A stretch of 64,000 nucleotides of DNA, taken from assembly GCA_027214385.1 (NCBI GenBank), contig JAPVXR010000004.1, positions 248,001-312,000 on the forward strand, written 5' to 3'. Of the stretch, positions 1 through 64,000 are shown one piece after another. The notes under the pieces are model-generated. The model searched no databases, was not told the DNA's origin, and saw only the letters and a program-made list of their open reading frames with translations. Origin of the DNA: Cryomorphaceae bacterium 1068 (lineage in GTDB: Bacteria; Bacteroidota; Bacteroidia; Flavobacteriales_D; Cryomorphaceae). Each line of letters begins with the position of its first letter. Within the stretch, counting starts at the first letter, position 1. A program made the position numbers and the translations under genes.

Positions 1-1
1 A

Positions 2-400
2 TCAACAGATCATATCACCGACAAGATGGTGGAAGAGGCTGTGAGTAAAATGCGCGGAGCCATTATGCAAATGCCCCCTATTTTCTCTGCGAAAAAAGTG
101 GATGGAAAGCGCGCCTACATTTCTGCCAGAAAGGGAAAGGAGGTAAAACTTGAGGCCAGACCTGTCATCATCAGCAAATTTGAAACAGACACTTCATCTC
201 TGCCACTGGTCAGGTTTGAAATAGAGTGTAGTAAGGGAACGTACATAAGATCAATTGCTCGCGACCTAGGTGAGACGCTAAAATGCGGCGCTCATCTATC
301 CGAATTGCGCCGAACAATGATTGGTGATTACTCCGTTGAAAATGCCATCGATCCCATTGAATTCCAACGGCTAGTGCAAGACATTCGGGAAGATGTTTAA
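2..400 (+). CDS. truB: tRNA pseudouridine(55) synthase, C-terminal part (5' end outside window)
   Basis: TruB isomerises U55 to pseudouridine in the T-loop of elongator tRNAs. The reading frame is open to the left edge, so the N-terminal half, including the catalytic aspartate, lies outside the window. What remains shows the TruB signatures SAKKVDGKRAY and CSKGTYIRSIARDLGE, which belong to the catalytic fold and tRNA contact region. The short C-terminus has no obvious PUA extension. The gene is followed after 73 nt by queA on the same strand, an order common in Flavobacteriales, and no terminator is seen between them, so the two tRNA-modification genes are probably co-transcribed. Confidence 0.93.
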   Translation, partial: STDHITDKMVEEAVSKMRGAIMQMPPIFSAKKVDGKRAYISARKGKEVKLEARPVIISKFETDTSSLPLVRFEIECSKGTYIRSIARDLGETLKCGAHLSELRRTMIGDYSVENAIDPIEFQRLVQDIREDV

Positions 401-473
401 AATGCACTGGAAAACTCGACCTTATTCATTAACTTCGCAGCCGCATTTTTTCGACCATAAAAACGCCTTTTGA

Positions 474-1523
474 ATGAAGCTTTCAAAGTTTAAATTCACT
501 CTTCCTAAAGAACTTATTGCACAATATCCTACTCCAAACCGTGACGAGAGCCGATTGATGGTCTTGAATCGCAAAACGGGTGAGATCGAACACAAAATGT
601 TCAAAGACGTCCTCGACTACTTTAGTGAGAACGACAGTTTTGTGATGAACAACACCAAGGTTTTTCCTGCTCGTCTCTACGGAAACAAGGAAAAAACAGG
701 TGCTAAGATCGAGGTATTCCTACTTCGTGAACTAAACCGCGAAAGCTTATTATGGGATGTTTTAGTTGACCCCGCGCGCAAAATCAGAATTGGAAACAAA
801 CTCTATTTCGGCGAAAATGACGAATTGGTAGCTGAGGTAATTGACAATACCACTTCCAGAGGTAGAACCCTTCGCTTCCTTTTTGATGGCCCATATGAGG
901 ATTTCAAAAGCACGATGATGTCATTGGGAGAAACACCTGTTCCGAAATACATCGATCGCCCGATTGAAGAATTAGACTACGAACGGTACCAAACCATCTT
1001 TGCCAAAGAAGAGGGAGCAGTTGCAGTGCCTACTGCAGGTCTTCACTTCAGTCGCGAACTGCTCAAACGAATGGAGCTCAAAGGAATTCACTTTGCACCG
1101 ATTACACTTCATGTCGGACTCGGAACTTTCCGCCCTGTAGAGGTAGAAGACCTCACAAAACACAAGATGGACAGCGAGCAAATGGCCATCAGCGAAGAAT
1201 CTGCGAATATTGTCAACGGTACCAAAACTTCCAAAGGAAAGGTTTGTGTAGTTGGCACAACCGCGATGCGCGCAGTTGAAACTTCGGTTTCTACCGAAGG
1301 ACTTTTAAAGCCGTTTGACGGGTGGACGAATAAGTTCATTTTCCCTCCTTATGAATTCTCCATTGCCGATGCAATGATCAGCAACTTCCACGCTCCCGAA
1401 AGCACCTTGCTAATGCAAGTTGCTGCCTTCGGCGGATACGAAAATGTGATGGCAGCTTACAAAGTGGCTATTAAGGAAAAGTACCGCTTTCAGGCTTACG
1501 GAGACGCAATGCTCATCATTTAG
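474..1523 (+). CDS. queA: S-adenosylmethionine:tRNA ribosyltransferase-isomerase
   Basis: QueA transfers and isomerises the ribosyl moiety of S-adenosylmethionine onto 7-aminomethyl-7-deazaguanine in tRNA, giving epoxyqueuosine at wobble position 34. The 349-aa product is the usual full length. It begins with the family's [12 protein letters not shown] segment. It also contains [21 protein letters not shown] and [11 protein letters not shown], which are the conserved QueA blocks, and ends with the [16 protein letters not shown] block. The ATG is the only good start and follows truB by 73 nt. It is a cytoplasmic, stand-alone enzyme. Confidence 0.96.
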
Positions 1524-1676
1524 TGTCTCAACCATTATAGTCCAATATCTTCGTTATGCTTGTCCTGAAAACAGTCATTAGCCTAGAGCTGACTCCTTAT
1601 TTTCAGAACTGCACAAGCCTTGATCTTGAACTTACTGGCCGAGACACTTCAAAATCTGAGAAACAATAACTCAATT

Positions 1677-2348
1677 ATGTCAAAGAGGGCGGTAATCATT
1701 GTGGCGGGAGGTACCGGCACCCGCATGAACCTCAACACGGCCAAGCAGTTTTTACCCCTTGCGGAAAAGCCCGTTTTGCTTCACACGTTTGAAGCATTTC
1801 GACTTTACGATCCCGAACTTCAATTCATCTTGGTGCTCTACACGAGCCTTCACGGCGAATGGAGGAAAATCCAAAATGACTACGGATTTGACCTTGAACA
1901 CACTGTGGTAGAAGGCGGGGAAGAGCGATTCCACTCCGTTAAAAACGGAATAGCAGCCCTTGCTGATGATGTGGAATTGGTGGCCATCCATGATGCGGTG
2001 AGGCCATTTGTATCTGCCGACACCATCGAACGTTGTTTTGAAAGCGCCGCCAAATCGGGAGCAGCTATACCGGCAGTGCCGGTCATCGATACCATCCGCA
2101 GAATTGATGGCGACTCGAGCCACACCATTCCCAGAAATGAATTGGTAGCCATTCAAACACCTCAGTGCTTCCGAACTGACATTCTCAAAAAAGCCTACGA
2201 AACGGAGTACCAAAGCGTGTTTACCGATGACGCCTCGGTGGTGGAAAATATGGGCCAATCAATTGACATCGTAGAAGGCAATCGAAGGAATATCAAAATC
2301 ACCACGAGAGAAGATTTGTTGATTGCAGCCTCCTTCTTAAAAGGTTAA
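1677..2348 (+). CDS. ispD: 2-C-methyl-D-erythritol 4-phosphate cytidylyltransferase
   Basis: IspD couples CTP to 2-C-methyl-D-erythritol 4-phosphate, the third step of the MEP isoprenoid pathway. The start chosen is the ATG directly before SKRAVIIVAGGTGTRM, because this glycine-rich nucleotide-binding loop must sit at the N-terminus. The frame is open about 19 codons further upstream, but that extension is unlike the family. The resulting 223 aa match the usual size. Other family blocks are IHDAVRPFV, the segment AVPVIDTIRR and TDDASVVE near the C-terminus. Another MEP gene, dxs, lies elsewhere in this window at 50992-52938. Confidence 0.95.
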   Translation: MSKRAVIIVAGGTGTRMNLNTAKQFLPLAEKPVLLHTFEAFRLYDPELQFILVLYTSLHGEWRKIQNDYGFDLEHTVVEGGEERFHSVKNGIAALADDVELVAIHDAVRPFVSADTIERCFESAAKSGAAIPAVPVIDTIRRIDGDSSHTIPRNELVAIQTPQCFRTDILKKAYETEYQSVFTDDASVVENMGQSIDIVEGNRRNIKITTREDLLIAASFLKG

Positions 2349-2409
2349 TCCTTTAATTCAAGGTCGTTCCACTGGTAATTCCTATCATTGAATTTCTAAG
2401 ATCAGACTT

Positions 2410-3945
2410 GTGAAAAAAGAAGAATTTACTTCCGAGATTGAAAAAGCTTACACCTTTAAGGGTGAATCCATGATTTTGGGTGGTGCCATTTTGGATGGTC
2501 AACCCGTATCGGGTTTGCAAGTGAAGGCACCGCTGAGCATGTTCAATCGTCATGGCCTGATTTCGGGAGCTACCGGAACGGGAAAAACCAAAACCCTTCA
2601 AGGCATCGCCGAAGGCTTATCAAACGCAGGAGTGCCTGTCTTGCTAATGGACGTTAAGGGTGATCTGAGCGGCATGGCCGCTGCAGGCAAACATCATCCG
2701 AAAATAGACGAAAGACACCAGTCTATCGGAAGTCAATGGCAAGCCAAAGCATTTCCGATAGAGCTTCTTACCCTTTCTGACGAACCCGGAGTTCGTCTGC
2801 GCGCCACGATCAGTGAATTCGGGCCCGTGCTACTTTCCAAAATCCTCGGTCTCAATGATACACAGCAAGGAGTCGTTGCGCTCACATTCAAGTTCTGCGA
2901 CGACAATGCCCTGCCGCTTTTGGACATCAAGGATTTCCGAACGGCACTTCAATATATCAATGGAGAAGGAAAAGATGAGATTCAAAAGTCTTACGGCCTA
3001 ATCAGCAGTCAAAGTGTGGGAGCCATTATGCGAAAGCTGCTGCAATTGGAGCAACAAGGTGCCGATCGATTTTTTGGCGAGCCCAGCACCGACGTGAATG
3101 ACTTGCTGGCCAAAGACTCCAACGGGGATGGAATCATACATGTGTTGAGGCTGGTCGACATGCAGTCAAAGCCTCAGTTGTTCTCCACTTTTATGCTTTG
3201 CCTGCTAGCTGAGATTTACGAAAAGTTCCCCGAGCAGGGCGATGCTTCTGAACCTAAGTTGGTAATTTTTATTGATGAAGCTCATTTGATTTTCGAAGAA
3301 GCTTCCAAGGAACTTCACGATCAAATCGAGACCATCATCAAGCTCATTCGCTCAAAAGGAGTGGGGATTTTCTTTTGCACCCAACTCCCTGATGACGTAC
3401 CGGAAGATATCCTTTCTCAATTGGGTATGAAAGTCCAGCATTCGCTGCGCGCTTTCACGGCAAGAGACCGAAAGGCCATCAAGAAGACCGCTGAAAATTA
3501 CCCGATAACAACCTTTTACGCGATGGATCAACTGCTGACCGAAATGGGAATCGGCGAGGCCATCATTACCCTACTGAATGAAAAAGGGATTCCCACTCCC
3601 GTAGTTCACACCTTGCTGAAAGCACCTCAATCTAGAATGGGCATTCTGACTGACAGCGAAATAAATACCCTTGTCAGCAAAAGCAGACTCGCTTCGAAAT
3701 ATAACCGCTCCATAGACCGAGAAAGCGCCCACGAAATACTCTTGGAAAAATTAGAACGAGCCGACTTGGCAGAAGCTGAAGAAAAATCTGCTCCACGCCC
3801 GAGAACCACATCGCGCAAAGAAAAATCTACTCTAGAGACCATCATGAAAAGCAGTGTTACTAACACAATAGTGCGAGAATTGACGCGAGGTATACTTGGG
3901 GTTTTGGGTATCTCTTCAGCTTCTCGCAGGAGAAGAAAAAGGTAG
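2410..3945 (+). CDS. HerA-like / DUF853 family ATPase (YjgR type)
   Basis: This is a 511-aa cytoplasmic P-loop ATPase of the HerA/FtsK superfamily, DUF853 (YjgR-like) branch. Walker A is GATGTGKT at residues 53-60 and Walker B is LVIFIDEAH at about 284-292, followed by a sensor-like block FFCTQLPDDVPEDIL. The C-terminal 70 residues are basic and Ser/Lys-rich and end in a run of arginines, which may bind nucleic acid or membrane. The start is GTG; no better ATG exists upstream in frame. The molecular role of YjgR proteins is not established; DNA translocation or pumping is only a fold-based guess. It appears to be a single gene. Confidence 0.85.
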   Translation: MKKEEFTSEIEKAYTFKGESMILGGAILDGQPVSGLQVKAPLSMFNRHGLISGATGTGKTKTLQGIAEGLSNAGVPVLLMDVKGDLSGMAAAGKHHPKIDERHQSIGSQWQAKAFPIELLTLSDEPGVRLRATISEFGPVLLSKILGLNDTQQGVVALTFKFCDDNALPLLDIKDFRTALQYINGEGKDEIQKSYGLISSQSVGAIMRKLLQLEQQGADRFFGEPSTDVNDLLAKDSNGDGIIHVLRLVDMQSKPQLFSTFMLCLLAEIYEKFPEQGDASEPKLVIFIDEAHLIFEEASKELHDQIETIIKLIRSKGVGIFFCTQLPDDVPEDILSQLGMKVQHSLRAFTARDRKAIKKTAENYPITTFYAMDQLLTEMGIGEAIITLLNEKGIPTPVVHTLLKAPQSRMGILTDSEINTLVSKSRLASKYNRSIDRESAHEILLEKLERADLAEAEEKSAPRPRTTSRKEKSTLETIMKSSVTNTIVRELTRGILGVLGISSASRRRRKR

Positions 3946-4015
3946 AAAATAAGTCCTCCCGATAATGAAGGGTTTTAACTAAACCCGAAAGCCATTTCTG
4001 CGTATCAGGAGAAGC

Positions 4016-6136
4016 ATGCCCTTTAAGAAGTCCATATTTCTTTCGCTCCTCTCCTTATGCCTCTTTTCTGCCATATTGATTCTGGCCGATAATACAGAGC
4101 CTGAAAGGCATTTCATAAAGCCGATTAATGACCAACTTTTGATCATTGGTCATTTGGAAGCTACCGACCAATTCAATTTTGCTTCTGATGTCGCCGTGCT
4201 CAATGACGACCTGTTCAAGGAGGTCAGCGGGATTCCCACTTTTGGCTTCAGCGATTCTAAACACTGGCTTAGGTTGAGGGTCTTCAATTTTGAAGATCAC
4301 GCCATAGATCGAATCCTGGAGGTGAACAATCCCATACTTAACGAGTGCAATCTCTATGAGGTAGAAGGGGGGCAAAGTTCGGCACTATACCGCACAGGAG
4401 ATGAACTGACTTTCAAGGAGCGACCGATAGACCATCGGAATTATCAGTTTCCCATTAGCATTGAAGCCAACAGATCAAAAGAGTTGTTGCTCCGTGTTTC
4501 ATCAGAGGGAGAGCAATTGCAAGTACCGTTGAAACTCTGGGAAAAATCCAAACTCGACAAACAGGATGGAACCGATAGATTGCTCAGAGGAATTTACTTC
4601 GGAATCATTCTTTTCGTTCTCATCTTCAATTTATTCCTCTATTTAATCATACACGATAGAAGTTCACTTTTTTATGTGATCTATATTTTCGCTTTGCTGA
4701 TGCTGCAGCTTTCACTGAGTGGATTTGCCTTTGAGCACTTATGGCCCGAATCAACTTACTTGGCCAATATTGCCAATCCTTTTTTCGCATCGATCAGCAT
4801 TTTTGCCCTTATTCGATTCACCCAGACGTTTTTGAATCTAAAGGAGTTTTTTCCGAGAATCTATAAAGCATTCCATGTCATGGGTGGTTTTGTTGCAGTA
4901 AACTCACTCCTAGCCCTGATTCATACTCCTTTCTTCTTCAAGCTTTCAGTACTTGGGATTAACGTACTCGCGCTGTTACTGAACATCGCCATTGTACCAA
5001 TAGTCGTGGCTGTAGTGAAAAAGAAATTCAGGCCGGCCAAATACTTTCTATTTGCCTTCATCGTATTGGTGGGGAGCGTTTTCTTTTTCATCCTGAATAA
5101 TTTTGGGATCCTATACAGCGATTTCTATACAGCATATGGTTTACAAATCGGTTCGGCAGTAGAAGTGATATTGCTCTCTTTTGCGATCGTCGATAAGTTC
5201 AAACTTTTCAGAGAAGAGTCCTATGAAAGACTAGAGACCATCAACCTCATGAAGGCAAAAGCTAATGAAGAATTGGAAAAAGAGGTGGTGATCAGAACCC
5301 AAGAAATAAGTGAGCAAAAGCAAGTGGTAGAGCAACAAAAGGATGAAATTCTGGATAGCATACGCTACGCCGAACGAATCCAAAAGTCATTGCTTCCTTC
5401 AGCAAAAAAGGTAAAACGCATTTTTCAAGATCACTTTATTCTATTCAAGCCTCGTGATATTGTGAGTGGTGACTTTTATTGGGTGGGCGAAACATCAGAG
5501 GCCTTTCCTTGGGATTTGGGAGCCAAACTAAAACTCTTTGCAGCTGTAGATTGCACAGGGCACGGTGTACCCGGAGCAATGATGAGTATGTTGGGTTATC
5601 AAGCATTGGAGCAATGCCGACTTAGAGCAGACCTGGCCAATCCAGCAGACGCTCTGAATTACATAAATAACGTCATCGTATCTTCTCTGAATGAACAACG
5701 CGTAGGAGACCTCAGCATTAAGGACGGCATGGACATGGTGCTTTGTGCCTATCATGAAGAAACGAGAAAACTCAGCTTTGCAGGAGCGAAAAACAATATA
5801 TACATCGTTCGCAAAGGAGAAATCATTGAATTAAAGGGAGATCGACTTTCAATCGGGAACGGCATTATCGAAAATACCGATAATGGATTTACCGTTACGA
5901 CCATAACCCTTGAAGAAAACGACTCTATTTACACTTTTACAGATGGTTTCCCTGATCAGTTCGGAGGGCCAAAAGAAAAGAAGCTCAAAGCAAAAAGTCT
6001 CCTCGAGTTCATAAGAGGACTGAGCCACGAAGAAATGGAGAATCAAAAGAAGCAATTGGGTGAATTCTTCTCCAACTGGAAAGGTCAAACCGAGCAGATA
6101 GATGATGTCTGTTTAATGGGAATTCGAATAAAATAA
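4016..6136 (+). CDS. 7TM-DISM receptor with SpoIIE-type PP2C phosphatase
   Basis: This 706-aa membrane signalling protein has an N-terminal signal/TM segment (about residues 5-24) and a periplasmic 7TMR-DISMED2-like beta domain (about 30-165). A seven-helix membrane block follows (about 190-395), then a charged coiled coil (about 400-460) and a cytoplasmic SpoIIE/PP2C serine phosphatase domain (about 470-706). Phosphatase motifs are visible: SGDFYW, DCTGHGVPGAMM, DGMDMVLC, FTDGFPDQFGG and a final DDVCLMG, which supply the metal-binding aspartates. Such proteins usually dephosphorylate an anti-anti-sigma (STAS) partner in response to an external ligand; no STAS or RsbW-like gene is adjacent here. 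It is transcribed alone. Confidence 0.85.
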   Translation: MPFKKSIFLSLLSLCLFSAILILADNTEPERHFIKPINDQLLIIGHLEATDQFNFASDVAVLNDDLFKEVSGIPTFGFSDSKHWLRLRVFNFEDHAIDRILEVNNPILNECNLYEVEGGQSSALYRTGDELTFKERPIDHRNYQFPISIEANRSKELLLRVSSEGEQLQVPLKLWEKSKLDKQDGTDRLLRGIYFGIILFVLIFNLFLYLIIHDRSSLFYVIYIFALLMLQLSLSGFAFEHLWPESTYLANIANPFFASISIFALIRFTQTFLNLKEFFPRIYKAFHVMGGFVAVNSLLALIHTPFFFKLSVLGINVLALLLNIAIVPIVVAVVKKKFRPAKYFLFAFIVLVGSVFFFILNNFGILYSDFYTAYGLQIGSAVEVILLSFAIVDKFKLFREESYERLETINLMKAKANEELEKEVVIRTQEISEQKQVVEQQKDEILDSIRYAERIQKSLLPSAKKVKRIFQDHFILFKPRDIVSGDFYWVGETSEAFPWDLGAKLKLFAAVDCTGHGVPGAMMSMLGYQALEQCRLRADLANPADALNYINNVIVSSLNEQRVGDLSIKDGMDMVLCAYHEETRKLSFAGAKNNIYIVRKGEIIELKGDRLSIGNGIIENTDNGFTVTTITLEENDSIYTFTDGFPDQFGGPKEKKLKAKSLLEFIRGLSHEEMENQKKQLGEFFSNWKGQTEQIDDVCLMGIRIK

Positions 6137-6366
6137 GCCCCTCAAGGAGATCTCTTTTCATGTCGTGTAGAACATTCTCGTTCAATATTTGAAAGAAAAT
6201 CAGACGAGGTTCTTCGGCCTCCCGCACCATTCATAATACACTCATTTAAAGCAAGTTTTAACCGGAACCGAAAAACCGGAGCAACATCTTCGCGAAATAA
6301 ACTACTCCCAATAGAATTATCTTTTTTGAAGCATCGTTATATTGCAAGCTTTCAAATCTATGTTTT

Positions 6367-9300
6367 ATGCAGAAAATACTATTGTTCCTGGCAGTCTTAA
6401 TCGCAGGAAGCTCCGTTCAAGCTCAATCTGAAGGTATAACAAAAGCCTGGGATCTTTTCGAACAGGATAAACTCAAAGAATCTCGTAAAGCATTTGAAGA
6501 ACTGCTTGACACACCTGATGAAGCAAGCGCTCACTTAGGAATTTCTTTGGTGGATGCAGCTCTTGGAAAGGAGACATTATTCTATCACTACGATCAATTT
6601 TATAAGACAGCTGAGAACTCTGATTATTATTTGGATGCACTTTGGTCTTTTGACACTGGAAAAAGAACTGACGATGAAGTGCTCTTTTTGGAGTCTATAG
6701 TTGAAAGATCCAAAGGAACTTTAAAAGCCAAAGCTCTTCAGCACTTGGGTTATCACTACCGCGCCAGCGCGAAAATGAACAAGGCGAAGGATTACTTTGA
6801 ACAAATCGGAGCCATCGAAAAGTGGAATCTCGTGGGAGATTTTCAGAATATCTCTGAAAGTGGATTTGATAAAGATTTTGGTGTTTTGGCTCACCCGGAA
6901 GCAGAATATGAATTTATCAATAAGCAAGGAGCCAAGGTAAAGTGGTTTGACCTCTACTCCCCTCGATACGACAAATGGATAGATTTTGAATATCACTTCT
7001 ACACTTCAAACTCAATTATATATGCTCAGAATTTTGTGCAAAGTCCAACAGATCAAAAGGTTTGCTTCAGAATAGGAACATCGGGTTCACTCAAGTTTTG
7101 GCTAAATGATGAATTATTATTTCAAGAGCCCGCAGAGCGCAACAATGGAATGGACACCTATGTCTTTACAGGAAAACTCCTGTCAGGAAACAACCGTCTT
7201 CTGGTACAAGTAGGATCGAGCGAAATAGATCAATCCAACTTCTTGCTTCGCATCACCGATGAGGAAGGAGATAATATAGAAGGGCTCACGGTAAGCACCA
7301 AATACGCGGCTTACCCCAAAGGGAACTCCCCTTCTGAAACGATTAAAAGTCCGTCGGTGGCTTTTTTCAAAAGTGAAATCGAAAAGAACCCCGATCACCT
7401 GGAAAACTACTTGATATTGGCTCAGCACCTGCTGTCCAATGACAAAAAGTACGAAGCAAAGAAAGTGCTTCTCGAAGCGCGCAAAAGATTTCCAAACAGC
7501 AGCTACCTCTTATTTCAAATGGTGCAGTTGTACATGAGAGATCAAAACAGAACAGCTCTGAGCAAAAGCTTGGAGGAGTTAAAACAAAACTTTCCTGACC
7601 GAGGCCTTTCCCGAAATATCCTATTCGATGAAGCATTAGAAATTGAAGACTTTGAGACGAGCAGTGCGATTTTAAAGAAAATTGAAGACGATGAAGGCGA
7701 AACCGTAGACGTTCTTTCCAAGAAAATCTCCCTTGCAGCGGGTCGTAATGAAAATGAAAAGATTCTTAATCTGGCAGAGCGCGGATACCAGAAGTACCCG
7801 GAGAGTTATGAATTCGTCTTGATGAAGACGGCGATCGAATCAAAGGTGAACAGCAACAATGCCCGTGCTATCAAGGTAATGGAGAAGTACCTCAAAAACA
7901 ATTATAGCGAAGAGGCGGCAAATGAGCTGGTATCACTCTTGTTCGACGCGGGTGAAGTCCAAGATGGACTGAAGCTTCTCGATAAAATGGTTGAATACAA
8001 TCCTATCGCGGTAGGTTTCTTAAATACCAAATCATTGGTTCAGTACAATTTGAGAAATTACACAGCAGCCGAGCGCATTACCCGTGAGTGCATTAAAATA
8101 TGCCCGTACGTAGGCGCGTATTATGTTAGACTAGGAGAAATCTATTCTGATGCCGGCAAGAAAAGTCAAGCCATCGAGGCTTACGAAAAGGCCATTTCTT
8201 TCGACCCTTATGATTATGATACTCACTCGGCCATTCGCCTTGCAAAAGGAGAAGAGGATATATTCATGGAATTTGAAAAACCCGATGTCTACGAAATCTA
8301 TGAGAATTCTCCCTCAGCAGAAGAAAACCCCGAGGACAATTCAATGATCCTTTTGGATGAAATCCAGAATGTGATTTACCTGAACGGAGCGAATGAATTT
8401 AAGCGCATTCTCGTGGCAAAAGCTTTCGATACAGAGGGCGTTGAGTCATGGCAAAACTTCACGATACCTGTATACGGCAATCAAAATGGCCGAGTTGAAA
8501 AAGCAGAGGTTTTGAAGTCAAACGGGCAAAAAATAGAGGCACAGCAAAATGGTGCTGATATCGTATTTGACAATCTTGAGCCAGGAGATGCGATTCACAT
8601 TACCTACCGATTGCAGAATTACTACTCCGGTAAACTAGCGAATCAATTTTGGGATAAATTCTACTTGTCTTACTGGGGGCCAACCCAAAAAGCACAATAC
8701 AATCTGCTGATAGAAGGAGACAAAGACTTTAATTACAAAACGGAAAACTTTGAGCTCGAGCCCACGGTAAAAGACTTGGGAGACAACACCAAGCTCTATG
8801 TATGGGAGCTAACTGATATCGAAAAAGTAGACTACGAACCGAACATGCCCTCTTTGGTAGATGTGGCGAAAGTATTGCACATTTCGAGTATCGATAACTG
8901 GGAGTACGTGGTAGATTGGTATGCAGATCTTTCTAAAACAAAAGCCAAAATCAATTACGAAGTTGAAGAAACAGTCGCAGAAATTTTTGCCGACGAAGAT
9001 CCACAAAGCGAAAAAGAAAAGGCCAAACTGATCTATGACTACATCGTCGAGCAAATCCGATACAGCTCGGTTTCCTTCATCCAGTCGGGCTTGGTTCCCC
9101 AAAAAGCAAATGACGTAATCAGCAGGAAACAGGGTGATTGCAAAGATGTCTCTACACTCTTCGTTTCAATGTGCAAGGCCGTAGGAGTTAATGCCCATTT
9201 GGTTTTGGTTAACTCCAAAAACAACGGATTCAACGAGATCGTCCTTCCCGGAATTGAATTCAATCATTGCATAGCCAAAGCAAATCTGGATGGGGAAGAT

Positions 9301-10077
9301 TACTACCTCGAACTGACCGATGATAATTTGCCTTTTGGAGCATTGTATCCTTCGGTGAACAATGCGTTCATCCTCGACATCACCAAAAAAGAAGGTCAAC
9401 CAACAGCTGCGGGTTATCTAACTGATCCAAACAGACTTAAAAACAGCGTAACGCGAAAGGCGATCGTGACGTTTGAGGATGACAATCTAGTGGTGAGCAG
9501 AGAAAACTTGAAGGCCGGTACTGCTGCATCAAGGATGAGAAATACCTATGAAAACCTGGGTGAAGAAGCTCGAATTAAAGAAATGCGCGAGGCAGTTTCC
9601 ACGGATTTCGCAGAGATTGAATTCTCGACTTTGGAGTTCATTTCAGGAATTGACGACTTGAGTGATTCCGTTCGCTACCACTATGACTTTAAAATCCCTT
9701 CAGCCCTCACTTCCATCAGTGGTATGGATATCATGTCGGTTCCGCTTACAGACATGATTACCAGTCTTAATTTTATGTCTTCTGACGATAGACAAAGCGC
9801 TGTAGAACTCTGGTCGGCCTTCTCATTCGAAGATTATGAAGAGGTAATAAGAATAAAATTACCTGAAGGAAAAACGACACAACTTCCGGAGAAACAAATT
9901 TTGGAATCGGACTACATCAAGTATGAGCTGAGCGCTAAAATGGATGGAAAGGATGTTGTGGTAACGCGTAAGTTTAAGCTATTGCAAGATCAGGTTCCAC
10001 CTGAAGATTTCCCTGCATTCAAAGAGCAGTGCCGAAAAATCATCAAGTCCGATGACATGAAGCTTGCCCTTAATTAA
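6367..10077 (+). CDS. Large periplasmic TPR / DUF3857 / transglutaminase-like protein
   Basis: This 1236-aa exported protein has a signal peptide (residues 1-20, ending VQAQ). It continues with an N-terminal helical and beta region, several tetratricopeptide repeats (about 340-620) and a DUF3857-like beta region (about 650-830). A transglutaminase/cysteine-peptidase-like domain lies at about 890-1000, followed by a C-terminal DUF2569-like or DUF3858-like tail. The catalytic triad looks intact: Cys925 in GDCKD, His967 in FNHCIA and Asp985 in ELTD. The role of DUF3857/transglutaminase proteins in Bacteroidota is not established; they could cut or cross-link peptides or act as a scaffold. No T9SS sorting domain is visible. 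Its 3' end overlaps the convergent carrier gene by 4 nt. Confidence 0.8.
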   Translation: MQKILLFLAVLIAGSSVQAQSEGITKAWDLFEQDKLKESRKAFEELLDTPDEASAHLGISLVDAALGKETLFYHYDQFYKTAENSDYYLDALWSFDTGKRTDDEVLFLESIVERSKGTLKAKALQHLGYHYRASAKMNKAKDYFEQIGAIEKWNLVGDFQNISESGFDKDFGVLAHPEAEYEFINKQGAKVKWFDLYSPRYDKWIDFEYHFYTSNSIIYAQNFVQSPTDQKVCFRIGTSGSLKFWLNDELLFQEPAERNNGMDTYVFTGKLLSGNNRLLVQVGSSEIDQSNFLLRITDEEGDNIEGLTVSTKYAAYPKGNSPSETIKSPSVAFFKSEIEKNPDHLENYLILAQHLLSNDKKYEAKKVLLEARKRFPNSSYLLFQMVQLYMRDQNRTALSKSLEELKQNFPDRGLSRNILFDEALEIEDFETSSAILKKIEDDEGETVDVLSKKISLAAGRNENEKILNLAERGYQKYPESYEFVLMKTAIESKVNSNNARAIKVMEKYLKNNYSEEAANELVSLLFDAGEVQDGLKLLDKMVEYNPIAVGFLNTKSLVQYNLRNYTAAERITRECIKICPYVGAYYVRLGEIYSDAGKKSQAIEAYEKAISFDPYDYDTHSAIRLAKGEEDIFMEFEKPDVYEIYENSPSAEENPEDNSMILLDEIQNVIYLNGANEFKRILVAKAFDTEGVESWQNFTIPVYGNQNGRVEKAEVLKSNGQKIEAQQNGADIVFDNLEPGDAIHITYRLQNYYSGKLANQFWDKFYLSYWGPTQKAQYNLLIEGDKDFNYKTENFELEPTVKDLGDNTKLYVWELTDIEKVDYEPNMPSLVDVAKVLHISSIDNWEYVVDWYADLSKTKAKINYEVEETVAEIFADEDPQSEKEKAKLIYDYIVEQIRYSSVSFIQSGLVPQKANDVISRKQGDCKDVSTLFVSMCKAVGVNAHLVLVNSKNNGFNEIVLPGIEFNHCIAKANLDGEDYYLELTDDNLPFGALYPSVNNAFILDITKKEGQPTAAGYLTDPNRLKNSVTRKAIVTFEDDNLVVSRENLKAGTAASRMRNTYENLGEEARIKEMREAVSTDFAEIEFSTLEFISGIDDLSDSVRYHYDFKIPSALTSISGMDIMSVPLTDMITSLNFMSSDDRQSAVELWSAFSFEDYEEVIRIKLPEGKTTQLPEKQILESDYIKYELSAKMDGKDVVVTRKFKLLQDQVPPEDFPAFKEQCRKIIKSDDMKLALN

Positions 10078-11450
10078 GGCCAAACATCTAAGTACTGCGG
10101 TAGGGCCAAAAAGAGCATCGAGAAAATGGTGAACACCAAAATGAGTTTCCATACCCACTTGATCCAGACGTTGTAGGGGATTTTGGCTATCGAAAGAATG
10201 CCCATGGTAACTCCACTTGTAGGAATAACCACGTTCAGGAGCCCATCCCCAAATTGGAACGCGAGCACTGCTGATTGTCTCGCAATGCCGAGTATATCAG
10301 CTAATGGTGTCATAATCGGCATGGTGATGGCGGCTTGACCAGATCCCGACGGAATGAAAATATTCAGAGCTCCCTGGACGAAAAACATCATTTGAACACT
10401 AATCGTATCGGGTAAATCTTTCACCCCGTTTGCCATGGCATAAAGCACTGTGTCAATGATTTTTCCGTCTTCGGCCACTACCAAAACAGCCCGCGAAACA
10501 CCAATTATTATTGCTGCCGTGAGCATATCCTTAGCACCGTCAGTAAAAGCGCTTACGGTTTTTGTCACACCCATCCGTGTGACAACCGCCGAAAGCAATC
10601 CCAATGCGATAAACAAAGCTGATATCTCATCGATGTACCAACCAAATTCATTGGCTCCGACCATCAACAAAACAATTGCCAGCACAAATAGAATCAAGAC
10701 CAATTTTCGCGGACCGTCTAAAAGTGGTGGTTTCTGGGTTTGGTAGTTATTTTGATCGTCGTCAGTGACTAACTTTTTATCGGGATGCTTTTCCAATTTT
10801 CTAATGTAAAGCATCACAAAAACAATGGCGATGATAGTGAATGCAGCCCATACTGCCCAGCGATAACCCGCACCGCTACCGATAGGTAACTCGGCGATTC
10901 CCTGTGCTATTCCCACAGTAAAAGGGTTGATAGCCGCCCCTGCAAACCCTGCCGCCGATCCTAAAAACGGAATGGCCACTCCAACGAGATTGTCATAGCC
11001 CATGCTCCTGGCAAGGGGAATGGTAATGAGGATAAAAACAAGATTCTCCTCCGACATTCCGAAAGTGCAGCCCGCCAGAGAAAAAATCACCATCAGGACT
11101 GGGACTACAAAATGCTTGGAAGCAGGATTGCGCTCGGCGTATTTCAGCACAGATCCAAGTCCAGCATCCAGCGCCCCCGTGGCGGTGAGGATAGAAAAAG
11201 CGCCTCCGACCAAAATCACGAAAGCGATAATGTGCGCAGCTCCTACAAATCCTTTTATGGGTGCCACAAGTAGATCAGCCCAATTTTGCGGACTGGCCTC
11301 TACGGTTTCGTATGTGCCAGCCATTACCACAGTTCGACCATCTACAACTTCACGCGCGTATTCTCCAGCCGGTATGATCCAAGTGAGAATGGTGAAGAGA
11401 ATCAAGACCAGTGAAATGATCACCAGCGCATCAGGGGATTTTTTTAGCAA
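10074..11450 (-). CDS. YfcC/DcuC family inner-membrane carrier
   Basis: This 458-aa polytopic membrane protein of the DcuC/YfcC (C4-dicarboxylate or basic amino acid carrier) superfamily has about 12 hydrophobic segments. The family signatures include LTWIIPAGEY near the N-terminus, GCTFGMSEEN, NPFTVGIAQ, NIFIPSGSGQAAITMPIM and QFGDGLLNVVIPTSG. It is the last gene of the susC-susD-cyanophycinase operon, 3 nt after the preceding stop, and its start is a TTG with no in-frame ATG nearby. Context suggests it moves Asp-Arg dipeptide, arginine or aspartate across the inner membrane. Characterised relatives carry dicarboxylates, fatty acids or arginine/ornithine, so the substrate is inferred, not shown. 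Confidence 0.85.
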   Translation of the reverse strand: MLKKSPDALVIISLVLILFTILTWIIPAGEYAREVVDGRTVVMAGTYETVEASPQNWADLLVAPIKGFVGAAHIIAFVILVGGAFSILTATGALDAGLGSVLKYAERNPASKHFVVPVLMVIFSLAGCTFGMSEENLVFILITIPLARSMGYDNLVGVAIPFLGSAAGFAGAAINPFTVGIAQGIAELPIGSGAGYRWAVWAAFTIIAIVFVMLYIRKLEKHPDKKLVTDDDQNNYQTQKPPLLDGPRKLVLILFVLAIVLLMVGANEFGWYIDEISALFIALGLLSAVVTRMGVTKTVSAFTDGAKDMLTAAIIIGVSRAVLVVAEDGKIIDTVLYAMANGVKDLPDTISVQMMFFVQGALNIFIPSGSGQAAITMPIMTPLADILGIARQSAVLAFQFGDGLLNVVIPTSGVTMGILSIAKIPYNVWIKWVWKLILVFTIFSMLFLALPQYLDVWP

Positions 11451-11453
11451 GAT

Positions 11454-12743
11454 CTACTGAATTTTAAGGAAGCGTGAAGTTAAGACTCTATCTATGTTGG
11501 TCACTCGGATTACATAAAACCCTTCAGTTAAATTGGCAACTTCGATTCTTGAACCATTATTAACAATTCCACTCTTTGCAATCTGACCTTTAGAATCAAA
11601 AATTTCATAGCGATCTCGAACAGTCAATTCCAGAGGTAGATTTAGAAAATCAGACGTCGGATTGGGGAAAATTGAAATATCCTCGCCATCTCTTTCGGCC
11701 AAAGACAATGGATCTCCCGAAGCCATAAACAACTCGCCATTGTCTACCCACCAGTCTTCCCAAGTGCCGCCTTCTCCCGTTTCCCAGGTGTTTAGATCAA
11801 AGAAGTTTCCGCCCGTTACAGTTCCCGGAACTTTGTAAACTTTAACCGCTTGCTCATTTCTAATCCAAGTCAATGGCACATCTTGTTCCATCACTTCAGG
11901 TCCCGCTTGATTGCCCAAATTTTCCTGAAGGAAATAGAGGTAATCATCATCAAATTCGGGAAACTCACCCCACGCTCTGGCGATTCCTTCATCGTTGATA
12001 GTCACGGCACAATACTCGTTCGAGGCGATAGCTTTTGGCCTGAAAGATTGATCGTTTTTCAGCCGAGCCATAAAGCCCATTACGCGGCCATACCGAATCC
12101 TATCTGGATCGTTAAAGTGGGTTTCGGTAATGGTGTTTTCCAAGAAAGGGGCATCGATAAAATCGTTGTAGCCGATCAAAACGCTATTGTCCAGAGGGTC
12201 TTCCAAAACCTCCTCCGATGTCAATGAACCTAAGGTGGCCGGAAAGTACGCCTCCGCTAAGATGGCCATTCCCGCAGAAATACCCCCAAGGGCTCCACCA
12301 CGAACATTGATGAGATCGTTCAGGGCATCCATTACCTCGGTATCCTTCCAGTAGTTGGTATACGTCCCTTGGTTTCCCCCTGCCATCCAAATGGCTTCGG
12401 CCTCTCCTAGTCTTTGCAAAACGTAGGGATCGGTGGCCGCCTCGGCAGATTCAAAGGAAATTGTCTCAACCGAATTCAGGGTCACGCCTAGTTCAGAGAA
12501 CAAGTAATCATTGTACCCACCGATTCCATCGGCGCGAATTACCAAAACGTCACCACCATTTGCCTTCTCTAAAAACCAAGTCATTGCTTGGTCATTTTCT
12601 CCCGCTCCACCCATAAGGCAAAGGCCAAAGCTTGGTTCAACATTGAGATCGGTATCGCTACCGAGTCGTTCGCTCAGGTAAGTCTGACCTGTTGAAAATA
12701 ATGTGGCTCCAAGAGCCAGAACACTTAGTATTCCTTTTTTCAT
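11454..12743 (-). CDS. Cyanophycinase-like S51 peptidase, T9SS-secreted
   Basis: This 429-aa product has a signal peptide (residues 1-20), a peptidase family S51 (cyanophycinase) domain (about 35-330) and a type A T9SS C-terminal sorting domain (about 355-429, beginning FPNPTSDFLNLP). The nucleophile motif GGISAGMA puts the catalytic serine at 156; the upstream GGNQ (122-125) replaces the GGDQ of typical cyanophycinases. The later block reads ETHFNDPDRIRYGR where family members have DQHF...R.R. It is therefore a divergent S51 enzyme, predicted to be exported across the outer membrane to act on polymer outside the cell. It lies 5 nt after the lipoprotein cyanophycinase, with a good purine-rich ribosome site TAGGAGATATG. 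Confidence 0.88.
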   Translation of the reverse strand: MKKGILSVLALGATLFSTGQTYLSERLGSDTDLNVEPSFGLCLMGGAGENDQAMTWFLEKANGGDVLVIRADGIGGYNDYLFSELGVTLNSVETISFESAEAATDPYVLQRLGEAEAIWMAGGNQGTYTNYWKDTEVMDALNDLINVRGGALGGISAGMAILAEAYFPATLGSLTSEEVLEDPLDNSVLIGYNDFIDAPFLENTITETHFNDPDRIRYGRVMGFMARLKNDQSFRPKAIASNEYCAVTINDEGIARAWGEFPEFDDDYLYFLQENLGNQAGPEVMEQDVPLTWIRNEQAVKVYKVPGTVTGGNFFDLNTWETGEGGTWEDWWVDNGELFMASGDPLSLAERDGEDISIFPNPTSDFLNLPLELTVRDRYEIFDSKGQIAKSGIVNNGSRIEVANLTEGFYVIRVTNIDRVLTSRFLKIQ

Positions 12744-12748
12744 ATCTC

Positions 12749-13600
12749 CTATTTTAATTGAAACGTATCACCTTGAAGATACGCGTTAAAATTCATGTCT
12801 TTAAAACCAATTTTATCATTTTTCTCGGTGTACTCGGCAGGTCTTGAGAAAACCAGCACCTGCCCTTTTCCCACTACGGTAGCGCCTTTCGGCAATACCA
12901 CTAAAGCCGTGGACTCTTCAATACCAGCTCCCGTTGGGTAGTCCAAATCGGCCATAACAGAAAGGATTCGGTTGTAGCGGCTCCGTGCCACGAAGTGCTG
13001 ATCGACCAATACGCTGTCCAGCAGTCCTAAGCCCTCAGAGGTAATGGCATTGCCATATTCCAATCTGCGGTAGGTCGACTCATATTCGGGCTCATTCTGT
13101 TGATCGCCAGTAATCATCACTTTACTCATTAATGCGGCTCCTGCAGAAGTCCCCGCAACGGTCGCTCCTTGCCGGTAAGCTGCCCTGATGGCTTCTTTTG
13201 CACTTTCAGGAACATTCCGCTTGAAGCGATTCTGATCTCCACCCGTCAAATAGATCAGGTCGGCATTTGCAATGCTATCCAAAGAAAAGCTTTGTATTAA
13301 GACAGAATCAACGTGTATCACCGGTTGATCTGTGAACTCCTTAAGTTGAAGTGCGACGTAGTAAAACGATGTGTCGGGCTCAATGCTCGACTGCGACATC
13401 ACGAGAATGTATCCATTGTCTGATACCGACATATTCACCAGTTCCTCCATCATTTCCATTGGCCTGGAGCCACCACCGATGATGAATAACTTGCCTTTGG
13501 GGCCAGCACTCACATTTTCTTTAGGAATAGGCTCTACTGTGTTTTCTCCTTGGCAGGAAAACAGCAAAAGGACGATCGCTATGATTCCTAGTGCTCTCAT
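12749..13600 (-). CDS. Cyanophycinase, lipoprotein (S51 peptidase)
   Basis: Cyanophycinases cut cyanophycin (a poly-aspartate backbone with arginine side chains) to beta-Asp-Arg dipeptides. The 283-aa product has a lipoprotein signal with lipobox LLFSC (Cys16) and canonical S51 motifs. These are GGDQ at 120-123, AGTSAGAALMSK with catalytic Ser152, GLGLL, VDQHFVARSRYNR and GIEESTALVV. All expected catalytic-region motifs are present. The start is ATG at 13600, which overlaps the susD stop in an ATGA junction; a longer TTG start at 13612 would give no better signal peptide. A lipid anchor suggests attachment to the outer membrane, facing the surface or periplasm. Confidence 0.9.
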   Translation of the reverse strand: MRALGIIAIVLLLFSCQGENTVEPIPKENVSAGPKGKLFIIGGGSRPMEMMEELVNMSVSDNGYILVMSQSSIEPDTSFYYVALQLKEFTDQPVIHVDSVLIQSFSLDSIANADLIYLTGGDQNRFKRNVPESAKEAIRAAYRQGATVAGTSAGAALMSKVMITGDQQNEPEYESTYRRLEYGNAITSEGLGLLDSVLVDQHFVARSRYNRILSVMADLDYPTGAGIEESTALVVLPKGATVVGKGQVLVFSRPAEYTEKNDKIGFKDMNFNAYLQGDTFQLK

Positions 13601-14952
13601 TCGTCCCACCAAAATCGGTCTTGCATAGTTGGATTCACTGAAGGAAAACTTTGATTTCTTAGTCGCTCGCTCTGCGGGTAAATAAGTCGACGGGGAATTT
13701 CTCCGTTTGGATTCGCCGCGGAAGCTCCATTCTCATTTGGCTGCAATTCCGGATATCCAGTGCGGCGAAAATCGGTCCAAGGTTCTGGGGTAGTGAAAAG
13801 AGCAATGTACTTTTCTCGGATAATGATCTCTAAATCTTCTTCAAAAGATCCCGAGAGATTCGCATTATCCTCGAGGTAAGTATCAATTTGGTCCTGAGGA
13901 ACCTCACCAAAAGAAATTTCATTTATCGATAGTGCCACTGCTTCTTGCAGCGCAGACTGAGCGCCAGGTGTATCTGAGTTTCTGAGGCGAGCTTCTGCCA
14001 AGAGGAAAAGTTGCTCTAAATAACCTGCCAGCTCAACGGGTGATTCCGGCGATGCAAAATACTCGCCCGGCTTTCGTTGTCCACCTGTAAAGGGTAGTAT
14101 TTCAAAAGCAAAGTCTAGTCTAGGGTCACTCAACGATTCCATCAAATCAATATAATCTTGGTCGATAATCATGGTCTCATTTGATTCAAAAAACCCATTC
14201 ACCGGATTAATATCCTCACCAGTTCCCAGATAGGGATACTCGAAGTCCTGAGCAGTCGACGTAAATGCCTGAGATAAGTAAGTTAATACTTCTCCGGCTA
14301 CTGTCGGGTCTTGCTTGGTGGTGTGCATGAGGTACCGAGCTTTGAGCAAATTTGCCGCGGTAATCCAATTGGCAAGGTTTCCGTTGTAAATGATATCATC
14401 GGGACCAGGTGTAAAGATGCTCTCTTCCTCCTCAAGGTGGTCGATGGCTTCATCCAAGAGATTTTGGATTTGGTCATAAATCACTTCTTGGGAATCATAC
14501 TCAGGGTTAATTTCATCAGGCCCGAGTGCTGATTCGAAATACGGGACATCACCCCAAGTATCAGTAAGAAGGCCAAAAGCCTGCGCCTGTAAAATCTTTG
14601 CAACACCAGCGTAGTGCGGAGAGCCTTCTTCAATGGCCTTATCTTGGATGATCTTTAAGTTGACAATGGCTCCTAGGTGTATATCACTCCATGCATTTCC
14701 TACAAACAGCTCATCGGGATTGTAAAGTTCAAAATCTAAAGGGCGACCACTAATTCCCTCCATGTGTTGCGAGAATATATTGTTAATCCGAAAGAGCTGC
14801 CCACCTTGCACATCCGCTAGCGCTTTTTGCGTAGGCGGTAATAGTGTGCTAAGGGGAACATCTGTCGGAACATTGGGATTCTCATTGATTTCTTCCAAAT
14901 TGCACGAAACGGCAACGAAGAAAACGGCGAATAGGTAGATAAATCTTTTCAT
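13597..14952 (-). CDS. SusD/RagB-like surface substrate-binding lipoprotein
   Basis: SusD-like lipoproteins sit as a lid on SusC TonB transporters and bind the substrate at the cell surface. This 451-aa protein has a lipoprotein signal with lipobox VAVSC followed by NLEEINENPN, and the SusD fold blocks AQAFGLLTDTWGDVPYFE, NWITAANLLKARYLM and, near the end, ALFTTPEPWTDFRRTGYP. It resembles the SusD-like_2 branch. It starts 2 nt after the susC stop and overlaps the first cyanophycinase by 4 nt. This tight coupling is the main reason to think its ligand is cyanophycin or fragments of it, and not a glycan; no carbohydrate-active enzyme is nearby. Confidence 0.92.
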   Translation of the reverse strand: MKRFIYLFAVFFVAVSCNLEEINENPNVPTDVPLSTLLPPTQKALADVQGGQLFRINNIFSQHMEGISGRPLDFELYNPDELFVGNAWSDIHLGAIVNLKIIQDKAIEEGSPHYAGVAKILQAQAFGLLTDTWGDVPYFESALGPDEINPEYDSQEVIYDQIQNLLDEAIDHLEEEESIFTPGPDDIIYNGNLANWITAANLLKARYLMHTTKQDPTVAGEVLTYLSQAFTSTAQDFEYPYLGTGEDINPVNGFFESNETMIIDQDYIDLMESLSDPRLDFAFEILPFTGGQRKPGEYFASPESPVELAGYLEQLFLLAEARLRNSDTPGAQSALQEAVALSINEISFGEVPQDQIDTYLEDNANLSGSFEEDLEIIIREKYIALFTTPEPWTDFRRTGYPELQPNENGASAANPNGEIPRRLIYPQSERLRNQSFPSVNPTMQDRFWWDE

Positions 14953-14954
14953 GT

Positions 14955-17900
14955 CTATAACGTTACAGTTAGGTTGAACCCGTAGCTTCTGGTGTTCGGG
15001 TTATTGAAATAGTCTCGGCCAAAGGCGTTTGATCCGCCACCGAGCGAGGTTTCGGGATCAATCCCGGTATAATTGGTAATTAAGAAAAGGTTTCGAGCTG
15101 TAAGGCTGAGCGATGCTCTTTCAATTCCAATCTTATCCAAGAAGGCAGGAGAAAAATTGTAAGTCAAAGAGACGTCTCTCATTCTGACCCAATTGACTTC
15201 CTCAACAAACTCTTCAGATACATTTACCAAACCATAGCTTCGGTAGAGATCCTCTTTCCTTACAGAGACGTCGTTTGCCTGCCCTGCATTCTCACCACTG
15301 GCAAATACTCCTTCGAAGATAATTTCTTCATTGCGGTCTTCGGTATCTTCATGTGTTCCGAGTGATGTCATGACGGCACGAGTTCCATTGTAGATATCAC
15401 CACCTTTTCGGATATCCAACAAGAAAGTTAATTCCCAATTTCGCCAACCGATATTGTTTCGCCAGCCAATGGTAAAACCGGGATTTGGGTCCCCGATAAT
15501 GTCAGCTTCGGCACTCCTTATGGGAAGTCCATTTTCATTCACCAAAATATTTCCGGCATCATCTCTTTCCCATACAAATCCAAAGAGAACACCGTATTGC
15601 TCTCCAACCACGACCCTACTTTGCGTACTCGCTAATCCGTTGCTCGGCAAGGCAATATTATCAAGACCATCGGTGAGTTCAATGACCTCACTTCTGTTTC
15701 GGGTGAAATTAAGTGAGGTGTTCCACCAAACCTTGTTGGGCTTAGAAACTTCTCGCTCAACCACATTCACATTTACCAAAGCCTCAATTCCTTGATTTTC
15801 GATTTCCCCAATATTCGTAATCACAGAAGAATATCCTGTAGAATTAGCAATCGGTATTTGCACGATTTGATCGACTGAAGAAGTGTGGTAATAGGTAAGA
15901 TCCAAACCTACTCTGTTGTTTCTGGTTCGTACATCCGTACCAATTTCGAATGATCGGGTAAACTCAGGACTCAGCTCATTGTTACCGATAACAGAAGCAG
16001 GGAAGTATGACAGTTGACCTTGAGTCGAGCCTCCGCTCACGAAAAAATTACTGGTGAGGTAGGAAGCAAAAGCATCGTTTCCAGTCACTGCATAACTACC
16101 TCTGAGCTTTACATATTCCAACACGCCCAAGTACAACATTTCAGTAGGTACAAACCCAAGACTTACCGAAGGGTAGAAAAACGAATTGTTGTCGGCGGGA
16201 AGCGTACTTGACCAGTCGTTTCTACCTGTTAAAGTCAAGTAGTAAGTTCGCTTGTAGTCGAAAGAAAAATCTCCGAACAATCCGATGATTCTTTTCCTAT
16301 CGAGAAAATCGTCCGCCGTAACATTGATAGAAGCGATATTGGACATATCGTAGAAATCATCTACCACAAAGTCAAATCCGTCGACAACGTAGGAAGTCGA
16401 ATTAAAATCCTGAAAGCTGTGTCCAATGATGTATTGAGCATTGAAATCGGAGGCAATTTCGTGGTCAATTGTCACGATCAAATCGTTGGTAATATTTCGC
16501 TGGTTAAAAGTTTCATCGAAGATTGCTCCTCCCAAATCCGTAAACTCATTCGACTGGCGGTCCCAATAGCTCTTGCGTTGCTCGGAATAGGTGTCCACTC
16601 CCGTTCGGTTCATCACATTCATCCATTCGAAGGGTTGCCAGCTGGCCTCAACAAATCCGATCAATCGATTAAGTGATTCTTCATTTCTATTCTTATTAAC
16701 GGACCAATACGGATTATCGTAAGCTCCGTGGTAAGTGCGTTGAGTGCCGTCGGGCTCTGACCATGCCGATTCATCATTTACGGGGTTGCTGCTACCATTT
16801 GTCAGATCGTAAGAAGGCGGTGTGCGCATAAGACCAAGCATTACACCCGATAGATTGCTCCCTTTTTGGGCGCGATCTGCCTTACTGGTGATATAATTGG
16901 CACTGGCGCGCACTCTCAATTTTTCACTTACTTGAGTACTACCCGTCAAGCGAATGCTGGTTCGGTTAAATTCCGTCAGCGGAATAATTCCCGTTTGACG
17001 CAAGTCTGCCAGTCCAAGGTAGAAGGATGACTGGTCATTACCTCCCGTTATGCTAAGACTATTGTTTAGAGTGACACCCGTTTGAAAAAAGTTCTCAGAA
17101 TTGTCAAAACTCCGAGCGCCTGTAGTTGCAGTGGGATCGGAGGCCGGCACTAAGAATTCATCATCGATCGATGAATTGAACATGGTATCAATCCTAGGTC
17201 CCCAAGAAAAATTGGAGCCACGAACGAATTGCCCGTTATCCCCCTGTGCGAAAATGCTCTGCTTTTCAGGCAGTTTATTGACTACGTCAAAAGTCGTCGT
17301 AGAGCTAAACGTCACTTTCGTTTTGCCCTTTTTTCCTTGCTTGGTGTTGATGATGATAGCCCCATTGGAGGCACGTAAACCGTAGAGTACGGAGGCAGCT
17401 CCACCTTTCAGCACGGTCATGCTCTCGATATCGTTGGGATCAATGTCGATAGCCCGATTGGCCTGATCCGTAAAATTCGAACCGCGGTAGCTATTGTCTA
17501 TGGGAATTCCGTCGATAACATAAAGTGGCTCGTTGTTCCCATTGATGGAAGTATTTCCCCTGATACGAACTACCGAGGAAGCCCCCGGACTACCCGAAGT
17601 AGATGTAACTTGAACACCCGCCACCTTTGAGTTCAGTGCATTGACAATATTGGTTTCACGTGACTTAATTATTTCGTCACCTTGGACTTCTGTTACCGAG
17701 TAGCCCAATTTGCGTTTGTCTTTTTCGATACCGATGGCAGTAATTACGACCTCATCAAGTAATTCTTGATCAGGTTTAAGGAATGCATCGATAACCGTCC
17801 GTCCGCCGATAGGTCTCACAAGAACTTTATAGCCAAGGAATCGAAATTCCAACGTGTCATTTTCAATTTCTTCTTGTGATAGTTTTAAAGTGAACTCACC

Positions 17901-18074
17901 GTCAAGGTTGGTGGGAACTCCGTTTGTTGTGCCCTTTAACACAACCGAAACTCCCGGCAAGGCTTCCCCCGTTTGGGCGTCAGTAACCGTTCCGGTAACT
18001 GACTCCTGAGCAAATCCGGAAAATGAGAAAACCGAAAGGCTCAGCAACGCGACGAAGGCGTTAATTAATTTCAT
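14955..18074 (-). CDS. SusC/RagA-like TonB-linked outer-membrane transporter
   Basis: This 1039-aa protein has a signal peptide (1-22), a carboxypeptidase-regulatory-like beta domain (about 24-105, VTGTVTDAQTGEALPGVS) and a TonB-dependent plug (about 110-235, with LYVIDGIPID and SVLYGLRASNGAIIINTK). A 22-strand barrel follows, ending in an aromatic-rich C-terminus. The SusC-type GVSVVLKGTTNG block is clear. It is the first gene of the five-gene operon and is predicted to import peptide fragments too large for porins, with energy from TonB-ExbBD. A promoter-like TTG-N20-TAATATTG lies upstream at 18229-18259, and a 27-nt leader motif lies between it and the start codon. Confidence 0.95.
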   Translation of the reverse strand: MKLINAFVALLSLSVFSFSGFAQESVTGTVTDAQTGEALPGVSVVLKGTTNGVPTNLDGEFTLKLSQEEIENDTLEFRFLGYKVLVRPIGGRTVIDAFLKPDQELLDEVVITAIGIEKDKRKLGYSVTEVQGDEIIKSRETNIVNALNSKVAGVQVTSTSGSPGASSVVRIRGNTSINGNNEPLYVIDGIPIDNSYRGSNFTDQANRAIDIDPNDIESMTVLKGGAASVLYGLRASNGAIIINTKQGKKGKTKVTFSSTTTFDVVNKLPEKQSIFAQGDNGQFVRGSNFSWGPRIDTMFNSSIDDEFLVPASDPTATTGARSFDNSENFFQTGVTLNNSLSITGGNDQSSFYLGLADLRQTGIIPLTEFNRTSIRLTGSTQVSEKLRVRASANYITSKADRAQKGSNLSGVMLGLMRTPPSYDLTNGSSNPVNDESAWSEPDGTQRTYHGAYDNPYWSVNKNRNEESLNRLIGFVEASWQPFEWMNVMNRTGVDTYSEQRKSYWDRQSNEFTDLGGAIFDETFNQRNITNDLIVTIDHEIASDFNAQYIIGHSFQDFNSTSYVVDGFDFVVDDFYDMSNIASINVTADDFLDRKRIIGLFGDFSFDYKRTYYLTLTGRNDWSSTLPADNNSFFYPSVSLGFVPTEMLYLGVLEYVKLRGSYAVTGNDAFASYLTSNFFVSGGSTQGQLSYFPASVIGNNELSPEFTRSFEIGTDVRTRNNRVGLDLTYYHTSSVDQIVQIPIANSTGYSSVITNIGEIENQGIEALVNVNVVEREVSKPNKVWWNTSLNFTRNRSEVIELTDGLDNIALPSNGLASTQSRVVVGEQYGVLFGFVWERDDAGNILVNENGLPIRSAEADIIGDPNPGFTIGWRNNIGWRNWELTFLLDIRKGGDIYNGTRAVMTSLGTHEDTEDRNEEIIFEGVFASGENAGQANDVSVRKEDLYRSYGLVNVSEEFVEEVNWVRMRDVSLTYNFSPAFLDKIGIERASLSLTARNLFLITNYTGIDPETSLGGGSNAFGRDYFNNPNTRSYGFNLTVTL

Positions 18075-18129
18075 GATAAAAGAATTGAGTGTTAATTGTT
18101 AGAAGAGAAATACCAAAGAAATCGGCACT

Positions 18130-18156
18130 CTAACAATCAAAGATCGGCTGCAAATT
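18130..18156 (-). promoter_or_regulatory. Shared 27-nt leader motif, susC copy
   Basis: Read on the minus strand, this begins with AATTTGCAGCCGATCTT and lies 55 nt upstream of the susC start codon. The same 27-nt element, with three T/C differences in its last ten bases, lies in the leader of the divergent gene at 18385-18411, in the same orientation relative to its gene. Just before and into it, a small hairpin (ATTGC/GCAAT) can form. It could be a regulator-binding site or an RNA element. Confidence 0.6.
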
Positions 18157-18228
18157 GCGGAGAGCAATCGGCTTATGAGTAAGTCTGTATGTTGATCTTA
18201 ATTTCATTTTTTGAAGCCAAAGACTGCT

Positions 18229-18259
18229 CAATATTAATTTTTTTCATCCGTTCTCGCAA
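18229..18259 (-). promoter_or_regulatory. Predicted susC operon promoter
   Basis: On the minus strand, TTG is followed after 20 nt by TAATATTG, one mismatch from the Bacteroidota -7 consensus TAnnTTTG. Transcription would start near 18222, giving a leader of about 150 nt that contains the shared 27-nt motif. No terminator-like element is visible in the leader. Confidence 0.4.
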
Positions 18260-18301
18260 GGATTTTTTTAATCTCGTTTTACATTCATGCAGACAATTTA
18301 C

Positions 18302-18333
18302 TTGCGATCTTCAATTCCGTTTTTTTATATTTG
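18302..18333 (+). promoter_or_regulatory. Predicted promoter of the divergent T9SS protein gene
   Basis: TTG at 18302-18304 and TATATTTG at 18326-18333 match the Bacteroidota -33/-7 pattern with a 21-nt spacer. Transcription would start near 18340, leaving a 140-nt leader. The rest of the 405-nt divergent gap (18075-18479) holds only the opposing susC promoter, the two copies of the leader motif and a hairpin; no small ORF stands out. Confidence 0.55.
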
Positions 18334-18364
18334 ACCTCGATGTACTTTATAAAACACCTTCCGT

Positions 18365-18386
18365 TTAAGCCTCTTCACAGGCTTAA
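18365..18386 (+). other. Leader hairpin (8-bp stem)
   Basis: TTAAGCCT and AGGCTTAA form a perfect 8-bp stem with loop CTTCAC. It sits directly before, and overlaps by two bases, the 27-nt leader motif. No U-tract follows, so it is not a standard terminator. Confidence 0.5.
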
Positions 18387-18411
18387 TTTGCAGCCGATCT
18401 TCGACTGCTAG
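18385..18411 (+). promoter_or_regulatory. Shared 27-nt leader motif, plus-strand copy
   Basis: The copy begins AATTTGCAGCCGATCTT and ends CTAG, 68 nt before the start codon at 18480. It matches the susC-leader copy (18130-18156, minus strand) at 24 of 27 positions, all three differences being T/C transitions. The conserved placement downstream of both predicted promoters suggests common control of the two transcripts. Confidence 0.6.
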
Positions 18412-18479
18412 TACACATCTCTTTTTGGGAGTCCCCCACCATTTCTATCTATTTCTTTTACTCACTTAATACTATTACT

Positions 18480-19382
18480 ATGAACAAAGTTTACCTACTC
18501 GCCTTGGCGATTCTTGGGTTTGGCACAATGCAAGCTCAACTTTATTTTGACGACTTCGAAGGCAATAGCCTTGAAGGATATACGCTCTACAATTTGGATG
18601 GCTTAACACCTGACGATCCCGATTTGGATACTATGGCCGATAGTGCTTGGACGATACGAAACATCACTTCTCAAGGCTGGGAATTTGGCTTGAGCGCATT
18701 TTCCGTCTCTTGGTATGCAAATGATGAAGGGCCTAGCGATGATTGGCTCGTGACTCCTGGCATTGCCATAGGCGAAGGAGCCATTTTGGAATGGGACGCC
18801 ATGGCCATCACTTCAAGCGGCCTTTTTAGAGATCGCTATCAGGTTTTTATCAGCAGCAGTCCCGAGCTTGATGACCTCGGCTTATTGGCGCCAGAATTCA
18901 CCATGGGCGATACGGGAGAAGTAGACTTCCCCATACACCGAACGCTTGATCTCGGTGCACTTGGCTATGCCAATGAAACCATTTATGTGGCTTTCAGAAA
19001 CAATACTCAACCTTTCGTTCCCGGTGGTGGTAGTGGCCCCGGAAACGGTGGAAATGAATTGGCCATTGACAATATCGAAGTGAATGATGAAACGACTTTG
19101 AGCGTTAGCAAAAACGAGACTTTCGAATATGTCAGAGTTCAACCCAATCCTGTTGCCCAAGGTGCTTCCATCAATTTGTCAGTTTCGTTAAACACATCCG
19201 AAACGATTTCAATTGAAGTGATGAATATTAGCGGCAAGATTCACACAGTGATCTCAAACCGCATTTTACCTGCAGGTCCGAATTTGATTAGTATTGATCG
19301 AAACGGCTTAGCTCAAGGCATTTACTTCTTGAGGCTGCGCGCTGGTGAAAACACTTCCGTCGTAAGGACTGTTCTTAACTAA
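18480..19382 (+). CDS. T9SS-secreted surface protein with choice-of-anchor J (cleaved-adhesin-like) domain
   Basis: This 300-aa product has a signal peptide (1-19, TMQAQ), a beta-sandwich of the cleaved-adhesin / choice-of-anchor J type (about 20-205, starting LYFDDFEGNSLEGY and ending NELAIDNIEV) and a type A T9SS sorting domain (about 222-300, VQPNPVAQGASI to VVRTVLN). Such domains are often carbohydrate- or polymer-binding modules on the surface. It has no peptidase motif. The shared leader motif links it to the susC operon, so it may help hold the polymer at the cell surface; that is inference. A strong terminator follows at 19401-19430. Confidence 0.8.
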   Translation: MNKVYLLALAILGFGTMQAQLYFDDFEGNSLEGYTLYNLDGLTPDDPDLDTMADSAWTIRNITSQGWEFGLSAFSVSWYANDEGPSDDWLVTPGIAIGEGAILEWDAMAITSSGLFRDRYQVFISSSPELDDLGLLAPEFTMGDTGEVDFPIHRTLDLGALGYANETIYVAFRNNTQPFVPGGGSGPGNGGNELAIDNIEVNDETTLSVSKNETFEYVRVQPNPVAQGASINLSVSLNTSETISIEVMNISGKIHTVISNRILPAGPNLISIDRNGLAQGIYFLRLRAGENTSVVRTVLN

Positions 19383-19400
19383 ACCAAACATCTAAATTGG

Positions 19401-19430
19401 GCGCGGCTATTCAGGCCGCGCTCATTTTTT
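19401..19430 (+). terminator. Rho-independent terminator placed 5 nt before the next start codon
   Basis: GCGCGGC and GCCGCGC form a 7-bp GC stem with a 7-nt loop, followed by TCA and six T's. It should end transcripts of the T9SS protein gene, yet the next gene's ATG is at 19436. The isoaspartyl peptidase is therefore expressed by readthrough or from a promoter not recognised here. Confidence 0.8.
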
Positions 19431-19435
19431 AGCCT

Positions 19436-20365
19436 ATGAAAAACTTTTCACTAGCCATTCACGGAGGAGCAGGAACGATTCTCAAATCGGCGATGACCGA
19501 AAAAAAAGAAAAACAATACCACAGAGCATTGAAGAACTCGCTGAAGGCCGGTGAAAAAATTCTCGCCAAAGGAGGTTCGGCACTGAATGCAGTCGAAGCT
19601 GCCGTGATGGTGATGGAAGACTCTGAACTTTTTAATGCAGGTAAAGGATCCGTTTTTACCCATGAAGGCGACCATGAAATGGATGCTTCCATTATGGATG
19701 GATCTGATAGAAATGCGGGAGCAGTTGCCGGAGTAAGGCGCGTGAAAAACCCCATACGACTCTGCAAAGAAATACTGCATCACTGCGAGCACGTTTTCTT
19801 GATTGGCGATGGTGCCGAAAAGTTTGCAGAACTGAGAAAACTGGATATTGAAACGAAAGACTATTTCTCGACCGATTACCGCTTCGGACAACTGCAGAGA
19901 ATCCGCAACACACATCAAACATTGCTCGATCACTCTGATCACGAATTGAAAAAATTCGGAACCGTCGGAGCGGTTGCCAGAGATCAAAAAGGCAACTTGG
20001 CTGCGGCAACTTCTACCGGTGGAATTACCAATAAGCGCTATATGCGGGTCGGTGACACGTCTATCATAGGTTCGGGAACCTATGCTGAAAATGGTGTGTG
20101 TGCCATTTCATCTACCGGCTGGGGCGAGTACTACATCAGAGCAGTGGCCGCTTACGATGTGGCCGCCATGATGAAATATGGCAATAAATCATTGGAGGAA
20201 GCCGCAGGAGAAGTCATTAATAAAATTATCCCGAAAATGGGCGGCGACGGAGGTATGATAGGTGTAGATGCAGAAGGAAACGTCGTGATGCCTTTCAATA
20301 CGGACGGGATGTACAGAGGATTTATTAAGTCCACTGGCGAGAGGGAAACGTCGATATACGCTTAG
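19436..20365 (+). CDS. Isoaspartyl peptidase / plant-type L-asparaginase (Ntn hydrolase)
   Basis: Enzymes of this family self-cleave and then hydrolyse beta-aspartyl dipeptides, and often asparagine. The 309-aa product carries the autocleavage site in KFGTVGAVARDQKGN (the Thr of GTVG is the nucleophile) and the following blocks TSTGGITNKRYMRVGD, GSGTYAEN and STGWGEYYIR. It starts with the family's AIHGGAGTI. It lacks a signal peptide and should act in the cytoplasm, where it could split imported beta-Asp-Arg into aspartate and arginine. This is the step needed downstream of cyanophycinase. It is 53 nt after the T9SS surface protein gene and is separated from it by a terminator. Confidence 0.92.
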   Translation: MKNFSLAIHGGAGTILKSAMTEKKEKQYHRALKNSLKAGEKILAKGGSALNAVEAAVMVMEDSELFNAGKGSVFTHEGDHEMDASIMDGSDRNAGAVAGVRRVKNPIRLCKEILHHCEHVFLIGDGAEKFAELRKLDIETKDYFSTDYRFGQLQRIRNTHQTLLDHSDHELKKFGTVGAVARDQKGNLAAATSTGGITNKRYMRVGDTSIIGSGTYAENGVCAISSTGWGEYYIRAVAAYDVAAMMKYGNKSLEEAAGEVINKIIPKMGGDGGMIGVDAEGNVVMPFNTDGMYRGFIKSTGERETSIYA

Positions 20366-21819
20366 CGCCTCATCATTGCGCGTCCGCTTCCTTGATTGGA
20401 TTCAAAATCCCTGTTGAAGGTGAAGTTTATTCCAAAATGCACTCTTAAATCTGCGGCAGAAGCAGGGAGTATGACGGTCGACCGATCTGACGGATTGTCT
20501 TCGCTAATGATTGTGACCTCGGCAAGAGGTGCTACGTTAAAGTTTTCTACCATAGCGTAGACTTGAAAGAATCCTGCATTTAGAGATAATCCACCGCCCA
20601 AGGTGAAAGGTAAATCACCTGATTTGGTCATATGAACTCCTGCTTGAATTGAATTCCAAAGGGTTTGATTATATCCCAAGGAGGCTTGAAAATCGATCAG
20701 GCTTTCGCCAATGCCGTGAGTAACATTGCACCATCCTGTTCCGGTAAACTTCTCATTTTCAAAAACAGTGTAAGCCGCGCCATAACGCATAAATCCGTTG
20801 AGGCCTGTCTTAAAATCCCCTTCTGTTTTATCAAAACCAAATGTTTCTTCCAGTTCGTTTAAGAGGCTGTCTGCCTCGTTTTGAAATTCGTCGGAAAAGT
20901 CAGCATCTTCCTGAAAAAGAAATTCAGTTAGATCAACACCGTCAAAAGCAAAACTTGCATCATTAGTTTGGTAATTGGCGATATCGTCTTTCCAACGAAT
21001 AAACCCAATATCATGAGCTGATATTTGCAATTGCAACCCATCAATGACTTCGTAGGTTCCACCTAAGTCAAAGGCAAAACCTGTGTTATTTTTCTTCAAG
21101 AGATACTCCTCAACCGTTGGCGTTTCACCATTATCAGAAACCAAGGAATTGATACCCGATGTATTGACCTGAAATTGACCCGATGTTGTAAGCTCATAGG
21201 TATTCGGGTCAGTACGCAGCTTCAATGATGATTTCTCCGTTTGGATCACCTCCATGCCATAAAGGTATTTTGCAGTTACACCCACATTTATTTTATCGGT
21301 AATCTGAGTGTTGAACCCTGCAGCATATTCTCTGAAATGAATGGCGTCAAAAGCGAGGTTTGAAAAATTTGCCGTGTTGTCTTCAAATTGGTAAGACCCA
21401 ACGTTTCCGTATACTGCCAGGTTGAAAATATCTACCGGCAGATTTAATCTCGTTTGCACTCTCTCGGCGGCTCTGATGTGAACGTAGTGTTTTCCAAATC
21501 GCAAACCAGCATGAAAAAGTTCAACCCCGGCTGTAAATGATGTGGTAGCTTCGTCATCAATCGCAGCTAGAATCGACTCAGGTGAGAGAACCGAATTATC
21601 ACCTTCAACGAAGTTCTGCGGTTGAATCCAGTTGTTTCCATGTTGCACATATACGTTACCCAAAGCGGGAAAAGCAATGTTAAACTTGGCCTTTGGCTGA
21701 AAAGCAGGATTGGCATAAATTCGTTGAGGCACCAAATCGAAGTGTCCGATTTGCCCACTCGATTGAGCATAGCCCTGAGCCGAAAATAGAATTGCAAGAA
21801 TATAAATCAGTTTCTTCAT
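20362..21819 (-). CDS. Outer-membrane beta-barrel protein, DUF5723-like
   Basis: This 485-aa exported protein has signal peptide MKKLIYILAILFSAQGYAQ. The N-terminal block YANPAFQPKAKFNIAFP and the alternating aromatic/polar strands suggest a FadL-like or DUF5723 outer-membrane barrel, as found in many Flavobacteriales. The start is ATG at 21819; an in-frame TTG at 21834 would overlap the upstream gene and add residues before the signal peptide. It follows the lipoprotein gene by 4 nt, so the two are probably co-transcribed and may form a complex. The C-terminus ends in a short Arg-rich tail. Function is unknown. Its stop overlaps that of the convergent isoaspartyl peptidase gene by 4 nt. Confidence 0.65.
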   Translation of the reverse strand: MKKLIYILAILFSAQGYAQSSGQIGHFDLVPQRIYANPAFQPKAKFNIAFPALGNVYVQHGNNWIQPQNFVEGDNSVLSPESILAAIDDEATTSFTAGVELFHAGLRFGKHYVHIRAAERVQTRLNLPVDIFNLAVYGNVGSYQFEDNTANFSNLAFDAIHFREYAAGFNTQITDKINVGVTAKYLYGMEVIQTEKSSLKLRTDPNTYELTTSGQFQVNTSGINSLVSDNGETPTVEEYLLKKNNTGFAFDLGGTYEVIDGLQLQISAHDIGFIRWKDDIANYQTNDASFAFDGVDLTEFLFQEDADFSDEFQNEADSLLNELEETFGFDKTEGDFKTGLNGFMRYGAAYTVFENEKFTGTGWCNVTHGIGESLIDFQASLGYNQTLWNSIQAGVHMTKSGDLPFTLGGGLSLNAGFFQVYAMVENFNVAPLAEVTIISEDNPSDRSTVILPASAADLRVHFGINFTFNRDFESNQGSGRAMMRR

Positions 21820-21823
21820 CCTA

Positions 21824-23440
21824 TTATAGCTCAAGATTGAAAATGGCTTTAGCGGCTACATTAACTTCAATGAAGTTCTCAGGATAAAGCCTGATGGGAT
21901 TGTCTCCGTTGCCGGTTGTGTTTCCAAATACCTCAACGATCACTTGGGTCACGTCTTTCAGCGGGTCAATTCGCTCACGCGGAATAGAGACATCAATTCG
22001 CGTTTCTGTTTCACCGATTACTCTTCCATAATCAGGAGATCCAACGGCAGCAGACAAATCAACCGGAGCTGCAGGAATGATCGTCGTCGCTTCGGCAAAA
22101 AGTGAGTCTATTCGATTGAAATCATCGTCAAGAAAAACGAGTTGAACACCAGCTTCAATGGGAAGCGCATTTTTCACAAAAAGGCGCACATCCAATTGGT
22201 CAATTTCTTGGATATCGTTAGCTGACTCTACCAAATCACCAAAATCAATATCAGTGGTATCTTTTAAGCTAAAGTCAGATAATGATCCGTAAATAGGTAG
22301 TTCCACTTCAAAGTTGACATCCAGAGATGCGCCACGAGAAATAAAATTAGATTGGTCGTTCTCAGGGTTGATTTCCAACGAAATCCTTCCAATCACCTCA
22401 TTAGGTTCAAACGCCATAAAATCTGTAACCGTTGGTGTCATGGTCTCGTTATCAATTTGAATTTGGCTTAAGCCAATATCTCCAGGTGCAGAAGCAGCTG
22501 ATATAATCGGCAGCTGTTCAATTTGCGATCCGGGAACCACGAGAATTTCGCCATCACTGTTTTCTCCGATTATTTCATTCACAACAGGGCGAAGACCAAT
22601 CCCATATCCGTTAAAAAAGAAAAGATTGAGCGCGGGGTCTTCCAACCTAAGGACCCCATCAAAGTCGTCATCAAAGATGCTGATTCCCGCTTGTTGATCA
22701 TCCAAATTGATGATTCGAGGAGAAATGTATCCTCCTACCGATGCTATGGAAAAATCATTTAACGAAAGCGAAATAGAAATCTCATCGGGATAGGTTCCAC
22801 CATTATCAGTCAATTCGAATCGAAAAGAGAGTCGAATTCCATTGTCAAATTCGTCATCCGACCTCAATCGGAATAACAAGTCTGTGAAATCTTCATTGAT
22901 GCTCGCAGAAATTGGAGGGGAATCATCGGAAAAATCAACGCTGAAAACGGGCTCTCCCGTGAAAGGGTCGAGAATAGACATTTCTCCACTAAGAGGAATT
23001 GAGCCATCTGAATTGATCGAAAGTGTCAAATTTCCAGTTTCGAAACGAATCGAATCCAGTCGGTCATCTCCAAAATCAAGACTGTAAATGACGTCTTCCT
23101 CAAATGAAACCGTTCCAAAATTAATTAGATCAGAAAGCTTAGAAGCATCTAAAGTATAGACATCATCAACCTGTTGATCATTTAAATCTAGATACTCATC
23201 TGCCGAAATGGACTCTAAGGTATCCTGATAAACAAGAGTTAGTACGCCGTCATCTCCGGTAATTACCAAACCTTCATCGTCATACCTATTGATAACTTCT
23301 TCGGCAAAAATCGTTGCTTTTGCCAGAGGAACACCAAATTCAGGAGAAATTGAAGAACTAATGTCCTTGACCTCAATTTTCTCCTTTACGCAAGAAGTGA
23401 ATAGGAATAAAAACAAGAGCGGAAGTACGCTATACTTCAT
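21824..23440 (-). CDS. Hypothetical lipoprotein, beta-rich
   Basis: The 538-aa product begins with a lipoprotein signal whose lipobox is LFTSC (Cys17). The rest is rich in Asp/Ile/Val/Ser with alternating patterns typical of beta-sandwich repeats, and it contains no catalytic motif I recognise. Acidic stretches such as FDDDFDGVLRLED could bind calcium. It is the upstream partner of the DUF5723-like barrel and divergent to the amidohydrolase genes. Its function is not known; pairing with an outer-membrane barrel suggests a surface or periplasmic accessory. The predicted start ATG gives a good signal peptide and has no competing upstream start. Confidence 0.6.
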   Translation of the reverse strand: MKYSVLPLLFLFLFTSCVKEKIEVKDISSSISPEFGVPLAKATIFAEEVINRYDDEGLVITGDDGVLTLVYQDTLESISADEYLDLNDQQVDDVYTLDASKLSDLINFGTVSFEEDVIYSLDFGDDRLDSIRFETGNLTLSINSDGSIPLSGEMSILDPFTGEPVFSVDFSDDSPPISASINEDFTDLLFRLRSDDEFDNGIRLSFRFELTDNGGTYPDEISISLSLNDFSIASVGGYISPRIINLDDQQAGISIFDDDFDGVLRLEDPALNLFFFNGYGIGLRPVVNEIIGENSDGEILVVPGSQIEQLPIISAASAPGDIGLSQIQIDNETMTPTVTDFMAFEPNEVIGRISLEINPENDQSNFISRGASLDVNFEVELPIYGSLSDFSLKDTTDIDFGDLVESANDIQEIDQLDVRLFVKNALPIEAGVQLVFLDDDFNRIDSLFAEATTIIPAAPVDLSAAVGSPDYGRVIGETETRIDVSIPRERIDPLKDVTQVIVEVFGNTTGNGDNPIRLYPENFIEVNVAAKAIFNLEL

Positions 23441-23552
23441 ATTATAGATTTAAGGAGCACAAACTTTATGCACTTAACAACGTTTGCTATCAATCAAGAC
23501 ATACGCGAAAAAGGAATAAGTGTTTCTTAATTTCGCAATCCATCAAGGACAT

Positions 23553-26500
23553 ATGAAGAGAATATTAGCTTGGGTAGGCTTCACCATGGTCGCCATCGCG
23601 ACCTCCGCGCAAGTCACTTTTCCCGAAAAGGGCATTTCGTCAAAAGACAATTTACACCACCTGATTAAAGGAGCTACGATTCACCTCGAACCGGGAAAAA
23701 CAGAGGTAGGTGATCTTTTAATTTACAAGGGAAAAATCCAAGCCATAGGCCTTATAGCTCAGGAAGACATACCTGCGAATACGGTGGTTTACGAACGTTC
23801 GGAAAAGTACATCTATCCTTCTTTTATCGAACTCAACTCCGACTATGGTATAGCCAAGTCAGACGATAGGAGTTCAAAGAAAGGACCCCAATACGAACGA
23901 CAAGAAAATAAAAGTACCTATTGGAATGAGGCCTTTCATCCTGAAGTGAATGCATACGATAGTTTCAAACCGAATAAAAAGGATTCGGAAGGGTTACTGA
24001 AAATGGGATTTGGAATAGCGCTAACCCATAATCACGATGGAATAAGTCGCGGAACATCGTCTCTCGTTTTGATTGGTGAGGGCAAGGCCAATGAGATGAT
24101 GCTCGATGAAAAAGCGGCGCAGCACTTCTCTTTTAGTAAAGGCAGTAGCACCCAAGATTACCCTTCTAGCCTGATGGGCGCAATGGCCCTGATCCGCCAA
24201 GCACTTTACGATGCGCAGTGGTATGCCTCGGCGCAGCAGAAAGAAACCAACGTTTCGCTTCAAGCACTACTTGACCAAAAGGATCTTCCTATCATTTTCG
24301 AAGCAAAAGAGGCGAATGACTTGATTCGAATTCAGCGAATCGCTGAAGAGTTTGATCTTAAGGTAATCGTTTCAGGTTCGGGCGAGTCGTACCAAGTTTT
24401 GAATGAACTCGGCGAGAATATAACAGGAGTCATTTCACCTCTCGATTTTCCCAAGCCATTCGACATGAGCGACCCCGAGCTGAGTCGCTATGTTTCGCAA
24501 AGAGACCTTCTGCATTGGAAAAGAGCGCCTTTCAATCCTCGATTCGTTTCAGAGGCAGCTATGCCCCTCACCCTTTCGGCGAATGGAGTTAAAAAGGAAA
24601 AAGATTTCTTTAAAAACTTGCGACTGGCCGTTGAAAAAGGCCTTCCGCCAGATGAAGCTTTGGCCTCCCTCACAACAATACCAGCTGAAATATTGGGAGC
24701 AGAAAAGGTCGGAAAACTATCTCCCGGCTACCTCGCCAATTTCTTCATTACAGATAAGGAAATTTTTTCTGAAGACTCTCCGAAAGTATTTGAGCATTGG
24801 ATCAAAGGCAAAAGAAACATCATAACAGAAGTCGATGTGCTCACTTTTGAAGGAAACTACGACTTGAACATAAACGACACCTACTATGAGCTTTCCCTTA
24901 AAGGTGAAGAAAAACCAAAAGGCCAGGTATCACTTATTCAAGATACGGATACCCTCACCTCGAAAGTTGAATTTGCCACCCAGGGAAATGAAGTGGTATT
25001 GGCTTTTGACGATCCCGAAGGAAAAGGGCGATTCAGATTGTCTGCTACCAGCCTTACGGATAATAGAATTTGGGATGGCCGAGGCATTAACCCTTTCGGA
25101 AAAGAGGTGTTGTGGAGCGCTATTCGAACGAAAACTAAATCAGAAACTGAGAAATCAGAGACAGATACAACGGCTACTGATAGCGTTCTCGCACTGCCTG
25201 AAATGGTCTACCCATTGACCGCTTACGGTCAAGATTCTCTGCCGGAAGAGAAGTCCATTTTGATTCGCAATGCGACGGTTTGGACATTGGACGAAAATGG
25301 TATTTTAGAAAATGCGGATGTTCTCATTTCGGGTGGTAAAATCAAATCAGTCGGCAGGAACTTGTCAGCTCTTCAAGGAATCGTTGACCTAGACACAATC
25401 GATGGAACGGGCATGCATATCACCCCGGGAATTATCGACGAGCACAGTCACATCGCCATCACTCGAGGAGTAAACGAAGGCACGCAGTCCAGCACGGCAG
25501 AGGTGAGAATTGCCGATGCGGTTTCTCCAAATGACATCAACATCTATCGACAGTTGGCGGGTGGAGTTACTACGGCTCAATTGCTTCACGGCTCAGCCAA
25601 CCCTATAGGCGGGCAGTCGGCCATCATTAAAATGAGATGGGGAGAAGACATGAACGACATGCTTTTTGCAGAAGCGCCGGGATTCATCAAATTCGCTCTG
25701 GGCGAAAACGTGAAGCAATCCAACTGGGGCGATTCGTACAATACACGTTATCCGCAAACGAGAATGGGTGTGGAGCAGTTCTACTACGACTCCTTTTACC
25801 GAGCAAAGGAATACGGTCAGCTTAAAAAGCTGAACGAGGCAGGAAAGAAAGCCAAGAAAAAACGCGGACGCAAAAAAGAGGAAACAGAAGAAAAAGAAGC
25901 ATTTAGAACTGACATTGAGCTGGAAGCGCTGCTTGAAATTCTCAATAGCGAGCGATTCATCACTTGCCATTCGTACGTGCAAAGTGAGATCAATATGCTC
26001 ATGCACGTTGCCGACAGCATGGGCTTCACGCTGAATACTTTCACTCACATCTTAGAAGGATACAAAGTGGCCGACAAGATGAAGGAACACGGAGCTTCGG
26101 CATCTACCTTCAGCGATTGGTGGGCCTACAAATATGAGGTGAAAGATGCCATCCCACACAATGCCTCAATGCTGAATAGAATGGGCGTGACGACGGCCAT
26201 TAACTCTGATGATGCCGAAATGGGAAGACGACTGAATCAAGAAGCTGCTAAGGGGATTCGCTACGGTGGTATGAGTGAAGAGGATGCCCTGAAAATGGTC
26301 ACCCTTAATCCTGCAAAAATTCTCCATATTGATGAATACGTTGGGAGCATCACCGAAGGGAAAGATGCAGACATTGTGATTTGGAGCGATCATCCGCTGT
26401 CGGTTTATGCTAAGGCGATGAAAACCTTTGTAGATGGCAAAGTTTACTTTGACCGAGACGAAATGGAACTGCGAAAAGTGCGGGATGAAATTGAGCGAAA

Positions 26501-26603
26501 TGAGATTGCCAATGAAATGTCAAAAGCGGCTTCGAACGGCTCCGCTACCCAAAAGCCAAAACGTAAAATGGAAAGATATTACCACTGTGATACGAAAGAA
26601 TAG
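23553..26603 (+). CDS. Exported tandem amidohydrolase (one degenerate, one intact domain)
   Basis: The 1016-aa product has a signal peptide (MKRILAWVGFTMVAIATSAQ) and two amidohydrolase-superfamily halves. In the C-terminal half (about 560-1000) the metal motif HSH is intact at His631/His633 in IDEHSHI, with later blocks HILEGYKVADKM and INSDDAEMGRR. In the N-terminal half (about 30-430) the equivalent position reads IELNS (Glu93-Leu-Asn95), so metal binding is unlikely there. A charged Lys/Arg/Glu segment (about 765-785) may be a flexible linker. Substrate is unknown; relatives are annotated as imidazolonepropionase-like or prolidase-like amidohydrolases. The start is the ATG at 23553, which gives a clean signal peptide; an upstream GTG at 23520 does not. 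Confidence 0.85.
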   Translation: MKRILAWVGFTMVAIATSAQVTFPEKGISSKDNLHHLIKGATIHLEPGKTEVGDLLIYKGKIQAIGLIAQEDIPANTVVYERSEKYIYPSFIELNSDYGIAKSDDRSSKKGPQYERQENKSTYWNEAFHPEVNAYDSFKPNKKDSEGLLKMGFGIALTHNHDGISRGTSSLVLIGEGKANEMMLDEKAAQHFSFSKGSSTQDYPSSLMGAMALIRQALYDAQWYASAQQKETNVSLQALLDQKDLPIIFEAKEANDLIRIQRIAEEFDLKVIVSGSGESYQVLNELGENITGVISPLDFPKPFDMSDPELSRYVSQRDLLHWKRAPFNPRFVSEAAMPLTLSANGVKKEKDFFKNLRLAVEKGLPPDEALASLTTIPAEILGAEKVGKLSPGYLANFFITDKEIFSEDSPKVFEHWIKGKRNIITEVDVLTFEGNYDLNINDTYYELSLKGEEKPKGQVSLIQDTDTLTSKVEFATQGNEVVLAFDDPEGKGRFRLSATSLTDNRIWDGRGINPFGKEVLWSAIRTKTKSETEKSETDTTATDSVLALPEMVYPLTAYGQDSLPEEKSILIRNATVWTLDENGILENADVLISGGKIKSVGRNLSALQGIVDLDTIDGTGMHITPGIIDEHSHIAITRGVNEGTQSSTAEVRIADAVSPNDINIYRQLAGGVTTAQLLHGSANPIGGQSAIIKMRWGEDMNDMLFAEAPGFIKFALGENVKQSNWGDSYNTRYPQTRMGVEQFYYDSFYRAKEYGQLKKLNEAGKKAKKKRGRKKEETEEKEAFRTDIELEALLEILNSERFITCHSYVQSEINMLMHVADSMGFTLNTFTHILEGYKVADKMKEHGASASTFSDWWAYKYEVKDAIPHNASMLNRMGVTTAINSDDAEMGRRLNQEAAKGIRYGGMSEEDALKMVTLNPAKILHIDEYVGSITEGKDADIVIWSDHPLSVYAKAMKTFVDGKVYFDRDEMELRKVRDEIERNEIANEMSKAASNGSATQKPKRKMERYYHCDTKE

Positions 26604-27894
26604 AATACTCGCATTGATGGGAATCCTGACCGTTTTATTGGTTCAGGCCCAAGAGGAAAGCCGAAGTGTCATCTTTACAGGTGGTAAAGTTTTCACTGCA
26701 ACAGGTGAAATTTTCGAAAATGGCGCCGTCGGGGTAAGAGCCGACACCATCGCCTTCGTTGGAAAGGCATCTGATGCCACCTTTTCCGACTACAGTCGAG
26801 TGGAAAAATTGGAAGGACGGCACGTCTATCCGGGACTTATCGCGACGAATACAACGTTGGGTTTAACAGAAGTTTTCGCTGTTCGCGCAACCCGAGATTA
26901 CCGCGAGGTAGGAGATATGAACCCGAACGTACGGAGTATTATCGCCTATAATGCTGAGAGTGACATCACCTCTACGGTGCTGGAAAACGGTGTTCTCTTC
27001 GCCCAAATTTGTCCAAGAGGAGGAACCATTAGCGGCACCTCATCCGTAGTTAAACTCAAAGGGTGGAACTGGGAAGATGCCGTGTACGAAATGGACGAAG
27101 GCATCCAGATGGATTGGCCGCGAATGTTTAAGCGTAAAGGTGAGCGCGACGATCCTAGGGAATTCGAACCCGACGAAGAATACCAAGCGAGAATCAATGA
27201 GTTGAAAAGTTTTTTCGCCTCAGCAAAGGCATACGCTCAAAGCAATTACCCCTTGGAGCGCGACTTGCGTCTAGAGGCCATGAAAGGAATATTTGATGGA
27301 AGCAAACGACTCTACATCGAAGCTGATTTCATCAAGGAGATTCGCGAAGTAGTTGCATTCAAACGGGATTTAGAATTAGCAAAAGTCACTATTGTAGGTG
27401 GCTATGAGTCAAACCGCGTAGCGGATCTTTTGGCAGAAAACGAGATTAGTGTTCTGGTACGACGTGTTATCAGCTTGCCGAGACTATCGGAGGATCACAT
27501 CGACGCTCCGTTTCGTTTAGCCGCTCAATTGACGAAAGCCGGAGTTCTTTTCGCTTTTCAAATGGACGGCGATATGGAGCCCATCCAAAACCGAAATTTG
27601 GCATTCGCGGCGGGCGTAGCTATTGCAAACGGATTAGCCCCCGAAGATGCTTTGAAGGGATTGACAATCAACGCAGCAAAGATTTTAGGAATTGACAATC
27701 GAACAGGCAGTTTAGAAATCGGCAAAAAAGCGAACTTCATCGTGACTGATGGAGACCTATTTGATATTCGCACGGGACGTGTGCACCGTATCTACTTAGA
27801 CGGTATGCTGATCGATCCCGAAAACCGTCAGAACGACCTCTACCTGAAGTACGCAAGAAAGTATGGTTTGCCAGATGTGGATGGAAAACCTTAA
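26587..27894 (+). CDS. Exported amidohydrolase-like protein lacking the HxH metal motif
   Basis: This 435-aa exported protein has the amidohydrolase fold. The composite outer domain begins FTGGKVFTATGEIFENGAV, and the C-terminal blocks GLTINAAKILGIDNRTGS and LEIGKKANFIVTDGD are typical of the superfamily. Where active members have HxH after strand 1, this protein reads VYPGLIATNTTLG, so the catalytic metal site looks lost. The start is a GTG at 26587 (MIRKNRILALMGILTVLLVQAQ), which supplies a signal peptide and overlaps the previous stop by 17 nt. The overlap suggests translational coupling and possibly a heteromer with the preceding amidohydrolase. The role is inferred to be structural or regulatory. 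Confidence 0.75.
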   Translation: MIRKNRILALMGILTVLLVQAQEESRSVIFTGGKVFTATGEIFENGAVGVRADTIAFVGKASDATFSDYSRVEKLEGRHVYPGLIATNTTLGLTEVFAVRATRDYREVGDMNPNVRSIIAYNAESDITSTVLENGVLFAQICPRGGTISGTSSVVKLKGWNWEDAVYEMDEGIQMDWPRMFKRKGERDDPREFEPDEEYQARINELKSFFASAKAYAQSNYPLERDLRLEAMKGIFDGSKRLYIEADFIKEIREVVAFKRDLELAKVTIVGGYESNRVADLLAENEISVLVRRVISLPRLSEDHIDAPFRLAAQLTKAGVLFAFQMDGDMEPIQNRNLAFAAGVAIANGLAPEDALKGLTINAAKILGIDNRTGSLEIGKKANFIVTDGDLFDIRTGRVHRIYLDGMLIDPENRQNDLYLKYARKYGLPDVDGKP

Positions 27895-27899
27895 TTTTG
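27892..27899 (+). promoter_or_regulatory. -7 box TAATTTTG before the HNH gene
   Basis: TAATTTTG fits TAnnTTTG and includes the TAA stop codon of the preceding gene. Transcription would start near 27906, 10 nt before the ATG at 27916. No clear -33 TTG was assigned. Confidence 0.4.
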
Positions 27900-27915
27900 G
27901 GTAAATCCGACAATT

Positions 27916-28410
27916 ATGGCTAAAAGAAATACACCCGAGAAATGGGTTCTCATGACCGAGCTGAATGGTGAGCCATTGCTCCATCATTTCAAGTTATCTA
28001 ATCTCGGAAATGTAGTACGCATGAAAAAAGGAGAGGGCCCTGAAGAGCCTTTCCACCCGAGGAAAATTCTAGGTTATCAATACATTTCTTTTACGACTCG
28101 GAATGGGTCAAGAGAAACCATTTACCTGCATCGCTTAGTAGCTGAGTTTTTCGTAGAGGCCTCAAGTCCCGATGCTGAATTTGTCATTCACATCGATTAT
28201 TCTCGAGATAACAACCGTTTCGACAACCTTAAATGGGTAAACAAAGTCGAACTTAAAAAACACAGATCCGCCAAAGCAGGTAGGCTTCCGGGAAAAATGA
28301 CGAGCAGAACCAGGCTTACTGACCCCACCGGGCCTCTTGAAGAAAAGGTAGATACAAAAAGCTACGAGTTGAGAAGGCTCGTGAGCAATGTTGCTAATGT
28401 TGTACACTAG
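27916..28410 (+). CDS. Free-standing NUMOD4/HNH-type protein
   Basis: This 164-aa protein has an N-terminal NUMOD4-like module (about residues 8-40, EKWVLMTELNGEPLLHHFKL then SNLGNVVRM) and a following HNH_3-like module (about 72-115, YLHRLVAEFF then VIHIDYSRDNNRFDNLKWV). These modules are typical of homing endonucleases. The central motif reads IHID where active enzymes usually have NHID; the HID histidine and the NN pair remain. No intron, intein or insertion boundary surrounds it, and it has its own -7 box. It may be a domesticated DNA-binding protein and not a mobile endonuclease. The C-terminal 45 residues are basic and show no known motif. Confidence 0.7.
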   Translation: MAKRNTPEKWVLMTELNGEPLLHHFKLSNLGNVVRMKKGEGPEEPFHPRKILGYQYISFTTRNGSRETIYLHRLVAEFFVEASSPDAEFVIHIDYSRDNNRFDNLKWVNKVELKKHRSAKAGRLPGKMTSRTRLTDPTGPLEEKVDTKSYELRRLVSNVANVVH

Positions 28411-28440
28411 CTCAATGGTATACACTACACTCTAAACAGT

Positions 28441-29961
28441 GTGATTTGGAATCGACAGTTCAGATCGGTTTTCCTAAAGTACGGCCTTTGCGTATTCCTT
28501 AGTTTATTAGCATCACGGGCTGCTTTTAGTCAGTCTAATAATTATTGGTCATGGAATAGCAATACCCATTCTACTTTGCTTGCGGGAGCCGTAGTTGGCG
28601 GATTATCGGGTCCGAGCTCAATCTTTTACAACCCAGCACTCATCAACCACGAAAATTTACCGTCTCTTTCGGTGAGTGCTAATTTGCTCTCTTGGCAAAT
28701 TTACAAAGTGGAAAATCTTGCGGGAGACAATCTCGATGCAGAAAGGAGCATTTTCAAGGTTCAGCCTCGCTTCATATCATTCGTCCTACCTACCGAAAAT
28801 AAACGAATAGGCGTTCAACTTGCGCTGATGTCTCCCAGCTCTGAAAAGGTAGAATATGCAGCACAATATGAAACTGAGCTGGATATCATTCAGCGTACAA
28901 ATGGGAGAGAAACGTACAACGGTTATATTAGCTACGATCGCCAGTACAATGATACATGGGGAGGCTTGGGATTTTCGTATGAACTAACAGACCGAATGTA
29001 TTTCGGTAGTAGCATGTTCATCTCATACAAAAGTCTTAATCTGGTCTCGATACAATCTGCTGAGGCCTATCAAGCTTCAGATACTGTATCGATAGCTGAC
29101 AATCTAGAACCGCGATATATTTCGACAAGTGGCTTTGAAGAGCAACTCTCTTATTGGTATTTCAACGCCATTTTTAAGATTGGTTTTCAATATACATTGG
29201 AGAACGATCGATTGAGCCTTGGTCTAAATTTGACCATGCCCGATATCCCGATATACGGTGAAGCTGATGTGCGCAAACGATTTTATCGAAGCAACATTTA
29301 CGACAATACAACGGATGATTTTGTCAGCAATGAGAATACTCTAGGTGTGCAAGAAAAAAGTAATGTGCGGGTAAAGAGCCCTTTTTCCATTGCCTTTGGT
29401 GGGGCCTATTATTTCAAGAAGAAATCGAATGTATTGCTTTTTACCGCGGAATATTTTTCTCCTATAGCGACTTATAACATTGTAGCCTCTAAACAGCAAG
29501 CCAATTGGCTTCCCAAGCATGTCGATCAAAACCTGAGAGGACAGTCCTTCATGTCCTATAGTTTTAAAGCCAACCCAGTTACCAATGTGGCTATAGGATA
29601 CAAGAGCGTACTATCAGATAACCTTTCAATTTTGGCAGGGGTAAGAACAGATTTTACCAATGGGAGTCAGGAAGAATTGCGTTATGTAGATGATAATTAT
29701 GGAGTCCCTCAAATCAACATGAATAAGTGGCACATTAGCTCGGGACTGCTATTCGAAATATCGCGATTTAAAGTCTTGACGGGGTTGCAGTATACTTATG
29801 CAAGAGCGGAAAACGTCTTACAAGCCATCAACTATTCCGATCCGATCGAGTACAACCCGACCACAGACCAATCCTTGGAGGGTGTGAGAAAACGTGATGT
29901 TTCAGCTGCATTCAATGAATTAACATTGTTTCTGGGACTGTCAATCACCGGAAATCAATAG
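28441..29961 (+). CDS. FadL-like outer-membrane barrel protein
   Basis: This 506-aa exported protein starts at a GTG that gives a normal signal peptide (about 1-31, ending AAFSQ). The segment GGLSGPSSIFYNPALINH resembles the N-terminal NPA hatch motif of FadL/OmpP1 barrels. The remainder is made of alternating aromatic strands such as YMYFGSSMFISYKS-like segments, and it has no enzyme motif. It could import hydrophobic compounds, but the identity to FadL is weak by eye. An in-frame stop (28408-28410) that also ends the preceding gene excludes a longer protein. It lies 30 nt after the HNH gene with no terminator. Confidence 0.55.
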   Translation: MIWNRQFRSVFLKYGLCVFLSLLASRAAFSQSNNYWSWNSNTHSTLLAGAVVGGLSGPSSIFYNPALINHENLPSLSVSANLLSWQIYKVENLAGDNLDAERSIFKVQPRFISFVLPTENKRIGVQLALMSPSSEKVEYAAQYETELDIIQRTNGRETYNGYISYDRQYNDTWGGLGFSYELTDRMYFGSSMFISYKSLNLVSIQSAEAYQASDTVSIADNLEPRYISTSGFEEQLSYWYFNAIFKIGFQYTLENDRLSLGLNLTMPDIPIYGEADVRKRFYRSNIYDNTTDDFVSNENTLGVQEKSNVRVKSPFSIAFGGAYYFKKKSNVLLFTAEYFSPIATYNIVASKQQANWLPKHVDQNLRGQSFMSYSFKANPVTNVAIGYKSVLSDNLSILAGVRTDFTNGSQEELRYVDDNYGVPQINMNKWHISSGLLFEISRFKVLTGLQYTYARAENVLQAINYSDPIEYNPTTDQSLEGVRKRDVSAAFNELTLFLGLSITGNQ

Positions 29962-30051
29962 GGATACAGAGCTCGATATGCAATATCCTTAATACCGAAT
30001 ACTAATTAAACCTTCTTCCAAAATCGTAGTCAAAAAGTCAAATATCAAACT

Positions 30052-30417
30052 ATGATGAAAAAGACATTTTTAATGATAGCCGTGCTTTTTGGACTAGGTC
30101 TAAGCACGTCAGCTCAAGAAGGCGGAAAACGAGAAATGCCAAATGCCGAGCAAATGACAGAGCGAATGAAGACTCAACTCGAACTTACGGACGAGCAGTA
30201 CAAATCAGTTTATGTAGCCAATGAGGAAATGATCAAAATGATGGAAGAAGCTGGCGGAAGAGACGCAGATCAAGAGACCAAAAACAAGATTAAGAAACTA
30301 CATATGGCCAAACTAAATGAGATCCTTACGCCTGAGCAAATAGCCAAAATGAAAGATCAAAAACAACAACGGGATCGAAAAAGAAAACACGCTAAAACCA
30401 AACAGGTAGAAGAATAA
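30052..30417 (+). CDS. Spy/CpxP-like small periplasmic protein
   Basis: This 121-aa protein has a signal peptide (MMKKTFLMIAVLFGLGLSTSAQ) and an all-helical charged body. Two LTxxQ-like motifs are present, LTDEQYKSV and LTPEQIAKM, as in the Spy/CpxP periplasmic chaperone-sensor family and Bacteroidota DUF4890 proteins. The C-terminus is Lys/Arg/Gln-rich. It is likely a small stress or metal-related periplasmic helper; no partner sensor kinase is adjacent. It stands alone, with its own bidirectional terminator downstream at 30426-30459. Confidence 0.65.
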   Translation: MMKKTFLMIAVLFGLGLSTSAQEGGKREMPNAEQMTERMKTQLELTDEQYKSVYVANEEMIKMMEEAGGRDADQETKNKIKKLHMAKLNEILTPEQIAKMKDQKQQRDRKRKHAKTKQVEE

Positions 30418-30425
30418 GACCAAAC

Positions 30426-30459
30426 AAAAAGCCGCCGATTAATAATTAGCGGCTTTTTT
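30426..30459. terminator. Bidirectional terminator
   Basis: AAAAAGCCGC and GCGGCTTTTTT face each other across an AT-rich 13-nt loop. The A and T runs at both ends make it usable for the Spy-like gene on the plus strand and for trpS on the minus strand. Confidence 0.8.
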
Positions 30460-31426
30460 AATACCCTAATTTTTCACGTACCTTCTCAATAACTGATCGG
30501 GCCACTTTTGCGGCCTTCTCTGCCCCAAGTGCCAGTTGATCTTCAATTTCAGAAGGATTCGACATCAGCTGATCGTACTTCTCTCGTTCTTCCCCAAAGC
30601 GATCCACGATCAATTCATACAATTCCTGCTTGGCATGTCCATACCCAAAACCACCTGCCTCATACTTTTGACGCATGTCAGCAATTTCCTCCTTCTTAGC
30701 CATCGTCTTATAAATATTAAAGACATTGCACTCGTCAGGGTTTTTGGGGTCTTCTACTCCTTTGCTATCCGTAATAATCTTCATCACATTCTTTCGCAGC
30801 TTCTTATCCGTCTGGAATATATCGATGAAGTTCCCATAGCTTTTGCTCATTTTCTGCCCGTCAGTGCCCGGAATGTACATGGTTTCTTTTTGCACTCTGG
30901 CCTTTGGAACCACCAAGGTCTCTCCGACCAAATGATTGAATGATCCCGCAATGTCCCTGGTCATTTCCAAGTGTTGGAGCTGGTCTTTTCCTACCGGAAC
31001 GATATCGGCATTGTACAGCAAAATATCTGCAGCCATAAGAACCGGGTAGGTAAACAGACCCGCATTGACATCTGCCAACCGCTCGCTTTTGTCTTTAAAG
31101 CTATGTGCATTTGCCAACATTGGAAACGGCGTAAAACAGTTCAAGTACCAGGTAAGCTCTGCCACCTCGGTAACATCGCTTTGACGGTAAAAGGCATTGC
31201 GCTCCGTATCCAAGCCGAAGGCAAGCCAAGCTGCGGCTACTGATCGCACGTTAGACTTTCTCAACTCAGCATCTTTGATGGTAGTCAGTGAATGCCAATC
31301 TGCGATGAACAAAAAAGCCTCATTACTCCCCTCATTAGCGAGTTCAATGGCGGGCTTGATAGCCCCTAAAATATTTCCCAAGTGGGGAATTCCCGTGCTT
31401 TGTATTCCTGTTAAGACTCTAGCCAT
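30458..31426 (-). CDS. trpS: Tryptophan--tRNA ligase
   Basis: TrpRS charges tRNA-Trp. The 322-aa product has the class I signatures: HIGH-like TGIPHLGN near residue 12 and KMSKS (GQKMSKSYGNF) at about 195. Other family blocks are ADWHSLTT and YPVLMAADILLY. The start is the ATG at 31426, which puts MARVLTGIQSTG at the N-terminus as in the family; the frame is open 15 codons further but that extension is unsupported. A -7 box (TAAATTTG on the minus strand) ends 8 nt before the ATG, so the leader must be very short. It is divergent from gatC. Confidence 0.96.
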   Translation of the reverse strand: MARVLTGIQSTGIPHLGNILGAIKPAIELANEGSNEAFLFIADWHSLTTIKDAELRKSNVRSVAAAWLAFGLDTERNAFYRQSDVTEVAELTWYLNCFTPFPMLANAHSFKDKSERLADVNAGLFTYPVLMAADILLYNADIVPVGKDQLQHLEMTRDIAGSFNHLVGETLVVPKARVQKETMYIPGTDGQKMSKSYGNFIDIFQTDKKLRKNVMKIITDSKGVEDPKNPDECNVFNIYKTMAKKEEIADMRQKYEAGGFGYGHAKQELYELIVDRFGEEREKYDQLMSNPSEIEDQLALGAEKAAKVARSVIEKVREKLGY

Positions 31427-31434
31427 AATTCGGG

Positions 31435-31442
31435 CAAATTTA
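31435..31442 (-). promoter_or_regulatory. -7 box of trpS
   Basis: TAAATTTG on the minus strand, with flank AAATTTAGGGA read on the plus strand, forms one arm of an 11-bp inverted repeat with the gatC promoter. It lies 8 nt upstream of the trpS ATG. Confidence 0.5.
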
Positions 31443-31502
31443 GGGATTTCAAGTTGCTTTAATTTCAGCAAAGCACAACCTTTATTACAAGTTGTAATTC
31501 CC

Positions 31503-31510
31503 TAAATTTG
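31503..31510 (+). promoter_or_regulatory. -7 box of gatC
   Basis: TAAATTTG ends 5 nt before the gatC ATG at 31516, which predicts a leaderless or nearly leaderless mRNA. With TCCCTAAATTT it is the mirror of the trpS box. Confidence 0.5.
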
Positions 31511-31515
31511 GCGTC

Positions 31516-31818
31516 ATGAATGTGGACAATGCACTGATCGATAAACTCGCCAATCTTTCTAAACTGGAATTTGACGATGCGTCCAAGGAAGGAATCAAGA
31601 AAGACCTTACACGGATGCTTGCTTTTGTAGAGCAACTCAACGAATTGAACACGGATGGTGTGGAACCATTAATACATGTAAATGAGGAGACGAATAAGTT
31701 TCGTGAAGATGCGGTGACCGAAGAGCTTTCGCAAAAGGAAGCGCTAAAAAATGCACCCGAACATGATGGGTTCTACTTCAAAGTTCCCAAGGTGGTAGAA
31801 AATCCAGATGAGAAATAA
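31516..31818 (+). CDS. gatC: Asp/Glu-tRNA amidotransferase subunit C
   Basis: GatC is the small structural subunit of GatCAB, which converts Glu-tRNA(Gln) or Asp-tRNA(Asn) to the amidated form. The 100-aa product shows the family pattern: LIDKLANLSKLEFDD at the N-terminus, LTRMLAFVEQLNELNTDGVE in the middle and a FKVPKVVENP end. It is not next to gatA or gatB. The start ATG at 31516 is the only reasonable one, and the promoter lies directly in front of it. Since asnS is also present in the window, the Glu-tRNA(Gln) reaction is the more likely need. Confidence 0.92.
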   Translation: MNVDNALIDKLANLSKLEFDDASKEGIKKDLTRMLAFVEQLNELNTDGVEPLIHVNEETNKFREDAVTEELSQKEALKNAPEHDGFYFKVPKVVENPDEK

Positions 31819-31820
31819 AA

Positions 31821-31848
31821 AAAAGTGCAAGCTCTCACCTGCACTTTT
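31821..31848. terminator. Bidirectional terminator
   Basis: AAAAGTGCA and TGCACTTTT form a 9-bp stem with a 10-nt loop. It can serve gatC (plus) and the outer-membrane protein gene (minus). Confidence 0.75.
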
Positions 31849-31870
31849 AAGCTTTGAAAAAATTTCTTCC

Positions 31871-32788
31871 TTAGAACTTGATAAAGAATCCCGAGGATAC
31901 GGCGAATACGTCTTCGGTATTGGCATTATCAAAAATCGGTAAGAGCCCTACCTGACCGAATAAGGTCAATCTTCGGTAACCAACTCTCACGGTTGCATCA
32001 ACAGCCCATCGATTCAATCCCAGTTCGCCCTTCAATGAAGCCTTATTGTTGTTGCCGTCAAGCGAATATTTTTGCTTGTACATATTCCCAAGCCTCACTT
32101 TTCCCACAACTCCTGCCGTGATGTGGAATGACTTTTTCGGATCTAGTGAAGTATTGAATTCCAATAAAAGAGGTATCCCGATGTATTCGGCTCTTAACTT
32201 ATTCTTGGAAACATTTTTCTCGCCTGTAGGTGAGATTAGCATGCTATCGCCTGCAAAGATCAACTCGTCGGACCCGGAAAACTTGTAGTTGTATATCTGG
32301 AAAGTCAATCCCGATACCAATCCAACGTAGTCTTGCGCCAGTCGTACCTTAACTTGTCCAAAATTGACTGCGATATATCTAGAATTAAAAAATCCAGGTT
32401 CTAACATTCCTGATGTTGGATCATCTGAAAGGCTTGTACCATAATCCTTATTGAGAATTCCATTTAGACCTATGTCTATTCCGTCCCACCAAGTTAATTG
32501 GTATTTAGGGCTATTGCCCCAGTCGTCCCAATCATCGTCGTCGTCATCGTCTATATCTGCTTCAGATTTGCTTACGATCGTGATGTAGGAGTTCTTCAAC
32601 TCAATCCTAGTGGTATCTGAGTAGGTACTGTCAGGATTCATCGTTCGTACCTGTGCATTTACTTTGCCATCCTTCATGGTGACTTCAATTGTTTCAATGG
32701 GCTTAGCCGTCGTGTCAGCCTTTTCCTCTTCTTGAGCAAAAGACGCAATACAAAAGAGAAGAGCTAGTGTGGTTATTATCGTTTTCAT
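31871..32788 (-). CDS. Outer-membrane beta-barrel protein of the ECF regulon
   Basis: This 305-aa exported protein has signal peptide MKTIITTLALLFCIASFAQ. A periplasmic-looking N-terminal segment (about 20-80) holds an Asp-rich run (DIDDDDDDDWDDWG, about 78-91). A PorT/OmpA-like barrel of about eight to ten strands follows, ending in aromatic FFIKF. The function of the Asp-rich run is unknown; it may bind cations or be flexible. Its promoter (32818-32843) matches that of the adjacent sigma-factor gene, so it is probably the sigma factor's target. The start is ATG at 32788, about 23 nt after the predicted transcription start. Confidence 0.7.
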   Translation of the reverse strand: MKTIITTLALLFCIASFAQEEEKADTTAKPIETIEVTMKDGKVNAQVRTMNPDSTYSDTTRIELKNSYITIVSKSEADIDDDDDDDWDDWGNSPKYQLTWWDGIDIGLNGILNKDYGTSLSDDPTSGMLEPGFFNSRYIAVNFGQVKVRLAQDYVGLVSGLTFQIYNYKFSGSDELIFAGDSMLISPTGEKNVSKNKLRAEYIGIPLLLEFNTSLDPKKSFHITAGVVGKVRLGNMYKQKYSLDGNNNKASLKGELGLNRWAVDATVRVGYRRLTLFGQVGLLPIFDNANTEDVFAVSSGFFIKF

Positions 32789-32817
32789 GTTCTATGGTTT
32801 TCGGTATTTGAAAGTGT

Positions 32818-32843
32818 GACGGACAGAGGTATTAAAAAGTTAC
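32818..32843 (-). promoter_or_regulatory. ECF-type promoter of the outer-membrane protein gene
   Basis: On the minus strand, GTAAC (32839-32843) is followed after 17 nt by CGTC (32818-32821), the usual ECF -35/-10 pattern. The sequence around it is nearly the same as in front of the sigma gene (34666-34691). The -35 element contains the TAA stop codon of the anti-sigma-like gene. Confidence 0.75.
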
Positions 32844-34153
32844 TTTTTGGTGGAATGCGAAACTTTAAAGCCGCGAATTCTAAGGGAATAAGTAAGTCTG
32901 TCACCCTCGTCATCCACTTCTTTTTTTAACTCAGAATCCAATGCCTCACCGGCTTTATGTGTGATTCGTTTAGCTACACTCAGCGCCATTTCATCTCGTT
33001 CTTGGTCCGATAGATTGAGCTCATCAGCTACACGAGTCTCTGCCATTTCTCCTATAGTTTGATATTCAACTGAGGTAGTTTCAGGAGCGCGATCAGCAAA
33101 TAAAGGTTCAACTTCATCACGCACCTCCACTATAGAATCCGGAAGTGTGACTTGTTCGTTTACAGGACTTTCGAACTCTAATGATTCTGCGAACTCTAAC
33201 TCATCCAAGTCCTCTTGAACCTCGGACATCTTGGGTATTGCTTCTCGTTCGATTTCAGGTTCTTCGTTCTCGGCTACAAAAACAGGATCGGGCTCGCGAA
33301 TCTCCCATTCTTCGAGTTGATACTTCTCGGCTTCAATATCATCGGGAATGGAATCCTCTTTAAACTCTTCCTGCGATTCTGCTGCCTTCAAGGTGTCCGG
33401 AGTAGACTGAACGACTTCTCTTTGCGCATATCTCGGATCAGCAGATTCGGGTTGATTGAGCAGAAAAACCAGCGAGGCGCTCAACCCAACTAAAAGTATG
33501 ATGGCAGCCGCTCGGTAAAAGAGAACCAGTCCTTTCTTTTCTTTTTTCTTAAGCTCATCTTTGAACGGATAGAAAATTCCTTTTGGAGCTTCCAGCTTTA
33601 GTTGATCGGCCAGCGCCAAATCCTTTTCGCCTGTCTCGACTCCCGAAGCATAATTCTCCAGTGCTTGATTCTCCTCTCGGGAAAGAATTCCCTCCGTTCG
33701 GGCAACCAGAAAATCTTCGTAGTTCGCTGAAGTAATGGGAAGAGAAAGCGGCAATTGATACAGCCCTTCTCGGTCAACCGATTCGGCCGTAGAGGCCAAC
33801 TTCAACTTTTGCCAAAGCGCATACTCGTCTTTGAATTGATCCTTTGCAAGCAATTCAGCCAAGAGTTTTTTGTCGTACTCATTTGCATTGCCTTCAGCGC
33901 ACCTGAAGTACAATTGCTCGCGCAATGATTCGTTTTTTGTCAAATCATCGAATGACGGAACTTTCAATTCATTCCAATTGGCAGGATCAGATTCGGGCTC
34001 GAGTGAAACGTTTTCAAACTCTTCCAACTCAGAAGCCAAATCAGGATTTTGAGACAGAAAAGCTTGCAACTCAGTATTGAGTTCTTCACTCAAGTTACCC
34101 TCGAGGTAATCGAGAAAGAAAGCTTCGTAGTTATGTCGAGTAATTTTTTCCAT
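32840..34153 (-). CDS. Predicted anti-sigma factor, single membrane helix
   Basis: This 437-aa protein lies directly after the ECF sigma gene, joined by a TAATG overlap. The N-terminal cytoplasmic part (about 1-205) contains two similar helical modules, YEAFFLDYLEGNLSEE (10-25) and YEDFLVARTEGILSREE (145-161), of the type seen in Bacteroidota anti-sigma proteins. One transmembrane helix lies at about 209-232. The C-terminal part (233-437) is very acidic and would be periplasmic. No zinc-binding His/Cys motif is seen. By position it should sequester the sigma factor at the membrane; the releasing signal is unknown. Confidence 0.7.
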   Translation of the reverse strand: MEKITRHNYEAFFLDYLEGNLSEELNTELQAFLSQNPDLASELEEFENVSLEPESDPANWNELKVPSFDDLTKNESLREQLYFRCAEGNANEYDKKLLAELLAKDQFKDEYALWQKLKLASTAESVDREGLYQLPLSLPITSANYEDFLVARTEGILSREENQALENYASGVETGEKDLALADQLKLEAPKGIFYPFKDELKKKEKKGLVLFYRAAAIILLVGLSASLVFLLNQPESADPRYAQREVVQSTPDTLKAAESQEEFKEDSIPDDIEAEKYQLEEWEIREPDPVFVAENEEPEIEREAIPKMSEVQEDLDELEFAESLEFESPVNEQVTLPDSIVEVRDEVEPLFADRAPETTSVEYQTIGEMAETRVADELNLSDQERDEMALSVAKRITHKAGEALDSELKKEVDDEGDRLTYSLRIRGFKVSHSTKK

Positions 34154-34638
34154 TAAATCACGGCTTCAATGCTGCCGATGTATTGTTTCAATGCTTTTCG
34201 GGCGCGAAAGATGTAAACCTTCACCTGACTTTCAGACATCGATGTAATCTCACCTATTTCTTGGTAGCTATACCCTTCGTAGTCGCGGAGTAATACCACC
34301 GATTTTTGCCTTTCGGGCAATGTCTCCAATGCCTCGTGCAAGATTTCATTCAAGTCTGAGTATTGATTGCTATGCGCAAGCTTTTGTGCTTCCACCTCAT
34401 TGAAGTTTCCCTTTTTCTTATCTCTTCTTATTTGATCAATCATTGTATTGTACCCTGTCGAAAACAGATAGCTCTTTGCTTTTTCTGCATTGACGTCCTC
34501 CACCTTCAGCCACATCTTGGCAAAGGCTTCCTGAACCAAGTCGCGGGCTTGTTCTGTATCACGAGTATGCTTGAGCATAAAGCGGTACAGGCCGTCGGCG
34601 TGGGCATCAACACATTGGTTATAGTCATCAACCGTCAT
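34153..34638 (-). CDS. ECF RNA polymerase sigma factor (sigma-70 family)
   Basis: The 161-aa product has region 2 (about 10-75, including DLVQEAFAKMWLKVED and the -10 reading block YLFSTGYNTMIDQIRRDKK) and region 4 (about 100-155, LPERQKSVVLLRDYEGYSYQ then EIGEITSMSESQVKVYIFRA). This is the normal two-domain ECF architecture. It is the first gene of a two-gene operon with the anti-sigma-like protein. An ECF-type promoter (34666-34691) is located about 21 nt before the ATG, matching the promoter of the downstream barrel gene. Autoregulation is therefore likely. It starts at ATG 34638. Confidence 0.93.
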   Translation of the reverse strand: MTVDDYNQCVDAHADGLYRFMLKHTRDTEQARDLVQEAFAKMWLKVEDVNAEKAKSYLFSTGYNTMIDQIRRDKKKGNFNEVEAQKLAHSNQYSDLNEILHEALETLPERQKSVVLLRDYEGYSYQEIGEITSMSESQVKVYIFRARKALKQYIGSIEAVI

Positions 34639-34665
34639 AGGCTCATCAGAGGGTTACATGGGTGT

Positions 34666-34691
34666 GACGGACAGGGTATCCGAAAAGTTAC
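34666..34691 (-). promoter_or_regulatory. ECF-type promoter of the sigma-factor operon
   Basis: On the minus strand, GTAAC (34687-34691) is followed after 17 nt by CGTC (34666-34669). AGTAACTTTT and CTGTCCGTCACAC flank blocks are shared with 32818-32843. Start would be near 34659. Confidence 0.75.
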
Positions 34692-34732
34692 TCCATCACC
34701 AAAGAAAAAGAAAAAAGAACGGGAAGTGGCTC

Positions 34733-36520
34733 TTAGTCCAGTTGCAAAACAGCTAAGAACGCTTGCTGCGGAACCTCTACGTTTCCGACTTGGCGCATGC
34801 GCTTCTTACCTTTCTTCTGCTTTTCGAGAAGTTTTCGCTTTCGCGTAATGTCACCACCGTAGCATTTCGCCGTAACATCCTTTCTCAAGGCGCGAACTGT
34901 TTCACGAGCTATGACTTTAGAGCCAATAGCTGCTTGAACGGCAATCTCAAATTGCTGTCTCGGGATGAGCTCTTTTAGCTTGGCGCAAATCTTCTTGCCT
35001 AAATCGTAAGCATTATCGCGGTGAATCAGAGCAGATAAGGCATCAACAGGATCGCCATTTAGCATAATGTCCAGCTTCACCAAATTGCTCACCTTGTAGC
35101 CAATCGGATGGTAATCGAAGGAGGCATATCCTTTAGAAATGGTCTTTAATTTATCGTAAAAATCAAAAACGATTTCGCCCAAAGGCAGTTCAAATGTAAT
35201 CTCAACACGATCAGATGTGAGGTAAACTTGGTTCTTCAGGATTCCACGTTTTTCGATGCAAAGGTTCATCACCTGACCGACAAAATCAGACTTAGTGATA
35301 ACCTGCGCCTGAATATACGGCTCTTCCACCTTGTCCATATTTGATGGGTCAGGCAATTCAGAGGGGTTATTTACATTAAATGTCCTTCCGTCAGTTGTGG
35401 TCGCAATGTAGCCCACGTTAGGTACCGTGGTGATTACGGTCATGTCAAACTCTCGTTCCAATCGTTCTTGTACGATCTCCATGTGGAGCATTCCCAAGAA
35501 TCCACAGCGGAAGCCAAAACCAAGTGCAGCGGATGACTCAGGTTCATAGACCAAAGAGGCATCGTTCAGCTGGAGTTTTTCCAAAGAAGCGCGAAGCTCT
35601 TCGTATTCGTCGGTATCCACCGGATAGATTCCCGCAAAGACCATAGGCTTCACATCCTCGAATCCCTTTACGACCTCTGAGCAAGGATTATTTACCAAGG
35701 TAATGGTATCTCCCACTTTCACTTCCTTGGCCTTCTTAATTCCCGATATGATGTAACCTACATCTCCCGCTTTCAACTCCTTTTTCGGGAGCATATTGAG
35801 TTTGAGGGTACCGATTTCATCGGCGTAGTATTTTTGCCCTGTGTTGACGAACTTCACCTCATCTCCTTTTTTGATGCTTCCGTTTCTAATGCGGAAATAA
35901 GCAATGATTCCTCTGAAAGAGTTGAAAACTGAATCGAAGATCATGGCCTGAAGCGGCGCTTGGGGATCTCCCGTAGGCGCGGGTATGCGATCTATAACTG
36001 CTTTCAGAATAGCTTCTACACCCATTCCCGTTTTTCCACTGGCAGGAATTACGTCTTCAGGGCTACAACCAATGAGGTCGACAATCTGGTCGGTTACCTC
36101 TTCGGCCATGGCGCTATCGAGGTCCATTTTATTTAGCACAGGAACGATTTCCAAGTCGTGCTCCAGAGCCAAATAAAGGTTGGAAATGGTTTGGGCTTGA
36201 ATTCCCTGAGTGGCATCAACGATGAGCAAAGCACCCTCGCAAGCAGCAATCGATCGAGATACTTCGTAAGAAAAGTCAACGTGACCCGGAGTGTCAATTA
36301 GGTTCAGAACATACTTCTCCCCTTCAAATTCATAATCCATCTGAATCGCATGACTCTTAATGGTAATTCCTCTCTCACGCTCCAAGTCCATATCATCAAG
36401 CGTTTGCTCTTGAAGCTCTCGATCGGAGATTGTTCCCGTGAAATGGAGCAATCGGTCAGCGAGAGTGCTCTTGCCGTGATCAATATGAGCGATGATGCAG
36501 AAATTTCGGATGTTCTTCAT
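34733..36520 (-). CDS. lepA: Elongation factor 4 (LepA), back-translocating GTPase
   Basis: LepA/EF4 is a ribosomal GTPase that acts on stalled or mis-translocated ribosomes. The 595-aa product is full length with G1 [15 protein letters not shown]2/switch [15 protein letters not shown]3 DTPGHVDFS and G4 NKMDL. The LepA-specific C-terminal domain ends with [17 protein letters not shown]. Its coding sequence begins at ATG 36520 directly with [16 protein letters not shown]. It is followed after 94 nt by the ECF sigma gene on the same strand, but that gene has its own promoter, so the two are probably independent. Confidence 0.97.
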
Positions 36521-36700
36521 ACCTTATAAAATCGAGTGCGAAAATACGCTTTTTGGCTTGTAATGTCCTAAGGAAAAAGCAAAGCGGAAACTTCTTCAAT
36601 TCGATTTTTCCAGCTGTTGAGATTTTGATATGGGCGAAATTATAACCGAGTGAAGAAGTTCATACAGCTGAAATGCCACCAAATGCAACATCTATCTTCC

Positions 36701-36708
36701 TATATTTG
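36701..36708 (+). promoter_or_regulatory. -7 box TATATTTG upstream of the two secreted-protein genes
   Basis: TATATTTG matches TAnnTTTG exactly; transcription would start near 36715, 38 nt before the ATG at 36753. No clear -33 TTG lies at the right distance. Confidence 0.45.
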
Positions 36709-36752
36709 CGATTCTGTGGCAACGCAATTCAACTAATTTACGTCAAGTCATT

Positions 36753-37139
36753 ATGAAAACCTTATTCACCCTTTTGATCTTAGCTGTAAGTCTAAGTACT
36801 ATGGGTCAATCGCAATTTGACCCGAGACTTTTGTCAAGATATTCCGAAGAAAGAATCGCAGAACTCAGCGAAAAGCAGCCTTCCACCATTGAGTATTGGA
36901 CTTATTACCTCGACCACAGCTACATGATTTTAGATGGCGAGGCTACTGGAAAAACATTGGACACCAACGAGGAAGTTAAAATTAAGAGTATTGGTGACTT
37001 CAATATTTTGGCGCTGGGAATTCATATGGACGGCAAACGTCAAAAGGCTTTTCGCATCAAAGGCACCAATCAATATTTGATCCTCAAGTCGAGTGATCAA
37101 TTCAGCAAAGAGTTTTCGAGAAACCGTGTTTCTAAATAA
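36753..37139 (+). CDS. Small secreted protein of unknown function
   Basis: This 128-aa protein has a signal peptide (MKTLFTLLILAVSLSTMGQ) and about 108 mature residues. The mature part has a helical start (RYSEERIAELSEKQPSTIEY) and a beta-rich end. I recognise no family. It ends 2 nt before the large type B T9SS protein gene, so the two are almost certainly co-transcribed. It may be an accessory of that surface protein; this is inference from position only. In many Flavobacteriales, short exported proteins sit in front of such large T9SS proteins. Confidence 0.6.
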   Translation: MKTLFTLLILAVSLSTMGQSQFDPRLLSRYSEERIAELSEKQPSTIEYWTYYLDHSYMILDGEATGKTLDTNEEVKIKSIGDFNILALGIHMDGKRQKAFRIKGTNQYLILKSSDQFSKEFSRNRVSK

Positions 37140-37141
37140 CT

Positions 37142-40100
37142 ATGAAATCCCACTCAATGAATGTTTGTTCTAAACTAGTACTTGCTGTACTTTTTATTTT
37201 TTCAACGGCCATTGCCGTTGCTCAGGAGCCAATCCCTATATCGGATGAAGGAACCATCGAAATTACCAATTGCGATAATACCTTAATAATTACAGATAGT
37301 AATGATGGTGAGGACGGTAATTATTTGCCTGGTGAAATCTACCAAATGACGATTTGCACCAATACCGTATTGGGAGATCCAATTCAAATCGCCGTACTTC
37401 CGCAGCAAAACGCCAATGACACGATCAATTTGTGGGGGGTAGATGGAACCAGCACACTGACGGTTTATGAAGGAACCGGGACAGGTGGAACTCAATTAGG
37501 AATGTTCAACACTGTCACTCATCCTGATGGATTCTTCTTGCAAGTTGATGTGAATTGTATCACTTTGGTATGGGAATCAGGAGAAGATATCTCTTTCCCA
37601 GGTTTTGTTGCCCAAGTAAACTGCCTACAGGAATTGCAGCCATTTAATGTTTCTGTTTTTATTGATCCTCCGTTTGGATTATCGACAGATACATTTCCTG
37701 ATATAGGTCCGAATGAAAATGTCATTACATTCTGTTTTGGTGATACCCTGACTTTTACAGCGAACCCTTCATTTCCTTTATCTAATGCTGAAGGAAGTGG
37801 CTACGAGCAGCTCGCCGAAGAATGCACGTACACTTGGGACATGGGTAATGGTGATGTTTTTGAAGGTATTGGACTGAATACTCTTACTTACGGATTTCCT
37901 GATCCCGGAGGATATTTTGCTACTCTTACCATTACAGATGTGATGGGTCAAGAAGAGACCTACGATGCCTATTTTTTGATGGCTCCAAGACCAATATTCT
38001 CAAATATCGTATTTGGTGACACGCTCTGTTTAGGTGATACTACTATTATCACCGGAGGGATTCTCTTTCCTGACACAGTGGGTGTGAGTCCAAGCACAAG
38101 TGCGGTGCAACCGAACTACAACTTTACTGACAGTAGATATCTGCCGGACATCACGACTGCGAATGAGATCTATTCAACAACAATAGAAATTGAAGGGTAC
38201 TTAGACGATCCCATTATCATGAATCCTGGAGATTTCGTTAATGTCTGTCTCAATATGGAGCATACCTATCTCGGTGACCTGGAAGCTTGGTTGACTTGTC
38301 CCAATGGCCAAACAGCTGCGCTATTCCAGGGTTTTGGAGGGGAAGGAGTTTTCCCAGGACCCGGATTCGGCGGAGGTGGAACTTACTTAGGTGACGCCAA
38401 TGATGGGCCCGAAGAAGATGAAGGTATTGGCTTTGACTATTGTTTTGCAGACGATGGACCATTGCTAACAATGGGAGAAGAATTCGCGGCTGGAAATACA
38501 GTCCCTGTTAGTACCTTCCAAGCTGGAAATGCAATGGTGGCAGGAACTTATACTCCTGAGCAAAACTTCGAAACGGCCTTTAATGGCTGTCCGCTAAATG
38601 GAGACTGGACACTGAATATTGCAGACAATCTTGGAGCGGATGACGGTTACATCTTCGAATGGAGTATGGAATTTGGCCCTGACTTTGAACTTGACACCAT
38701 TTATTACACACCCGACATTATTGATGCGTATTGGTTGGAAGATGAGGACATTGTCTTCAACTCGGATACTAGCGTTACTATAGTTCCTCAATCACCTGGA
38801 AACAATACTTATACTTTCGTTGCTGAAGATAGCTTTGGCTGCATCCACGATACGACCTTCTCTGTGTACGTGCGCCCACTACCCGTTTTCAATAGCAATA
38901 TTGCTTGTTTCTTGATTGATTCACTCAATCCAAATAATGACCCTGCGGGAGGAGTATACGAAGTTCTCGAAACACCAACTCAAACGGCTGAGCTCATCTT
39001 CTCTGAAGAAAACGAATTTGGATTTACCACGATTAATGCGACTGAATACGGGATTTACACAATAGAATTCACAGAAAATAATTGTGGATATACTGATCAA
39101 GCCGAAATTGACTTCAGACCTGTTCCGATGATAGAACCGTTCTTCGAAGATACCGTTCTTTGTGGCGGATCCAGCATTGTTTACGAGGCAGGACCACAGG
39201 AGGCAAATTCGGGGAACTTCTTCATCAATTGGACACAGGACGGAAATACGTACAACACGACCGACTACAGCACCACCGTTAGCACATCAGGAGAAATCAT
39301 ACTGACAATTACCGGCGTCTGTGGAATTGCAGCAGACACTTCTAACATAACTGCTATTGAAGTAAACTTCGAGGGTGATACGATTTGCGGACTAATTCCG
39401 CGATTCAAAGCCGTAGAGGTCGTTCCTGAAAGTGTTGGAGGTTCGTGGTCTGCCGACGATGACGGAATTATTTTTTCTGCTCCTGATGCCATCGTTACCG
39501 AAATTATCGCTCCTGACTTCGGAGACTACCTCATTACATATACTGATGTAAGGTGTCCGAATGATGCCGTAACCCGAAATATGAAGTGGTATCAGCAACC
39601 GGACTTGACTATTCTACCTGAGAACCCCATTTTTTGTTTTGAAGATGATTCTCTCAATCTAACTGCGGTGTTGCAAGGAGAAGGCAATGGAACGTACTTC
39701 TGGGAACTCACTTCAGTGAACCCGGGAGTTGTAACTCCTCCTACTGACGTTGACTTTGATCAATTCCAAAGCTTTCCGCCACCGGCGTTTGAGCCGGCAC
39801 AAGCTTATATAGCTTCTGTAGCTACTGCTGATGCATTTGGCCGATGCCCTGAATTAGGCAGAGACACCTTGATTTTTACGCCCCTGGCCTGCCAATACAA
39901 CATTCCTAACATCATTACTCCAAACGGTGACGGTTTGAATGATTTGTTCGCCATTCAATACATCGAGTTTTTCCCTGGCGCATCATTGGCTGTGTTCAAT
40001 CGTTGGGGTCAAGAGGTGTTCTCAAGTTCTTCGTATGATCAGTATCAAGCTGAAAATCAAGGGTGGGACCCTGAAGATCTTCCGGGAGGGGTTTATTTCT

Positions 40101-40180
40101 ATGAATTGAAGCTACCAACTCTCGACAGGGTTGAATCAGGAAATGTCACCATAATTACTGAGCAAGGCAGCGAACAATAA
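37142..40180 (+). CDS. Large T9SS type B surface protein with CUB-like, PKD and P-domain-like modules
   Basis: This 1012-aa secreted protein has a signal peptide (to about 28, AIAVAQ), a CUB-like beta module (about 30-160) and a PKD-like module (about 225-290, CTYTWDMGNGDV). A proprotein-convertase P-domain-like module follows (about 325-520, YLGDLEAWLTCPNGQ and LNGDWTLNIADN). After further beta-sandwich repeats comes a C-terminal gliding-motility-associated domain (about 920-1012, NIITPNGDGLNDLF). The last is the type B T9SS export and attachment signal. No peptidase catalytic motif is seen, so it is likely an adhesin or matrix protein. A second in-frame ATG lies 15 nt downstream. A strong terminator follows at 40203-40233. 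Confidence 0.85.
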   Translation: MKSHSMNVCSKLVLAVLFIFSTAIAVAQEPIPISDEGTIEITNCDNTLIITDSNDGEDGNYLPGEIYQMTICTNTVLGDPIQIAVLPQQNANDTINLWGVDGTSTLTVYEGTGTGGTQLGMFNTVTHPDGFFLQVDVNCITLVWESGEDISFPGFVAQVNCLQELQPFNVSVFIDPPFGLSTDTFPDIGPNENVITFCFGDTLTFTANPSFPLSNAEGSGYEQLAEECTYTWDMGNGDVFEGIGLNTLTYGFPDPGGYFATLTITDVMGQEETYDAYFLMAPRPIFSNIVFGDTLCLGDTTIITGGILFPDTVGVSPSTSAVQPNYNFTDSRYLPDITTANEIYSTTIEIEGYLDDPIIMNPGDFVNVCLNMEHTYLGDLEAWLTCPNGQTAALFQGFGGEGVFPGPGFGGGGTYLGDANDGPEEDEGIGFDYCFADDGPLLTMGEEFAAGNTVPVSTFQAGNAMVAGTYTPEQNFETAFNGCPLNGDWTLNIADNLGADDGYIFEWSMEFGPDFELDTIYYTPDIIDAYWLEDEDIVFNSDTSVTIVPQSPGNNTYTFVAEDSFGCIHDTTFSVYVRPLPVFNSNIACFLIDSLNPNNDPAGGVYEVLETPTQTAELIFSEENEFGFTTINATEYGIYTIEFTENNCGYTDQAEIDFRPVPMIEPFFEDTVLCGGSSIVYEAGPQEANSGNFFINWTQDGNTYNTTDYSTTVSTSGEIILTITGVCGIAADTSNITAIEVNFEGDTICGLIPRFKAVEVVPESVGGSWSADDDGIIFSAPDAIVTEIIAPDFGDYLITYTDVRCPNDAVTRNMKWYQQPDLTILPENPIFCFEDDSLNLTAVLQGEGNGTYFWELTSVNPGVVTPPTDVDFDQFQSFPPPAFEPAQAYIASVATADAFGRCPELGRDTLIFTPLACQYNIPNIITPNGDGLNDLFAIQYIEFFPGASLAVFNRWGQEVFSSSSYDQYQAENQGWDPEDLPGGVYFYELKLPTLDRVESGNVTIITEQGSEQ

Positions 40181-40202
40181 TCCTTTCAATTTATTATAGT
40201 AG

Positions 40203-40233
40203 AAGACAAGCCCGTTTATCGGGCTTGTCTTTT
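40203..40233 (+). terminator. Strong Rho-independent terminator
   Basis: AAGACAAGCCCG and CGGGCTTGTCTT form a perfect 12-bp stem with loop TTTAT, followed by T's. It ends the secreted-protein operon before metF. Confidence 0.9.
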
Positions 40234-40259
40234 ATATTAGCCCCCTAAATATTCGGAGC

Positions 40260-41213
40260 GTGAAAGTTACTGATCATCTTAAGCGAGCGAAGAGCACCGT
40301 ATTCTCATTCGAAATATTGCCTCCTCTTAAAGGAAAAGGCATTGAAGACATTTATAGAGGAATAGATCCATTGATGGATTTCAAGCCCCCTTTTATCAAT
40401 GTAACCTACCACCGCGAGGAGTACATATACAAGAAGTTTCCGAACGATATGCTCAAAAAGGTGAGCATCAGAAAAAGACCCGGAACCGTTGGGATATGTG
40501 CTGCAATTATCAATAGATATGATATTGACGCTGTGCCTCATCTGATATGCGGTGGATTCACAAAAGAAGAGACGGAAAACGCATTAATTGACCTTCACTT
40601 TCTGGGTGTAGACAACGTTTTGGCTTTGAGGGGAGACCCTATTAAAAGCGAGAATAATTTTGTCGCTGAAGAGCTCGGTCATCAGTATGCTGAAGAACTG
40701 ATCAATCAGATTGCCCGTTTAAATCAGGGTAATTATCTCCACGAAGAGAGTGAGAACAGCGGAAAGACCAACTTCTGCATAGGTGCAGCCGGTTATCCCG
40801 AGAAGCACTATGAGTCGATGAGTATCAAAACTGATTTGAAGTATCTAAAGGAAAAAGTAGATGCCGGTGCCGAATACATCACCACTCAAATGTTTTTTGA
40901 TAACCAAAAGTTTTTCGACTTTGAAAAGCGCTGCCGCGAGATGGGCATCACGGTTCCCATCATTCCTGGGCTCAAGCCTATTACTTCTTTGCGCCATATT
41001 CAGTTCTTGCCAAAGACTTTCTTTATAGACTTCCCTGATGATTTGGCAGATCAGTTGATGGATTGCAAAACAAATGATCAAGTCAAAAAAGTAGGCGTAG
41101 AATGGGCTATTAAGCAAAGCCAAGGACTTGTGGAACACGGTGTCCCTTGCCTGCATTACTACACAATGGGAAAATCTGAAGCTGTTAAAGAGATTGCCTC
41201 AGAGGTATTCTAA
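40260..41213 (+). CDS. metF: 5,10-methylenetetrahydrofolate reductase
   Basis: MetF uses FAD and NAD(P)H to make 5-methyl-THF for methionine synthesis. The 317-aa product carries the family blocks TVFSFEILPPLKGKG at the N-terminus, PFINVTYH, PHLICGGFTKEE, NVLALRGDP and AGAEYITTQMFFDN. It starts at a GTG (40260), since the conserved SFEI block sits about 20 residues in and no ATG precedes it. The single-domain length is typical of bacteria. It is not followed by metH here. The stop overlaps the stop of the convergent ribE by 4 nt. Confidence 0.95.
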   Translation: MKVTDHLKRAKSTVFSFEILPPLKGKGIEDIYRGIDPLMDFKPPFINVTYHREEYIYKKFPNDMLKKVSIRKRPGTVGICAAIINRYDIDAVPHLICGGFTKEETENALIDLHFLGVDNVLALRGDPIKSENNFVAEELGHQYAEELINQIARLNQGNYLHEESENSGKTNFCIGAAGYPEKHYESMSIKTDLKYLKEKVDAGAEYITTQMFFDNQKFFDFEKRCREMGITVPIIPGLKPITSLRHIQFLPKTFFIDFPDDLADQLMDCKTNDQVKKVGVEWAIKQSQGLVEHGVPCLHYYTMGKSEAVKEIASEVF

Positions 41214-41809
41214 TTGGTTTTTGGCTCGCGTCTCATCATCTCTCTGACGTACTTTCCAATGATGTCAAACTCAAGATTCACCGTTTCTCCAATGGTGAAG
41301 TTTTTGAAATTGGTATGTTCGTAGGTATAAGGAATGATAGCCACCGAAAATCCAGTCGGTGAGCTATCCACAACGGTGAGACTCACACCATTGATGGTAA
41401 TGGAGCCTTTCGAAACGGTCATAAAATCAATGCTCTCTTCGTGTTCAAAAAAGAATCTCCAGCTTCCGTCTTCTTCGTAAATTTCCGTCACCTTCCCCGT
41501 GGTATCCACGTGGCCTTGAACAATATGCCCATCAAATCTTCCCGTCATCGGCATACATCTCTCCAGATTAATTTGCGTTCCCACTTTCCAGTTACCAAGA
41601 CTTGTTTTTCTCAATGTCTCAGCTATTGCTGTAACGACATGAGCGCTCTCAGATAGATCTACTACAGTCAGGCAGACGCCATCATGAGCTATACTTTGAT
41701 CGATCTTAAGATCGTCACTGACATTTGACTTTATTGTGAAGTGGATATTCTGTCCTTCTTGCGCAATTGATCTAACTGCGCCCATTGTTTCGATAATTCC
41801 TGTGAACAT
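41210..41809 (-). CDS. ribE: Riboflavin synthase, alpha subunit
   Basis: Riboflavin synthase dismutates two 6,7-dimethyl-8-ribityllumazine molecules to riboflavin. The 199-aa product has the two lumazine-binding barrels of the family. The first starts MFTGIIETMG and contains SIAHDGVCLTVVD; the second contains GSITINGVSLTVVD. The linker motif GRFDGHIVQGHVD is present. Length is normal. It lies 7 nt after the large T9SS type B gene on the same strand and has no clear promoter of its own, so it may be transcribed with that gene. No FMN riboswitch was seen. Confidence 0.96.
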   Translation of the reverse strand: MFTGIIETMGAVRSIAQEGQNIHFTIKSNVSDDLKIDQSIAHDGVCLTVVDLSESAHVVTAIAETLRKTSLGNWKVGTQINLERCMPMTGRFDGHIVQGHVDTTGKVTEIYEEDGSWRFFFEHEESIDFMTVSKGSITINGVSLTVVDSSPTGFSVAIIPYTYEHTNFKNFTIGETVNLEFDIIGKYVREMMRREPKTN

Positions 41810-41816
41810 GTCGGGG

Positions 41817-44498
41817 TTAATCTAGGGTGTTTCCTTTCTCGGCAAAGATGGTAATGTAGCCGGAAAGATCAATCGGTTCTATACCTGTGAGTCTTTGGGT
41901 AAATACCCGACAAACATAGAAGTAAGTACCGTCAGTAACCACCCCATCGCCCTGAATGTTTTCACCATTCCAAAGAATTTGCGGATCAGTAGATTCGAAG
42001 ACTATACCACCCCAACGGTTGAATACGGAAAACTCTACCGAATCTATAGCCCTTATCGGGAAAGGGATTAGAAGATCGTTTCTCCCATCGCCGTTTGGAG
42101 TGAATACATTCGGAAAAGCATATTCAGGACAATTATCAAAGCAAACGATATTGCTAAACTCACTTTCATTTTGAATAAAGCTCCCGTCAGGCCATTCAGA
42201 TAATGAGTCTAATGCGGTGATGGCATAGCAGCCCGAAATTGAATTCTCTTGAACCAAGTCTCTGAAAAGTGTCGTCGAAAATTCACCTTGGAAGGATTCC
42301 AGTAGTTCAAGATTCCCCCCTTCAGTAGCTGAGTAATAGACGTTATACCCAGTTACATCGTCCGTATCCTCGCATTCTACATTCGGATTGGTCCACTCCA
42401 AATCCACAAAGAGATCAACACAATCAGCATCACCGAAAAGCTCAGGTGGACAGGGTGGATTCCGATCATAAGGTGCGGAGCAAGTCCTTTGAGAAAAATT
42501 GATCAATGTGTCATTCTCCAAATCTGCAAAATAAGACCCTTTCGCCACCAAGTAGTAACAATACTCACGATTGTTGCGCAAATTCAGGTCCAAATACCCC
42601 ACTGTATCGATGGTAGCGAGAAGTTCAAAATCGGCCTCACCATCGGCTCTTCTGTAGATATCATATTCAAAATTGAGCCAAGGGTTTTCTTCGCGCCACG
42701 TGACTTCAATTTGATTGTCATTCGGAATCAGCGTTAGAAAAATACTCGAAGCCAAATTTGAGCGAGCTGCAAATTCACCATTGCTATACAACTCCACTCT
42801 GTAAGTATTTGCGGTATCGACGGTATTGGTAAAAGGAGGAGGGGTAAAACTCGTTTGCAAATCGTCCAAATTACTTTCAATGGGCGATTCAAAAATCACA
42901 TCTTCAGCCATTTCATATCCTGCCGAGCGTAACAACCTGTATTGATATGGCCCTGGAAAAACATCGAGATCCAGATCAATAGGATTTCTCCAACTTACAG
43001 TATCAACCCCTGCAATAGCAGTGACACCCACACTATTTTTCTTAATGATCGGGATTCCAAAAATAATCTCCGCACAAGCTTCATTGCTGGCATAACTCTC
43101 TGCGCCATCGGGAAAACAAGCCACGACCATGTAGCAATTCTGTCTACCAAAAAGGACTTCGTCATCGTCTAAAAAAGAGGTGCTGTTTAGACCTAACGTA
43201 GTATCAATCAAAGTGAACCCGGTGTATTCAGGAACACCTGTTTCACATTGACCGGGCTCAAAGCCAAAAGAACCAACGCGTCGATAAATCTTGTATCCGA
43301 TCGCCTCGCTGCAGGGCGATGGCTCCCAATTGAGCTGTATGGAACTACCCAAGGCTTCCGCTTGCAGGTTTTCAGGAGCAGGCGCCACCACGGTAATATT
43401 CATTGTTGTGATATCTACAAGAGGCACACCCGGACCATTATCAGTCACCTGAAAGGTCACTTGATATGGCTGCAACCGCACATTTTGACACTCCGTGTCC
43501 CAAGAGAACTCTGCTTGCACAGGAGGCATCATCCCATCTTGGTCAAGCGTCGCCTCATTTTCGACTTCAAACGGCAGCCCGAAAGCAGCTATCTCCAAAT
43601 TAGAACCTTCCGGATCAGTGGCTGTAATTTCAAAACTCAGGTTTTGACCGGCCTCTATGCAGGTATCAGGTATGAAGCCAATCTCGGGAGGAAGATTGGC
43701 ACAGTCGTCAACGACTATCTGCATATCGCGCATTACCTGTCCTAACCTCACACCGTTTCTCCATTCTTCTACTATGAAAGCAATATTGTACTCTCCGTTT
43801 CGCTGCGGTGATTCCCAAACAATCGTTCCTGTTAGAGGATCAATACTAATGTTGTTGGTAGGATCCGGAGACCCGGCTATTGCGTCTATCTCGTCCGGAT
43901 AAACAAAAAAACCTAATTCAAATGGTTCACAACCCGCACCCATACTTGGAACCAATTTGAATGACAAACTGTCGCCATCTGTATCAACTGCCCCGGGATT
44001 ATACACCCAAGGCTGAAACTTACAGGCGTCTTGAAGAGGGAGGTTAGTGAATCGAACGGAATTATTGGCCGCGAAGGCTGCTGATATTCTCAGCTGTGTT
44101 TGGATAGCAAAAACAACAAAAAGGGAATTTCCATTATCGATATTGAGGATACCCCCGTTTCTATTCGGGTCAGTTATGCAAATATCATATTCTCCCGAGC
44201 CTGGAAAAGTGTGCTGCTTGATATAAACATTCTCTTGCGAGTCCCTGTCCGGAAATGAATTGATTTGTATTCGCTCCAAGCTATCAGCAGGACTTCCATC
44301 ACCCCACACAATTGGCAACCAAGGCCTGTCTGCAGGTGCAGAGGTTTTCGTGTAAGTGTAAACTGTAAACTCGTAAGTATTTCCTGAAACATGTCTGTAT
44401 GTAATCTCCCCTGCCCTATTATGGGTTGCATTCGCAAGGAGCGAAAACAGCATGACAACGAGTACAAAAAGAATTCTTTTCAATTCCTGAAAATTCAA
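41817..44498 (-). CDS. Large T9SS type B surface protein with fibronectin-like modules
   Basis: This 893-aa secreted protein has a signal peptide (to about 24, LLANA) followed by THNRAGEITYRHV, a start seen in many flavobacterial gliding-motility-associated proteins. It continues with beta-sandwich modules that look like cadherin/PKD and fibronectin type III (for example ENLQAEALGSSIQLNW at about 380). The C-terminal type B sorting domain (about 800-893) contains AFPNVFTPNGDGRNDLLIP. No enzymatic motif is seen. It is probably a cell-surface adhesin or filament protein. ribE follows after 7 nt. Confidence 0.85.
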   Translation of the reverse strand: MNFQELKRILFVLVVMLFSLLANATHNRAGEITYRHVSGNTYEFTVYTYTKTSAPADRPWLPIVWGDGSPADSLERIQINSFPDRDSQENVYIKQHTFPGSGEYDICITDPNRNGGILNIDNGNSLFVVFAIQTQLRISAAFAANNSVRFTNLPLQDACKFQPWVYNPGAVDTDGDSLSFKLVPSMGAGCEPFELGFFVYPDEIDAIAGSPDPTNNISIDPLTGTIVWESPQRNGEYNIAFIVEEWRNGVRLGQVMRDMQIVVDDCANLPPEIGFIPDTCIEAGQNLSFEITATDPEGSNLEIAAFGLPFEVENEATLDQDGMMPPVQAEFSWDTECQNVRLQPYQVTFQVTDNGPGVPLVDITTMNITVVAPAPENLQAEALGSSIQLNWEPSPCSEAIGYKIYRRVGSFGFEPGQCETGVPEYTGFTLIDTTLGLNSTSFLDDDEVLFGRQNCYMVVACFPDGAESYASNEACAEIIFGIPIIKKNSVGVTAIAGVDTVSWRNPIDLDLDVFPGPYQYRLLRSAGYEMAEDVIFESPIESNLDDLQTSFTPPPFTNTVDTANTYRVELYSNGEFAARSNLASSIFLTLIPNDNQIEVTWREENPWLNFEYDIYRRADGEADFELLATIDTVGYLDLNLRNNREYCYYLVAKGSYFADLENDTLINFSQRTCSAPYDRNPPCPPELFGDADCVDLFVDLEWTNPNVECEDTDDVTGYNVYYSATEGGNLELLESFQGEFSTTLFRDLVQENSISGCYAITALDSLSEWPDGSFIQNESEFSNIVCFDNCPEYAFPNVFTPNGDGRNDLLIPFPIRAIDSVEFSVFNRWGGIVFESTDPQILWNGENIQGDGVVTDGTYFYVCRVFTQRLTGIEPIDLSGYITIFAEKGNTLD

Positions 44499-44601
44499 TG
44501 ATCTAAAAGTAGCAAAAGAAGAACGAAATTAAACCTTCGTCTATTCTCTAATATCAAAAATTACGCCCGGTTCACTCAACTTATGATCAATTGGAAAAAG
44601 T

Positions 44602-44609
44602 TAGTTTTG
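44602..44609 (+). promoter_or_regulatory. -7 box TAGTTTTG of the aminopeptidase operon
   Basis: TAGTTTTG matches TAnnTTTG and places the start near 44616, 13 nt before the ATG. The gap between this gene and the divergent T9SS gene is 130 nt and holds nothing else recognisable. Confidence 0.45.
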
Positions 44610-44628
44610 TGTTCCCAAAAAGAAATGA

Positions 44629-46038
44629 ATGCCTCCGATCTATAAAAAGCTAAAAAACTTATCCGGCAAAAGTCCTATTTGCTTTTTAGGAACAACACTT
44701 CCCAAGAGCGTAGCCGATAGTATTACAAATGATGGTGAAAAGTCCCTAAAGGCCGGGTTCCATAAAGGTCAAAAAGTAAGAACCATCTCTGATGGGGATC
44801 TTTTTCTGATCCAAGGAGCTCCTTTAGAATCCGGGAAAAATAAATCCGAACAACTGCGTCAATTCGGAGCATCCGTGTGGGAAGAATTATCCAGACAAAG
44901 GTTGAAGGATGTTGAGCTGGCAGGCGAAGGCGCCTCTTTCGTTGCCCTTGGTATAGCTCTTAAAGATTACCGATTTGAGATCTACAAAAAAGAAGGTAAC
45001 CCCTACTCATTGGAGAGAATTTCGATTCTATTCGCTTCCAATGAAGAGATAAAAGAGTTGAGTGGCCTAACGGAAGCCATATTCTTCTCACGAGACTTGG
45101 TCAATGAACCAGCCAATATTCTCACGGCAAAAGAACTCGCCCAGCGCATTGTCAATGCCGGGAAAAGGGTTGGATACAGCGTTGAAGTATTAGGAAAGGC
45201 TCGTATCAAATCGCTCAAAATGGGTGGTTTACTTAGCGTAAATCAAGGTAGCACGAAAGAACCGACTTTCTCTATTATCGAGTACAAACCCAAAAATGCT
45301 GTCAACGACAAACCGATAGTTTTAGTCGGTAAAGGAATCGTTTATGATACCGGAGGTTTAAGTTTGAAGCCCACGGCCAATTCAATGGATATCATGAAAT
45401 GTGACATGGGCGGAGCCGCAGCAGTAGCCGGAGCTATTCATGCAAGTGCATTAAATAACTTGCCTCTTCATATTATCGGGCTGATTCCAGCTACAGATAA
45501 CCAACCCGGACCAGACGCTTACGGACCCGGCGACGTTATTACCATGTATGACGGAACTCAAGTTGAGGTGATGAATACCGATGCTGAAGGTCGCCTGGTG
45601 ATGGCCGATGCTTTGGCTTATGCCAAGCAGTACCATCCATCTCTTGTAATGGATTTGGCTACGTTGACAGGATCCTCAATGCGCGCCATTGGAAATTATG
45701 CCGCCGCGACTATGGGAACAGCCGATGAAAAAACCAAAAAGATTTTGATCAATGCGGGTTTCGATTCAAACGAACGTTTGGTTGAATTTCCACTTTGGGA
45801 TGATTATGAAACGGACTTACACAGCGATATAGCAGATACTCGAAATTTGGGACCATCTCCTATGGCCGACGTTATCATAGCGGGCAAGTTTCTGCAAAAA
45901 TTTACTGACTATCCTTGGATGCACCTCGACATAGCCGGGCCTGCTTTTCTTCCCTCCTCAAGGGGATATTTGCCTAAAGGGGCAACTGGTTTCGGAGTGC
46001 ATTTACTTTATGAATTCTTCAAAAAACTGAGCGCATGA
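44629..46038 (+). CDS. Leucyl aminopeptidase (M17 family)
   Basis: M17 aminopeptidases remove N-terminal residues using two metal ions. The 469-aa product has the family motifs VGKGIVYDTGGLSLKP (metal and substrate lysine/aspartate), MDIMKCDMGGAAAV, NTDAEGRLVMADAL (metal-binding Asp/Glu and the bicarbonate-site Arg) and DLATLTGSSM. The N-terminal third is the less conserved macrodomain-like part. No signal peptide is present, so it is cytoplasmic. pdxA starts inside its stop codon (ATGA overlap), so the two genes form one transcript. The symbol pepA would fit by family, but the E. coli protein is longer. Confidence 0.93.
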   Translation: MPPIYKKLKNLSGKSPICFLGTTLPKSVADSITNDGEKSLKAGFHKGQKVRTISDGDLFLIQGAPLESGKNKSEQLRQFGASVWEELSRQRLKDVELAGEGASFVALGIALKDYRFEIYKKEGNPYSLERISILFASNEEIKELSGLTEAIFFSRDLVNEPANILTAKELAQRIVNAGKRVGYSVEVLGKARIKSLKMGGLLSVNQGSTKEPTFSIIEYKPKNAVNDKPIVLVGKGIVYDTGGLSLKPTANSMDIMKCDMGGAAAVAGAIHASALNNLPLHIIGLIPATDNQPGPDAYGPGDVITMYDGTQVEVMNTDAEGRLVMADALAYAKQYHPSLVMDLATLTGSSMRAIGNYAAATMGTADEKTKKILINAGFDSNERLVEFPLWDDYETDLHSDIADTRNLGPSPMADVIIAGKFLQKFTDYPWMHLDIAGPAFLPSSRGYLPKGATGFGVHLLYEFFKKLSA

Positions 46039-47081
46039 GTACTGAAAAAATACGCGTAGGTATTACGCTCGGAGATATGAACGGGATCGGTCCCGAAATT
46101 ATCCTGAAGACAGTATCTGACAATAGACTTGCACAAGATTTAACTATAGTAGTTTATGGTTCAAATCGAGTGCTCAATACCTATAAAAAAGAATTGGAAA
46201 TAGAGCAGTTTTCCTTTCACGGAATTAAAGATGCTGCGGATGCCATTCCCAAAAAAGTGAATCTCGTTTCTCTTACAAAACAAGAGCTACCTGTCTCTCC
46301 GGGCGAAGTGACGGAAATAGCAGGTAAGCTTGCATTCATGTCCTTGGAAGCTGCGGTAAAAGATCTGGCGGGAAATAAACTGGATGTTTTGATCACATCT
46401 CCCATCAACAAGAAGAATATTCAGCAAAAGGGGTTTGACTTTCCCGGTCACACAGAATACTTAGCCAAATACAGCAATGTAGACCAAGCCTTGATGCTGA
46501 TGTGCTCCGAAAATCTTCGTGTTGGTGTGGTAACCGGACATATCCCTTTGAAAGAAGTAAGCGAAAAGGTGACGAAAGAGCAGATTGTTGCGAAGCTTCT
46601 GGCTATGGACAAGTCTTTGAGAGTCGACTTCACCTTACAGAAACCAAAAATTGCCGTTTTGGGCCTCAATCCTCATGCGGGAGATAATGGCTTGCTGGGC
46701 ATGGAGGAAAAAGATGTGATTACTCCAGCCATCAACGAAGCAAATGAACAAGGCGTTTTTGCTTTCGGTCCTTATCCGGCTGATGGCTTTTTTGCCGGTA
46801 GCTCCTTCAAAAAGTTTGATGCTGTACTTGCCATGTATCACGATCAAGGTTTGATTCCTTTCAAATCTATTGCGGGAGAATACGGTGTGAACTACACAGC
46901 CGGACTGCCAATTGTACGCACTTCCCCTTCTCACGGAACTGCCTACGACATAGCTGGAAAAGGCGTAGCCAGCGAGCAAAGCTTCAGGCAAGCCATTTAT
47001 ATGGCATGCGACATATACAGAAACAGGACTGAAAACAGACAGCTCGCTGCAAATGCTCTGGAAGTGAGTAAAAAAGAATAG
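46035..47081 (+). CDS. pdxA: 4-hydroxythreonine-4-phosphate dehydrogenase
   Basis: PdxA oxidises 4-phosphohydroxy-L-threonine in the DXP-dependent pyridoxal phosphate pathway. The 348-aa product shows GITLGDMNGIGPEI at the N-terminus, ITSPINKKNI, GHTEYLAKY, VVTGHIPLKEV, MYHDQGLIPFK (metal-binding histidines) and TSPSHGTAYDIAGKG. Length is normal. It overlaps the aminopeptidase stop by 4 nt, so translation is coupled. Dxs, which also feeds this vitamin B6 route, is encoded at 50992-52938. Confidence 0.95.
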   Translation: MSTEKIRVGITLGDMNGIGPEIILKTVSDNRLAQDLTIVVYGSNRVLNTYKKELEIEQFSFHGIKDAADAIPKKVNLVSLTKQELPVSPGEVTEIAGKLAFMSLEAAVKDLAGNKLDVLITSPINKKNIQQKGFDFPGHTEYLAKYSNVDQALMLMCSENLRVGVVTGHIPLKEVSEKVTKEQIVAKLLAMDKSLRVDFTLQKPKIAVLGLNPHAGDNGLLGMEEKDVITPAINEANEQGVFAFGPYPADGFFAGSSFKKFDAVLAMYHDQGLIPFKSIAGEYGVNYTAGLPIVRTSPSHGTAYDIAGKGVASEQSFRQAIYMACDIYRNRTENRQLAANALEVSKKE

Positions 47082-47094
47082 TCATTCTCCTTTT

Positions 47095-47122
47095 TTGTTT
47101 ATTCAAAATTTATCTACCTTTG
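47095..47122 (+). promoter_or_regulatory. Promoter of yceD-rpmF
   Basis: TTG (47095-47097) and TACCTTTG (47115-47122) with a 17-nt spacer fit the Bacteroidota pattern. Start near 47128 favours the ATG at 47145 as the yceD start, since the ATG at 47133 would leave a 5-nt leader. Confidence 0.5.
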
Positions 47123-47144
47123 CCGCCCCTCTATGGGAAAGGTC

Positions 47145-47642
47145 ATGAAGGAGTACGTAATACCCATTTACGGTTTAAAGCCGGGGATTCATAATTACGA
47201 ATTTGAATTGAACCGATCGTTCTTTGAATCCTTCGATAGTGAACTGCTTGATAATCCGAATATTCGGGTTAAGCTATTACTTGAGAAGACATCAAACATG
47301 ATCATACTTAATTTCACCGCCGATGGCACAGGTGAAGTTCCGTGTGATCGCTGCGGCGACACGATGGAGTTACATCTTGAGTGTGCCGATAAGGTAATTG
47401 TAAAGTACGGCGAAGAAAAACCAGCGGATATCGATGATATCATCGTTTTGTTGCCCAACGAGCATGAACTGGATGTCTCAGATCGAATTTACGAGATGTT
47501 TGTTTTGAATATGCCTCTCAAATCGACTCACGAATCACTAGAAGATTGCGACCAAGATGCACTCAGCAGATTGAGCGGAAATGAAGGAAACGAAGATGAC
47601 GACATAGACCCACGATGGGAAGCATTAAAAAAATTGAAGTAA
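47145..47642 (+). CDS. YceD/DUF177 family protein
   Basis: The 165-aa product (from ATG 47145) belongs to the DUF177 (YceD) family, usually found in front of rpmF and linked to 23S rRNA or ribosome biogenesis; the reaction is unknown. The conserved Cys pair is present in PCDRCGD. The remainder is acidic, and the C-terminus (EGNEDDDIDPRWEALKKLK) matches the family's end motif IDPRWEAL. A start at 47133 is also possible but is 12 nt upstream and poorly placed relative to the promoter. rpmF follows after 15 nt. Confidence 0.88.
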   Translation: MKEYVIPIYGLKPGIHNYEFELNRSFFESFDSELLDNPNIRVKLLLEKTSNMIILNFTADGTGEVPCDRCGDTMELHLECADKVIVKYGEEKPADIDDIIVLLPNEHELDVSDRIYEMFVLNMPLKSTHESLEDCDQDALSRLSGNEGNEDDDIDPRWEALKKLK

Positions 47643-47657
47643 TAAAAACAAGGCGAA

Positions 47658-47846
47658 ATGGCACATCCTAAACGGAAAATCTCCAAAACGAGAAGAGACA
47701 AGCGCAGAACTCACTACAAAACATCTGCCCCAACTTTGGCGGTTGATAAGACCACAGGTGAAGCTCACGTTTATCACCGCGCTCACTGGTACGAAGGCAA
47801 ATTGTACTACAAGGGCCAAGTAGTTATGGAGAAAGCGGAAGCTTAA
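47658..47846 (+). CDS. rpmF: 50S ribosomal protein L32
   Basis: L32 is a small protein of the large ribosomal subunit. The 62-aa product begins [20 protein letters not shown], the usual L32 N-terminus, and ends in a short acidic tail. The four-Cys zinc knuckle of some L32 proteins is not present, so this is the zinc-free form. It lies 15 nt after yceD. A terminator follows at 47869-47896, and the fatty acid gene fabH has its own -7 box. Confidence 0.95.
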
Positions 47847-47868
47847 GCCTAAACAACAATATTGAATT

Positions 47869-47896
47869 AAATCAGCTCGAATGGGCTGATTTTTTT
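47869..47896 (+). terminator. Terminator after rpmF
   Basis: AAATCAGC and GCTGATTT form an 8-bp stem with an 8-nt loop followed by a T-run. Confidence 0.8.
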
Positions 47897-47947
47897 CGTT
47901 ATTACCCCTCCCATTAGCCGCAACGCAGAGCAGGTCGATAAGTTTTC

Positions 47948-47955
47948 TAACTTTG
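47948..47955 (+). promoter_or_regulatory. -7 box TAACTTTG of fabH
   Basis: TAACTTTG fits TAnnTTTG exactly. Transcription would start near 47962, about 23 nt before the ATG at 47985. Confidence 0.5.
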
Positions 47956-47984
47956 GCGAATTGTAAATTTTAGCTGCAACCCTT

Positions 47985-48983
47985 ATGAGCAATACAAAGG
48001 CTGCAATTACTGCCGTATCAGGTTACGTTCCGGAAGATAGGCTGACGAACGCTGACTTGGAAAAAATGGTCGATACCAACGATGAATGGATCAAGACCAG
48101 AACGGGAATTGAAGAAAGACGAATTCTAAAAGATCCTACCAAAGCCACCAGCGACTTGGGAGCGGAAGCAGTAAATCGACTCCTAGAAAAAAGTGGAGTC
48201 GCACCTGAAGAAGTTGATCTTTTAATCTGTGCAACTGCGACACCTGATCACCTTTTTCCATCTACAGCAAATATTATTTCAGATAAATGTGGACTCGTCA
48301 ATGCCTGGTCATATGACCTCATGGCTGCATGCAGTGGATTCATCTATGCATTATCAACAGCTTCCCAATTCATTGAAACAGGGAAATACAAAAAGGTAGT
48401 CGTCGTAGGAGCCGACAAGATGAGTTCGATAATCGATTACGAAGATCGCGCTACATGCATCATTTTTGGTGATGGCGCAGGTGCTGTCATGGTTGAGCCA
48501 AGCGATGAAGGTTTGGGAGTTCAAGACTCGATTCTTCACAGTGACGGAAGCGGCAGAGAATTTTTGCACCAAAAAGCGGGTGGCTCACTTAACCCTGCTT
48601 CTATCAAAACAGTTGAAAATAAGGAACACTTTGTTTTTCAAGAAGGGAAAACGGTTTTCAAATTCGCGGTGAGCAAAATGGCTGATGTCGCTGAAGAGAT
48701 CATGAAGCGCAATGAGTTAGAAAGTGATGACGTGAGTTGGTTGGTTCCTCATCAAGCAAATTTGCGCATCATCGATGCAACAGCTCGCAGAATGGGTGTT
48801 GATAATTCCAAAGTGATGATCAACATTCAGAAGTATGGAAATACTACCAACGGCACCATCCCACTTTGCCTTTGGGAATGGGAGAATAAATTGAAAAAAG
48901 GAGACAATATTATATTAGCCGCCTTTGGTGGTGGCTTTACTTGGGGGTCGGTTTACCTAAAATGGGCATACGACTCTAACTAA
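47985..48983 (+). CDS. fabH: Beta-ketoacyl-ACP synthase III
   Basis: FabH condenses acetyl-CoA (or branched acyl-CoA) with malonyl-ACP to start fatty acid synthesis. The 332-aa product has the catalytic triad: Cys116 in [10 protein letters not shown], His in VPHQANLRI and Asn in [11 protein letters not shown]. The N-terminus shows [16 protein letters not shown], the family's CoA-binding arginine region. plsX, which often stands between rpmF and fabH, is missing here. accB follows after 39 nt, so this part forms a fatty acid operon. Confidence 0.96.
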
Positions 48984-49022
48984 TCAAACATTTTTATCTT
49001 TAGCAAAACAACAGTTTGACCA

Positions 49023-49553
49023 ATGAAACTTACTGAAATTCAAGATTTGATCAAATTCGTATCTCGCTCAGGCGTTACGGAAGTAGAAATTGAGCAGTCC
49101 AATTTTAAGATCACCATAAAATCTGACCCTACGAAGAAGAGAGGAAAAGGAGCAACTGCGCAAGCAGATGCTTTTGTGCAGCCTCAAATGCCCATGGCAA
49201 TGCCTCAAATGATGGCAGCGCCTCAACAAATGGTGCAGCCTCAAGCAGCTCCCTCACCAGCCCCGGCGACGCCTAGTGCACCGAAGGAAGAAAAGGCAGA
49301 CGATAACTCCAACTACATTACCGTTAAGTCCCCTATGATCGGTACTTTCTATCGGTCTTCCAGTCCGGACAAGGATGCATTCATCTCTGTAGGTGATGAC
49401 GTAAAGAAAGGAAAAGTGGTTTGTATCATCGAAGCCATGAAACTCTTCAATGAAATTGAAGCTGAAGTAGAAGGAAAAGTAGTAAAAGTCCTAGTAGACG
49501 ATGCTACTCCCGTAGAATATGATCAACCTCTATTCTTGATCGATCCGTCTTAA
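49023..49553 (+). CDS. accB: Acetyl-CoA carboxylase biotin carboxyl carrier protein
   Basis: AccB carries biotin for the carboxylase that makes malonyl-CoA. The 176-aa product has a short N-terminal helix domain (1-35), a Pro/Met/Gln/Ala-rich linker (about 50-95) and the biotinyl domain (about 98-174) with [12 protein letters not shown], in which Lys140 is the biotin site. The thumb segment typical of bacterial BCCP is seen in [11 protein letters not shown]. It lies between fabH and accC; accC follows after 14 nt. Confidence 0.95.
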
Positions 49554-49567
49554 TCAAACCGAAACTT

Positions 49568-50911
49568 ATGTTTAAGAAGATCCTGATTGCCAATCGAGGT
49601 GAAATAGCCTTGAGGGTGATACGTACTTGTAAAGAAATGGGCATCAAAACGGTGGCCGTTTACAGTAAGGCAGATGCGGATAGCCTGCCGGTTAGATTTG
49701 CTGACGAGGCCGTTTGCATAGGCCCTGCTCCCAGTTCTGAATCTTACCTGAAGATCCCTAATATCATCGCTGCAGCGGAAATCACCAATGCCGATGCTAT
49801 CCATCCCGGCTATGGCTTCCTTTCGGAGAATGCCAAGTTCTCGCGGATTTGTGGAGAAAATGGTATCAAGTTCATCGGGGCAACCCCTGAACAGATTGAA
49901 GGGATGGGAGACAAAGCAACAGCTAAATCCACAATGTTGGCAGCGGGAGTACCTTGCGTACCCGGTTCTGAAGGCCTCCTGAAAGATGGAAATCACGCCC
50001 GCAAAATGGCCAAAGAAATTGGCCTTCCGGTAATGATGAAAGCCACTGCCGGAGGCGGTGGAAAAGGAATGCGTGTTGTTTGGAAAGAAGAAGAAATTCA
50101 AAAGCATTTTGAGGATATCCAGAGAGAGGCCTCAGCTGCATTTGGTAACGACGGTATCTACATGGAGAAATTCATCGAAGAACCGCGCCATATCGAGATT
50201 CAAGTAGCAGGTGACCAGTTCGGTACTTTCTGCCACATGAGCGAGCGGGACTGCTCGATTCAGCGTAGGCACCAAAAGTTAGTAGAAGAAACACCTTCGC
50301 CGTTTATGACAAAGGCTCTTCGAAAAAAAATGGGAGAAGCCGCCATCAAAGCTGCAGCTGCTGTAAACTACGAAGGAGTCGGAACGGTTGAATTCTTGGT
50401 AGACAAGCACCGCAACTTCTATTTTATGGAAATGAACACCCGAATTCAGGTGGAGCATACCATTACGGAAGAAGTGATCAATTTTGACCTTATCAAGGAG
50501 CAAATCAAAATTGCGGCAGGAGTGCCAATCAGCGGGCATAATTATGAACCCAAGATGCATTCATTCCAATGCCGGATAAACGCAGAAGATCCTTTTAATG
50601 ATTTCAGGCCTTCACCAGGAAGGGTGATGGATTATCATTCTCCCGGAGGTCATGGAGTACGAATTGACACGCATGTGTATTCGGGCTATACCATTCCGCC
50701 GAATTATGACTCGATGGTTTCAAAATTGATCGTAGTGGCACAGACTCGTGAAGAGGCTATTAAGAAAATGCACCGCGCTTTGAGCGAATACATCATTGAA
50801 GGGGTGAAAACCACCATTCCTTTCCATATTCAACTCTTCGAAGATGAGAACTTCAAGAAAGGAAATTTCACAACGAAGTTTTTGGAAGACTTTAAAATAA
50901 AACCGGTTTAG
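49568..50911 (+). CDS. accC: Acetyl-CoA carboxylase biotin carboxylase subunit
   Basis: AccC carboxylates biotin on AccB using ATP and bicarbonate. The 447-aa product shows the N-terminal [15 protein letters not shown], the ATP-grasp glycine loop [37 protein letters not shown] and [10 protein letters not shown]. Length is normal for a stand-alone subunit. It is last in fabH-accB-accC and is followed by a bidirectional terminator. The carboxyltransferase genes accA and accD are not in the window. Confidence 0.97.
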
Positions 50912-50935
50912 GTTTTAAATCTGATTGGAAAAAGG

Positions 50936-50970
50936 AAAGGGCATCTGTTGTAGAAACAGGTGCCCTTTTT
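50936..50970. terminator. Bidirectional terminator between accC and dxs
   Basis: A 14-bp stem with one G-T pair (AAAGGGCATCTGTT against AACAGGTGCCCTTT) and a 5-nt loop is followed by T's. It should terminate accC on the plus strand and dxs on the minus strand. Confidence 0.85.
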
Positions 50971-50991
50971 CATTTTAAGTCTTTTAGCAAA

Positions 50992-52938
50992 CTACCCCGC
51001 TGAAACCTTATTCAGCTTTTGCAGCTTTTCAGCGAGCATTTCTTCAGCCGTAGCGGCAATATCATCCACATTAAAACCAGCTTCGGTGTAGAGTTGATCT
51101 TGGCTTCCATGTTCGAACCATTTGTCTTCAATACCCAGGCGTTTCACTTTGGCGGAATAACCGTGGTCTACCATAAATTCCAGCACCGCACTTCCTAGTC
51201 CACCCATCAAACAGCCGTCTTCTACAGTGATGACTTTGTCGAACTTGGAGAATACTTCATGGAGTAAAATCTCGTCGAGTGGCTTTACGAAACGCATATC
51301 GTAGACGGCCACATCAAGTCCTTCTTTTTCGAGTTTCTCAGCGGCGCTCACGGCAAAGTTACCCGGATGCCCTATACTCAAAATAGCCAGGTCACTTCCA
51401 TTCTTCACACGGCGACCCGTTCCGATCTTAATTTCTTTAAACGGCGTTTTCCAATCGGTCATCACTCCTTGTCCACGCGGATAGCGAATGCTAAACGGGC
51501 CGTGCTCTTTCATTTGGGCGGTGTACATGATATTCCGCAATTCGCTCTCGTTCATCGGAGCGCTTACAATCATATTTGGAATAGCTCGGAAATAAGCCAA
51601 ATCGTATGAACCATGATGGGTCGGCCCATCGGCTCCAGCAAATCCTGCTCTGTCCAAACAGAATACCACGTTCAGATTCTGCAGAGCCACATCGTGCACC
51701 ACTTGATCGTAAGCACGCTGCATAAAGCTGGAGTAGATATTGCAAAAAGGAATCATTCCCTGAGTTGCCAATCCTGCCGAAAATGTAACCGCGTGTTGCT
51801 CGGCGATTCCAACGTCAAAAGCGCGATCGGGCATGGCTTCCATCATTATTTTCAAAGAAGAACCCGAAGGCATTGCGGGAGTAATCCCAACTATCTTATC
51901 ATTCTTCTCGGCAAGCTCCACAATGCTATGTCCGAATACATCTTGGTACTTCGGTGGCTGAGGACTTTTCGGAACGACTTTAATGATTTCTCCAGTCTCC
52001 TTATTGAAGAGTCCGGGCGCATGCCAAACAGTCGGCGAGCCTTTCTCAGAGTGCTCGTAGCCTTTTCCTTTTACCGTAAGGGCATGAAGAATTTTCGGGC
52101 CGGGAATGTCTTTCAAATCTTCCATCACCTTTACCAAGTGATTTACATCGTGCCCGTCTACCGGGCCGAAGTAGCGAAAGTTGAGAGACTCAAACATATT
52201 GCTCTGCTTGAGCAAAGAAGACTTTACCGCGTGCTCTACTTTTTGGGCAATGGCCTGAGCATTTGGCCCAAACTTCGAAATCTTACCCAATAACTGCCAT
52301 ACCTCATCCTTCACCTTGTTGTAAGTGTGAGAAGTGGTGATGTCAGTCAAATATTCTTTTAATGCGCCCACGTTGGGGTCGATCGACATGCAATTGTCAT
52401 TGAGAACCACCAAGAGGTTGGTATCCTCTACTCCACCGTGATTGAGTCCTTCAAAAGCCAAACCTGCCGTCATCGATCCATCACCAATAACTGCAATGTG
52501 CTGTCTGTCAAATTCGCCTTTTAGCCTGCTAGCTACCGCCATTCCCAAAGCTCCCGAAATAGATGTAGACGAGTGCCCTACGCCAAATGTGTCATACTCA
52601 CTTTCTGATCTTTTAGGGAAACCACTGAGACCTCCGTACTTTCTATTGGTATGAAAATTCTTTCTACGACCTGTCAATAATTTATGGCCGTAGGCCTGGT
52701 GCCCCACATCCCAGACCAATTGATCGTAAGGCGTGTTGAATACATAATGAAGCGCCACCGTGAGCTCTACAACGCCAAGACTCGCACCGAAGTGACCACC
52801 TTTGGTTGATACGACATCGATGATGTAATCGCGAAGTTGAGCGCTAAACTCTTCGAGTTCTTGCTCCTTGATTTTTGAACGTAAGTCAGCGGGAATTTCG
52901 ACTTGGTCGAGAAGATGACCTGCTTTATATTCACTCAT
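50992..52938 (-). CDS. dxs: 1-deoxy-D-xylulose-5-phosphate synthase
   Basis: Dxs is the thiamine diphosphate enzyme that joins pyruvate and glyceraldehyde 3-phosphate, feeding isoprenoids, thiamine and vitamin B6. The 648-aa product has GDGSMTAGLAFEGLNHGG with NDNCMSIDPNVG (the ThDP motif GDG...N), HSSTSISGALGMA, GIAEQHAVTFSAG and DRAGFAGADGPTHHGSYD. The start chosen is the ATG at 52938, because the -7 box at 52964-52971 predicts transcription start near 52957, downstream of an in-frame TTG at 52959. A terminator separates it from the upstream RND operon. Confidence 0.96.
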   Translation of the reverse strand: MSEYKAGHLLDQVEIPADLRSKIKEQELEEFSAQLRDYIIDVVSTKGGHFGASLGVVELTVALHYVFNTPYDQLVWDVGHQAYGHKLLTGRRKNFHTNRKYGGLSGFPKRSESEYDTFGVGHSSTSISGALGMAVASRLKGEFDRQHIAVIGDGSMTAGLAFEGLNHGGVEDTNLLVVLNDNCMSIDPNVGALKEYLTDITTSHTYNKVKDEVWQLLGKISKFGPNAQAIAQKVEHAVKSSLLKQSNMFESLNFRYFGPVDGHDVNHLVKVMEDLKDIPGPKILHALTVKGKGYEHSEKGSPTVWHAPGLFNKETGEIIKVVPKSPQPPKYQDVFGHSIVELAEKNDKIVGITPAMPSGSSLKIMMEAMPDRAFDVGIAEQHAVTFSAGLATQGMIPFCNIYSSFMQRAYDQVVHDVALQNLNVVFCLDRAGFAGADGPTHHGSYDLAYFRAIPNMIVSAPMNESELRNIMYTAQMKEHGPFSIRYPRGQGVMTDWKTPFKEIKIGTGRRVKNGSDLAILSIGHPGNFAVSAAEKLEKEGLDVAVYDMRFVKPLDEILLHEVFSKFDKVITVEDGCLMGGLGSAVLEFMVDHGYSAKVKRLGIEDKWFEHGSQDQLYTEAGFNVDDIAATAEEMLAEKLQKLNKVSAG

Positions 52939-52963
52939 AGAGTCGGCATTAGTAGGCAATTAA

Positions 52964-52971
52964 CAAAAGTA
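52964..52971 (-). promoter_or_regulatory. -7 box TACTTTTG of dxs
   Basis: TACTTTTG on the minus strand fits TAnnTTTG and predicts a leader of about 19 nt before the ATG at 52938. Confidence 0.5.
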
Positions 52972-53040
52972 AAAAATAAATGTTGCTAAGAACTCTAGAA
53001 ATAAGCTACTCAGACCGGTTCCTCACTGATTAAAAAATGC

Positions 53041-53071
53041 AAAAAAAAAGGAAAGCCGTTTGAGACTTTCC
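53041..53071 (-). terminator. Terminator of the RND efflux operon
   Basis: On the minus strand GGAAAG and CTTTCC form a 6-bp stem with a 10-nt loop, followed by nine T's. It separates the efflux operon from dxs. Confidence 0.75.
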
Positions 53072-53093
53072 CTTTTGTATTTTTGTTTAATCC

Positions 53094-56000
53094 CTATCGA
53101 TCAATCGAATAGCTTGTATCTTTCTTGTGAATGAACCTGTACTTGATCTTTGCTAATATCAAATACATCACGGGGACAATCACCAATGTTAAAAATGTCG
53201 CGAACGACAAGCCGAAGATGATCGTCCATGACATCGGACCCCAAAAGATCACATTATCTCCTCCCACATAAATCTTCGGATCTAACTCACTCACCAAGCT
53301 AAAGAAGTCAATATTCAAGCCTATTGCCAACGGAACCAACCCCAAAATTGTGGTAATGGCCGTGAGCAAAACGGGACGCAGTCTGGTTCTACCTCCTTCG
53401 ATAATGGCATAAACCGTTTCTTCAAACGGGAGTTTTTCATCCAAAGGTAAGTTGAGCTCTTCCTTACGTCTGGTTCGAATTAAGTTGGTGTAGTCAATCA
53501 AAACGATGGCATTATTTACCACAATTCCCGCCAGGGAGATAATCCCGATCATGGTCATGATGATGATGAAGTCCATGCTGAAAATGACCAAACCAAGGAA
53601 TACGCCGATCAAGCTGAAAAGCACCGCAAATCCTATAATAAAGGGCGTTGATATAGAATTAAACTGAGCCGTGATAATGATTATGATCATAAAAAGGGCT
53701 AGCGCCAAAGCCGTTGTGAGGAAGTCAAGTTCTTTGGCTTGCTCTTCCTGCTGTCCGGTGAAGAGAACCTTTGTGTCGGGGTTGCTTTCGTAATCCTTCA
53801 CCATCTCCTTCATTTTTCCAACGATTTCGGTAGAGTTATACCCTGTAAGAACGTTGGAAGAAATGGTAACTACTCGGTCGAGATCACGACGCTTTACTGC
53901 GCTGAAAGTACTTGATTTCTCAGAACGGGCTACTGAAGAAATCGGCACCTGCACAATCTTTCCGGTTGATTGGTCCCGAAAAGTCAAACGCATATTCATT
54001 AAGGCGTCTTCATTGTCGCGGTAGTGTTTTAGGAGGCGTACATTGATGGGATAATCATCTTCGCCGTCTTTGAATGTAGACACCTCTTTTCCGAACAAGG
54101 CAGTTCTCATAGCGTCGCCGATCTGATATGTTGACACATTGAGTCTCCGTGCTTTATCACGATCGATGATGATCGGCATTTCAGGCTTACCTGTTTCTAT
54201 ATCGAGTTTTAATTCTTCTACTCCCGGTATGTTTTGATCCTGGAAAAAGGACTTAAGCCCTTGAGCATCTGCCATGATTTTTTCGTAGTCTTCTCCTCGA
54301 ACTTCAATATTGATGGGGGCTCCTTGTGGCGGCCCTGCTTCGTTTTTACTAACGGTAATTTGGGTTCCCGGATATCCTCGAAGTTCACCGCGAATGCGTT
54401 CTAACACATCACTCGTTTGAAGTCCTCTTCGATCTTGAAATTTGACAAACTGGACCGTGATCCGTGCTTTGTGAGGCGTATTGGCCTGAGAGAAACCCTG
54501 AGCGGGATCACTCGTTCCATCACCTACCTGCCCGATTACAGATTCGATAAGGAAGGGAATTCGCTCTCCGTCTTTTTGGTAGTAATATTTGTCGTCATCC
54601 AAAATTTCAATCACCCTTTTCTCAAGCTCGAGAGTAGTGCGATTGGTCTCTTCTATATCAGTACCTATAGGCTTTTCGATGAAAATGTTAAGGTACTGTG
54701 GCTCGTTGATGGGAAAGAATTCCACCTTAGGAGGAAAGATCCCAAAGAGCATCAGCGAACCGATCAGCAGGAGAAAGGTTCCTCCAACAAAAGCATAAGG
54801 TCTCTTACCATCAAGGGCGTAACCTAAAAAGCGCTTGTAGTATTCCTCAAGCTTTGGAAGTATCTGATTCTGCAGACGCTTGGTTCCTGGTGTAAGGATG
54901 TAAACATTCAGAATCCCCGAGATTCCGATAAAGAGCGAAATATTCCCAAAAATCATTAAGATGCTTTGATCTGCTACTACAGAAATAACATCGAGAAAAA
55001 CTCCAACTGCAACGAAAATAAGACTGTTCTTGAGCATTTTCCCTTTGTTGATATCAGGCTCTCCCACTTTCATATATACCGATGTCAGCATTGGATTAAT
55101 CACCAACGCCACAAATAGCGAGGATGACAGAACAATGATCAGTGTGATGGGCAAGAAAAACATGAACTCACCGAAAAGCCCGGGCCAAAAAGCCAGTGGT
55201 AAAAAGGCCGCCAATGTGGTCGCGGTAGAGGCAATAATGGGTATGGCCACCTCCCCTACACCTAGCTTGGCTGCCTGAATGGGCGGATATCCCTCATCCA
55301 TAAGTCGGTAAATATTCTCAACCACTACAATACCGTTATCTACCAGCATTCCCAAGGCCAATACCAACCCGAAGAGTACCATTACATTAAGCGTAACTCC
55401 AAGGGCCCCTAAAATCAAGAAGCTCAATAACATGGAAAGTGGAATGGCAATACCTACAAAAAGTGCGTTTCTGAGTCCGAGGAAAAACAAGAGGACTCCT
55501 GTAACGAGCAATACACCGAAGATGATGCTGTTCAAGAGCTCATCAACTTGGGTTCGTGTTTGGTCGCTCTGATCGTTGGTAATGGATATTTGAAGATTTT
55601 CGGGAAAAATATCGGCTTTCGCCTTCTCTATTATTTCGGAGATTTTGTCAGAAGCCTCAATAAGATTCTCGCCTGCACGCTTTTTCACATCGACCATTAC
55701 CACAGGCTTCAGGTATTCACGAGCATAACTCTGGGTTTCCTCCTCTCCAAAGCTCACGTCAGCGACATTTTTTAGATATACAACCTCTTGGTTCTCTCGT
55801 TTTACGATGACGTTTTCTATTTCCTCGACATTGCGAAACTCACCGATAATACGAACGTTTCTGTTGTACTCATCCACCAAAAGATCACCTCCCGAAATGG
55901 TGACATTCTCCTGTGCTATGGCATTGGCAATATCATCAAAGCTTATTTTCATCGCCTCAATGGCCAGCAGGTCGACGTCAATCTTGACTTCCTTGTCCAT

Positions 56001-56588
56001 TACTCCACGGATATCTACCTCTGTAATTTCAGCAAGATCTTCGATTTCGTCTTCAAGGTACTCTGCATAATCCTTGAGTTGTTCTATGGAGAAATCACCC
56101 GATAAGTTGATGTTCATTATCGGTATCATCTCAGAAAAGTTCAACTCGAAAACATTGGGGTCAGCAGGAAGATCTTGCGGAAAATCTCGATCGCTCATAG
56201 CGATATCTACCTTGTCCTTTACCTTTCGTAGCGCCTCATCGGGAGTCACATCAAAGCTGAATTTCACCTGTATGGTAGAATATCCTTGAACGCTGGTGGA
56301 GTTTATCTCGTCCACTCCGGTAATGGCGTTGATTTCCTTTTCGAATGGCCGGGTAATCAATTTCTCAATATCCAACGGCGAGTTTCCGGGATAAGGAGTC
56401 CCTACATAGATCTCAGGAGTTACGACATCGGGGAAATTCTCTTTTGGCATACCCATATACGAGGCTACCCCTCCGAGGAAAATAATAATTGCCAGTACGA
56501 AGACCGTGGTTTTATTATCCACGGAAAGCGATGAAAGACCAAACTCTTTATAGCCTTTTCCGCTTTTTTCAGTTGTGTTTTCTGCCAT
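53094..56588 (-). CDS. RND efflux transporter permease (AcrB-like)
   Basis: This 1164-aa inner-membrane pump of the HAE-1/AcrB type uses the proton gradient to expel toxic compounds. It has the two repeated halves with TM1 (about 30-47), large periplasmic loops and TM blocks. The TM4 motif reads GMLVDNGIVVVEN, so the first proton-relay aspartate is present and the second is Asn. Compared with AcrB (about 1049 aa), it carries an extra hydrophobic segment at about 505-575 (IFVAVGVFLDVISVV and ILMIFGNISLFIGISGILNV) and a small insertion near the end (SELDPKIYVGGDNV). It is the last gene of the TetR-TolC-MFP-RND operon, 2 nt after the adaptor. Confidence 0.93.
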   Translation of the reverse strand: MAENTTEKSGKGYKEFGLSSLSVDNKTTVFVLAIIIFLGGVASYMGMPKENFPDVVTPEIYVGTPYPGNSPLDIEKLITRPFEKEINAITGVDEINSTSVQGYSTIQVKFSFDVTPDEALRKVKDKVDIAMSDRDFPQDLPADPNVFELNFSEMIPIMNINLSGDFSIEQLKDYAEYLEDEIEDLAEITEVDIRGVMDKEVKIDVDLLAIEAMKISFDDIANAIAQENVTISGGDLLVDEYNRNVRIIGEFRNVEEIENVIVKRENQEVVYLKNVADVSFGEEETQSYAREYLKPVVMVDVKKRAGENLIEASDKISEIIEKAKADIFPENLQISITNDQSDQTRTQVDELLNSIIFGVLLVTGVLLFFLGLRNALFVGIAIPLSMLLSFLILGALGVTLNVMVLFGLVLALGMLVDNGIVVVENIYRLMDEGYPPIQAAKLGVGEVAIPIIASTATTLAAFLPLAFWPGLFGEFMFFLPITLIIVLSSSLFVALVINPMLTSVYMKVGEPDINKGKMLKNSLIFVAVGVFLDVISVVADQSILMIFGNISLFIGISGILNVYILTPGTKRLQNQILPKLEEYYKRFLGYALDGKRPYAFVGGTFLLLIGSLMLFGIFPPKVEFFPINEPQYLNIFIEKPIGTDIEETNRTTLELEKRVIEILDDDKYYYQKDGERIPFLIESVIGQVGDGTSDPAQGFSQANTPHKARITVQFVKFQDRRGLQTSDVLERIRGELRGYPGTQITVSKNEAGPPQGAPINIEVRGEDYEKIMADAQGLKSFFQDQNIPGVEELKLDIETGKPEMPIIIDRDKARRLNVSTYQIGDAMRTALFGKEVSTFKDGEDDYPINVRLLKHYRDNEDALMNMRLTFRDQSTGKIVQVPISSVARSEKSSTFSAVKRRDLDRVVTISSNVLTGYNSTEIVGKMKEMVKDYESNPDTKVLFTGQQEEQAKELDFLTTALALALFMIIIIITAQFNSISTPFIIGFAVLFSLIGVFLGLVIFSMDFIIIMTMIGIISLAGIVVNNAIVLIDYTNLIRTRRKEELNLPLDEKLPFEETVYAIIEGGRTRLRPVLLTAITTILGLVPLAIGLNIDFFSLVSELDPKIYVGGDNVIFWGPMSWTIIFGLSFATFLTLVIVPVMYLILAKIKYRFIHKKDTSYSIDR

Positions 56589-56590
56589 CG

Positions 56591-57745
56591 CTATACGGTA
56601 GTTTTTTTCACTTTATCGCCGTCTCTAACCGTTCGAGAACCTTTATCGATTAGCTCATCCCCTTCAACTATTCCTTCTTTTACAACAGTTTTTCCAAGGT
56701 GTGAAGGGCCCGTCTTTATCTGAGTTTTTCGGGCAACTAAATCACTGTTTTCATCCGCTTGAAGCGTGAACACATAATCATTTCCTTCACCATCTTGCAT
56801 GATGACAGATGAAGGAACCACAATCGCGCTTTCTTCGGTGTAATCATTCACTTTTAAAACCACCAGGGAATTTGGCCGCAAAACAGCCACTTTTTCTCCT
56901 ATATCTACCCTGATTTCAAATGATCTGTTCGCCGGATTAATGTAATCTCCAACCCTGGAAATAGCCGATTTGATGGTATCGTTTCTGTTCACAATCACCC
57001 ATACCGAATCGCCTTTCGCGATGTCGCCCATATAGCGCTCTGAAATGTCTGCATTCACGTATAGCTCATCTGTATTGACCAGCCTTACAACGGGTACGGC
57101 CATTCCAACCAACTCTCCGACTTTGGGGAAAATCTTGTCTACCACCCCGTCAAATGGAGCAACAACAGACGATTTTTGTCTTTGCTCGCTCAACGTCGCC
57201 AGAGAGTTTTCAAGTGATTCTTTTCGGTTTTTCGCTTCCAGGTACTGCACTTCACTACCAATATTCTGCTCCCAAAGTCGCTTTTGTTTTTCATACAGCG
57301 TTTCGGCTAGACTAAGCTGAGTTCTTACCTCAGCCATGTTTCGATCGATCAACTCCACATCTTGTAAAACCAATGTTTGGCCTCGTTTAACGGTTTGTCC
57401 CTCCTTTACTACGATAGACTTAATCACCCCTGAATTTTCCGCATAGATGGTTGCAGACTTATCGGATTGCACATTTCCGTACACTTCAAAAAAGTGCTTA
57501 AACGTATCTTTTCCTATTTCAATTCCCGTTACGAGCTTGTCTTCAGTGGTGGAATCCTTTTCAGCTATTTCGCGCTCAAGAACAAGAATTCTGTCGTCCA
57601 ATTCGCCTCGAAGGACTTTAAGAGAATCTCGCTCAGATTTCAACTTTTGCAAATCACCTTGGGGCGCACCTCCGCATGCAACTACTGCAATAGCAATGAG
57701 CCCTAGGCTGAATATCTTCACTGCAGTTTGTCTTATTGATCTCAT
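56591..57745 (-). CDS. RND periplasmic adaptor lipoprotein (MFP)
   Basis: This 384-aa adaptor links the RND pump to the TolC-like channel. It has a lipoprotein signal with lipobox VVACG (Cys at about 24). An N-terminal coiled-coil-like helix follows (about 30-70), then the lipoyl domain (GVIKSIVVKEGQTVKRGQTL) with the alpha-hairpin inserted between its halves (about 130-190, LSLAETLYEKQKRLWEQN). The beta-barrel and membrane-proximal domains come last. It overlaps neither neighbour: 4 nt to TolC upstream, 2 nt to the pump downstream. The extra coiled coil before the lipoyl domain is a known feature of some Bacteroidota adaptors. Confidence 0.92.
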   Translation of the reverse strand: MRSIRQTAVKIFSLGLIAIAVVACGGAPQGDLQKLKSERDSLKVLRGELDDRILVLEREIAEKDSTTEDKLVTGIEIGKDTFKHFFEVYGNVQSDKSATIYAENSGVIKSIVVKEGQTVKRGQTLVLQDVELIDRNMAEVRTQLSLAETLYEKQKRLWEQNIGSEVQYLEAKNRKESLENSLATLSEQRQKSSVVAPFDGVVDKIFPKVGELVGMAVPVVRLVNTDELYVNADISERYMGDIAKGDSVWVIVNRNDTIKSAISRVGDYINPANRSFEIRVDIGEKVAVLRPNSLVVLKVNDYTEESAIVVPSSVIMQDGEGNDYVFTLQADENSDLVARKTQIKTGPSHLGKTVVKEGIVEGDELIDKGSRTVRDGDKVKKTTV

Positions 57746-57749
57746 GTTT

Positions 57750-59084
57750 CTATAATGTGTTTAATGCTTTGTCAAGTGCTTTTTTAGCGTTGAGCAGCTC
57801 GAGCGCCGTTTGAATGTATCTGGTCTGTTCTTGAAGCAATTGATTTTCAGAAATGTTTAACTCAAAACTGTCTGCCACCCCTTCGGAATACTTGATCGTT
57901 GTCTTTTTACTAATCCTTTGGGCCAATTCGAAACTCCGCTTTTGGTTTTCCCAATTTTTGAGGGCAGCCTCGTAATTGCTTCTAGCCTGAACGATTTCTA
58001 GTCTCAACCCATCTTCCGCTTGGCGCAATTGCATTTCGCTTTGTTCGTATGCTATTTGAGATTGCTGAAGCTGACGCTTACGCTGAAAACCGCTGAAAAT
58101 GGGAACATTCAAGGTTAAGCCCCAAACCGATGTTGGAAAAAAGTTATCGGCTGAAGAATCAAAAAAGTTAAACTCGTTGCTCTGCCCGAGTTGCTGGTAG
58201 CTAACGAATCCATTCAATGAGGGATAAAATGTTGCCTTATCTCCTCTTATCTGAAGGTCAGCCAAGGATAGATTGGTCTTGGCCAATAAATAGTCAGGAT
58301 GGTTATAAAGATCAGGCTCCTGTTCCAGATACTCAGGAGAATTATTCAAAACAACCAAACTCTCTATATCATCTGTGAGAGTAATCTCTGTGCTGATCGG
58401 AAGACCCATAATATAAAGCAAAGCCTGTCTCGAAATGATGAGTATTCTTTCCGTATTGTCTCTACTGATGATGAGTTTGTTTCGGTTCAGCTCAAGCTGA
58501 TCAACATCTTGCTCTTCAGTCAATCCATTTTCATAAAGCGCTCTGGTTTCTTCCAACGTTTTATCAAGATTGGCAACATTTTCGGTGAGGATGTCAAAGT
58601 TAGCCTGCGCCAATAGTGTGGTGTAATAAGCATCTGCCGTAGCGAGCTTAATATCCTGAACGGCCTTACTCTTTTGGATGCGAGAAAACTCAACCACCGT
58701 CTTGGCCGCCTGAAGACCAATGAAGTACGTTCCATCAAAAATTAACTGAGTAGCTTGAATGGAACCGTTCAAATTGTAATTCACCCCAAACTGAGCTTCA
58801 ATAAATTCTCCAGGCTCCTGCCCCAACTGCTCAGATGGAATAAGCTGAGTGGGAATCTCAAGAAAATTCTGAAACTGAGCTTGTGCATTTACCTGTGGTA
58901 AACCAATGGCAATTACTTCTTGTACCTCTCGCTCCTTTTTCAAAAGGTTGAACTCGGCATCTCTGGTGGCGTAACTACTATCTACAGCTATCTGAATAGC
59001 CTCCTCCAGCGAAACAGCCAGAGACTGCCCCATTAACTGCGCAGATAGAACCAAACCTAGAAAAGCCAAAATGAATCTGGTCAT
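57750..59084 (-). CDS. TolC-family outer-membrane efflux channel
   Basis: This 444-aa outer-membrane efflux protein has a signal peptide (about 1-20, SAQLMGQ) and two repeated outer-membrane-efflux (OEP) domains. Long amphipathic helices are visible at about 125-200 and 340-430. Typical blocks are LSLEEAIQIA-like SLAVSLEEAIQIA near the start and LQLRQAEDGLRLEIVQARS-like segments in the second half. It provides the exit duct for the pump. It lies 4 nt after the TetR gene and 4 nt before the adaptor gene, so all four are one transcript. Confidence 0.92.
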   Translation of the reverse strand: MTRFILAFLGLVLSAQLMGQSLAVSLEEAIQIAVDSSYATRDAEFNLLKKEREVQEVIAIGLPQVNAQAQFQNFLEIPTQLIPSEQLGQEPGEFIEAQFGVNYNLNGSIQATQLIFDGTYFIGLQAAKTVVEFSRIQKSKAVQDIKLATADAYYTTLLAQANFDILTENVANLDKTLEETRALYENGLTEEQDVDQLELNRNKLIISRDNTERILIISRQALLYIMGLPISTEITLTDDIESLVVLNNSPEYLEQEPDLYNHPDYLLAKTNLSLADLQIRGDKATFYPSLNGFVSYQQLGQSNEFNFFDSSADNFFPTSVWGLTLNVPIFSGFQRKRQLQQSQIAYEQSEMQLRQAEDGLRLEIVQARSNYEAALKNWENQKRSFELAQRISKKTTIKYSEGVADSFELNISENQLLQEQTRYIQTALELLNAKKALDKALNTL

Positions 59085-59088
59085 GGTG

Positions 59089-59709
59089 TTAGTTTAGTTT
59101 ATGTTGGTTTTTTTCAATGTATTTTAATCCTTCATTGCTCGCGATCCCGCGGACGTGGTGAATGAACATTTGGCGGTAGACCTCCACTAAATCATAGTCA
59201 TTCAATGAAAACAGGTTGGGATCGAAAATGATATTCAAACGTGCTACCCAGAGTTGGGTCATCAATTCCACATTCAAATCCTTTCGGTATAACCCTTCCT
59301 TAATTCCACGCTCCATATTGTGCTTCATCACCACTCCCACAAATTCGTGTCGAAGATTTTGCATGGTGTTCCATGCATCCGGGTAGTATTTCTCCAGATC
59401 ATAAAAGATGGAAGGGTGAATGTTCTTCAAATCTTCTACTATGTGTTTGGAGATTTCAAAGTTCTCCTCAATAGCATTGAGGCCTTTGCTCAATATTTCT
59501 TTAACGGTGTCCTCCGTTATGTTGCAATCGTGCTTAAGGCACCTCGTTACCAAATCGTTTTTATCCGAAACGTATTGGTAAAGAGTCTTCTTTGACATGC
59601 GCATGTGCTTCGCAATGTCATCCATTGTAACGCTCTTGATGCCGTAAGTCATGAAGACTTTGATGGCATCGGCGATAATCTGCTGCTCTTTATCTACTTG
59701 TGTGCTCAT
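59089..59709 (-). CDS. TetR/AcrR-family transcriptional regulator
   Basis: This 206-aa regulator has an N-terminal TetR HTH (about 8-55, IIADAIKVFMTYGIKSVTMD then IAKHMRMSKKTLYQYVSDK) and an all-helical ligand-binding C-terminus. The start is the ATG at 59709; the frame extends to a TTG at 59724 but that lies before the predicted transcription start. It is the first gene of the efflux operon and probably controls it together with itself. A -7 box (59722-59729) and a candidate operator (59741-59783) lie upstream. TetR regulators of this kind usually repress until the pump's substrate binds. Confidence 0.92.
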   Translation of the reverse strand: MSTQVDKEQQIIADAIKVFMTYGIKSVTMDDIAKHMRMSKKTLYQYVSDKNDLVTRCLKHDCNITEDTVKEILSKGLNAIEENFEISKHIVEDLKNIHPSIFYDLEKYYPDAWNTMQNLRHEFVGVVMKHNMERGIKEGLYRKDLNVELMTQLWVARLNIIFDPNLFSLNDYDLVEVYRQMFIHHVRGIASNEGLKYIEKNQHKLN

Positions 59710-59721
59710 AAATTGGGACGA

Positions 59722-59729
59722 CAAATGTA
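59722..59729 (-). promoter_or_regulatory. -7 box TACATTTG of the efflux operon
   Basis: TACATTTG on the minus strand fits TAnnTTTG. Transcription would start near 59715, about 6 nt before the TetR ATG, so the message is almost leaderless. Confidence 0.5.
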
Positions 59730-59740
59730 GAACACATTTT

Positions 59741-59783
59741 ACACATAGGAAACGTTTTAACTATTTTTTGTTTCCTGCGGTGT
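59741..59783. promoter_or_regulatory. Candidate TetR operator (imperfect inverted repeat)
   Basis: ACACATAGGAAAC (59741-59753) and GTTTCCTGCGGTGT (59770-59783) are inverted: the AGGAAAC/GTTTCCT and ACAC/GTGT blocks match perfectly, with a 2-nt against 3-nt mismatch between them and a 16-nt spacer. It overlaps the -33 region of the operon promoter. Confidence 0.35.
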
Positions 59784-59876
59784 TCTAAACATGATGCATT
59801 TCTAAAAAATCATGTTGATTTTAGCTTTTTCTTCCGGTCAGTACTTGCTTTAATTGTCACGTCACACTCCATATGA

Positions 59877-60072
59877 AATTGAAAGGGTTCGATCCCCTTT
59901 CAATTCTCAACTGTTTTCCCAAGTGCAGCGTAATCAAATTATGCAGACGACCAGCGGGAGCGAATAATTTGATTAGCGTGTCGAAAGGTCGCTTAGCTTT
60001 TTCAAAAGCGACCGAAGAAGCACCTAGGGAAAACAAGTGAATTTTGGTTCTTTTCTTCTACGGGAAAAGAAC
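59877..60072. repeat. Dense nested inverted repeats; possible structured RNA or dispersed repeat
   Basis: Three separate structures lie in this gap. First, AATTGAAAGGG/CCCTTTCAATT (59877-59887 and 59895-59905) has the 7-nt loop TTCGATC. Second, GTTTTCCC..GTGC (59913-59926) pairs with GCAC..GGGAAAAC (60020-60034), enclosing TAATCAAATTA/TAATTTGATTA (59931-59941 and 59965-59975) and GGTCGCTT/AAGCGACC (59987-59994 and 60006-60013). Third, GTTCTTTTC/GAAAAGAAC (60047-60055 and 60064-60072). The gap has no plausible gene. The strand used is unknown. Confidence 0.6.
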
Positions 60073-60124
60073 AAGTCAAATAATCACCAAAAAGTTCGTT
60101 GTTTTGTACCCTCAAAACTGAGCA

Positions 60125-61549
60125 ATGGCAAGCATTAAAGAGATTTTAAATAAGCCCACAATCGGCGAATCAGTAAGAATTTCGGGTTGGGTACGCACTT
60201 TTCGAAGCAATCGCTTCATCGCTTTGAGCGATGGATCGGTGATCCAAACCATTCAAGGAGTCGTGGACTTTGAGCAGATGGATGAAGCGATTTTAAATCG
60301 AATCAATACAGGTACAGCCCTTACCATGACCGGGAAACTGGTGGAAAGTCAAGGAAAAGGACAAACGGTTGAAGTTCAGGTGGAGTCTATTGAAATTCAC
60401 GGTGATGCCGATCCCGAGGAGTATCCGTTGCAGCCCAAAAAACACAGCTTGGATTTCCTTCGCGAAAAAGCACACCTGCGATTTCGCACGAATACTTTCG
60501 GAGCGATATTCCGTTTGCGGCACGCGCTGAGTTTTGCCGTTCACAATTACTTCAACGAAAGAAACTTCTTTTATATCCATACGCCCATTATTACGGGTTC
60601 TGATGCTGAAGGTGCGGGTGAGATGTTCCGTGTGACCACTCTTGATCCGAAGAATCCTCCCACTACTGACGATGGAAAGGTGGATCATGATCAAGACTTT
60701 TTTGGAAAGGAAACCAACCTTACGGTTTCCGGGCAACTTGAAGCGGAACTAGCGGCTCTCGCTTTGAGCAAAGTATATACGTTCGGACCTGCCTTCCGTG
60801 CTGAGAATTCAAATACTTCTCGACACCTCTCTGAGTTTTGGATGATAGAGCCAGAAGTGGCTTTCGCCGATCTCACCGACAATATGAATTTAGTGGAAGA
60901 CTTCCTCAAATACTTGGTGAGCTATGCTTTGAAAAATTGCAAGGACGACTTGGAATTTCTCGCTCAACGAGAAGCGCAAGAAGAAAAGTCGAAGCCTCAG
61001 AACGAACGCAATGCTATGGGATTGATGGAGCGATTGACCTTCATTTCTGAAAATGATTTTGAACGATTGACTTACACCGAGGCGATTGATATCCTTCGAA
61101 ATTCAAAGCCTTTCAAAAAGAAAAAATTCAAATATCCGGTTGAATGGGGAAAAGATCTTCAGAGCGAGCACGAACGGTATTTGGTAGAAAAGCACTTTGA
61201 AAAACCTGTAATTCTTACCGACTATCCCGCTTCGTTCAAAGCATTCTATATGCGTTTGAATGACGACGAGAAAACCGTGGCAGCCATGGACGTTCTGTTC
61301 CCGGGTGTGGGTGAAATAACCGGTGGTTCTCAACGTGAGGAGAGGCTCGATGTGCTCAAACGACGATCGTCAGAAATGGGCATTGCCGAGGAAGAATTGT
61401 GGTGGTATCTCGATACGCGAAAATATGGAACGTGCAAGCATGCAGGTTTTGGGCTGGGCTTCGAAAGATTGGTGATGTTCGTGACGGGAATGACCAACAT
61501 TCGCGATGTGATTCCTTTTCCGAGATCGCCGAAGAACTGCGAATTTTAA
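60125..61549 (+). CDS. asnS: Asparagine--tRNA ligase
   Basis: AsnRS charges tRNA-Asn. The 474-aa product has an N-terminal OB-fold (about 15-110, VRISGWVRTFRSNRFIALSDG). The class IIb catalytic core follows, with motif 2 FGPAFRAENSNTSRHLSEFW (about 222-241) and motif 3 GFGLGFERLVMFVTGMTNIR (about 441-460). AsnRS is distinguished from AspRS by this motif 2 context. The start is ATG 60125. The upstream region is unusually rich in inverted repeats (59877-60072), but I see no T-box elements. The end overlaps the convergent ABC permease by 4 nt. Confidence 0.95.
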   Translation: MASIKEILNKPTIGESVRISGWVRTFRSNRFIALSDGSVIQTIQGVVDFEQMDEAILNRINTGTALTMTGKLVESQGKGQTVEVQVESIEIHGDADPEEYPLQPKKHSLDFLREKAHLRFRTNTFGAIFRLRHALSFAVHNYFNERNFFYIHTPIITGSDAEGAGEMFRVTTLDPKNPPTTDDGKVDHDQDFFGKETNLTVSGQLEAELAALALSKVYTFGPAFRAENSNTSRHLSEFWMIEPEVAFADLTDNMNLVEDFLKYLVSYALKNCKDDLEFLAQREAQEEKSKPQNERNAMGLMERLTFISENDFERLTYTEAIDILRNSKPFKKKKFKYPVEWGKDLQSEHERYLVEKHFEKPVILTDYPASFKAFYMRLNDDEKTVAAMDVLFPGVGEITGGSQREERLDVLKRRSSEMGIAEEELWWYLDTRKYGTCKHAGFGLGFERLVMFVTGMTNIRDVIPFPRSPKNCEF

Positions 61550-62418
61550 TTAGCTGCAGCCTGAAGTATCTTCTTATTTTTTAGAATGTGAACTCTCTTT
61601 ACGGCCAAGACAAGGACGAAAAGTATTCCCGAGGCGACTGCCATCGCTCCCGAAATGGAAGAATTCCACCATGTGGCGAGGTAAAATCCGCCTACCGCTG
61701 ATAGGGTTCCAAAGAGAACGGTATAAGCCATCATGGTCTCCACTTGTTTGCTGATCAGGTAAGCCGTGGCAGGAGGAACGACCAAAAATGCAACAACGAG
61801 AATGGCCCCGACTGCATTGAAGCTAAGCACAACGGTAAAGGATACAGCCCCCATTAAAACATAATGCCAAATGTCGGTTTTGATTCCAAGTCCTGAAGAA
61901 AAAGCAGGGTCGAAACTCGTGATAAGAAACCCGCGATGTCCCACTCGAAGTAAAATAAGAATGGCAATCAAGTTGATTCCCTGCAGCCAGACGGGGGCGG
62001 GTCCTAAGTCCGTAGAAAAAAGATACAATGTGTCGAAAGGCACATAAGCAATGTCTCCGTAAAGCACACACTCTTGATCCAGATCCACATTTCCCGAAAA
62101 AGCAGAAACCAGAATGACTCCGATGGCAAATAGCCAAGTGAAGGTGATCCCTATTGAGGCGTCTGATTGGATTCGTGCCTTTTTGTAAAACACCTCGATC
62201 ATAAAGGTGGTAAGCAGTCCAAACATGGCTGCACCAAGCAAGGTGAAAAATGAACTTCTGGACTGAGCAACGAGATACGCAATCACAATACCCGGTAAAA
62301 CGGCGTGGGAAATGGCATCGCCCACCATGGCCATCTTTCGCAGGATAAGGTATACACCTAGCAGGCCGCAACTCACCGCCACCAAACTACCCTCTATTAT
62401 GATCCAAAAATCATTCAT
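61546..62418 (-). CDS. Metal ABC transporter permease (ZnuB/MntB family)
   Basis: This 290-aa inner-membrane permease has eight or nine TM helices and belongs to the ABC-3 family that imports Mn, Zn or Fe. Family blocks are DAISHAVLPGIVIAYL, GDIAYVPFDTL and GAILVVAFLVVPPATAYL. It is the third gene of the operon ATPase-permease/regulator-permease and overlaps the fused permease by 4 nt. A second permease gene suggests a heterodimeric channel. Which metal is moved cannot be told from this gene. Confidence 0.92.
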   Translation of the reverse strand: MNDFWIIIEGSLVAVSCGLLGVYLILRKMAMVGDAISHAVLPGIVIAYLVAQSRSSFFTLLGAAMFGLLTTFMIEVFYKKARIQSDASIGITFTWLFAIGVILVSAFSGNVDLDQECVLYGDIAYVPFDTLYLFSTDLGPAPVWLQGINLIAILILLRVGHRGFLITSFDPAFSSGLGIKTDIWHYVLMGAVSFTVVLSFNAVGAILVVAFLVVPPATAYLISKQVETMMAYTVLFGTLSAVGGFYLATWWNSSISGAMAVASGILFVLVLAVKRVHILKNKKILQAAAN

Positions 62419-63683
62419 CGCTGCATGTCTTTTATTCCTGGAATTTTCGAGCTGTGCGGATCCAATTCGGGGTAACCCAAATCCTTGAGGAGTTCGCGCT
62501 CTAGTTCGGGAGTAATAATGTGCTCAATAGCCTCAGCATCGTGGTGCACGTGGTCGGGAGCAATGTTCATCCGCTCGTTCAGATAGAGTTCCCACAAGCG
62601 ATGAAGACGCACTACACGAGTGGCTTCGCTTCGGCCGGTGGTAGTCAATCCATACCTATTCTCTTTGCGGAGCAAAAGGCCCTTTTTAGTCATTCTACTC
62701 AAAAGCAGCTCCAACTCCTTTCCCTGAAATCGTCTGGACCTCAATAGCTGGGGTCGGGAATAAAAGAGGTGCTCATTTTTCTCTCCCAACGAATAAAAAA
62801 GCTTGAGCAAATTCTCTCTTCTGACTTTTTCTTGGTGCGCCTTTCGTTTTCTCGATCGCTGCAGCATGCCTTTGCCTGGAGCAAAAACAAAGGCCATAAT
62901 TGCGATGATGCTCAAGACCATCACAATCCAAGGCCCCGTTGGCATCGATAGAGCCAATGACGAAATGTAGACCCCAATTAATGAACTGATAATCCCAATG
63001 ATCATCGCCAGGATTATCATATGGCTCAACCTTCCTGTAAAGAATCTTGCAGCCGCTGCCGGCGTAATAATCAAGGCGGCCATCAGCACGACACCAACGG
63101 CTTGAATACCAGAAGCCACCGCCAGAACAGTAAGCGAAGACAAAATGAATTGGATGCCCTTAACAGGTAAGCCAATGGCTTTGGCAAAATCGGGATCGAA
63201 AGAGTATAATTTTAGATAGTGATAAGTCAGCACGATGAGCAAAATCAAGGCCGCATCGACCGCTACAAAAAGTGTGATATCAGCAGGTAGCATCGCGGCA
63301 GCTTTCCCGAAAAGAAAGGCCTCCAACCCTGACTGATTGCCATAGTTTGACTGTTGCACATGGGTAAGCAAAACGATCCCAACGGCGAAGAAAACCGTGA
63401 GTACGATAGCAATGGCCGTATCAGGTTTAATCTTAGAGTTTTTTGAAATAAAATCGATACTAAGCAAGCCCAGCCAGCCTGCCACAAAAGCTCCCGGAAA
63501 GAGAATCCAGATATCTTTTTGACCGGTAAACATAAAAGCCAACACCACTCCCGGAAGAAGTGCATGTGCTACGGCATCTCCTACTAAGGCTTGCTTTCTC
63601 AAAAAAGAAAAAACCCCAACCGCAGAAGCCCCTGCACCGATCAAAGCGCAGCCAATCATCACCCATGTAAAGTTGCCACCCAT
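62415..63683 (-). CDS. Metal ABC permease fused to a DtxR/MntR-like metal-dependent regulator domain
   Basis: The 422-aa product has an N-terminal ABC-3 permease (about 5-268, with DAVAHALLPGVVLAF and AVGVVLMAALIITPAAAARF) and a basic linker (about 272-290). The C-terminal part (about 288-415) has a winged-helix region (LLKLFYSLGEKNEHLF; ELLLSRMTKKGLLLRKENRY) and a DtxR/MntR-type dimerisation and metal-binding part (RLHRLWELYL, HVHHDAEAIEHI, LDPHSSKIP). The metal ligands of the family are visible: H380/H381, E384, E387, H388 and the DPH at 409. Such fusions occur in Bacteroidota. The cytoplasmic domain could gate transport by metal status or bind DNA; which one is open. Confidence 0.88.
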   Translation of the reverse strand: MGGNFTWVMIGCALIGAGASAVGVFSFLRKQALVGDAVAHALLPGVVLAFMFTGQKDIWILFPGAFVAGWLGLLSIDFISKNSKIKPDTAIAIVLTVFFAVGIVLLTHVQQSNYGNQSGLEAFLFGKAAAMLPADITLFVAVDAALILLIVLTYHYLKLYSFDPDFAKAIGLPVKGIQFILSSLTVLAVASGIQAVGVVLMAALIITPAAAARFFTGRLSHMIILAMIIGIISSLIGVYISSLALSMPTGPWIVMVLSIIAIMAFVFAPGKGMLQRSRKRKAHQEKVRRENLLKLFYSLGEKNEHLFYSRPQLLRSRRFQGKELELLLSRMTKKGLLLRKENRYGLTTTGRSEATRVVRLHRLWELYLNERMNIAPDHVHHDAEAIEHIITPELERELLKDLGYPELDPHSSKIPGIKDMQR

Positions 63684-63687
63684 TGGA

Positions 63688-64000
63688 TTACTCTTTCATA
63701 TCCTTTTCACGGATAGGATACTCTTTCGACTTTATTAAATCAGCGATTCGACTCAATACATTCAGCTTTCCGCCATAAGCGGTTCTCAAATTCTCTTCGG
63801 TGAGCACGTCCTCCTTAGGGCCCGCCGCCACCAATCGAGTATTCAAGAGAATAACCCAATCAAAAAATTCCAAAGCTGTGTGCAAATCATGGTGAACCAT
63901 GATCACCGTTTTTCCAGCCGTTCGCATCTCTTGCAAAATATTGAGAATGGACTCCTCGCTGGCAGCGTCGATTCCCACAAATGGCTCATCCATGAGGTAG
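63688..64000 (-). CDS. Metal ABC transporter ATP-binding protein (5' part outside window)
   Basis: This is the C-terminal 103 residues of an ABC ATPase; the frame is open to the right edge, so Walker A and the signature motif are outside. The visible part starts in Walker B (YLMDEPFVGID). The H-loop follows (TVIMVHHDLHTALEFFDWVI), and the usual C-terminal tail (GPKEDVLTEENLRTAYGGK) is present. It is the first gene seen of the metal importer, 4 nt before the fused permease. A solute-binding protein gene is expected further upstream but is not in the window. Confidence 0.9.
   Translation of the reverse strand, partial: YLMDEPFVGIDAASEESILNILQEMRTAGKTVIMVHHDLHTALEFFDWVILLNTRLVAAGPKEDVLTEENLRTAYGGKLNVLSRIADLIKSKEYPIREKDMKE

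Follow-up and report, generated by a model that had tools for sequence, protein, structure and literature searches.

A locus on the minus strand of the 64-kb window (the whole stretch of DNA analysed here, 64,000 nucleotides) appears from its sequence to be an autoregulated ECF sigma module of Bacteroidota, with the promoter of an outer-membrane barrel gene as its second output, a reading to which we assign a probability of roughly 0.87. The earlier note had proposed that the sigma factor drives both its own operon and the adjacent barrel gene, and this proposal is now supported by footprinting, with the promoter-like element found at 15 of the 16 expected positions in the family and in front of 67 of 74 sigma genes phylum-wide.

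The three-gene locus and its two promoter-like sites

The first gene (34153-34638, minus strand), whose ATG position is conserved, encodes a protein of 161 aa that comprises sigma-70 regions 2 and 4 (Sigma70_r2 and Sigma70_r4) without further domains of other sigma-70 groups, which is the domain content of an ECF (group 4) sigma factor. Its matches to PF04542 (E = 6.5e-14) and PF08281 (E = 5.1e-20), both above cut-off, and to TIGR02937 (100.7 bits, cut-off 42.9) uphold the identity given to it earlier. The closest NCBIfam model is NF058625, the GFO_1088/PG0214 family of ECF sigma factors, which is the best-scoring family model for the sigma factors of the relatives as well, but the window protein scores 115.7 bits and all tested scores (106.7-127.6 bits) lie under the curated equivalog cut-off of 130.

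The stop codon of the sigma gene overlaps by one base with the ATG of the next gene (32840-34153, minus strand), which has an ortholog beside the sigma and barrel genes in all 8 available genomes of the family. Class I anti-sigma factors have a helical domain of the ASD type ahead of a transmembrane helix and are encoded by genes adjoining those of their ECF sigma factors. The earlier assignment of the 437-aa product as anti-sigma-like is plausible, resting on position and architecture; zf-HC2 (PF13490) matches are weak and confined to 2 of 22 orthologs (best E = 0.00063), and no curated family matched the window protein above cut-off. The cytoplasmic part consists of three tandem ASD-like modules (33584-34153, minus strand), namely R1 (aa 1-52, 33998-34153; predicted helical, pLDDT ~90), R2 (aa 76-128, 33770-33928) and R3 (aa 136-190, 33584-33748), which were related to one another by hhalign (R1-R3, E = 9.2e-9; R1-R2, E = 1.6e-6), with predicted structure also delimiting R2 and R3. 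In the predicted layout, this helical part is followed by one transmembrane helix (aa 207-232, 33458-33535, minus strand; hydrophobic stretch RAAAIILLVGLSASLVFLL), ~130 disordered residues and a small C-terminal helix-and-strand element, in which two predicted strands (419-426 and 429-436) form a beta tail (~aa 419-436, 32846-32899, minus strand) ending in RIRGFKVSHSTKK. The pattern at the end of the tail, G-x-F-x-[IFV]-x-[RH], is conserved in many of the anti-sigma relatives. Sequence searches of solved structures detected no relative of either this protein or the barrel protein, a structure search with the anti-sigma model returned nothing reliable (best Z, 3.8), and a scan of named genomes with the single anti-sigma sequence as the query yielded no match. 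Relatives from another family of the order are shorter (~333-358 aa), and some class members sit in frames of 597-738 aa that contain several matches.

The third gene (31871-32788, minus strand) encodes an exported outer-membrane beta-barrel protein of 305 aa, as had been proposed, with a match to OMP_b-brl_2 (PF13568, E = 8e-10, residues 143-276) and a barrel in the structural model; the small outer-membrane proteins retrieved with this model (Ail, OmpA and OmpX) reflect the general fold only. The N-terminal segment of the mature protein (DTTRIELKNSYITIVS, aa 58-73; 32570-32617, minus strand), located before an acidic linker, is conserved among orthologs, with D58 and T59 invariant across 19 of them, and includes two short strands (58-64 and 67-73) predicted with low pLDDT. 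A terminator-like hairpin, defined by consensus match only (12 pairs and a T tail), lies 3' of the barrel gene (31821-31848, minus strand), whereas no terminator-like site was found on the minus strand between the anti-sigma and barrel genes, and thus the barrel protein is possibly made by read-through from the upstream promoter as well as from its own. In seven loci (L255, L258, L261, L278, L284, L292 and L293), the short barrel is replaced by an exported protein of 480-540 aa with a barrel-like end, the start of which may resemble a head-GIN/DUF2807 domain.

The upstream promoter, P1 (34666-34691, minus strand; GTAACTTTTCGGATACCCTGTCCGTC), precedes the sigma/anti-sigma operon and consists of a -35 element, GTAAC (34687-34691), a spacer of 17 nt and a -10 element, CGTC (34666-34669), followed by ACAC. 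The second, P2 (32818-32843, minus strand; GTAACTTTTTAATACCTCTGTCCGTC), precedes the barrel gene and is built identically, with GTAAC at 32839-32843, a 17-nt spacer, CGTC at 32818-32821 and again ACAC. Both sites, including the additional shared bases, are located exactly where the earlier note had placed them, but the distance of about 21-23 nt to the ATGs reported there was wrong: counted from the last base of CGTC, the ATGs of the sigma (34638) and barrel (32788) genes are 27 nt and 29 nt away, respectively. Directing transcription from a two-block promoter of their own is common, albeit not universal, among ECF sigma factors, and the comparative sequence evidence for it here is strong.

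In its bare form, GTAAC-N15-19-CGTC, the motif occurs twice in the 64-kb window versus 0.85 expected occurrences, which is not significant. The extended form, GTAACTTTT-N8-CTGTCCGTC, also occurs twice (with up to 3 mismatches), versus 0.06 expected, and none of 100 shuffled windows contained two such sites. Aligned as 30-mers, P1 and P2 are identical at 23 of 30 bases, with the extended identity GTAACTTTT-N8-CTGTCCGTCACAC, a value above the best of 4,000 random 80x80 comparisons (22, reached once). The significance of the pair hence stems from the extended identity, the bare pattern alone being unremarkable in a sequence of 64 kb. In the whole genome (4.32 Mb), the exact pattern GTAACTTT-N14-CGTC and the pattern GTAACTT-N13-17-CCGTC are each found at P1 and P2 only.

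The -35 element of P2 contains the stop codon of the anti-sigma gene, as previously noticed, with TAA (32840-32842) falling inside GTAAC. The TAA of GTAAC can double as the stop where promoter and anti-sigma gene are packed closely together. This overlap is found in 2 of 8 family genomes, both from the genus of the window, and in scattered unrelated loci; in the remaining cases, the stop codon comes a few bases before the promoter. Given this limited distribution, the notion of a functional role was dropped and the shared bases are judged incidental, a by-product of compaction without evident function. In some f8 genomes (L094, L096, L097 and L098), sequences with an AGGCCT core, partly hairpin-like, lie between P2 and the start of the barrel gene; an interpretation as small RNAs was set aside, a protein start following within ~200 nt.

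Conservation of the locus and the motif

The order sigma/anti-sigma/barrel is kept in all 8 genomes of the family, a Cryomorphaceae-type group of Flavobacteriales, where GTAAC-N17-CGTC precedes the sigma gene in 8 and the barrel gene in 7, always with a 17-nt spacer; the exception is a single genome (G006), in which the barrel gene lacks the site. Over these 15 sites, GTAAC, CGTC and an A three bases after CGTC are invariant. The anti-sigma proteins of the family have diverged to 25-55 percent identity with that of the window, which argues that retention of the motif does not merely reflect a lack of divergence. Both promoter positions are conserved across species while the neighbouring genes change.

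A profile search with the anti-sigma protein detected relatives in 165 of 299 genomes of the order, and at each of the 22 non-family loci inspected, GTAAC-N16/17-CGT was present in front of the sigma gene. Larger stretches from the order showed that the gene order, together with a second site before the barrel gene, recurs in several families. Loci from another order of the class share this gene order, with CGTA instead of CGTC before the sigma gene, and some of them contain a second GTAAC...CGT site within the anti-sigma gene.

The promoter played no part in the choice of two wider sets of Bacteroidota loci, which were picked through the anti-sigma protein; the sets overlap in part, and related genomes are not independent. 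The site was present before the sigma gene in 20 of 27 loci in one set, and GTAAC-N16/17-CGT(C/A) in 67 of 74 loci in the other, with zero occurrences of the reversed pattern in either case and 8 hits among 370 shifted control windows (five per locus) of the 74-locus set. A second site near the anti-sigma stop is found in 26 of 72 phylum-wide loci. At some loci, the sigma promoter is present and no barrel gene follows, indicating that the barrel is not an obligatory part of the module.

Several genomes contain an additional site. In some f8 genomes, a third GTAAC-N16/17-CGTC precedes the gene for a small exported TonB_C-domain protein located upstream of the sigma gene (L094:2119, L097:2007 and L104:1886, on the strand of the sigma gene). 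In three genomes of another order (L170, L172 and L173), GTAAC-N17-CGTC likewise lies 5' of the sigma gene (~1300-1550 on its strand) and precedes the gene for a similar tiny exported protein of ~70 aa.

The proposed circuit and its alternatives

The earlier note had called for a genome-wide search for the regulon, and this search recovered almost no targets beyond the locus. Scanning the 8 whole family genomes for GTAAC-N17-CGTCNYAY produced 20 matches, 15 of them at the locus and the other 5 within the level of the reversed-pattern control. A larger regulon was rejected because the extended motif was no commoner than its reversed-pattern controls elsewhere in the genome of the window and in the 8 genomes of the family, and the same was true outside the locus in another six genomes from the order; the search, which also tried spacings of N16-18, covers the clear motif, and more degenerate sites are possible. 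As far as the motif can tell, the clear-motif regulon is local and comprises two sites. The genome of the window has 19 Sigma70_r4_2 matches, and the motif is absent in front of all its other 15 ECF-type sigma genes, indicating that the motif is not generic and belongs to this particular sigma group.

In the circuit that we propose, the overlapping gene downstream of the sigma gene would encode an inhibitor with cytoplasmic ASD-like modules, a single transmembrane helix and a long periplasmic arm, and this protein would tether the 161-aa sigma factor to the inner membrane. An envelope signal, presumably coming from the outer membrane, would free the sigma factor, and RNA polymerase would then start at GTAAC-N16/17-CGTC. 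Firing of P1 would remake sigma and anti-sigma, possibly with read-through into the barrel gene, whereas firing of P2 would supply extra barrel protein. With a clear regulon of only two promoters, the module would most likely serve as a local feedback loop that tunes the levels of one outer-membrane protein and of the module's own regulator.

We infer that P1 and P2 are transcribed by this sigma factor rather than another; two competing assignments were considered. The GTAACTTTT block could in principle be the -7 element (TAnnTTTG) of a promoter of the primary sigma-A of Bacteroidota, with CGTC a mere part of the leader: TAACTTTT agrees with this consensus, reported for Flavobacterium (PMC9723704), at 7 of 8 letters. 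However, the final G of TAnnTTTG occurs in 0 of 15 family sites and TTT is replaced in several of them (GTAACGAAT, GTAACTAAT), while neither CGTC nor its spacing varies in the family and the distance between GTAAC and CGT holds at 16-17 nt phylum-wide, making a sigma-A promoter most improbable. Recognition by a different ECF sigma factor or by a transcription factor, which would leave the loop unclosed on this sigma, could be entertained in view of the 19 Sigma70_r4_2 matches in the genome and of the overlapping ECF regulons considered likely in F. psychrophilum (PMC9723704). We regard it as highly unlikely: the motif accompanies this sigma group at 67 of 74 loci and is missing before every other ECF-type sigma gene of the genome, and a pair of unlike blocks at a -35/-10 distance, with a one-base tolerance in spacing, is more in keeping with a sigma factor than with a dimeric repressor.

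The alternative that bears on P2 alone is that only P1 matters, the barrel gene being expressed by read-through and P2 being an inherited, functionless duplicate. The stretch between the anti-sigma and barrel genes, free of any terminator-like site, the lack of P2 in G006 and the presence of a site close to the anti-sigma stop in just 26 of 72 phylum-wide loci would all fit such a scenario, but the GTAAC-N17-CGTC of P2 is kept in 7 of 8 family genomes, including those in which the anti-sigma protein has only 25-44 percent identity to that of the window, and a P2-type site occupies the same place in other families. A functionless P2 is thus unlikely.

Relation to known trans-envelope systems

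In the closest parallel, the Dma anti-sigma factors, a transmembrane helix and a disordered tether link the sigma-binding domain to a barrel within one protein, which is encoded beside an ECF21 sigma factor; the main targets of Dma2 are its own operon and some PULs (PMC13088901). Like Dma, the window module is restricted to Bacteroidota and pairs an ECF sigma factor with an adjacent putative anti-sigma, for which an N-terminal sigma-binding part, a membrane-spanning helix and a long disordered tether are predicted, in conjunction with an outer-membrane beta-barrel. Unlike in Dma, the barrel is encoded apart, by the adjacent gene under a promoter of its own; the anti-sigma protein stops at aa 437 without one and has three ASD-like modules and a short beta tail at its end. 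The genome of the window also encodes, beside another ECF sigma factor, a fused Dma-like protein of 519 aa (L215:1378-2937; contig C12:63377-64936, minus strand), with a predicted N-terminal sigma-binding part, a membrane helix, a disordered linker and a C-terminal OMP_b-brl match (E = 3e-4, below the Pfam cut-off); the fused and the split design thus seem to occur side by side in this genome.

In cell-surface signalling (CSS) systems, the C-terminal subdomain of the anti-sigma and the N-terminal domain of the receptor share a fold and pair with each other (PMC11637429). The window module resembles the FecIRA, FoxIRA and PupIRB systems in having an ECF sigma factor, a putative membrane anti-sigma and an outer-membrane protein gene that is probably driven by the sigma, but its outer-membrane protein is a small barrel in which OMP_b-brl_2 was found and no TonB plug, receptor or STN domain. 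By analogy, the module could work like Dma or CSS. With respect to the promoters, the SM6 motif of F. psychrophilum likewise has a CGT -10 box and in one case precedes an ECF/anti-sigma pair, but SM6 also covers T9SS genes (PMC9723704), whereas the search with the window motif revealed no regulon outside the locus; the SigP motif of P. gingivalis (PMC4800418) is different.

A strand-G/N-strand pattern is common to the anti-sigma tail and the N-terminus of the mature barrel; in one genome, for instance, the two sequences are YRFKLGSFEF and TRFKIGRHEF. This similarity was the best of 78,250 profile diagonals, and its mean score over 31 pairs, with related rows among them, was 16.97 versus 14.03 (sd 0.64) for shuffled tails. 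However, the rows are related, the scores do not rise above those of the shuffles in most of the family to which the window belongs, and the tail motif is also present where no barrel follows; the similarity is hence retained only as a lead. On this basis, a split dual-membrane anti-sigma can be tentatively envisaged, although we consider it rather doubtful: the tail would pair with the strand segment of the barrel that begins DTTR, release of the sigma factor would report the state or amount of the barrel in the outer membrane, and P2 would close a homeostatic loop on the quantity of barrel. The TonB_C-domain protein that some relatives encode under a third promoter of the same type could bind such strands.

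The type of circuit is well known, but this version of it, with its promoter signature, phylum-wide hold, tandem-module anti-sigma and separate barrel, seems to be undescribed. Bacteroidota have many ECF sigma factors, few of which have known promoters. The signature found before 67 of 74 sigma genes of one group offers a promoter that can be put directly to the test, for an envelope regulator spread across the phylum, in a minimal two-promoter circuit that should be simple to rebuild. If the tail and the barrel do interact, fused anti-sigmas of the Dma kind and receptors of the Fec type would be linked as variants of one trans-envelope design.

Follow-up and report, generated by a model that had tools for sequence, protein, structure and literature searches.

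A hairpin cluster upstream of asnS in Cryomorphaceae bacterium 1068 as a probable copy of a small, non-coding mobile repeat

The folded unit upstream of asnS

A dense cluster of inverted repeats lies just upstream of asnS in Cryomorphaceae bacterium 1068, and it raises the question of whether it is a leader of this gene, a non-coding RNA or a member of a dispersed repeat family. All positions given below are those of the window, i.e., the whole stretch of 64,000 nucleotides that was analyzed. The cluster, initially proposed from the letters only, is real and every stem named in the original prediction was located. The features of this copy and of its downstream neighborhood are the following:

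59855..60073, plus strand: whole repeat unit, TGTCACG ... GAAAAGAACA; similarity between copies starts at TGTCACG and stops after H3
59874..59909, plus strand: left hairpin H0, loop TTCGATC, 11-bp perfect stem with arms AATTGAAAGGG (59877-59887) and CCCTTTCAATT (59895-59905)
59913..59926, plus strand: 5′ arm of the outer stem of the three-way junction, GTTTTCCC ... GTGC
60020..60034, plus strand: 3′ arm of the outer stem, GCAC ... GGGAAAAC; GTTTTCCC (59913-59920) pairs with GGGAAAAC (60027-60034) and GTGC (59923-59926) with GCAC (60020-60023)
59931..59975, plus strand: inner hairpin H1, 12-bp perfect stem with arms TAATCAAATTAT (59931-59942) and ATAATTTGATTA (59964-59975)
59987..60013, plus strand: inner hairpin H2, 8 bp, arms GGTCGCTT (59987-59994) and AAGCGACC (60006-60013)
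60042..60075, plus strand: tail module, made of TTTTG and then hairpin H3
60047-60055 and 60064-60072, plus strand: arms GTTCTTTTC and GAAAAGAAC of the right tail hairpin H3, 9 bp
60093..60118, plus strand: block kept upstream of asnS, outside the repeat
60125..61549, plus strand: asnS (asparaginyl-tRNA synthetase), ORF, downstream neighbor

The 11-bp perfect hairpin with a TTCGATC loop that had been announced corresponds to H0, and the further 9-bp hairpin to H3 (60047-60072). Concerning the two inner hairpins, the announced 8 bp hold for H2, whereas H1 has 12 bp, one more than claimed. The excess of hairpins over chance was borne out: the folding energy of positions 59860-60090 is -73.4 kcal/mol compared to -48.8 ± 4.3 kcal/mol for 200 dinucleotide shuffles, none of which was as low (0/200; z = -5.7). 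The minus strand of the core folds too (z = -4.9), as palindromes are expected to do. The hint of a T-loop has to be abandoned: no tRNA or tmRNA identity was found for the element, and the H0 loop in the other copies is mostly GGCTCGATGCC (closing bases included), unlike the TTCGATC of the window. None of the 4227 Rfam families reaches its gathering threshold in the window, and none of the three sub-threshold matches in 59700-60150 is credible.

A folded shape retained as the sequence drifts

Searched with blastn, the genome (4.32 Mb, 59 contigs) yielded six copies of a dispersed repeat, 82-85% alike across their main pieces; the segment is therefore multi-copy and not single-copy. The five copies other than that of the window adjoin unrelated genes, in either orientation, the gene names below being our reading of the ORFs:

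L002: hisC-hisB, sense
L003: upstream of a DoxX-like gene, sense
L004: hydrolase-engB, antisense, within an operon
L005: permease-tpiA, sense
L006: convergent gap in a surface-polysaccharide region, with an insert of about 50 nt before H3

Beyond TGTCACG ... GAACA, nothing clear is common to the copies. The junction was modeled from nine copies (covariance model R1); R1 gave no further core match in a 400-kb sample of the 4.32 Mb of this genome. Carriage by phages or plasmids obtained no blastn match, and a pattern search of viral contigs no match to the element.

Among eight genomes of the same family, R1 matches in three, the present one included. Its core matches in three of 399 genomes of the order, namely the present one (n = 6), a congener (G001, n = 1) and a member of a sister genus (G002); since only the best candidates of a loose first pass were scored in this 399-genome scan, divergent copies can escape it. 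G002 harbors at least eight loci belonging to two subfamilies (direct R1 scan of 399 kb, with BLAST support for another). Some of its copies have another outer stem (GTTTTCGAA/TTCGAAAAC) and other H1 and H2 sequences, yet they adopt the same junction (z = -6.7 for L059 and -3.4 for L023). H2 reads GGCCGTT/AACGGCC in the sister-genus copies. A pattern search of genome contigs returned eight stretches, three of them on G002 contigs; the other five, with a weak R1 score or none, were taken as chance. The single copy of the congener (L011) is the orthologue of L003 by synteny.

Some G002 copies bear extra hairpin modules inside H1. At L016, L019, L021 and L125, such modules (CATGCTGACATCAGTGAAGCTGATCGTCAGT and others) are nested in H1 and inserts are found in the tail; these nested modules and tail inserts are stepwise growth of the element.

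RNAalifold found two-sided changes in 12 of the 36 pairs of nine cores and in 12 of the 67 pairs of six full copies, many of them in H0 (for example, one H0 pair is CG in three copies, GC in two and UA in one). In alignment A5 (14 rows, two of which are pieces of one element), which was fitted to the model and so favors structure, 95.3% of the cells are paired and 23 pairs show a two-sided change, compared to 11.2 in shuffles (0/500 as high) and to 2-9 in slid controls. All six pairs of the outer stem (helix 1) show two-sided changes and five of the seven pairs of H2 (helix 6) are altered on both sides, H1 being helix 3 of the fitted-alignment covariation analysis. Taken individually, eight of the nine cores fold (z from -2.5 to -6.1) and the outer stem and H2 are present in the best folds of all eight, H1 adopting an alternative form in that of L010. 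The ninth core, L011 from the congener, no longer has this fold (z = +0.95), which indicates that the fold is not needed at the L003/L011 site. The folded shape is thus retained as the sequence drifts. With a junction common to six copies and stems that covary between copies in all three comparisons (nine cores, six full copies and A5), both the three-way junction and the membership of a dispersed repeat family put forward by the original prediction are upheld.

Sites without the element in relatives

At least three of the six sites of this genome are empty in relatives, the comparison covering asnS, hisC-hisB, hydrolase-engB, tpiA and the L003 site. The hisC and hisB genes touch in both relatives read (G001 and G005), compared to a 319-nt gap here. 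The hydrolase gene and engB are adjacent in two of three relatives (G002 and G005), compared to about 335 nt here, the region being rearranged in G001. At the asnS site, the congener retains the divergent tetR-asnS pair and lacks the element, without any R1 match in the region (L026); the exact insertion borders are unreadable from this comparison. Insertion is the simplest reading for these three sites, although some flanking DNA is unexplained at the his and engB sites because the repeat does not fill the whole spacer. At hisC-hisB only, GCATGA flanks the insert on both sides (read by eye, the borders being ambiguous elsewhere) and is a possible target duplication. The tpiA site bears a different repeat in G001: in its permease-tpiA gap (L076), an unrelated hairpin repeat, GTCAGTTCGAGTG ... 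CACTCGAACTGAC, stands where the present genome has L005. The engB match of G001 (L093) was reported with one in-frame TAG.

The cluster upstream of asnS probably belongs to a non-coding and non-autonomous mobile repeat of small size (about 219 bp), of which it would be one copy, a reading to which we give a probability of about 0.76; genome comparison is what suggests its mobility. The element is multi-copy, intergenic and non-coding, has a conserved fold and has empty sites in relatives, as expected of small interspersed structured repeats of the BOX kind. According to the part of the description used here, BOX of Streptococcus pneumoniae is a small interspersed, non-coding and intergenic repeat with a strong fold if transcribed, whose inner hairpin module is dispensable or multiplied and which is thought to be a non-autonomous parasite (PMC3049150). 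The resemblance, i.e., a small non-coding, intergenic, strongly folding and modular repeat, is one of description; judged against the same part of that source, the window element differs by (i) its phylum, (ii) the element-free sites available for comparison in relatives, and (iii) a tail module common to unrelated bodies (PMC3049150). BrickBuilt of Porphyromonas gingivalis, as far as the part of its description considered here goes, is a MITE bounded by terminal inverted repeats and with a minisatellite inside (PMC4596501). It is likewise a non-coding repeat of Bacteroidota with a presumed mobilization in trans, but the window element has neither terminal inverted repeats, which would make it a MITE, nor a minisatellite: none of the inverted repeats listed links one end of the unit with the other.

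The repeat and its tail relatives appear to be uncatalogued. No published description of the element was found in the openly accessible literature searched (supplements excluded), five tail words are absent from the literature searched (mainly openly accessible full texts), and the tail relatives have no Rfam match. The element-free sites make mobility testable; if the mobile reading is wrong, a conserved three-way-junction fold would still need a function.

A 3′ module common to unrelated structured repeats

BLAST with G002 copies matched tails joined to other bodies, the tail consisting of a T-run, a G and a pyrimidine-rich hairpin. Three single elements of the present genome, D (L108), E (L109) and F (L111), end in such a tail, as does family C of G002 (about 290 nt). 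Copies of family C were seen at L126:18680-19070, L126:19362 onwards, L123:8786-9075, L123:15913-16183 and L129:10885-11173 (minus strand); those of L126 come after the start of a B-type element, and the fold of this family is very strong (260 nt, roughly -85 to -90 kcal/mol). G011, from a different family of the order, carries another repeat (L012, L015, L017, L020, L022, L024 and L025) with a nearly identical, H3-like tail, several copies being at or near contig ends.

At the scale of the class, the pattern TTTTTGTTNCTTTTN{3,14}AAAAGNAA is present in 46 of 247 genomes (present one included), with up to 128 occurrences per genome, compared to eight of 247 genomes, once each, for the reversed-pattern control. 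Twenty-two tails were retained after leaving out L143, L157, L160 and L164 (alignment A7 also leaves out L145); 13 of them, 44 nt each and all from other genomes of the class, formed alignment A8 and trained the tail model R2. The best R2 match in the 64-kb window is the window tail (20.3 bits, rough E 0.003), a moderate match that spans model positions 11-44 only; the runner-up (10.2 bits) is the reverse strand of the same tail. The window tail thus shows the T-run and pyrimidine-rich hairpin of the class tail family, as recognized by a model built without the window family. R2 also found D, F, E and other A copies in the present genome (that of L002 only with E 0.08) and A', B and C in G002. 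Overall, this 3′ module is common to otherwise unrelated structured repeats, both in the lineage and across the class. Head-to-head tail elements were also observed: L212:700-1170 (G489) contains two of them as a long inverted pair (-214.6 kcal/mol).

A stem near the tail often closes the body: 12 of 29 tails (including L157, which belongs to the window family) show a perfect arm, 9 bp or longer, whose partner is upstream, compared to 4.7% of 911 control placements. In two other, tail-rich genomes, 20 of 21 tail copies are intergenic and no neighboring gene or protein recurs around the 21. In many families, pairing is possible between the hairpin loop and the 6 nt preceding the T-run, and both change together (CTTGAT/ATCAAG, CTTGAA/TTCAAG and CTTGAC/GTCAAG). 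Over 35 unique pairs, the C7 copy tail (L052, with an insert before H3) being left out, this complementarity averages 3.66 compared to 2.96 ± 0.13 after permutation (0/2000). It extends over 3 nt in the window compared to 6 nt in several other families. Since CTAGAT/ATCATG variants break two of the pairs, the pseudoknot between pre-tail and loop is still hypothetical.

If the repeat is mobile, a cell enzyme acting in trans would recognize the fold when copying or moving the element, the common tail would be the recognition end and the body would be exchangeable; a tail common to unrelated bodies would then offer a direct route to this enzyme. In eukaryotes, some SINEs are unrelated non-coding bodies that share a 3′ tail with a LINE. 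A counterpart in Bacteroidia, in which unrelated structured RNAs would spread via their common 3′ tail (T-run and A-rich hairpin, the pre-tail segment pairing with the loop as a pseudoknot) owing to a single enzyme acting in trans (it might be a reverse transcriptase), is conceivable but improbable. The likeness lies in a 3′ module carried by non-coding bodies that are otherwise unrelated; an RNA intermediate and a reverse transcriptase are hypothetical for the window element.

The element could alternatively be an atypical REP, of the type described for Bacteroidetes subclass 2.6, with a RAYT (TnpA-REP) single-strand transposase as its mobilizer. We consider this unlikely, although weak RAYT-like Y1 matches were counted in 12 of 16 tail-bearing genomes compared to five of 15 tail-free ones (by eye and post hoc). 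Y1_Tnp (PF01797) has no match in the present genome and is common elsewhere with tails or without (27 of 31 genomes). Furthermore, only one of 32 Y1/RAYT-like loci has a tail-model match at E < 0.01, and this match and the gene are about 1.2 kb apart; none of 27 analyzed Y1/RAYT-like genes was seen to be bordered by a tail, and the readable flanks of RAYT-like genes, among those listed, show other, short palindromes. A Y1/RAYT transposase was therefore rejected as a linked mobilizer. In the parts of the REP literature drawn on here, a REP is a 20-40 bp palindrome tagged by GTAG at one end (PMC3733652). Like REPs and REPINs, atypical ones of Bacteroidetes included, the window element is extragenic, palindromic and multi-copy, and head-to-head pairs such as L212 occur; as far as these parts of the sources go, it differs by its 219 nt with a three-way junction, by the lack of a GTAG tag and by bordering no RAYT gene in the loci examined (PMC3733652, PMC6006769). 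Its four hairpins have no GTAG at their stem feet, and CGTC, the tag of another REP type, is found close to the left end of the window copy and of L005, whereas L002, L003, L004 and L006 lack it there.

It is quite unlikely that the copies are duplicates of functional small-RNA genes and not selfish insertions. Such genes would account for the compensatory stem changes and for wobble pairs that are weakly biased towards one strand (12 G-U compared to 2 A-C cells, an alignment-dependent count on rows fitted to the model, leaving out those of L016, then L011). However, the region upstream of the copies is not conserved beyond TGTCACG and hence they have no promoter in common, the congener orthologue has lost the fold, and both orientations occur, one copy being antisense within an operon. 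A transcription terminator or an mRNA 3′-end stabilizer that spreads by being useful downstream of genes is very unlikely: its hairpins are strong and, among the 20 tails for which an upstream neighbor was called, 13 have that gene in the same direction, but such a proportion can arise by chance, the T-run is placed before the tail hairpin and not after it, and the window copy lies between divergent genes.

The last alternative concerns asnS itself, which has matches in all seven genomes of the same family (some partial). The block 60093..60118, recognizable in six of six genomes, is probably the asnS promoter or 5′ end; in G001 it ends with GTTTGTTGTTTTGTACCC before the start codon. As this block is kept in relatives devoid of the element, the probable promoter lies downstream of the element. 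A cis-regulatory asnS leader (attenuator or sensor, including an amino-acid-responsive T-box), the other role originally envisaged, is highly improbable: the element folds strongly and ends 51 nt before the asnS start on the same strand, but the congener has asnS and the following block without the element, and the other five copies adjoin unrelated genes. Under the mobile-repeat reading, this copy would have inserted ahead of the promoter and would probably have little effect, while copies inside operons (hisC-hisB and hydrolase-engB) would bring their hairpins into the mRNA and may alter its stability or coupling. On the other side of the element, 53094-59724 carries, according to our reading of the ORFs, RND efflux genes (pump, adaptor and outer membrane channel) and a TetR-type regulator, divergent from asnS.
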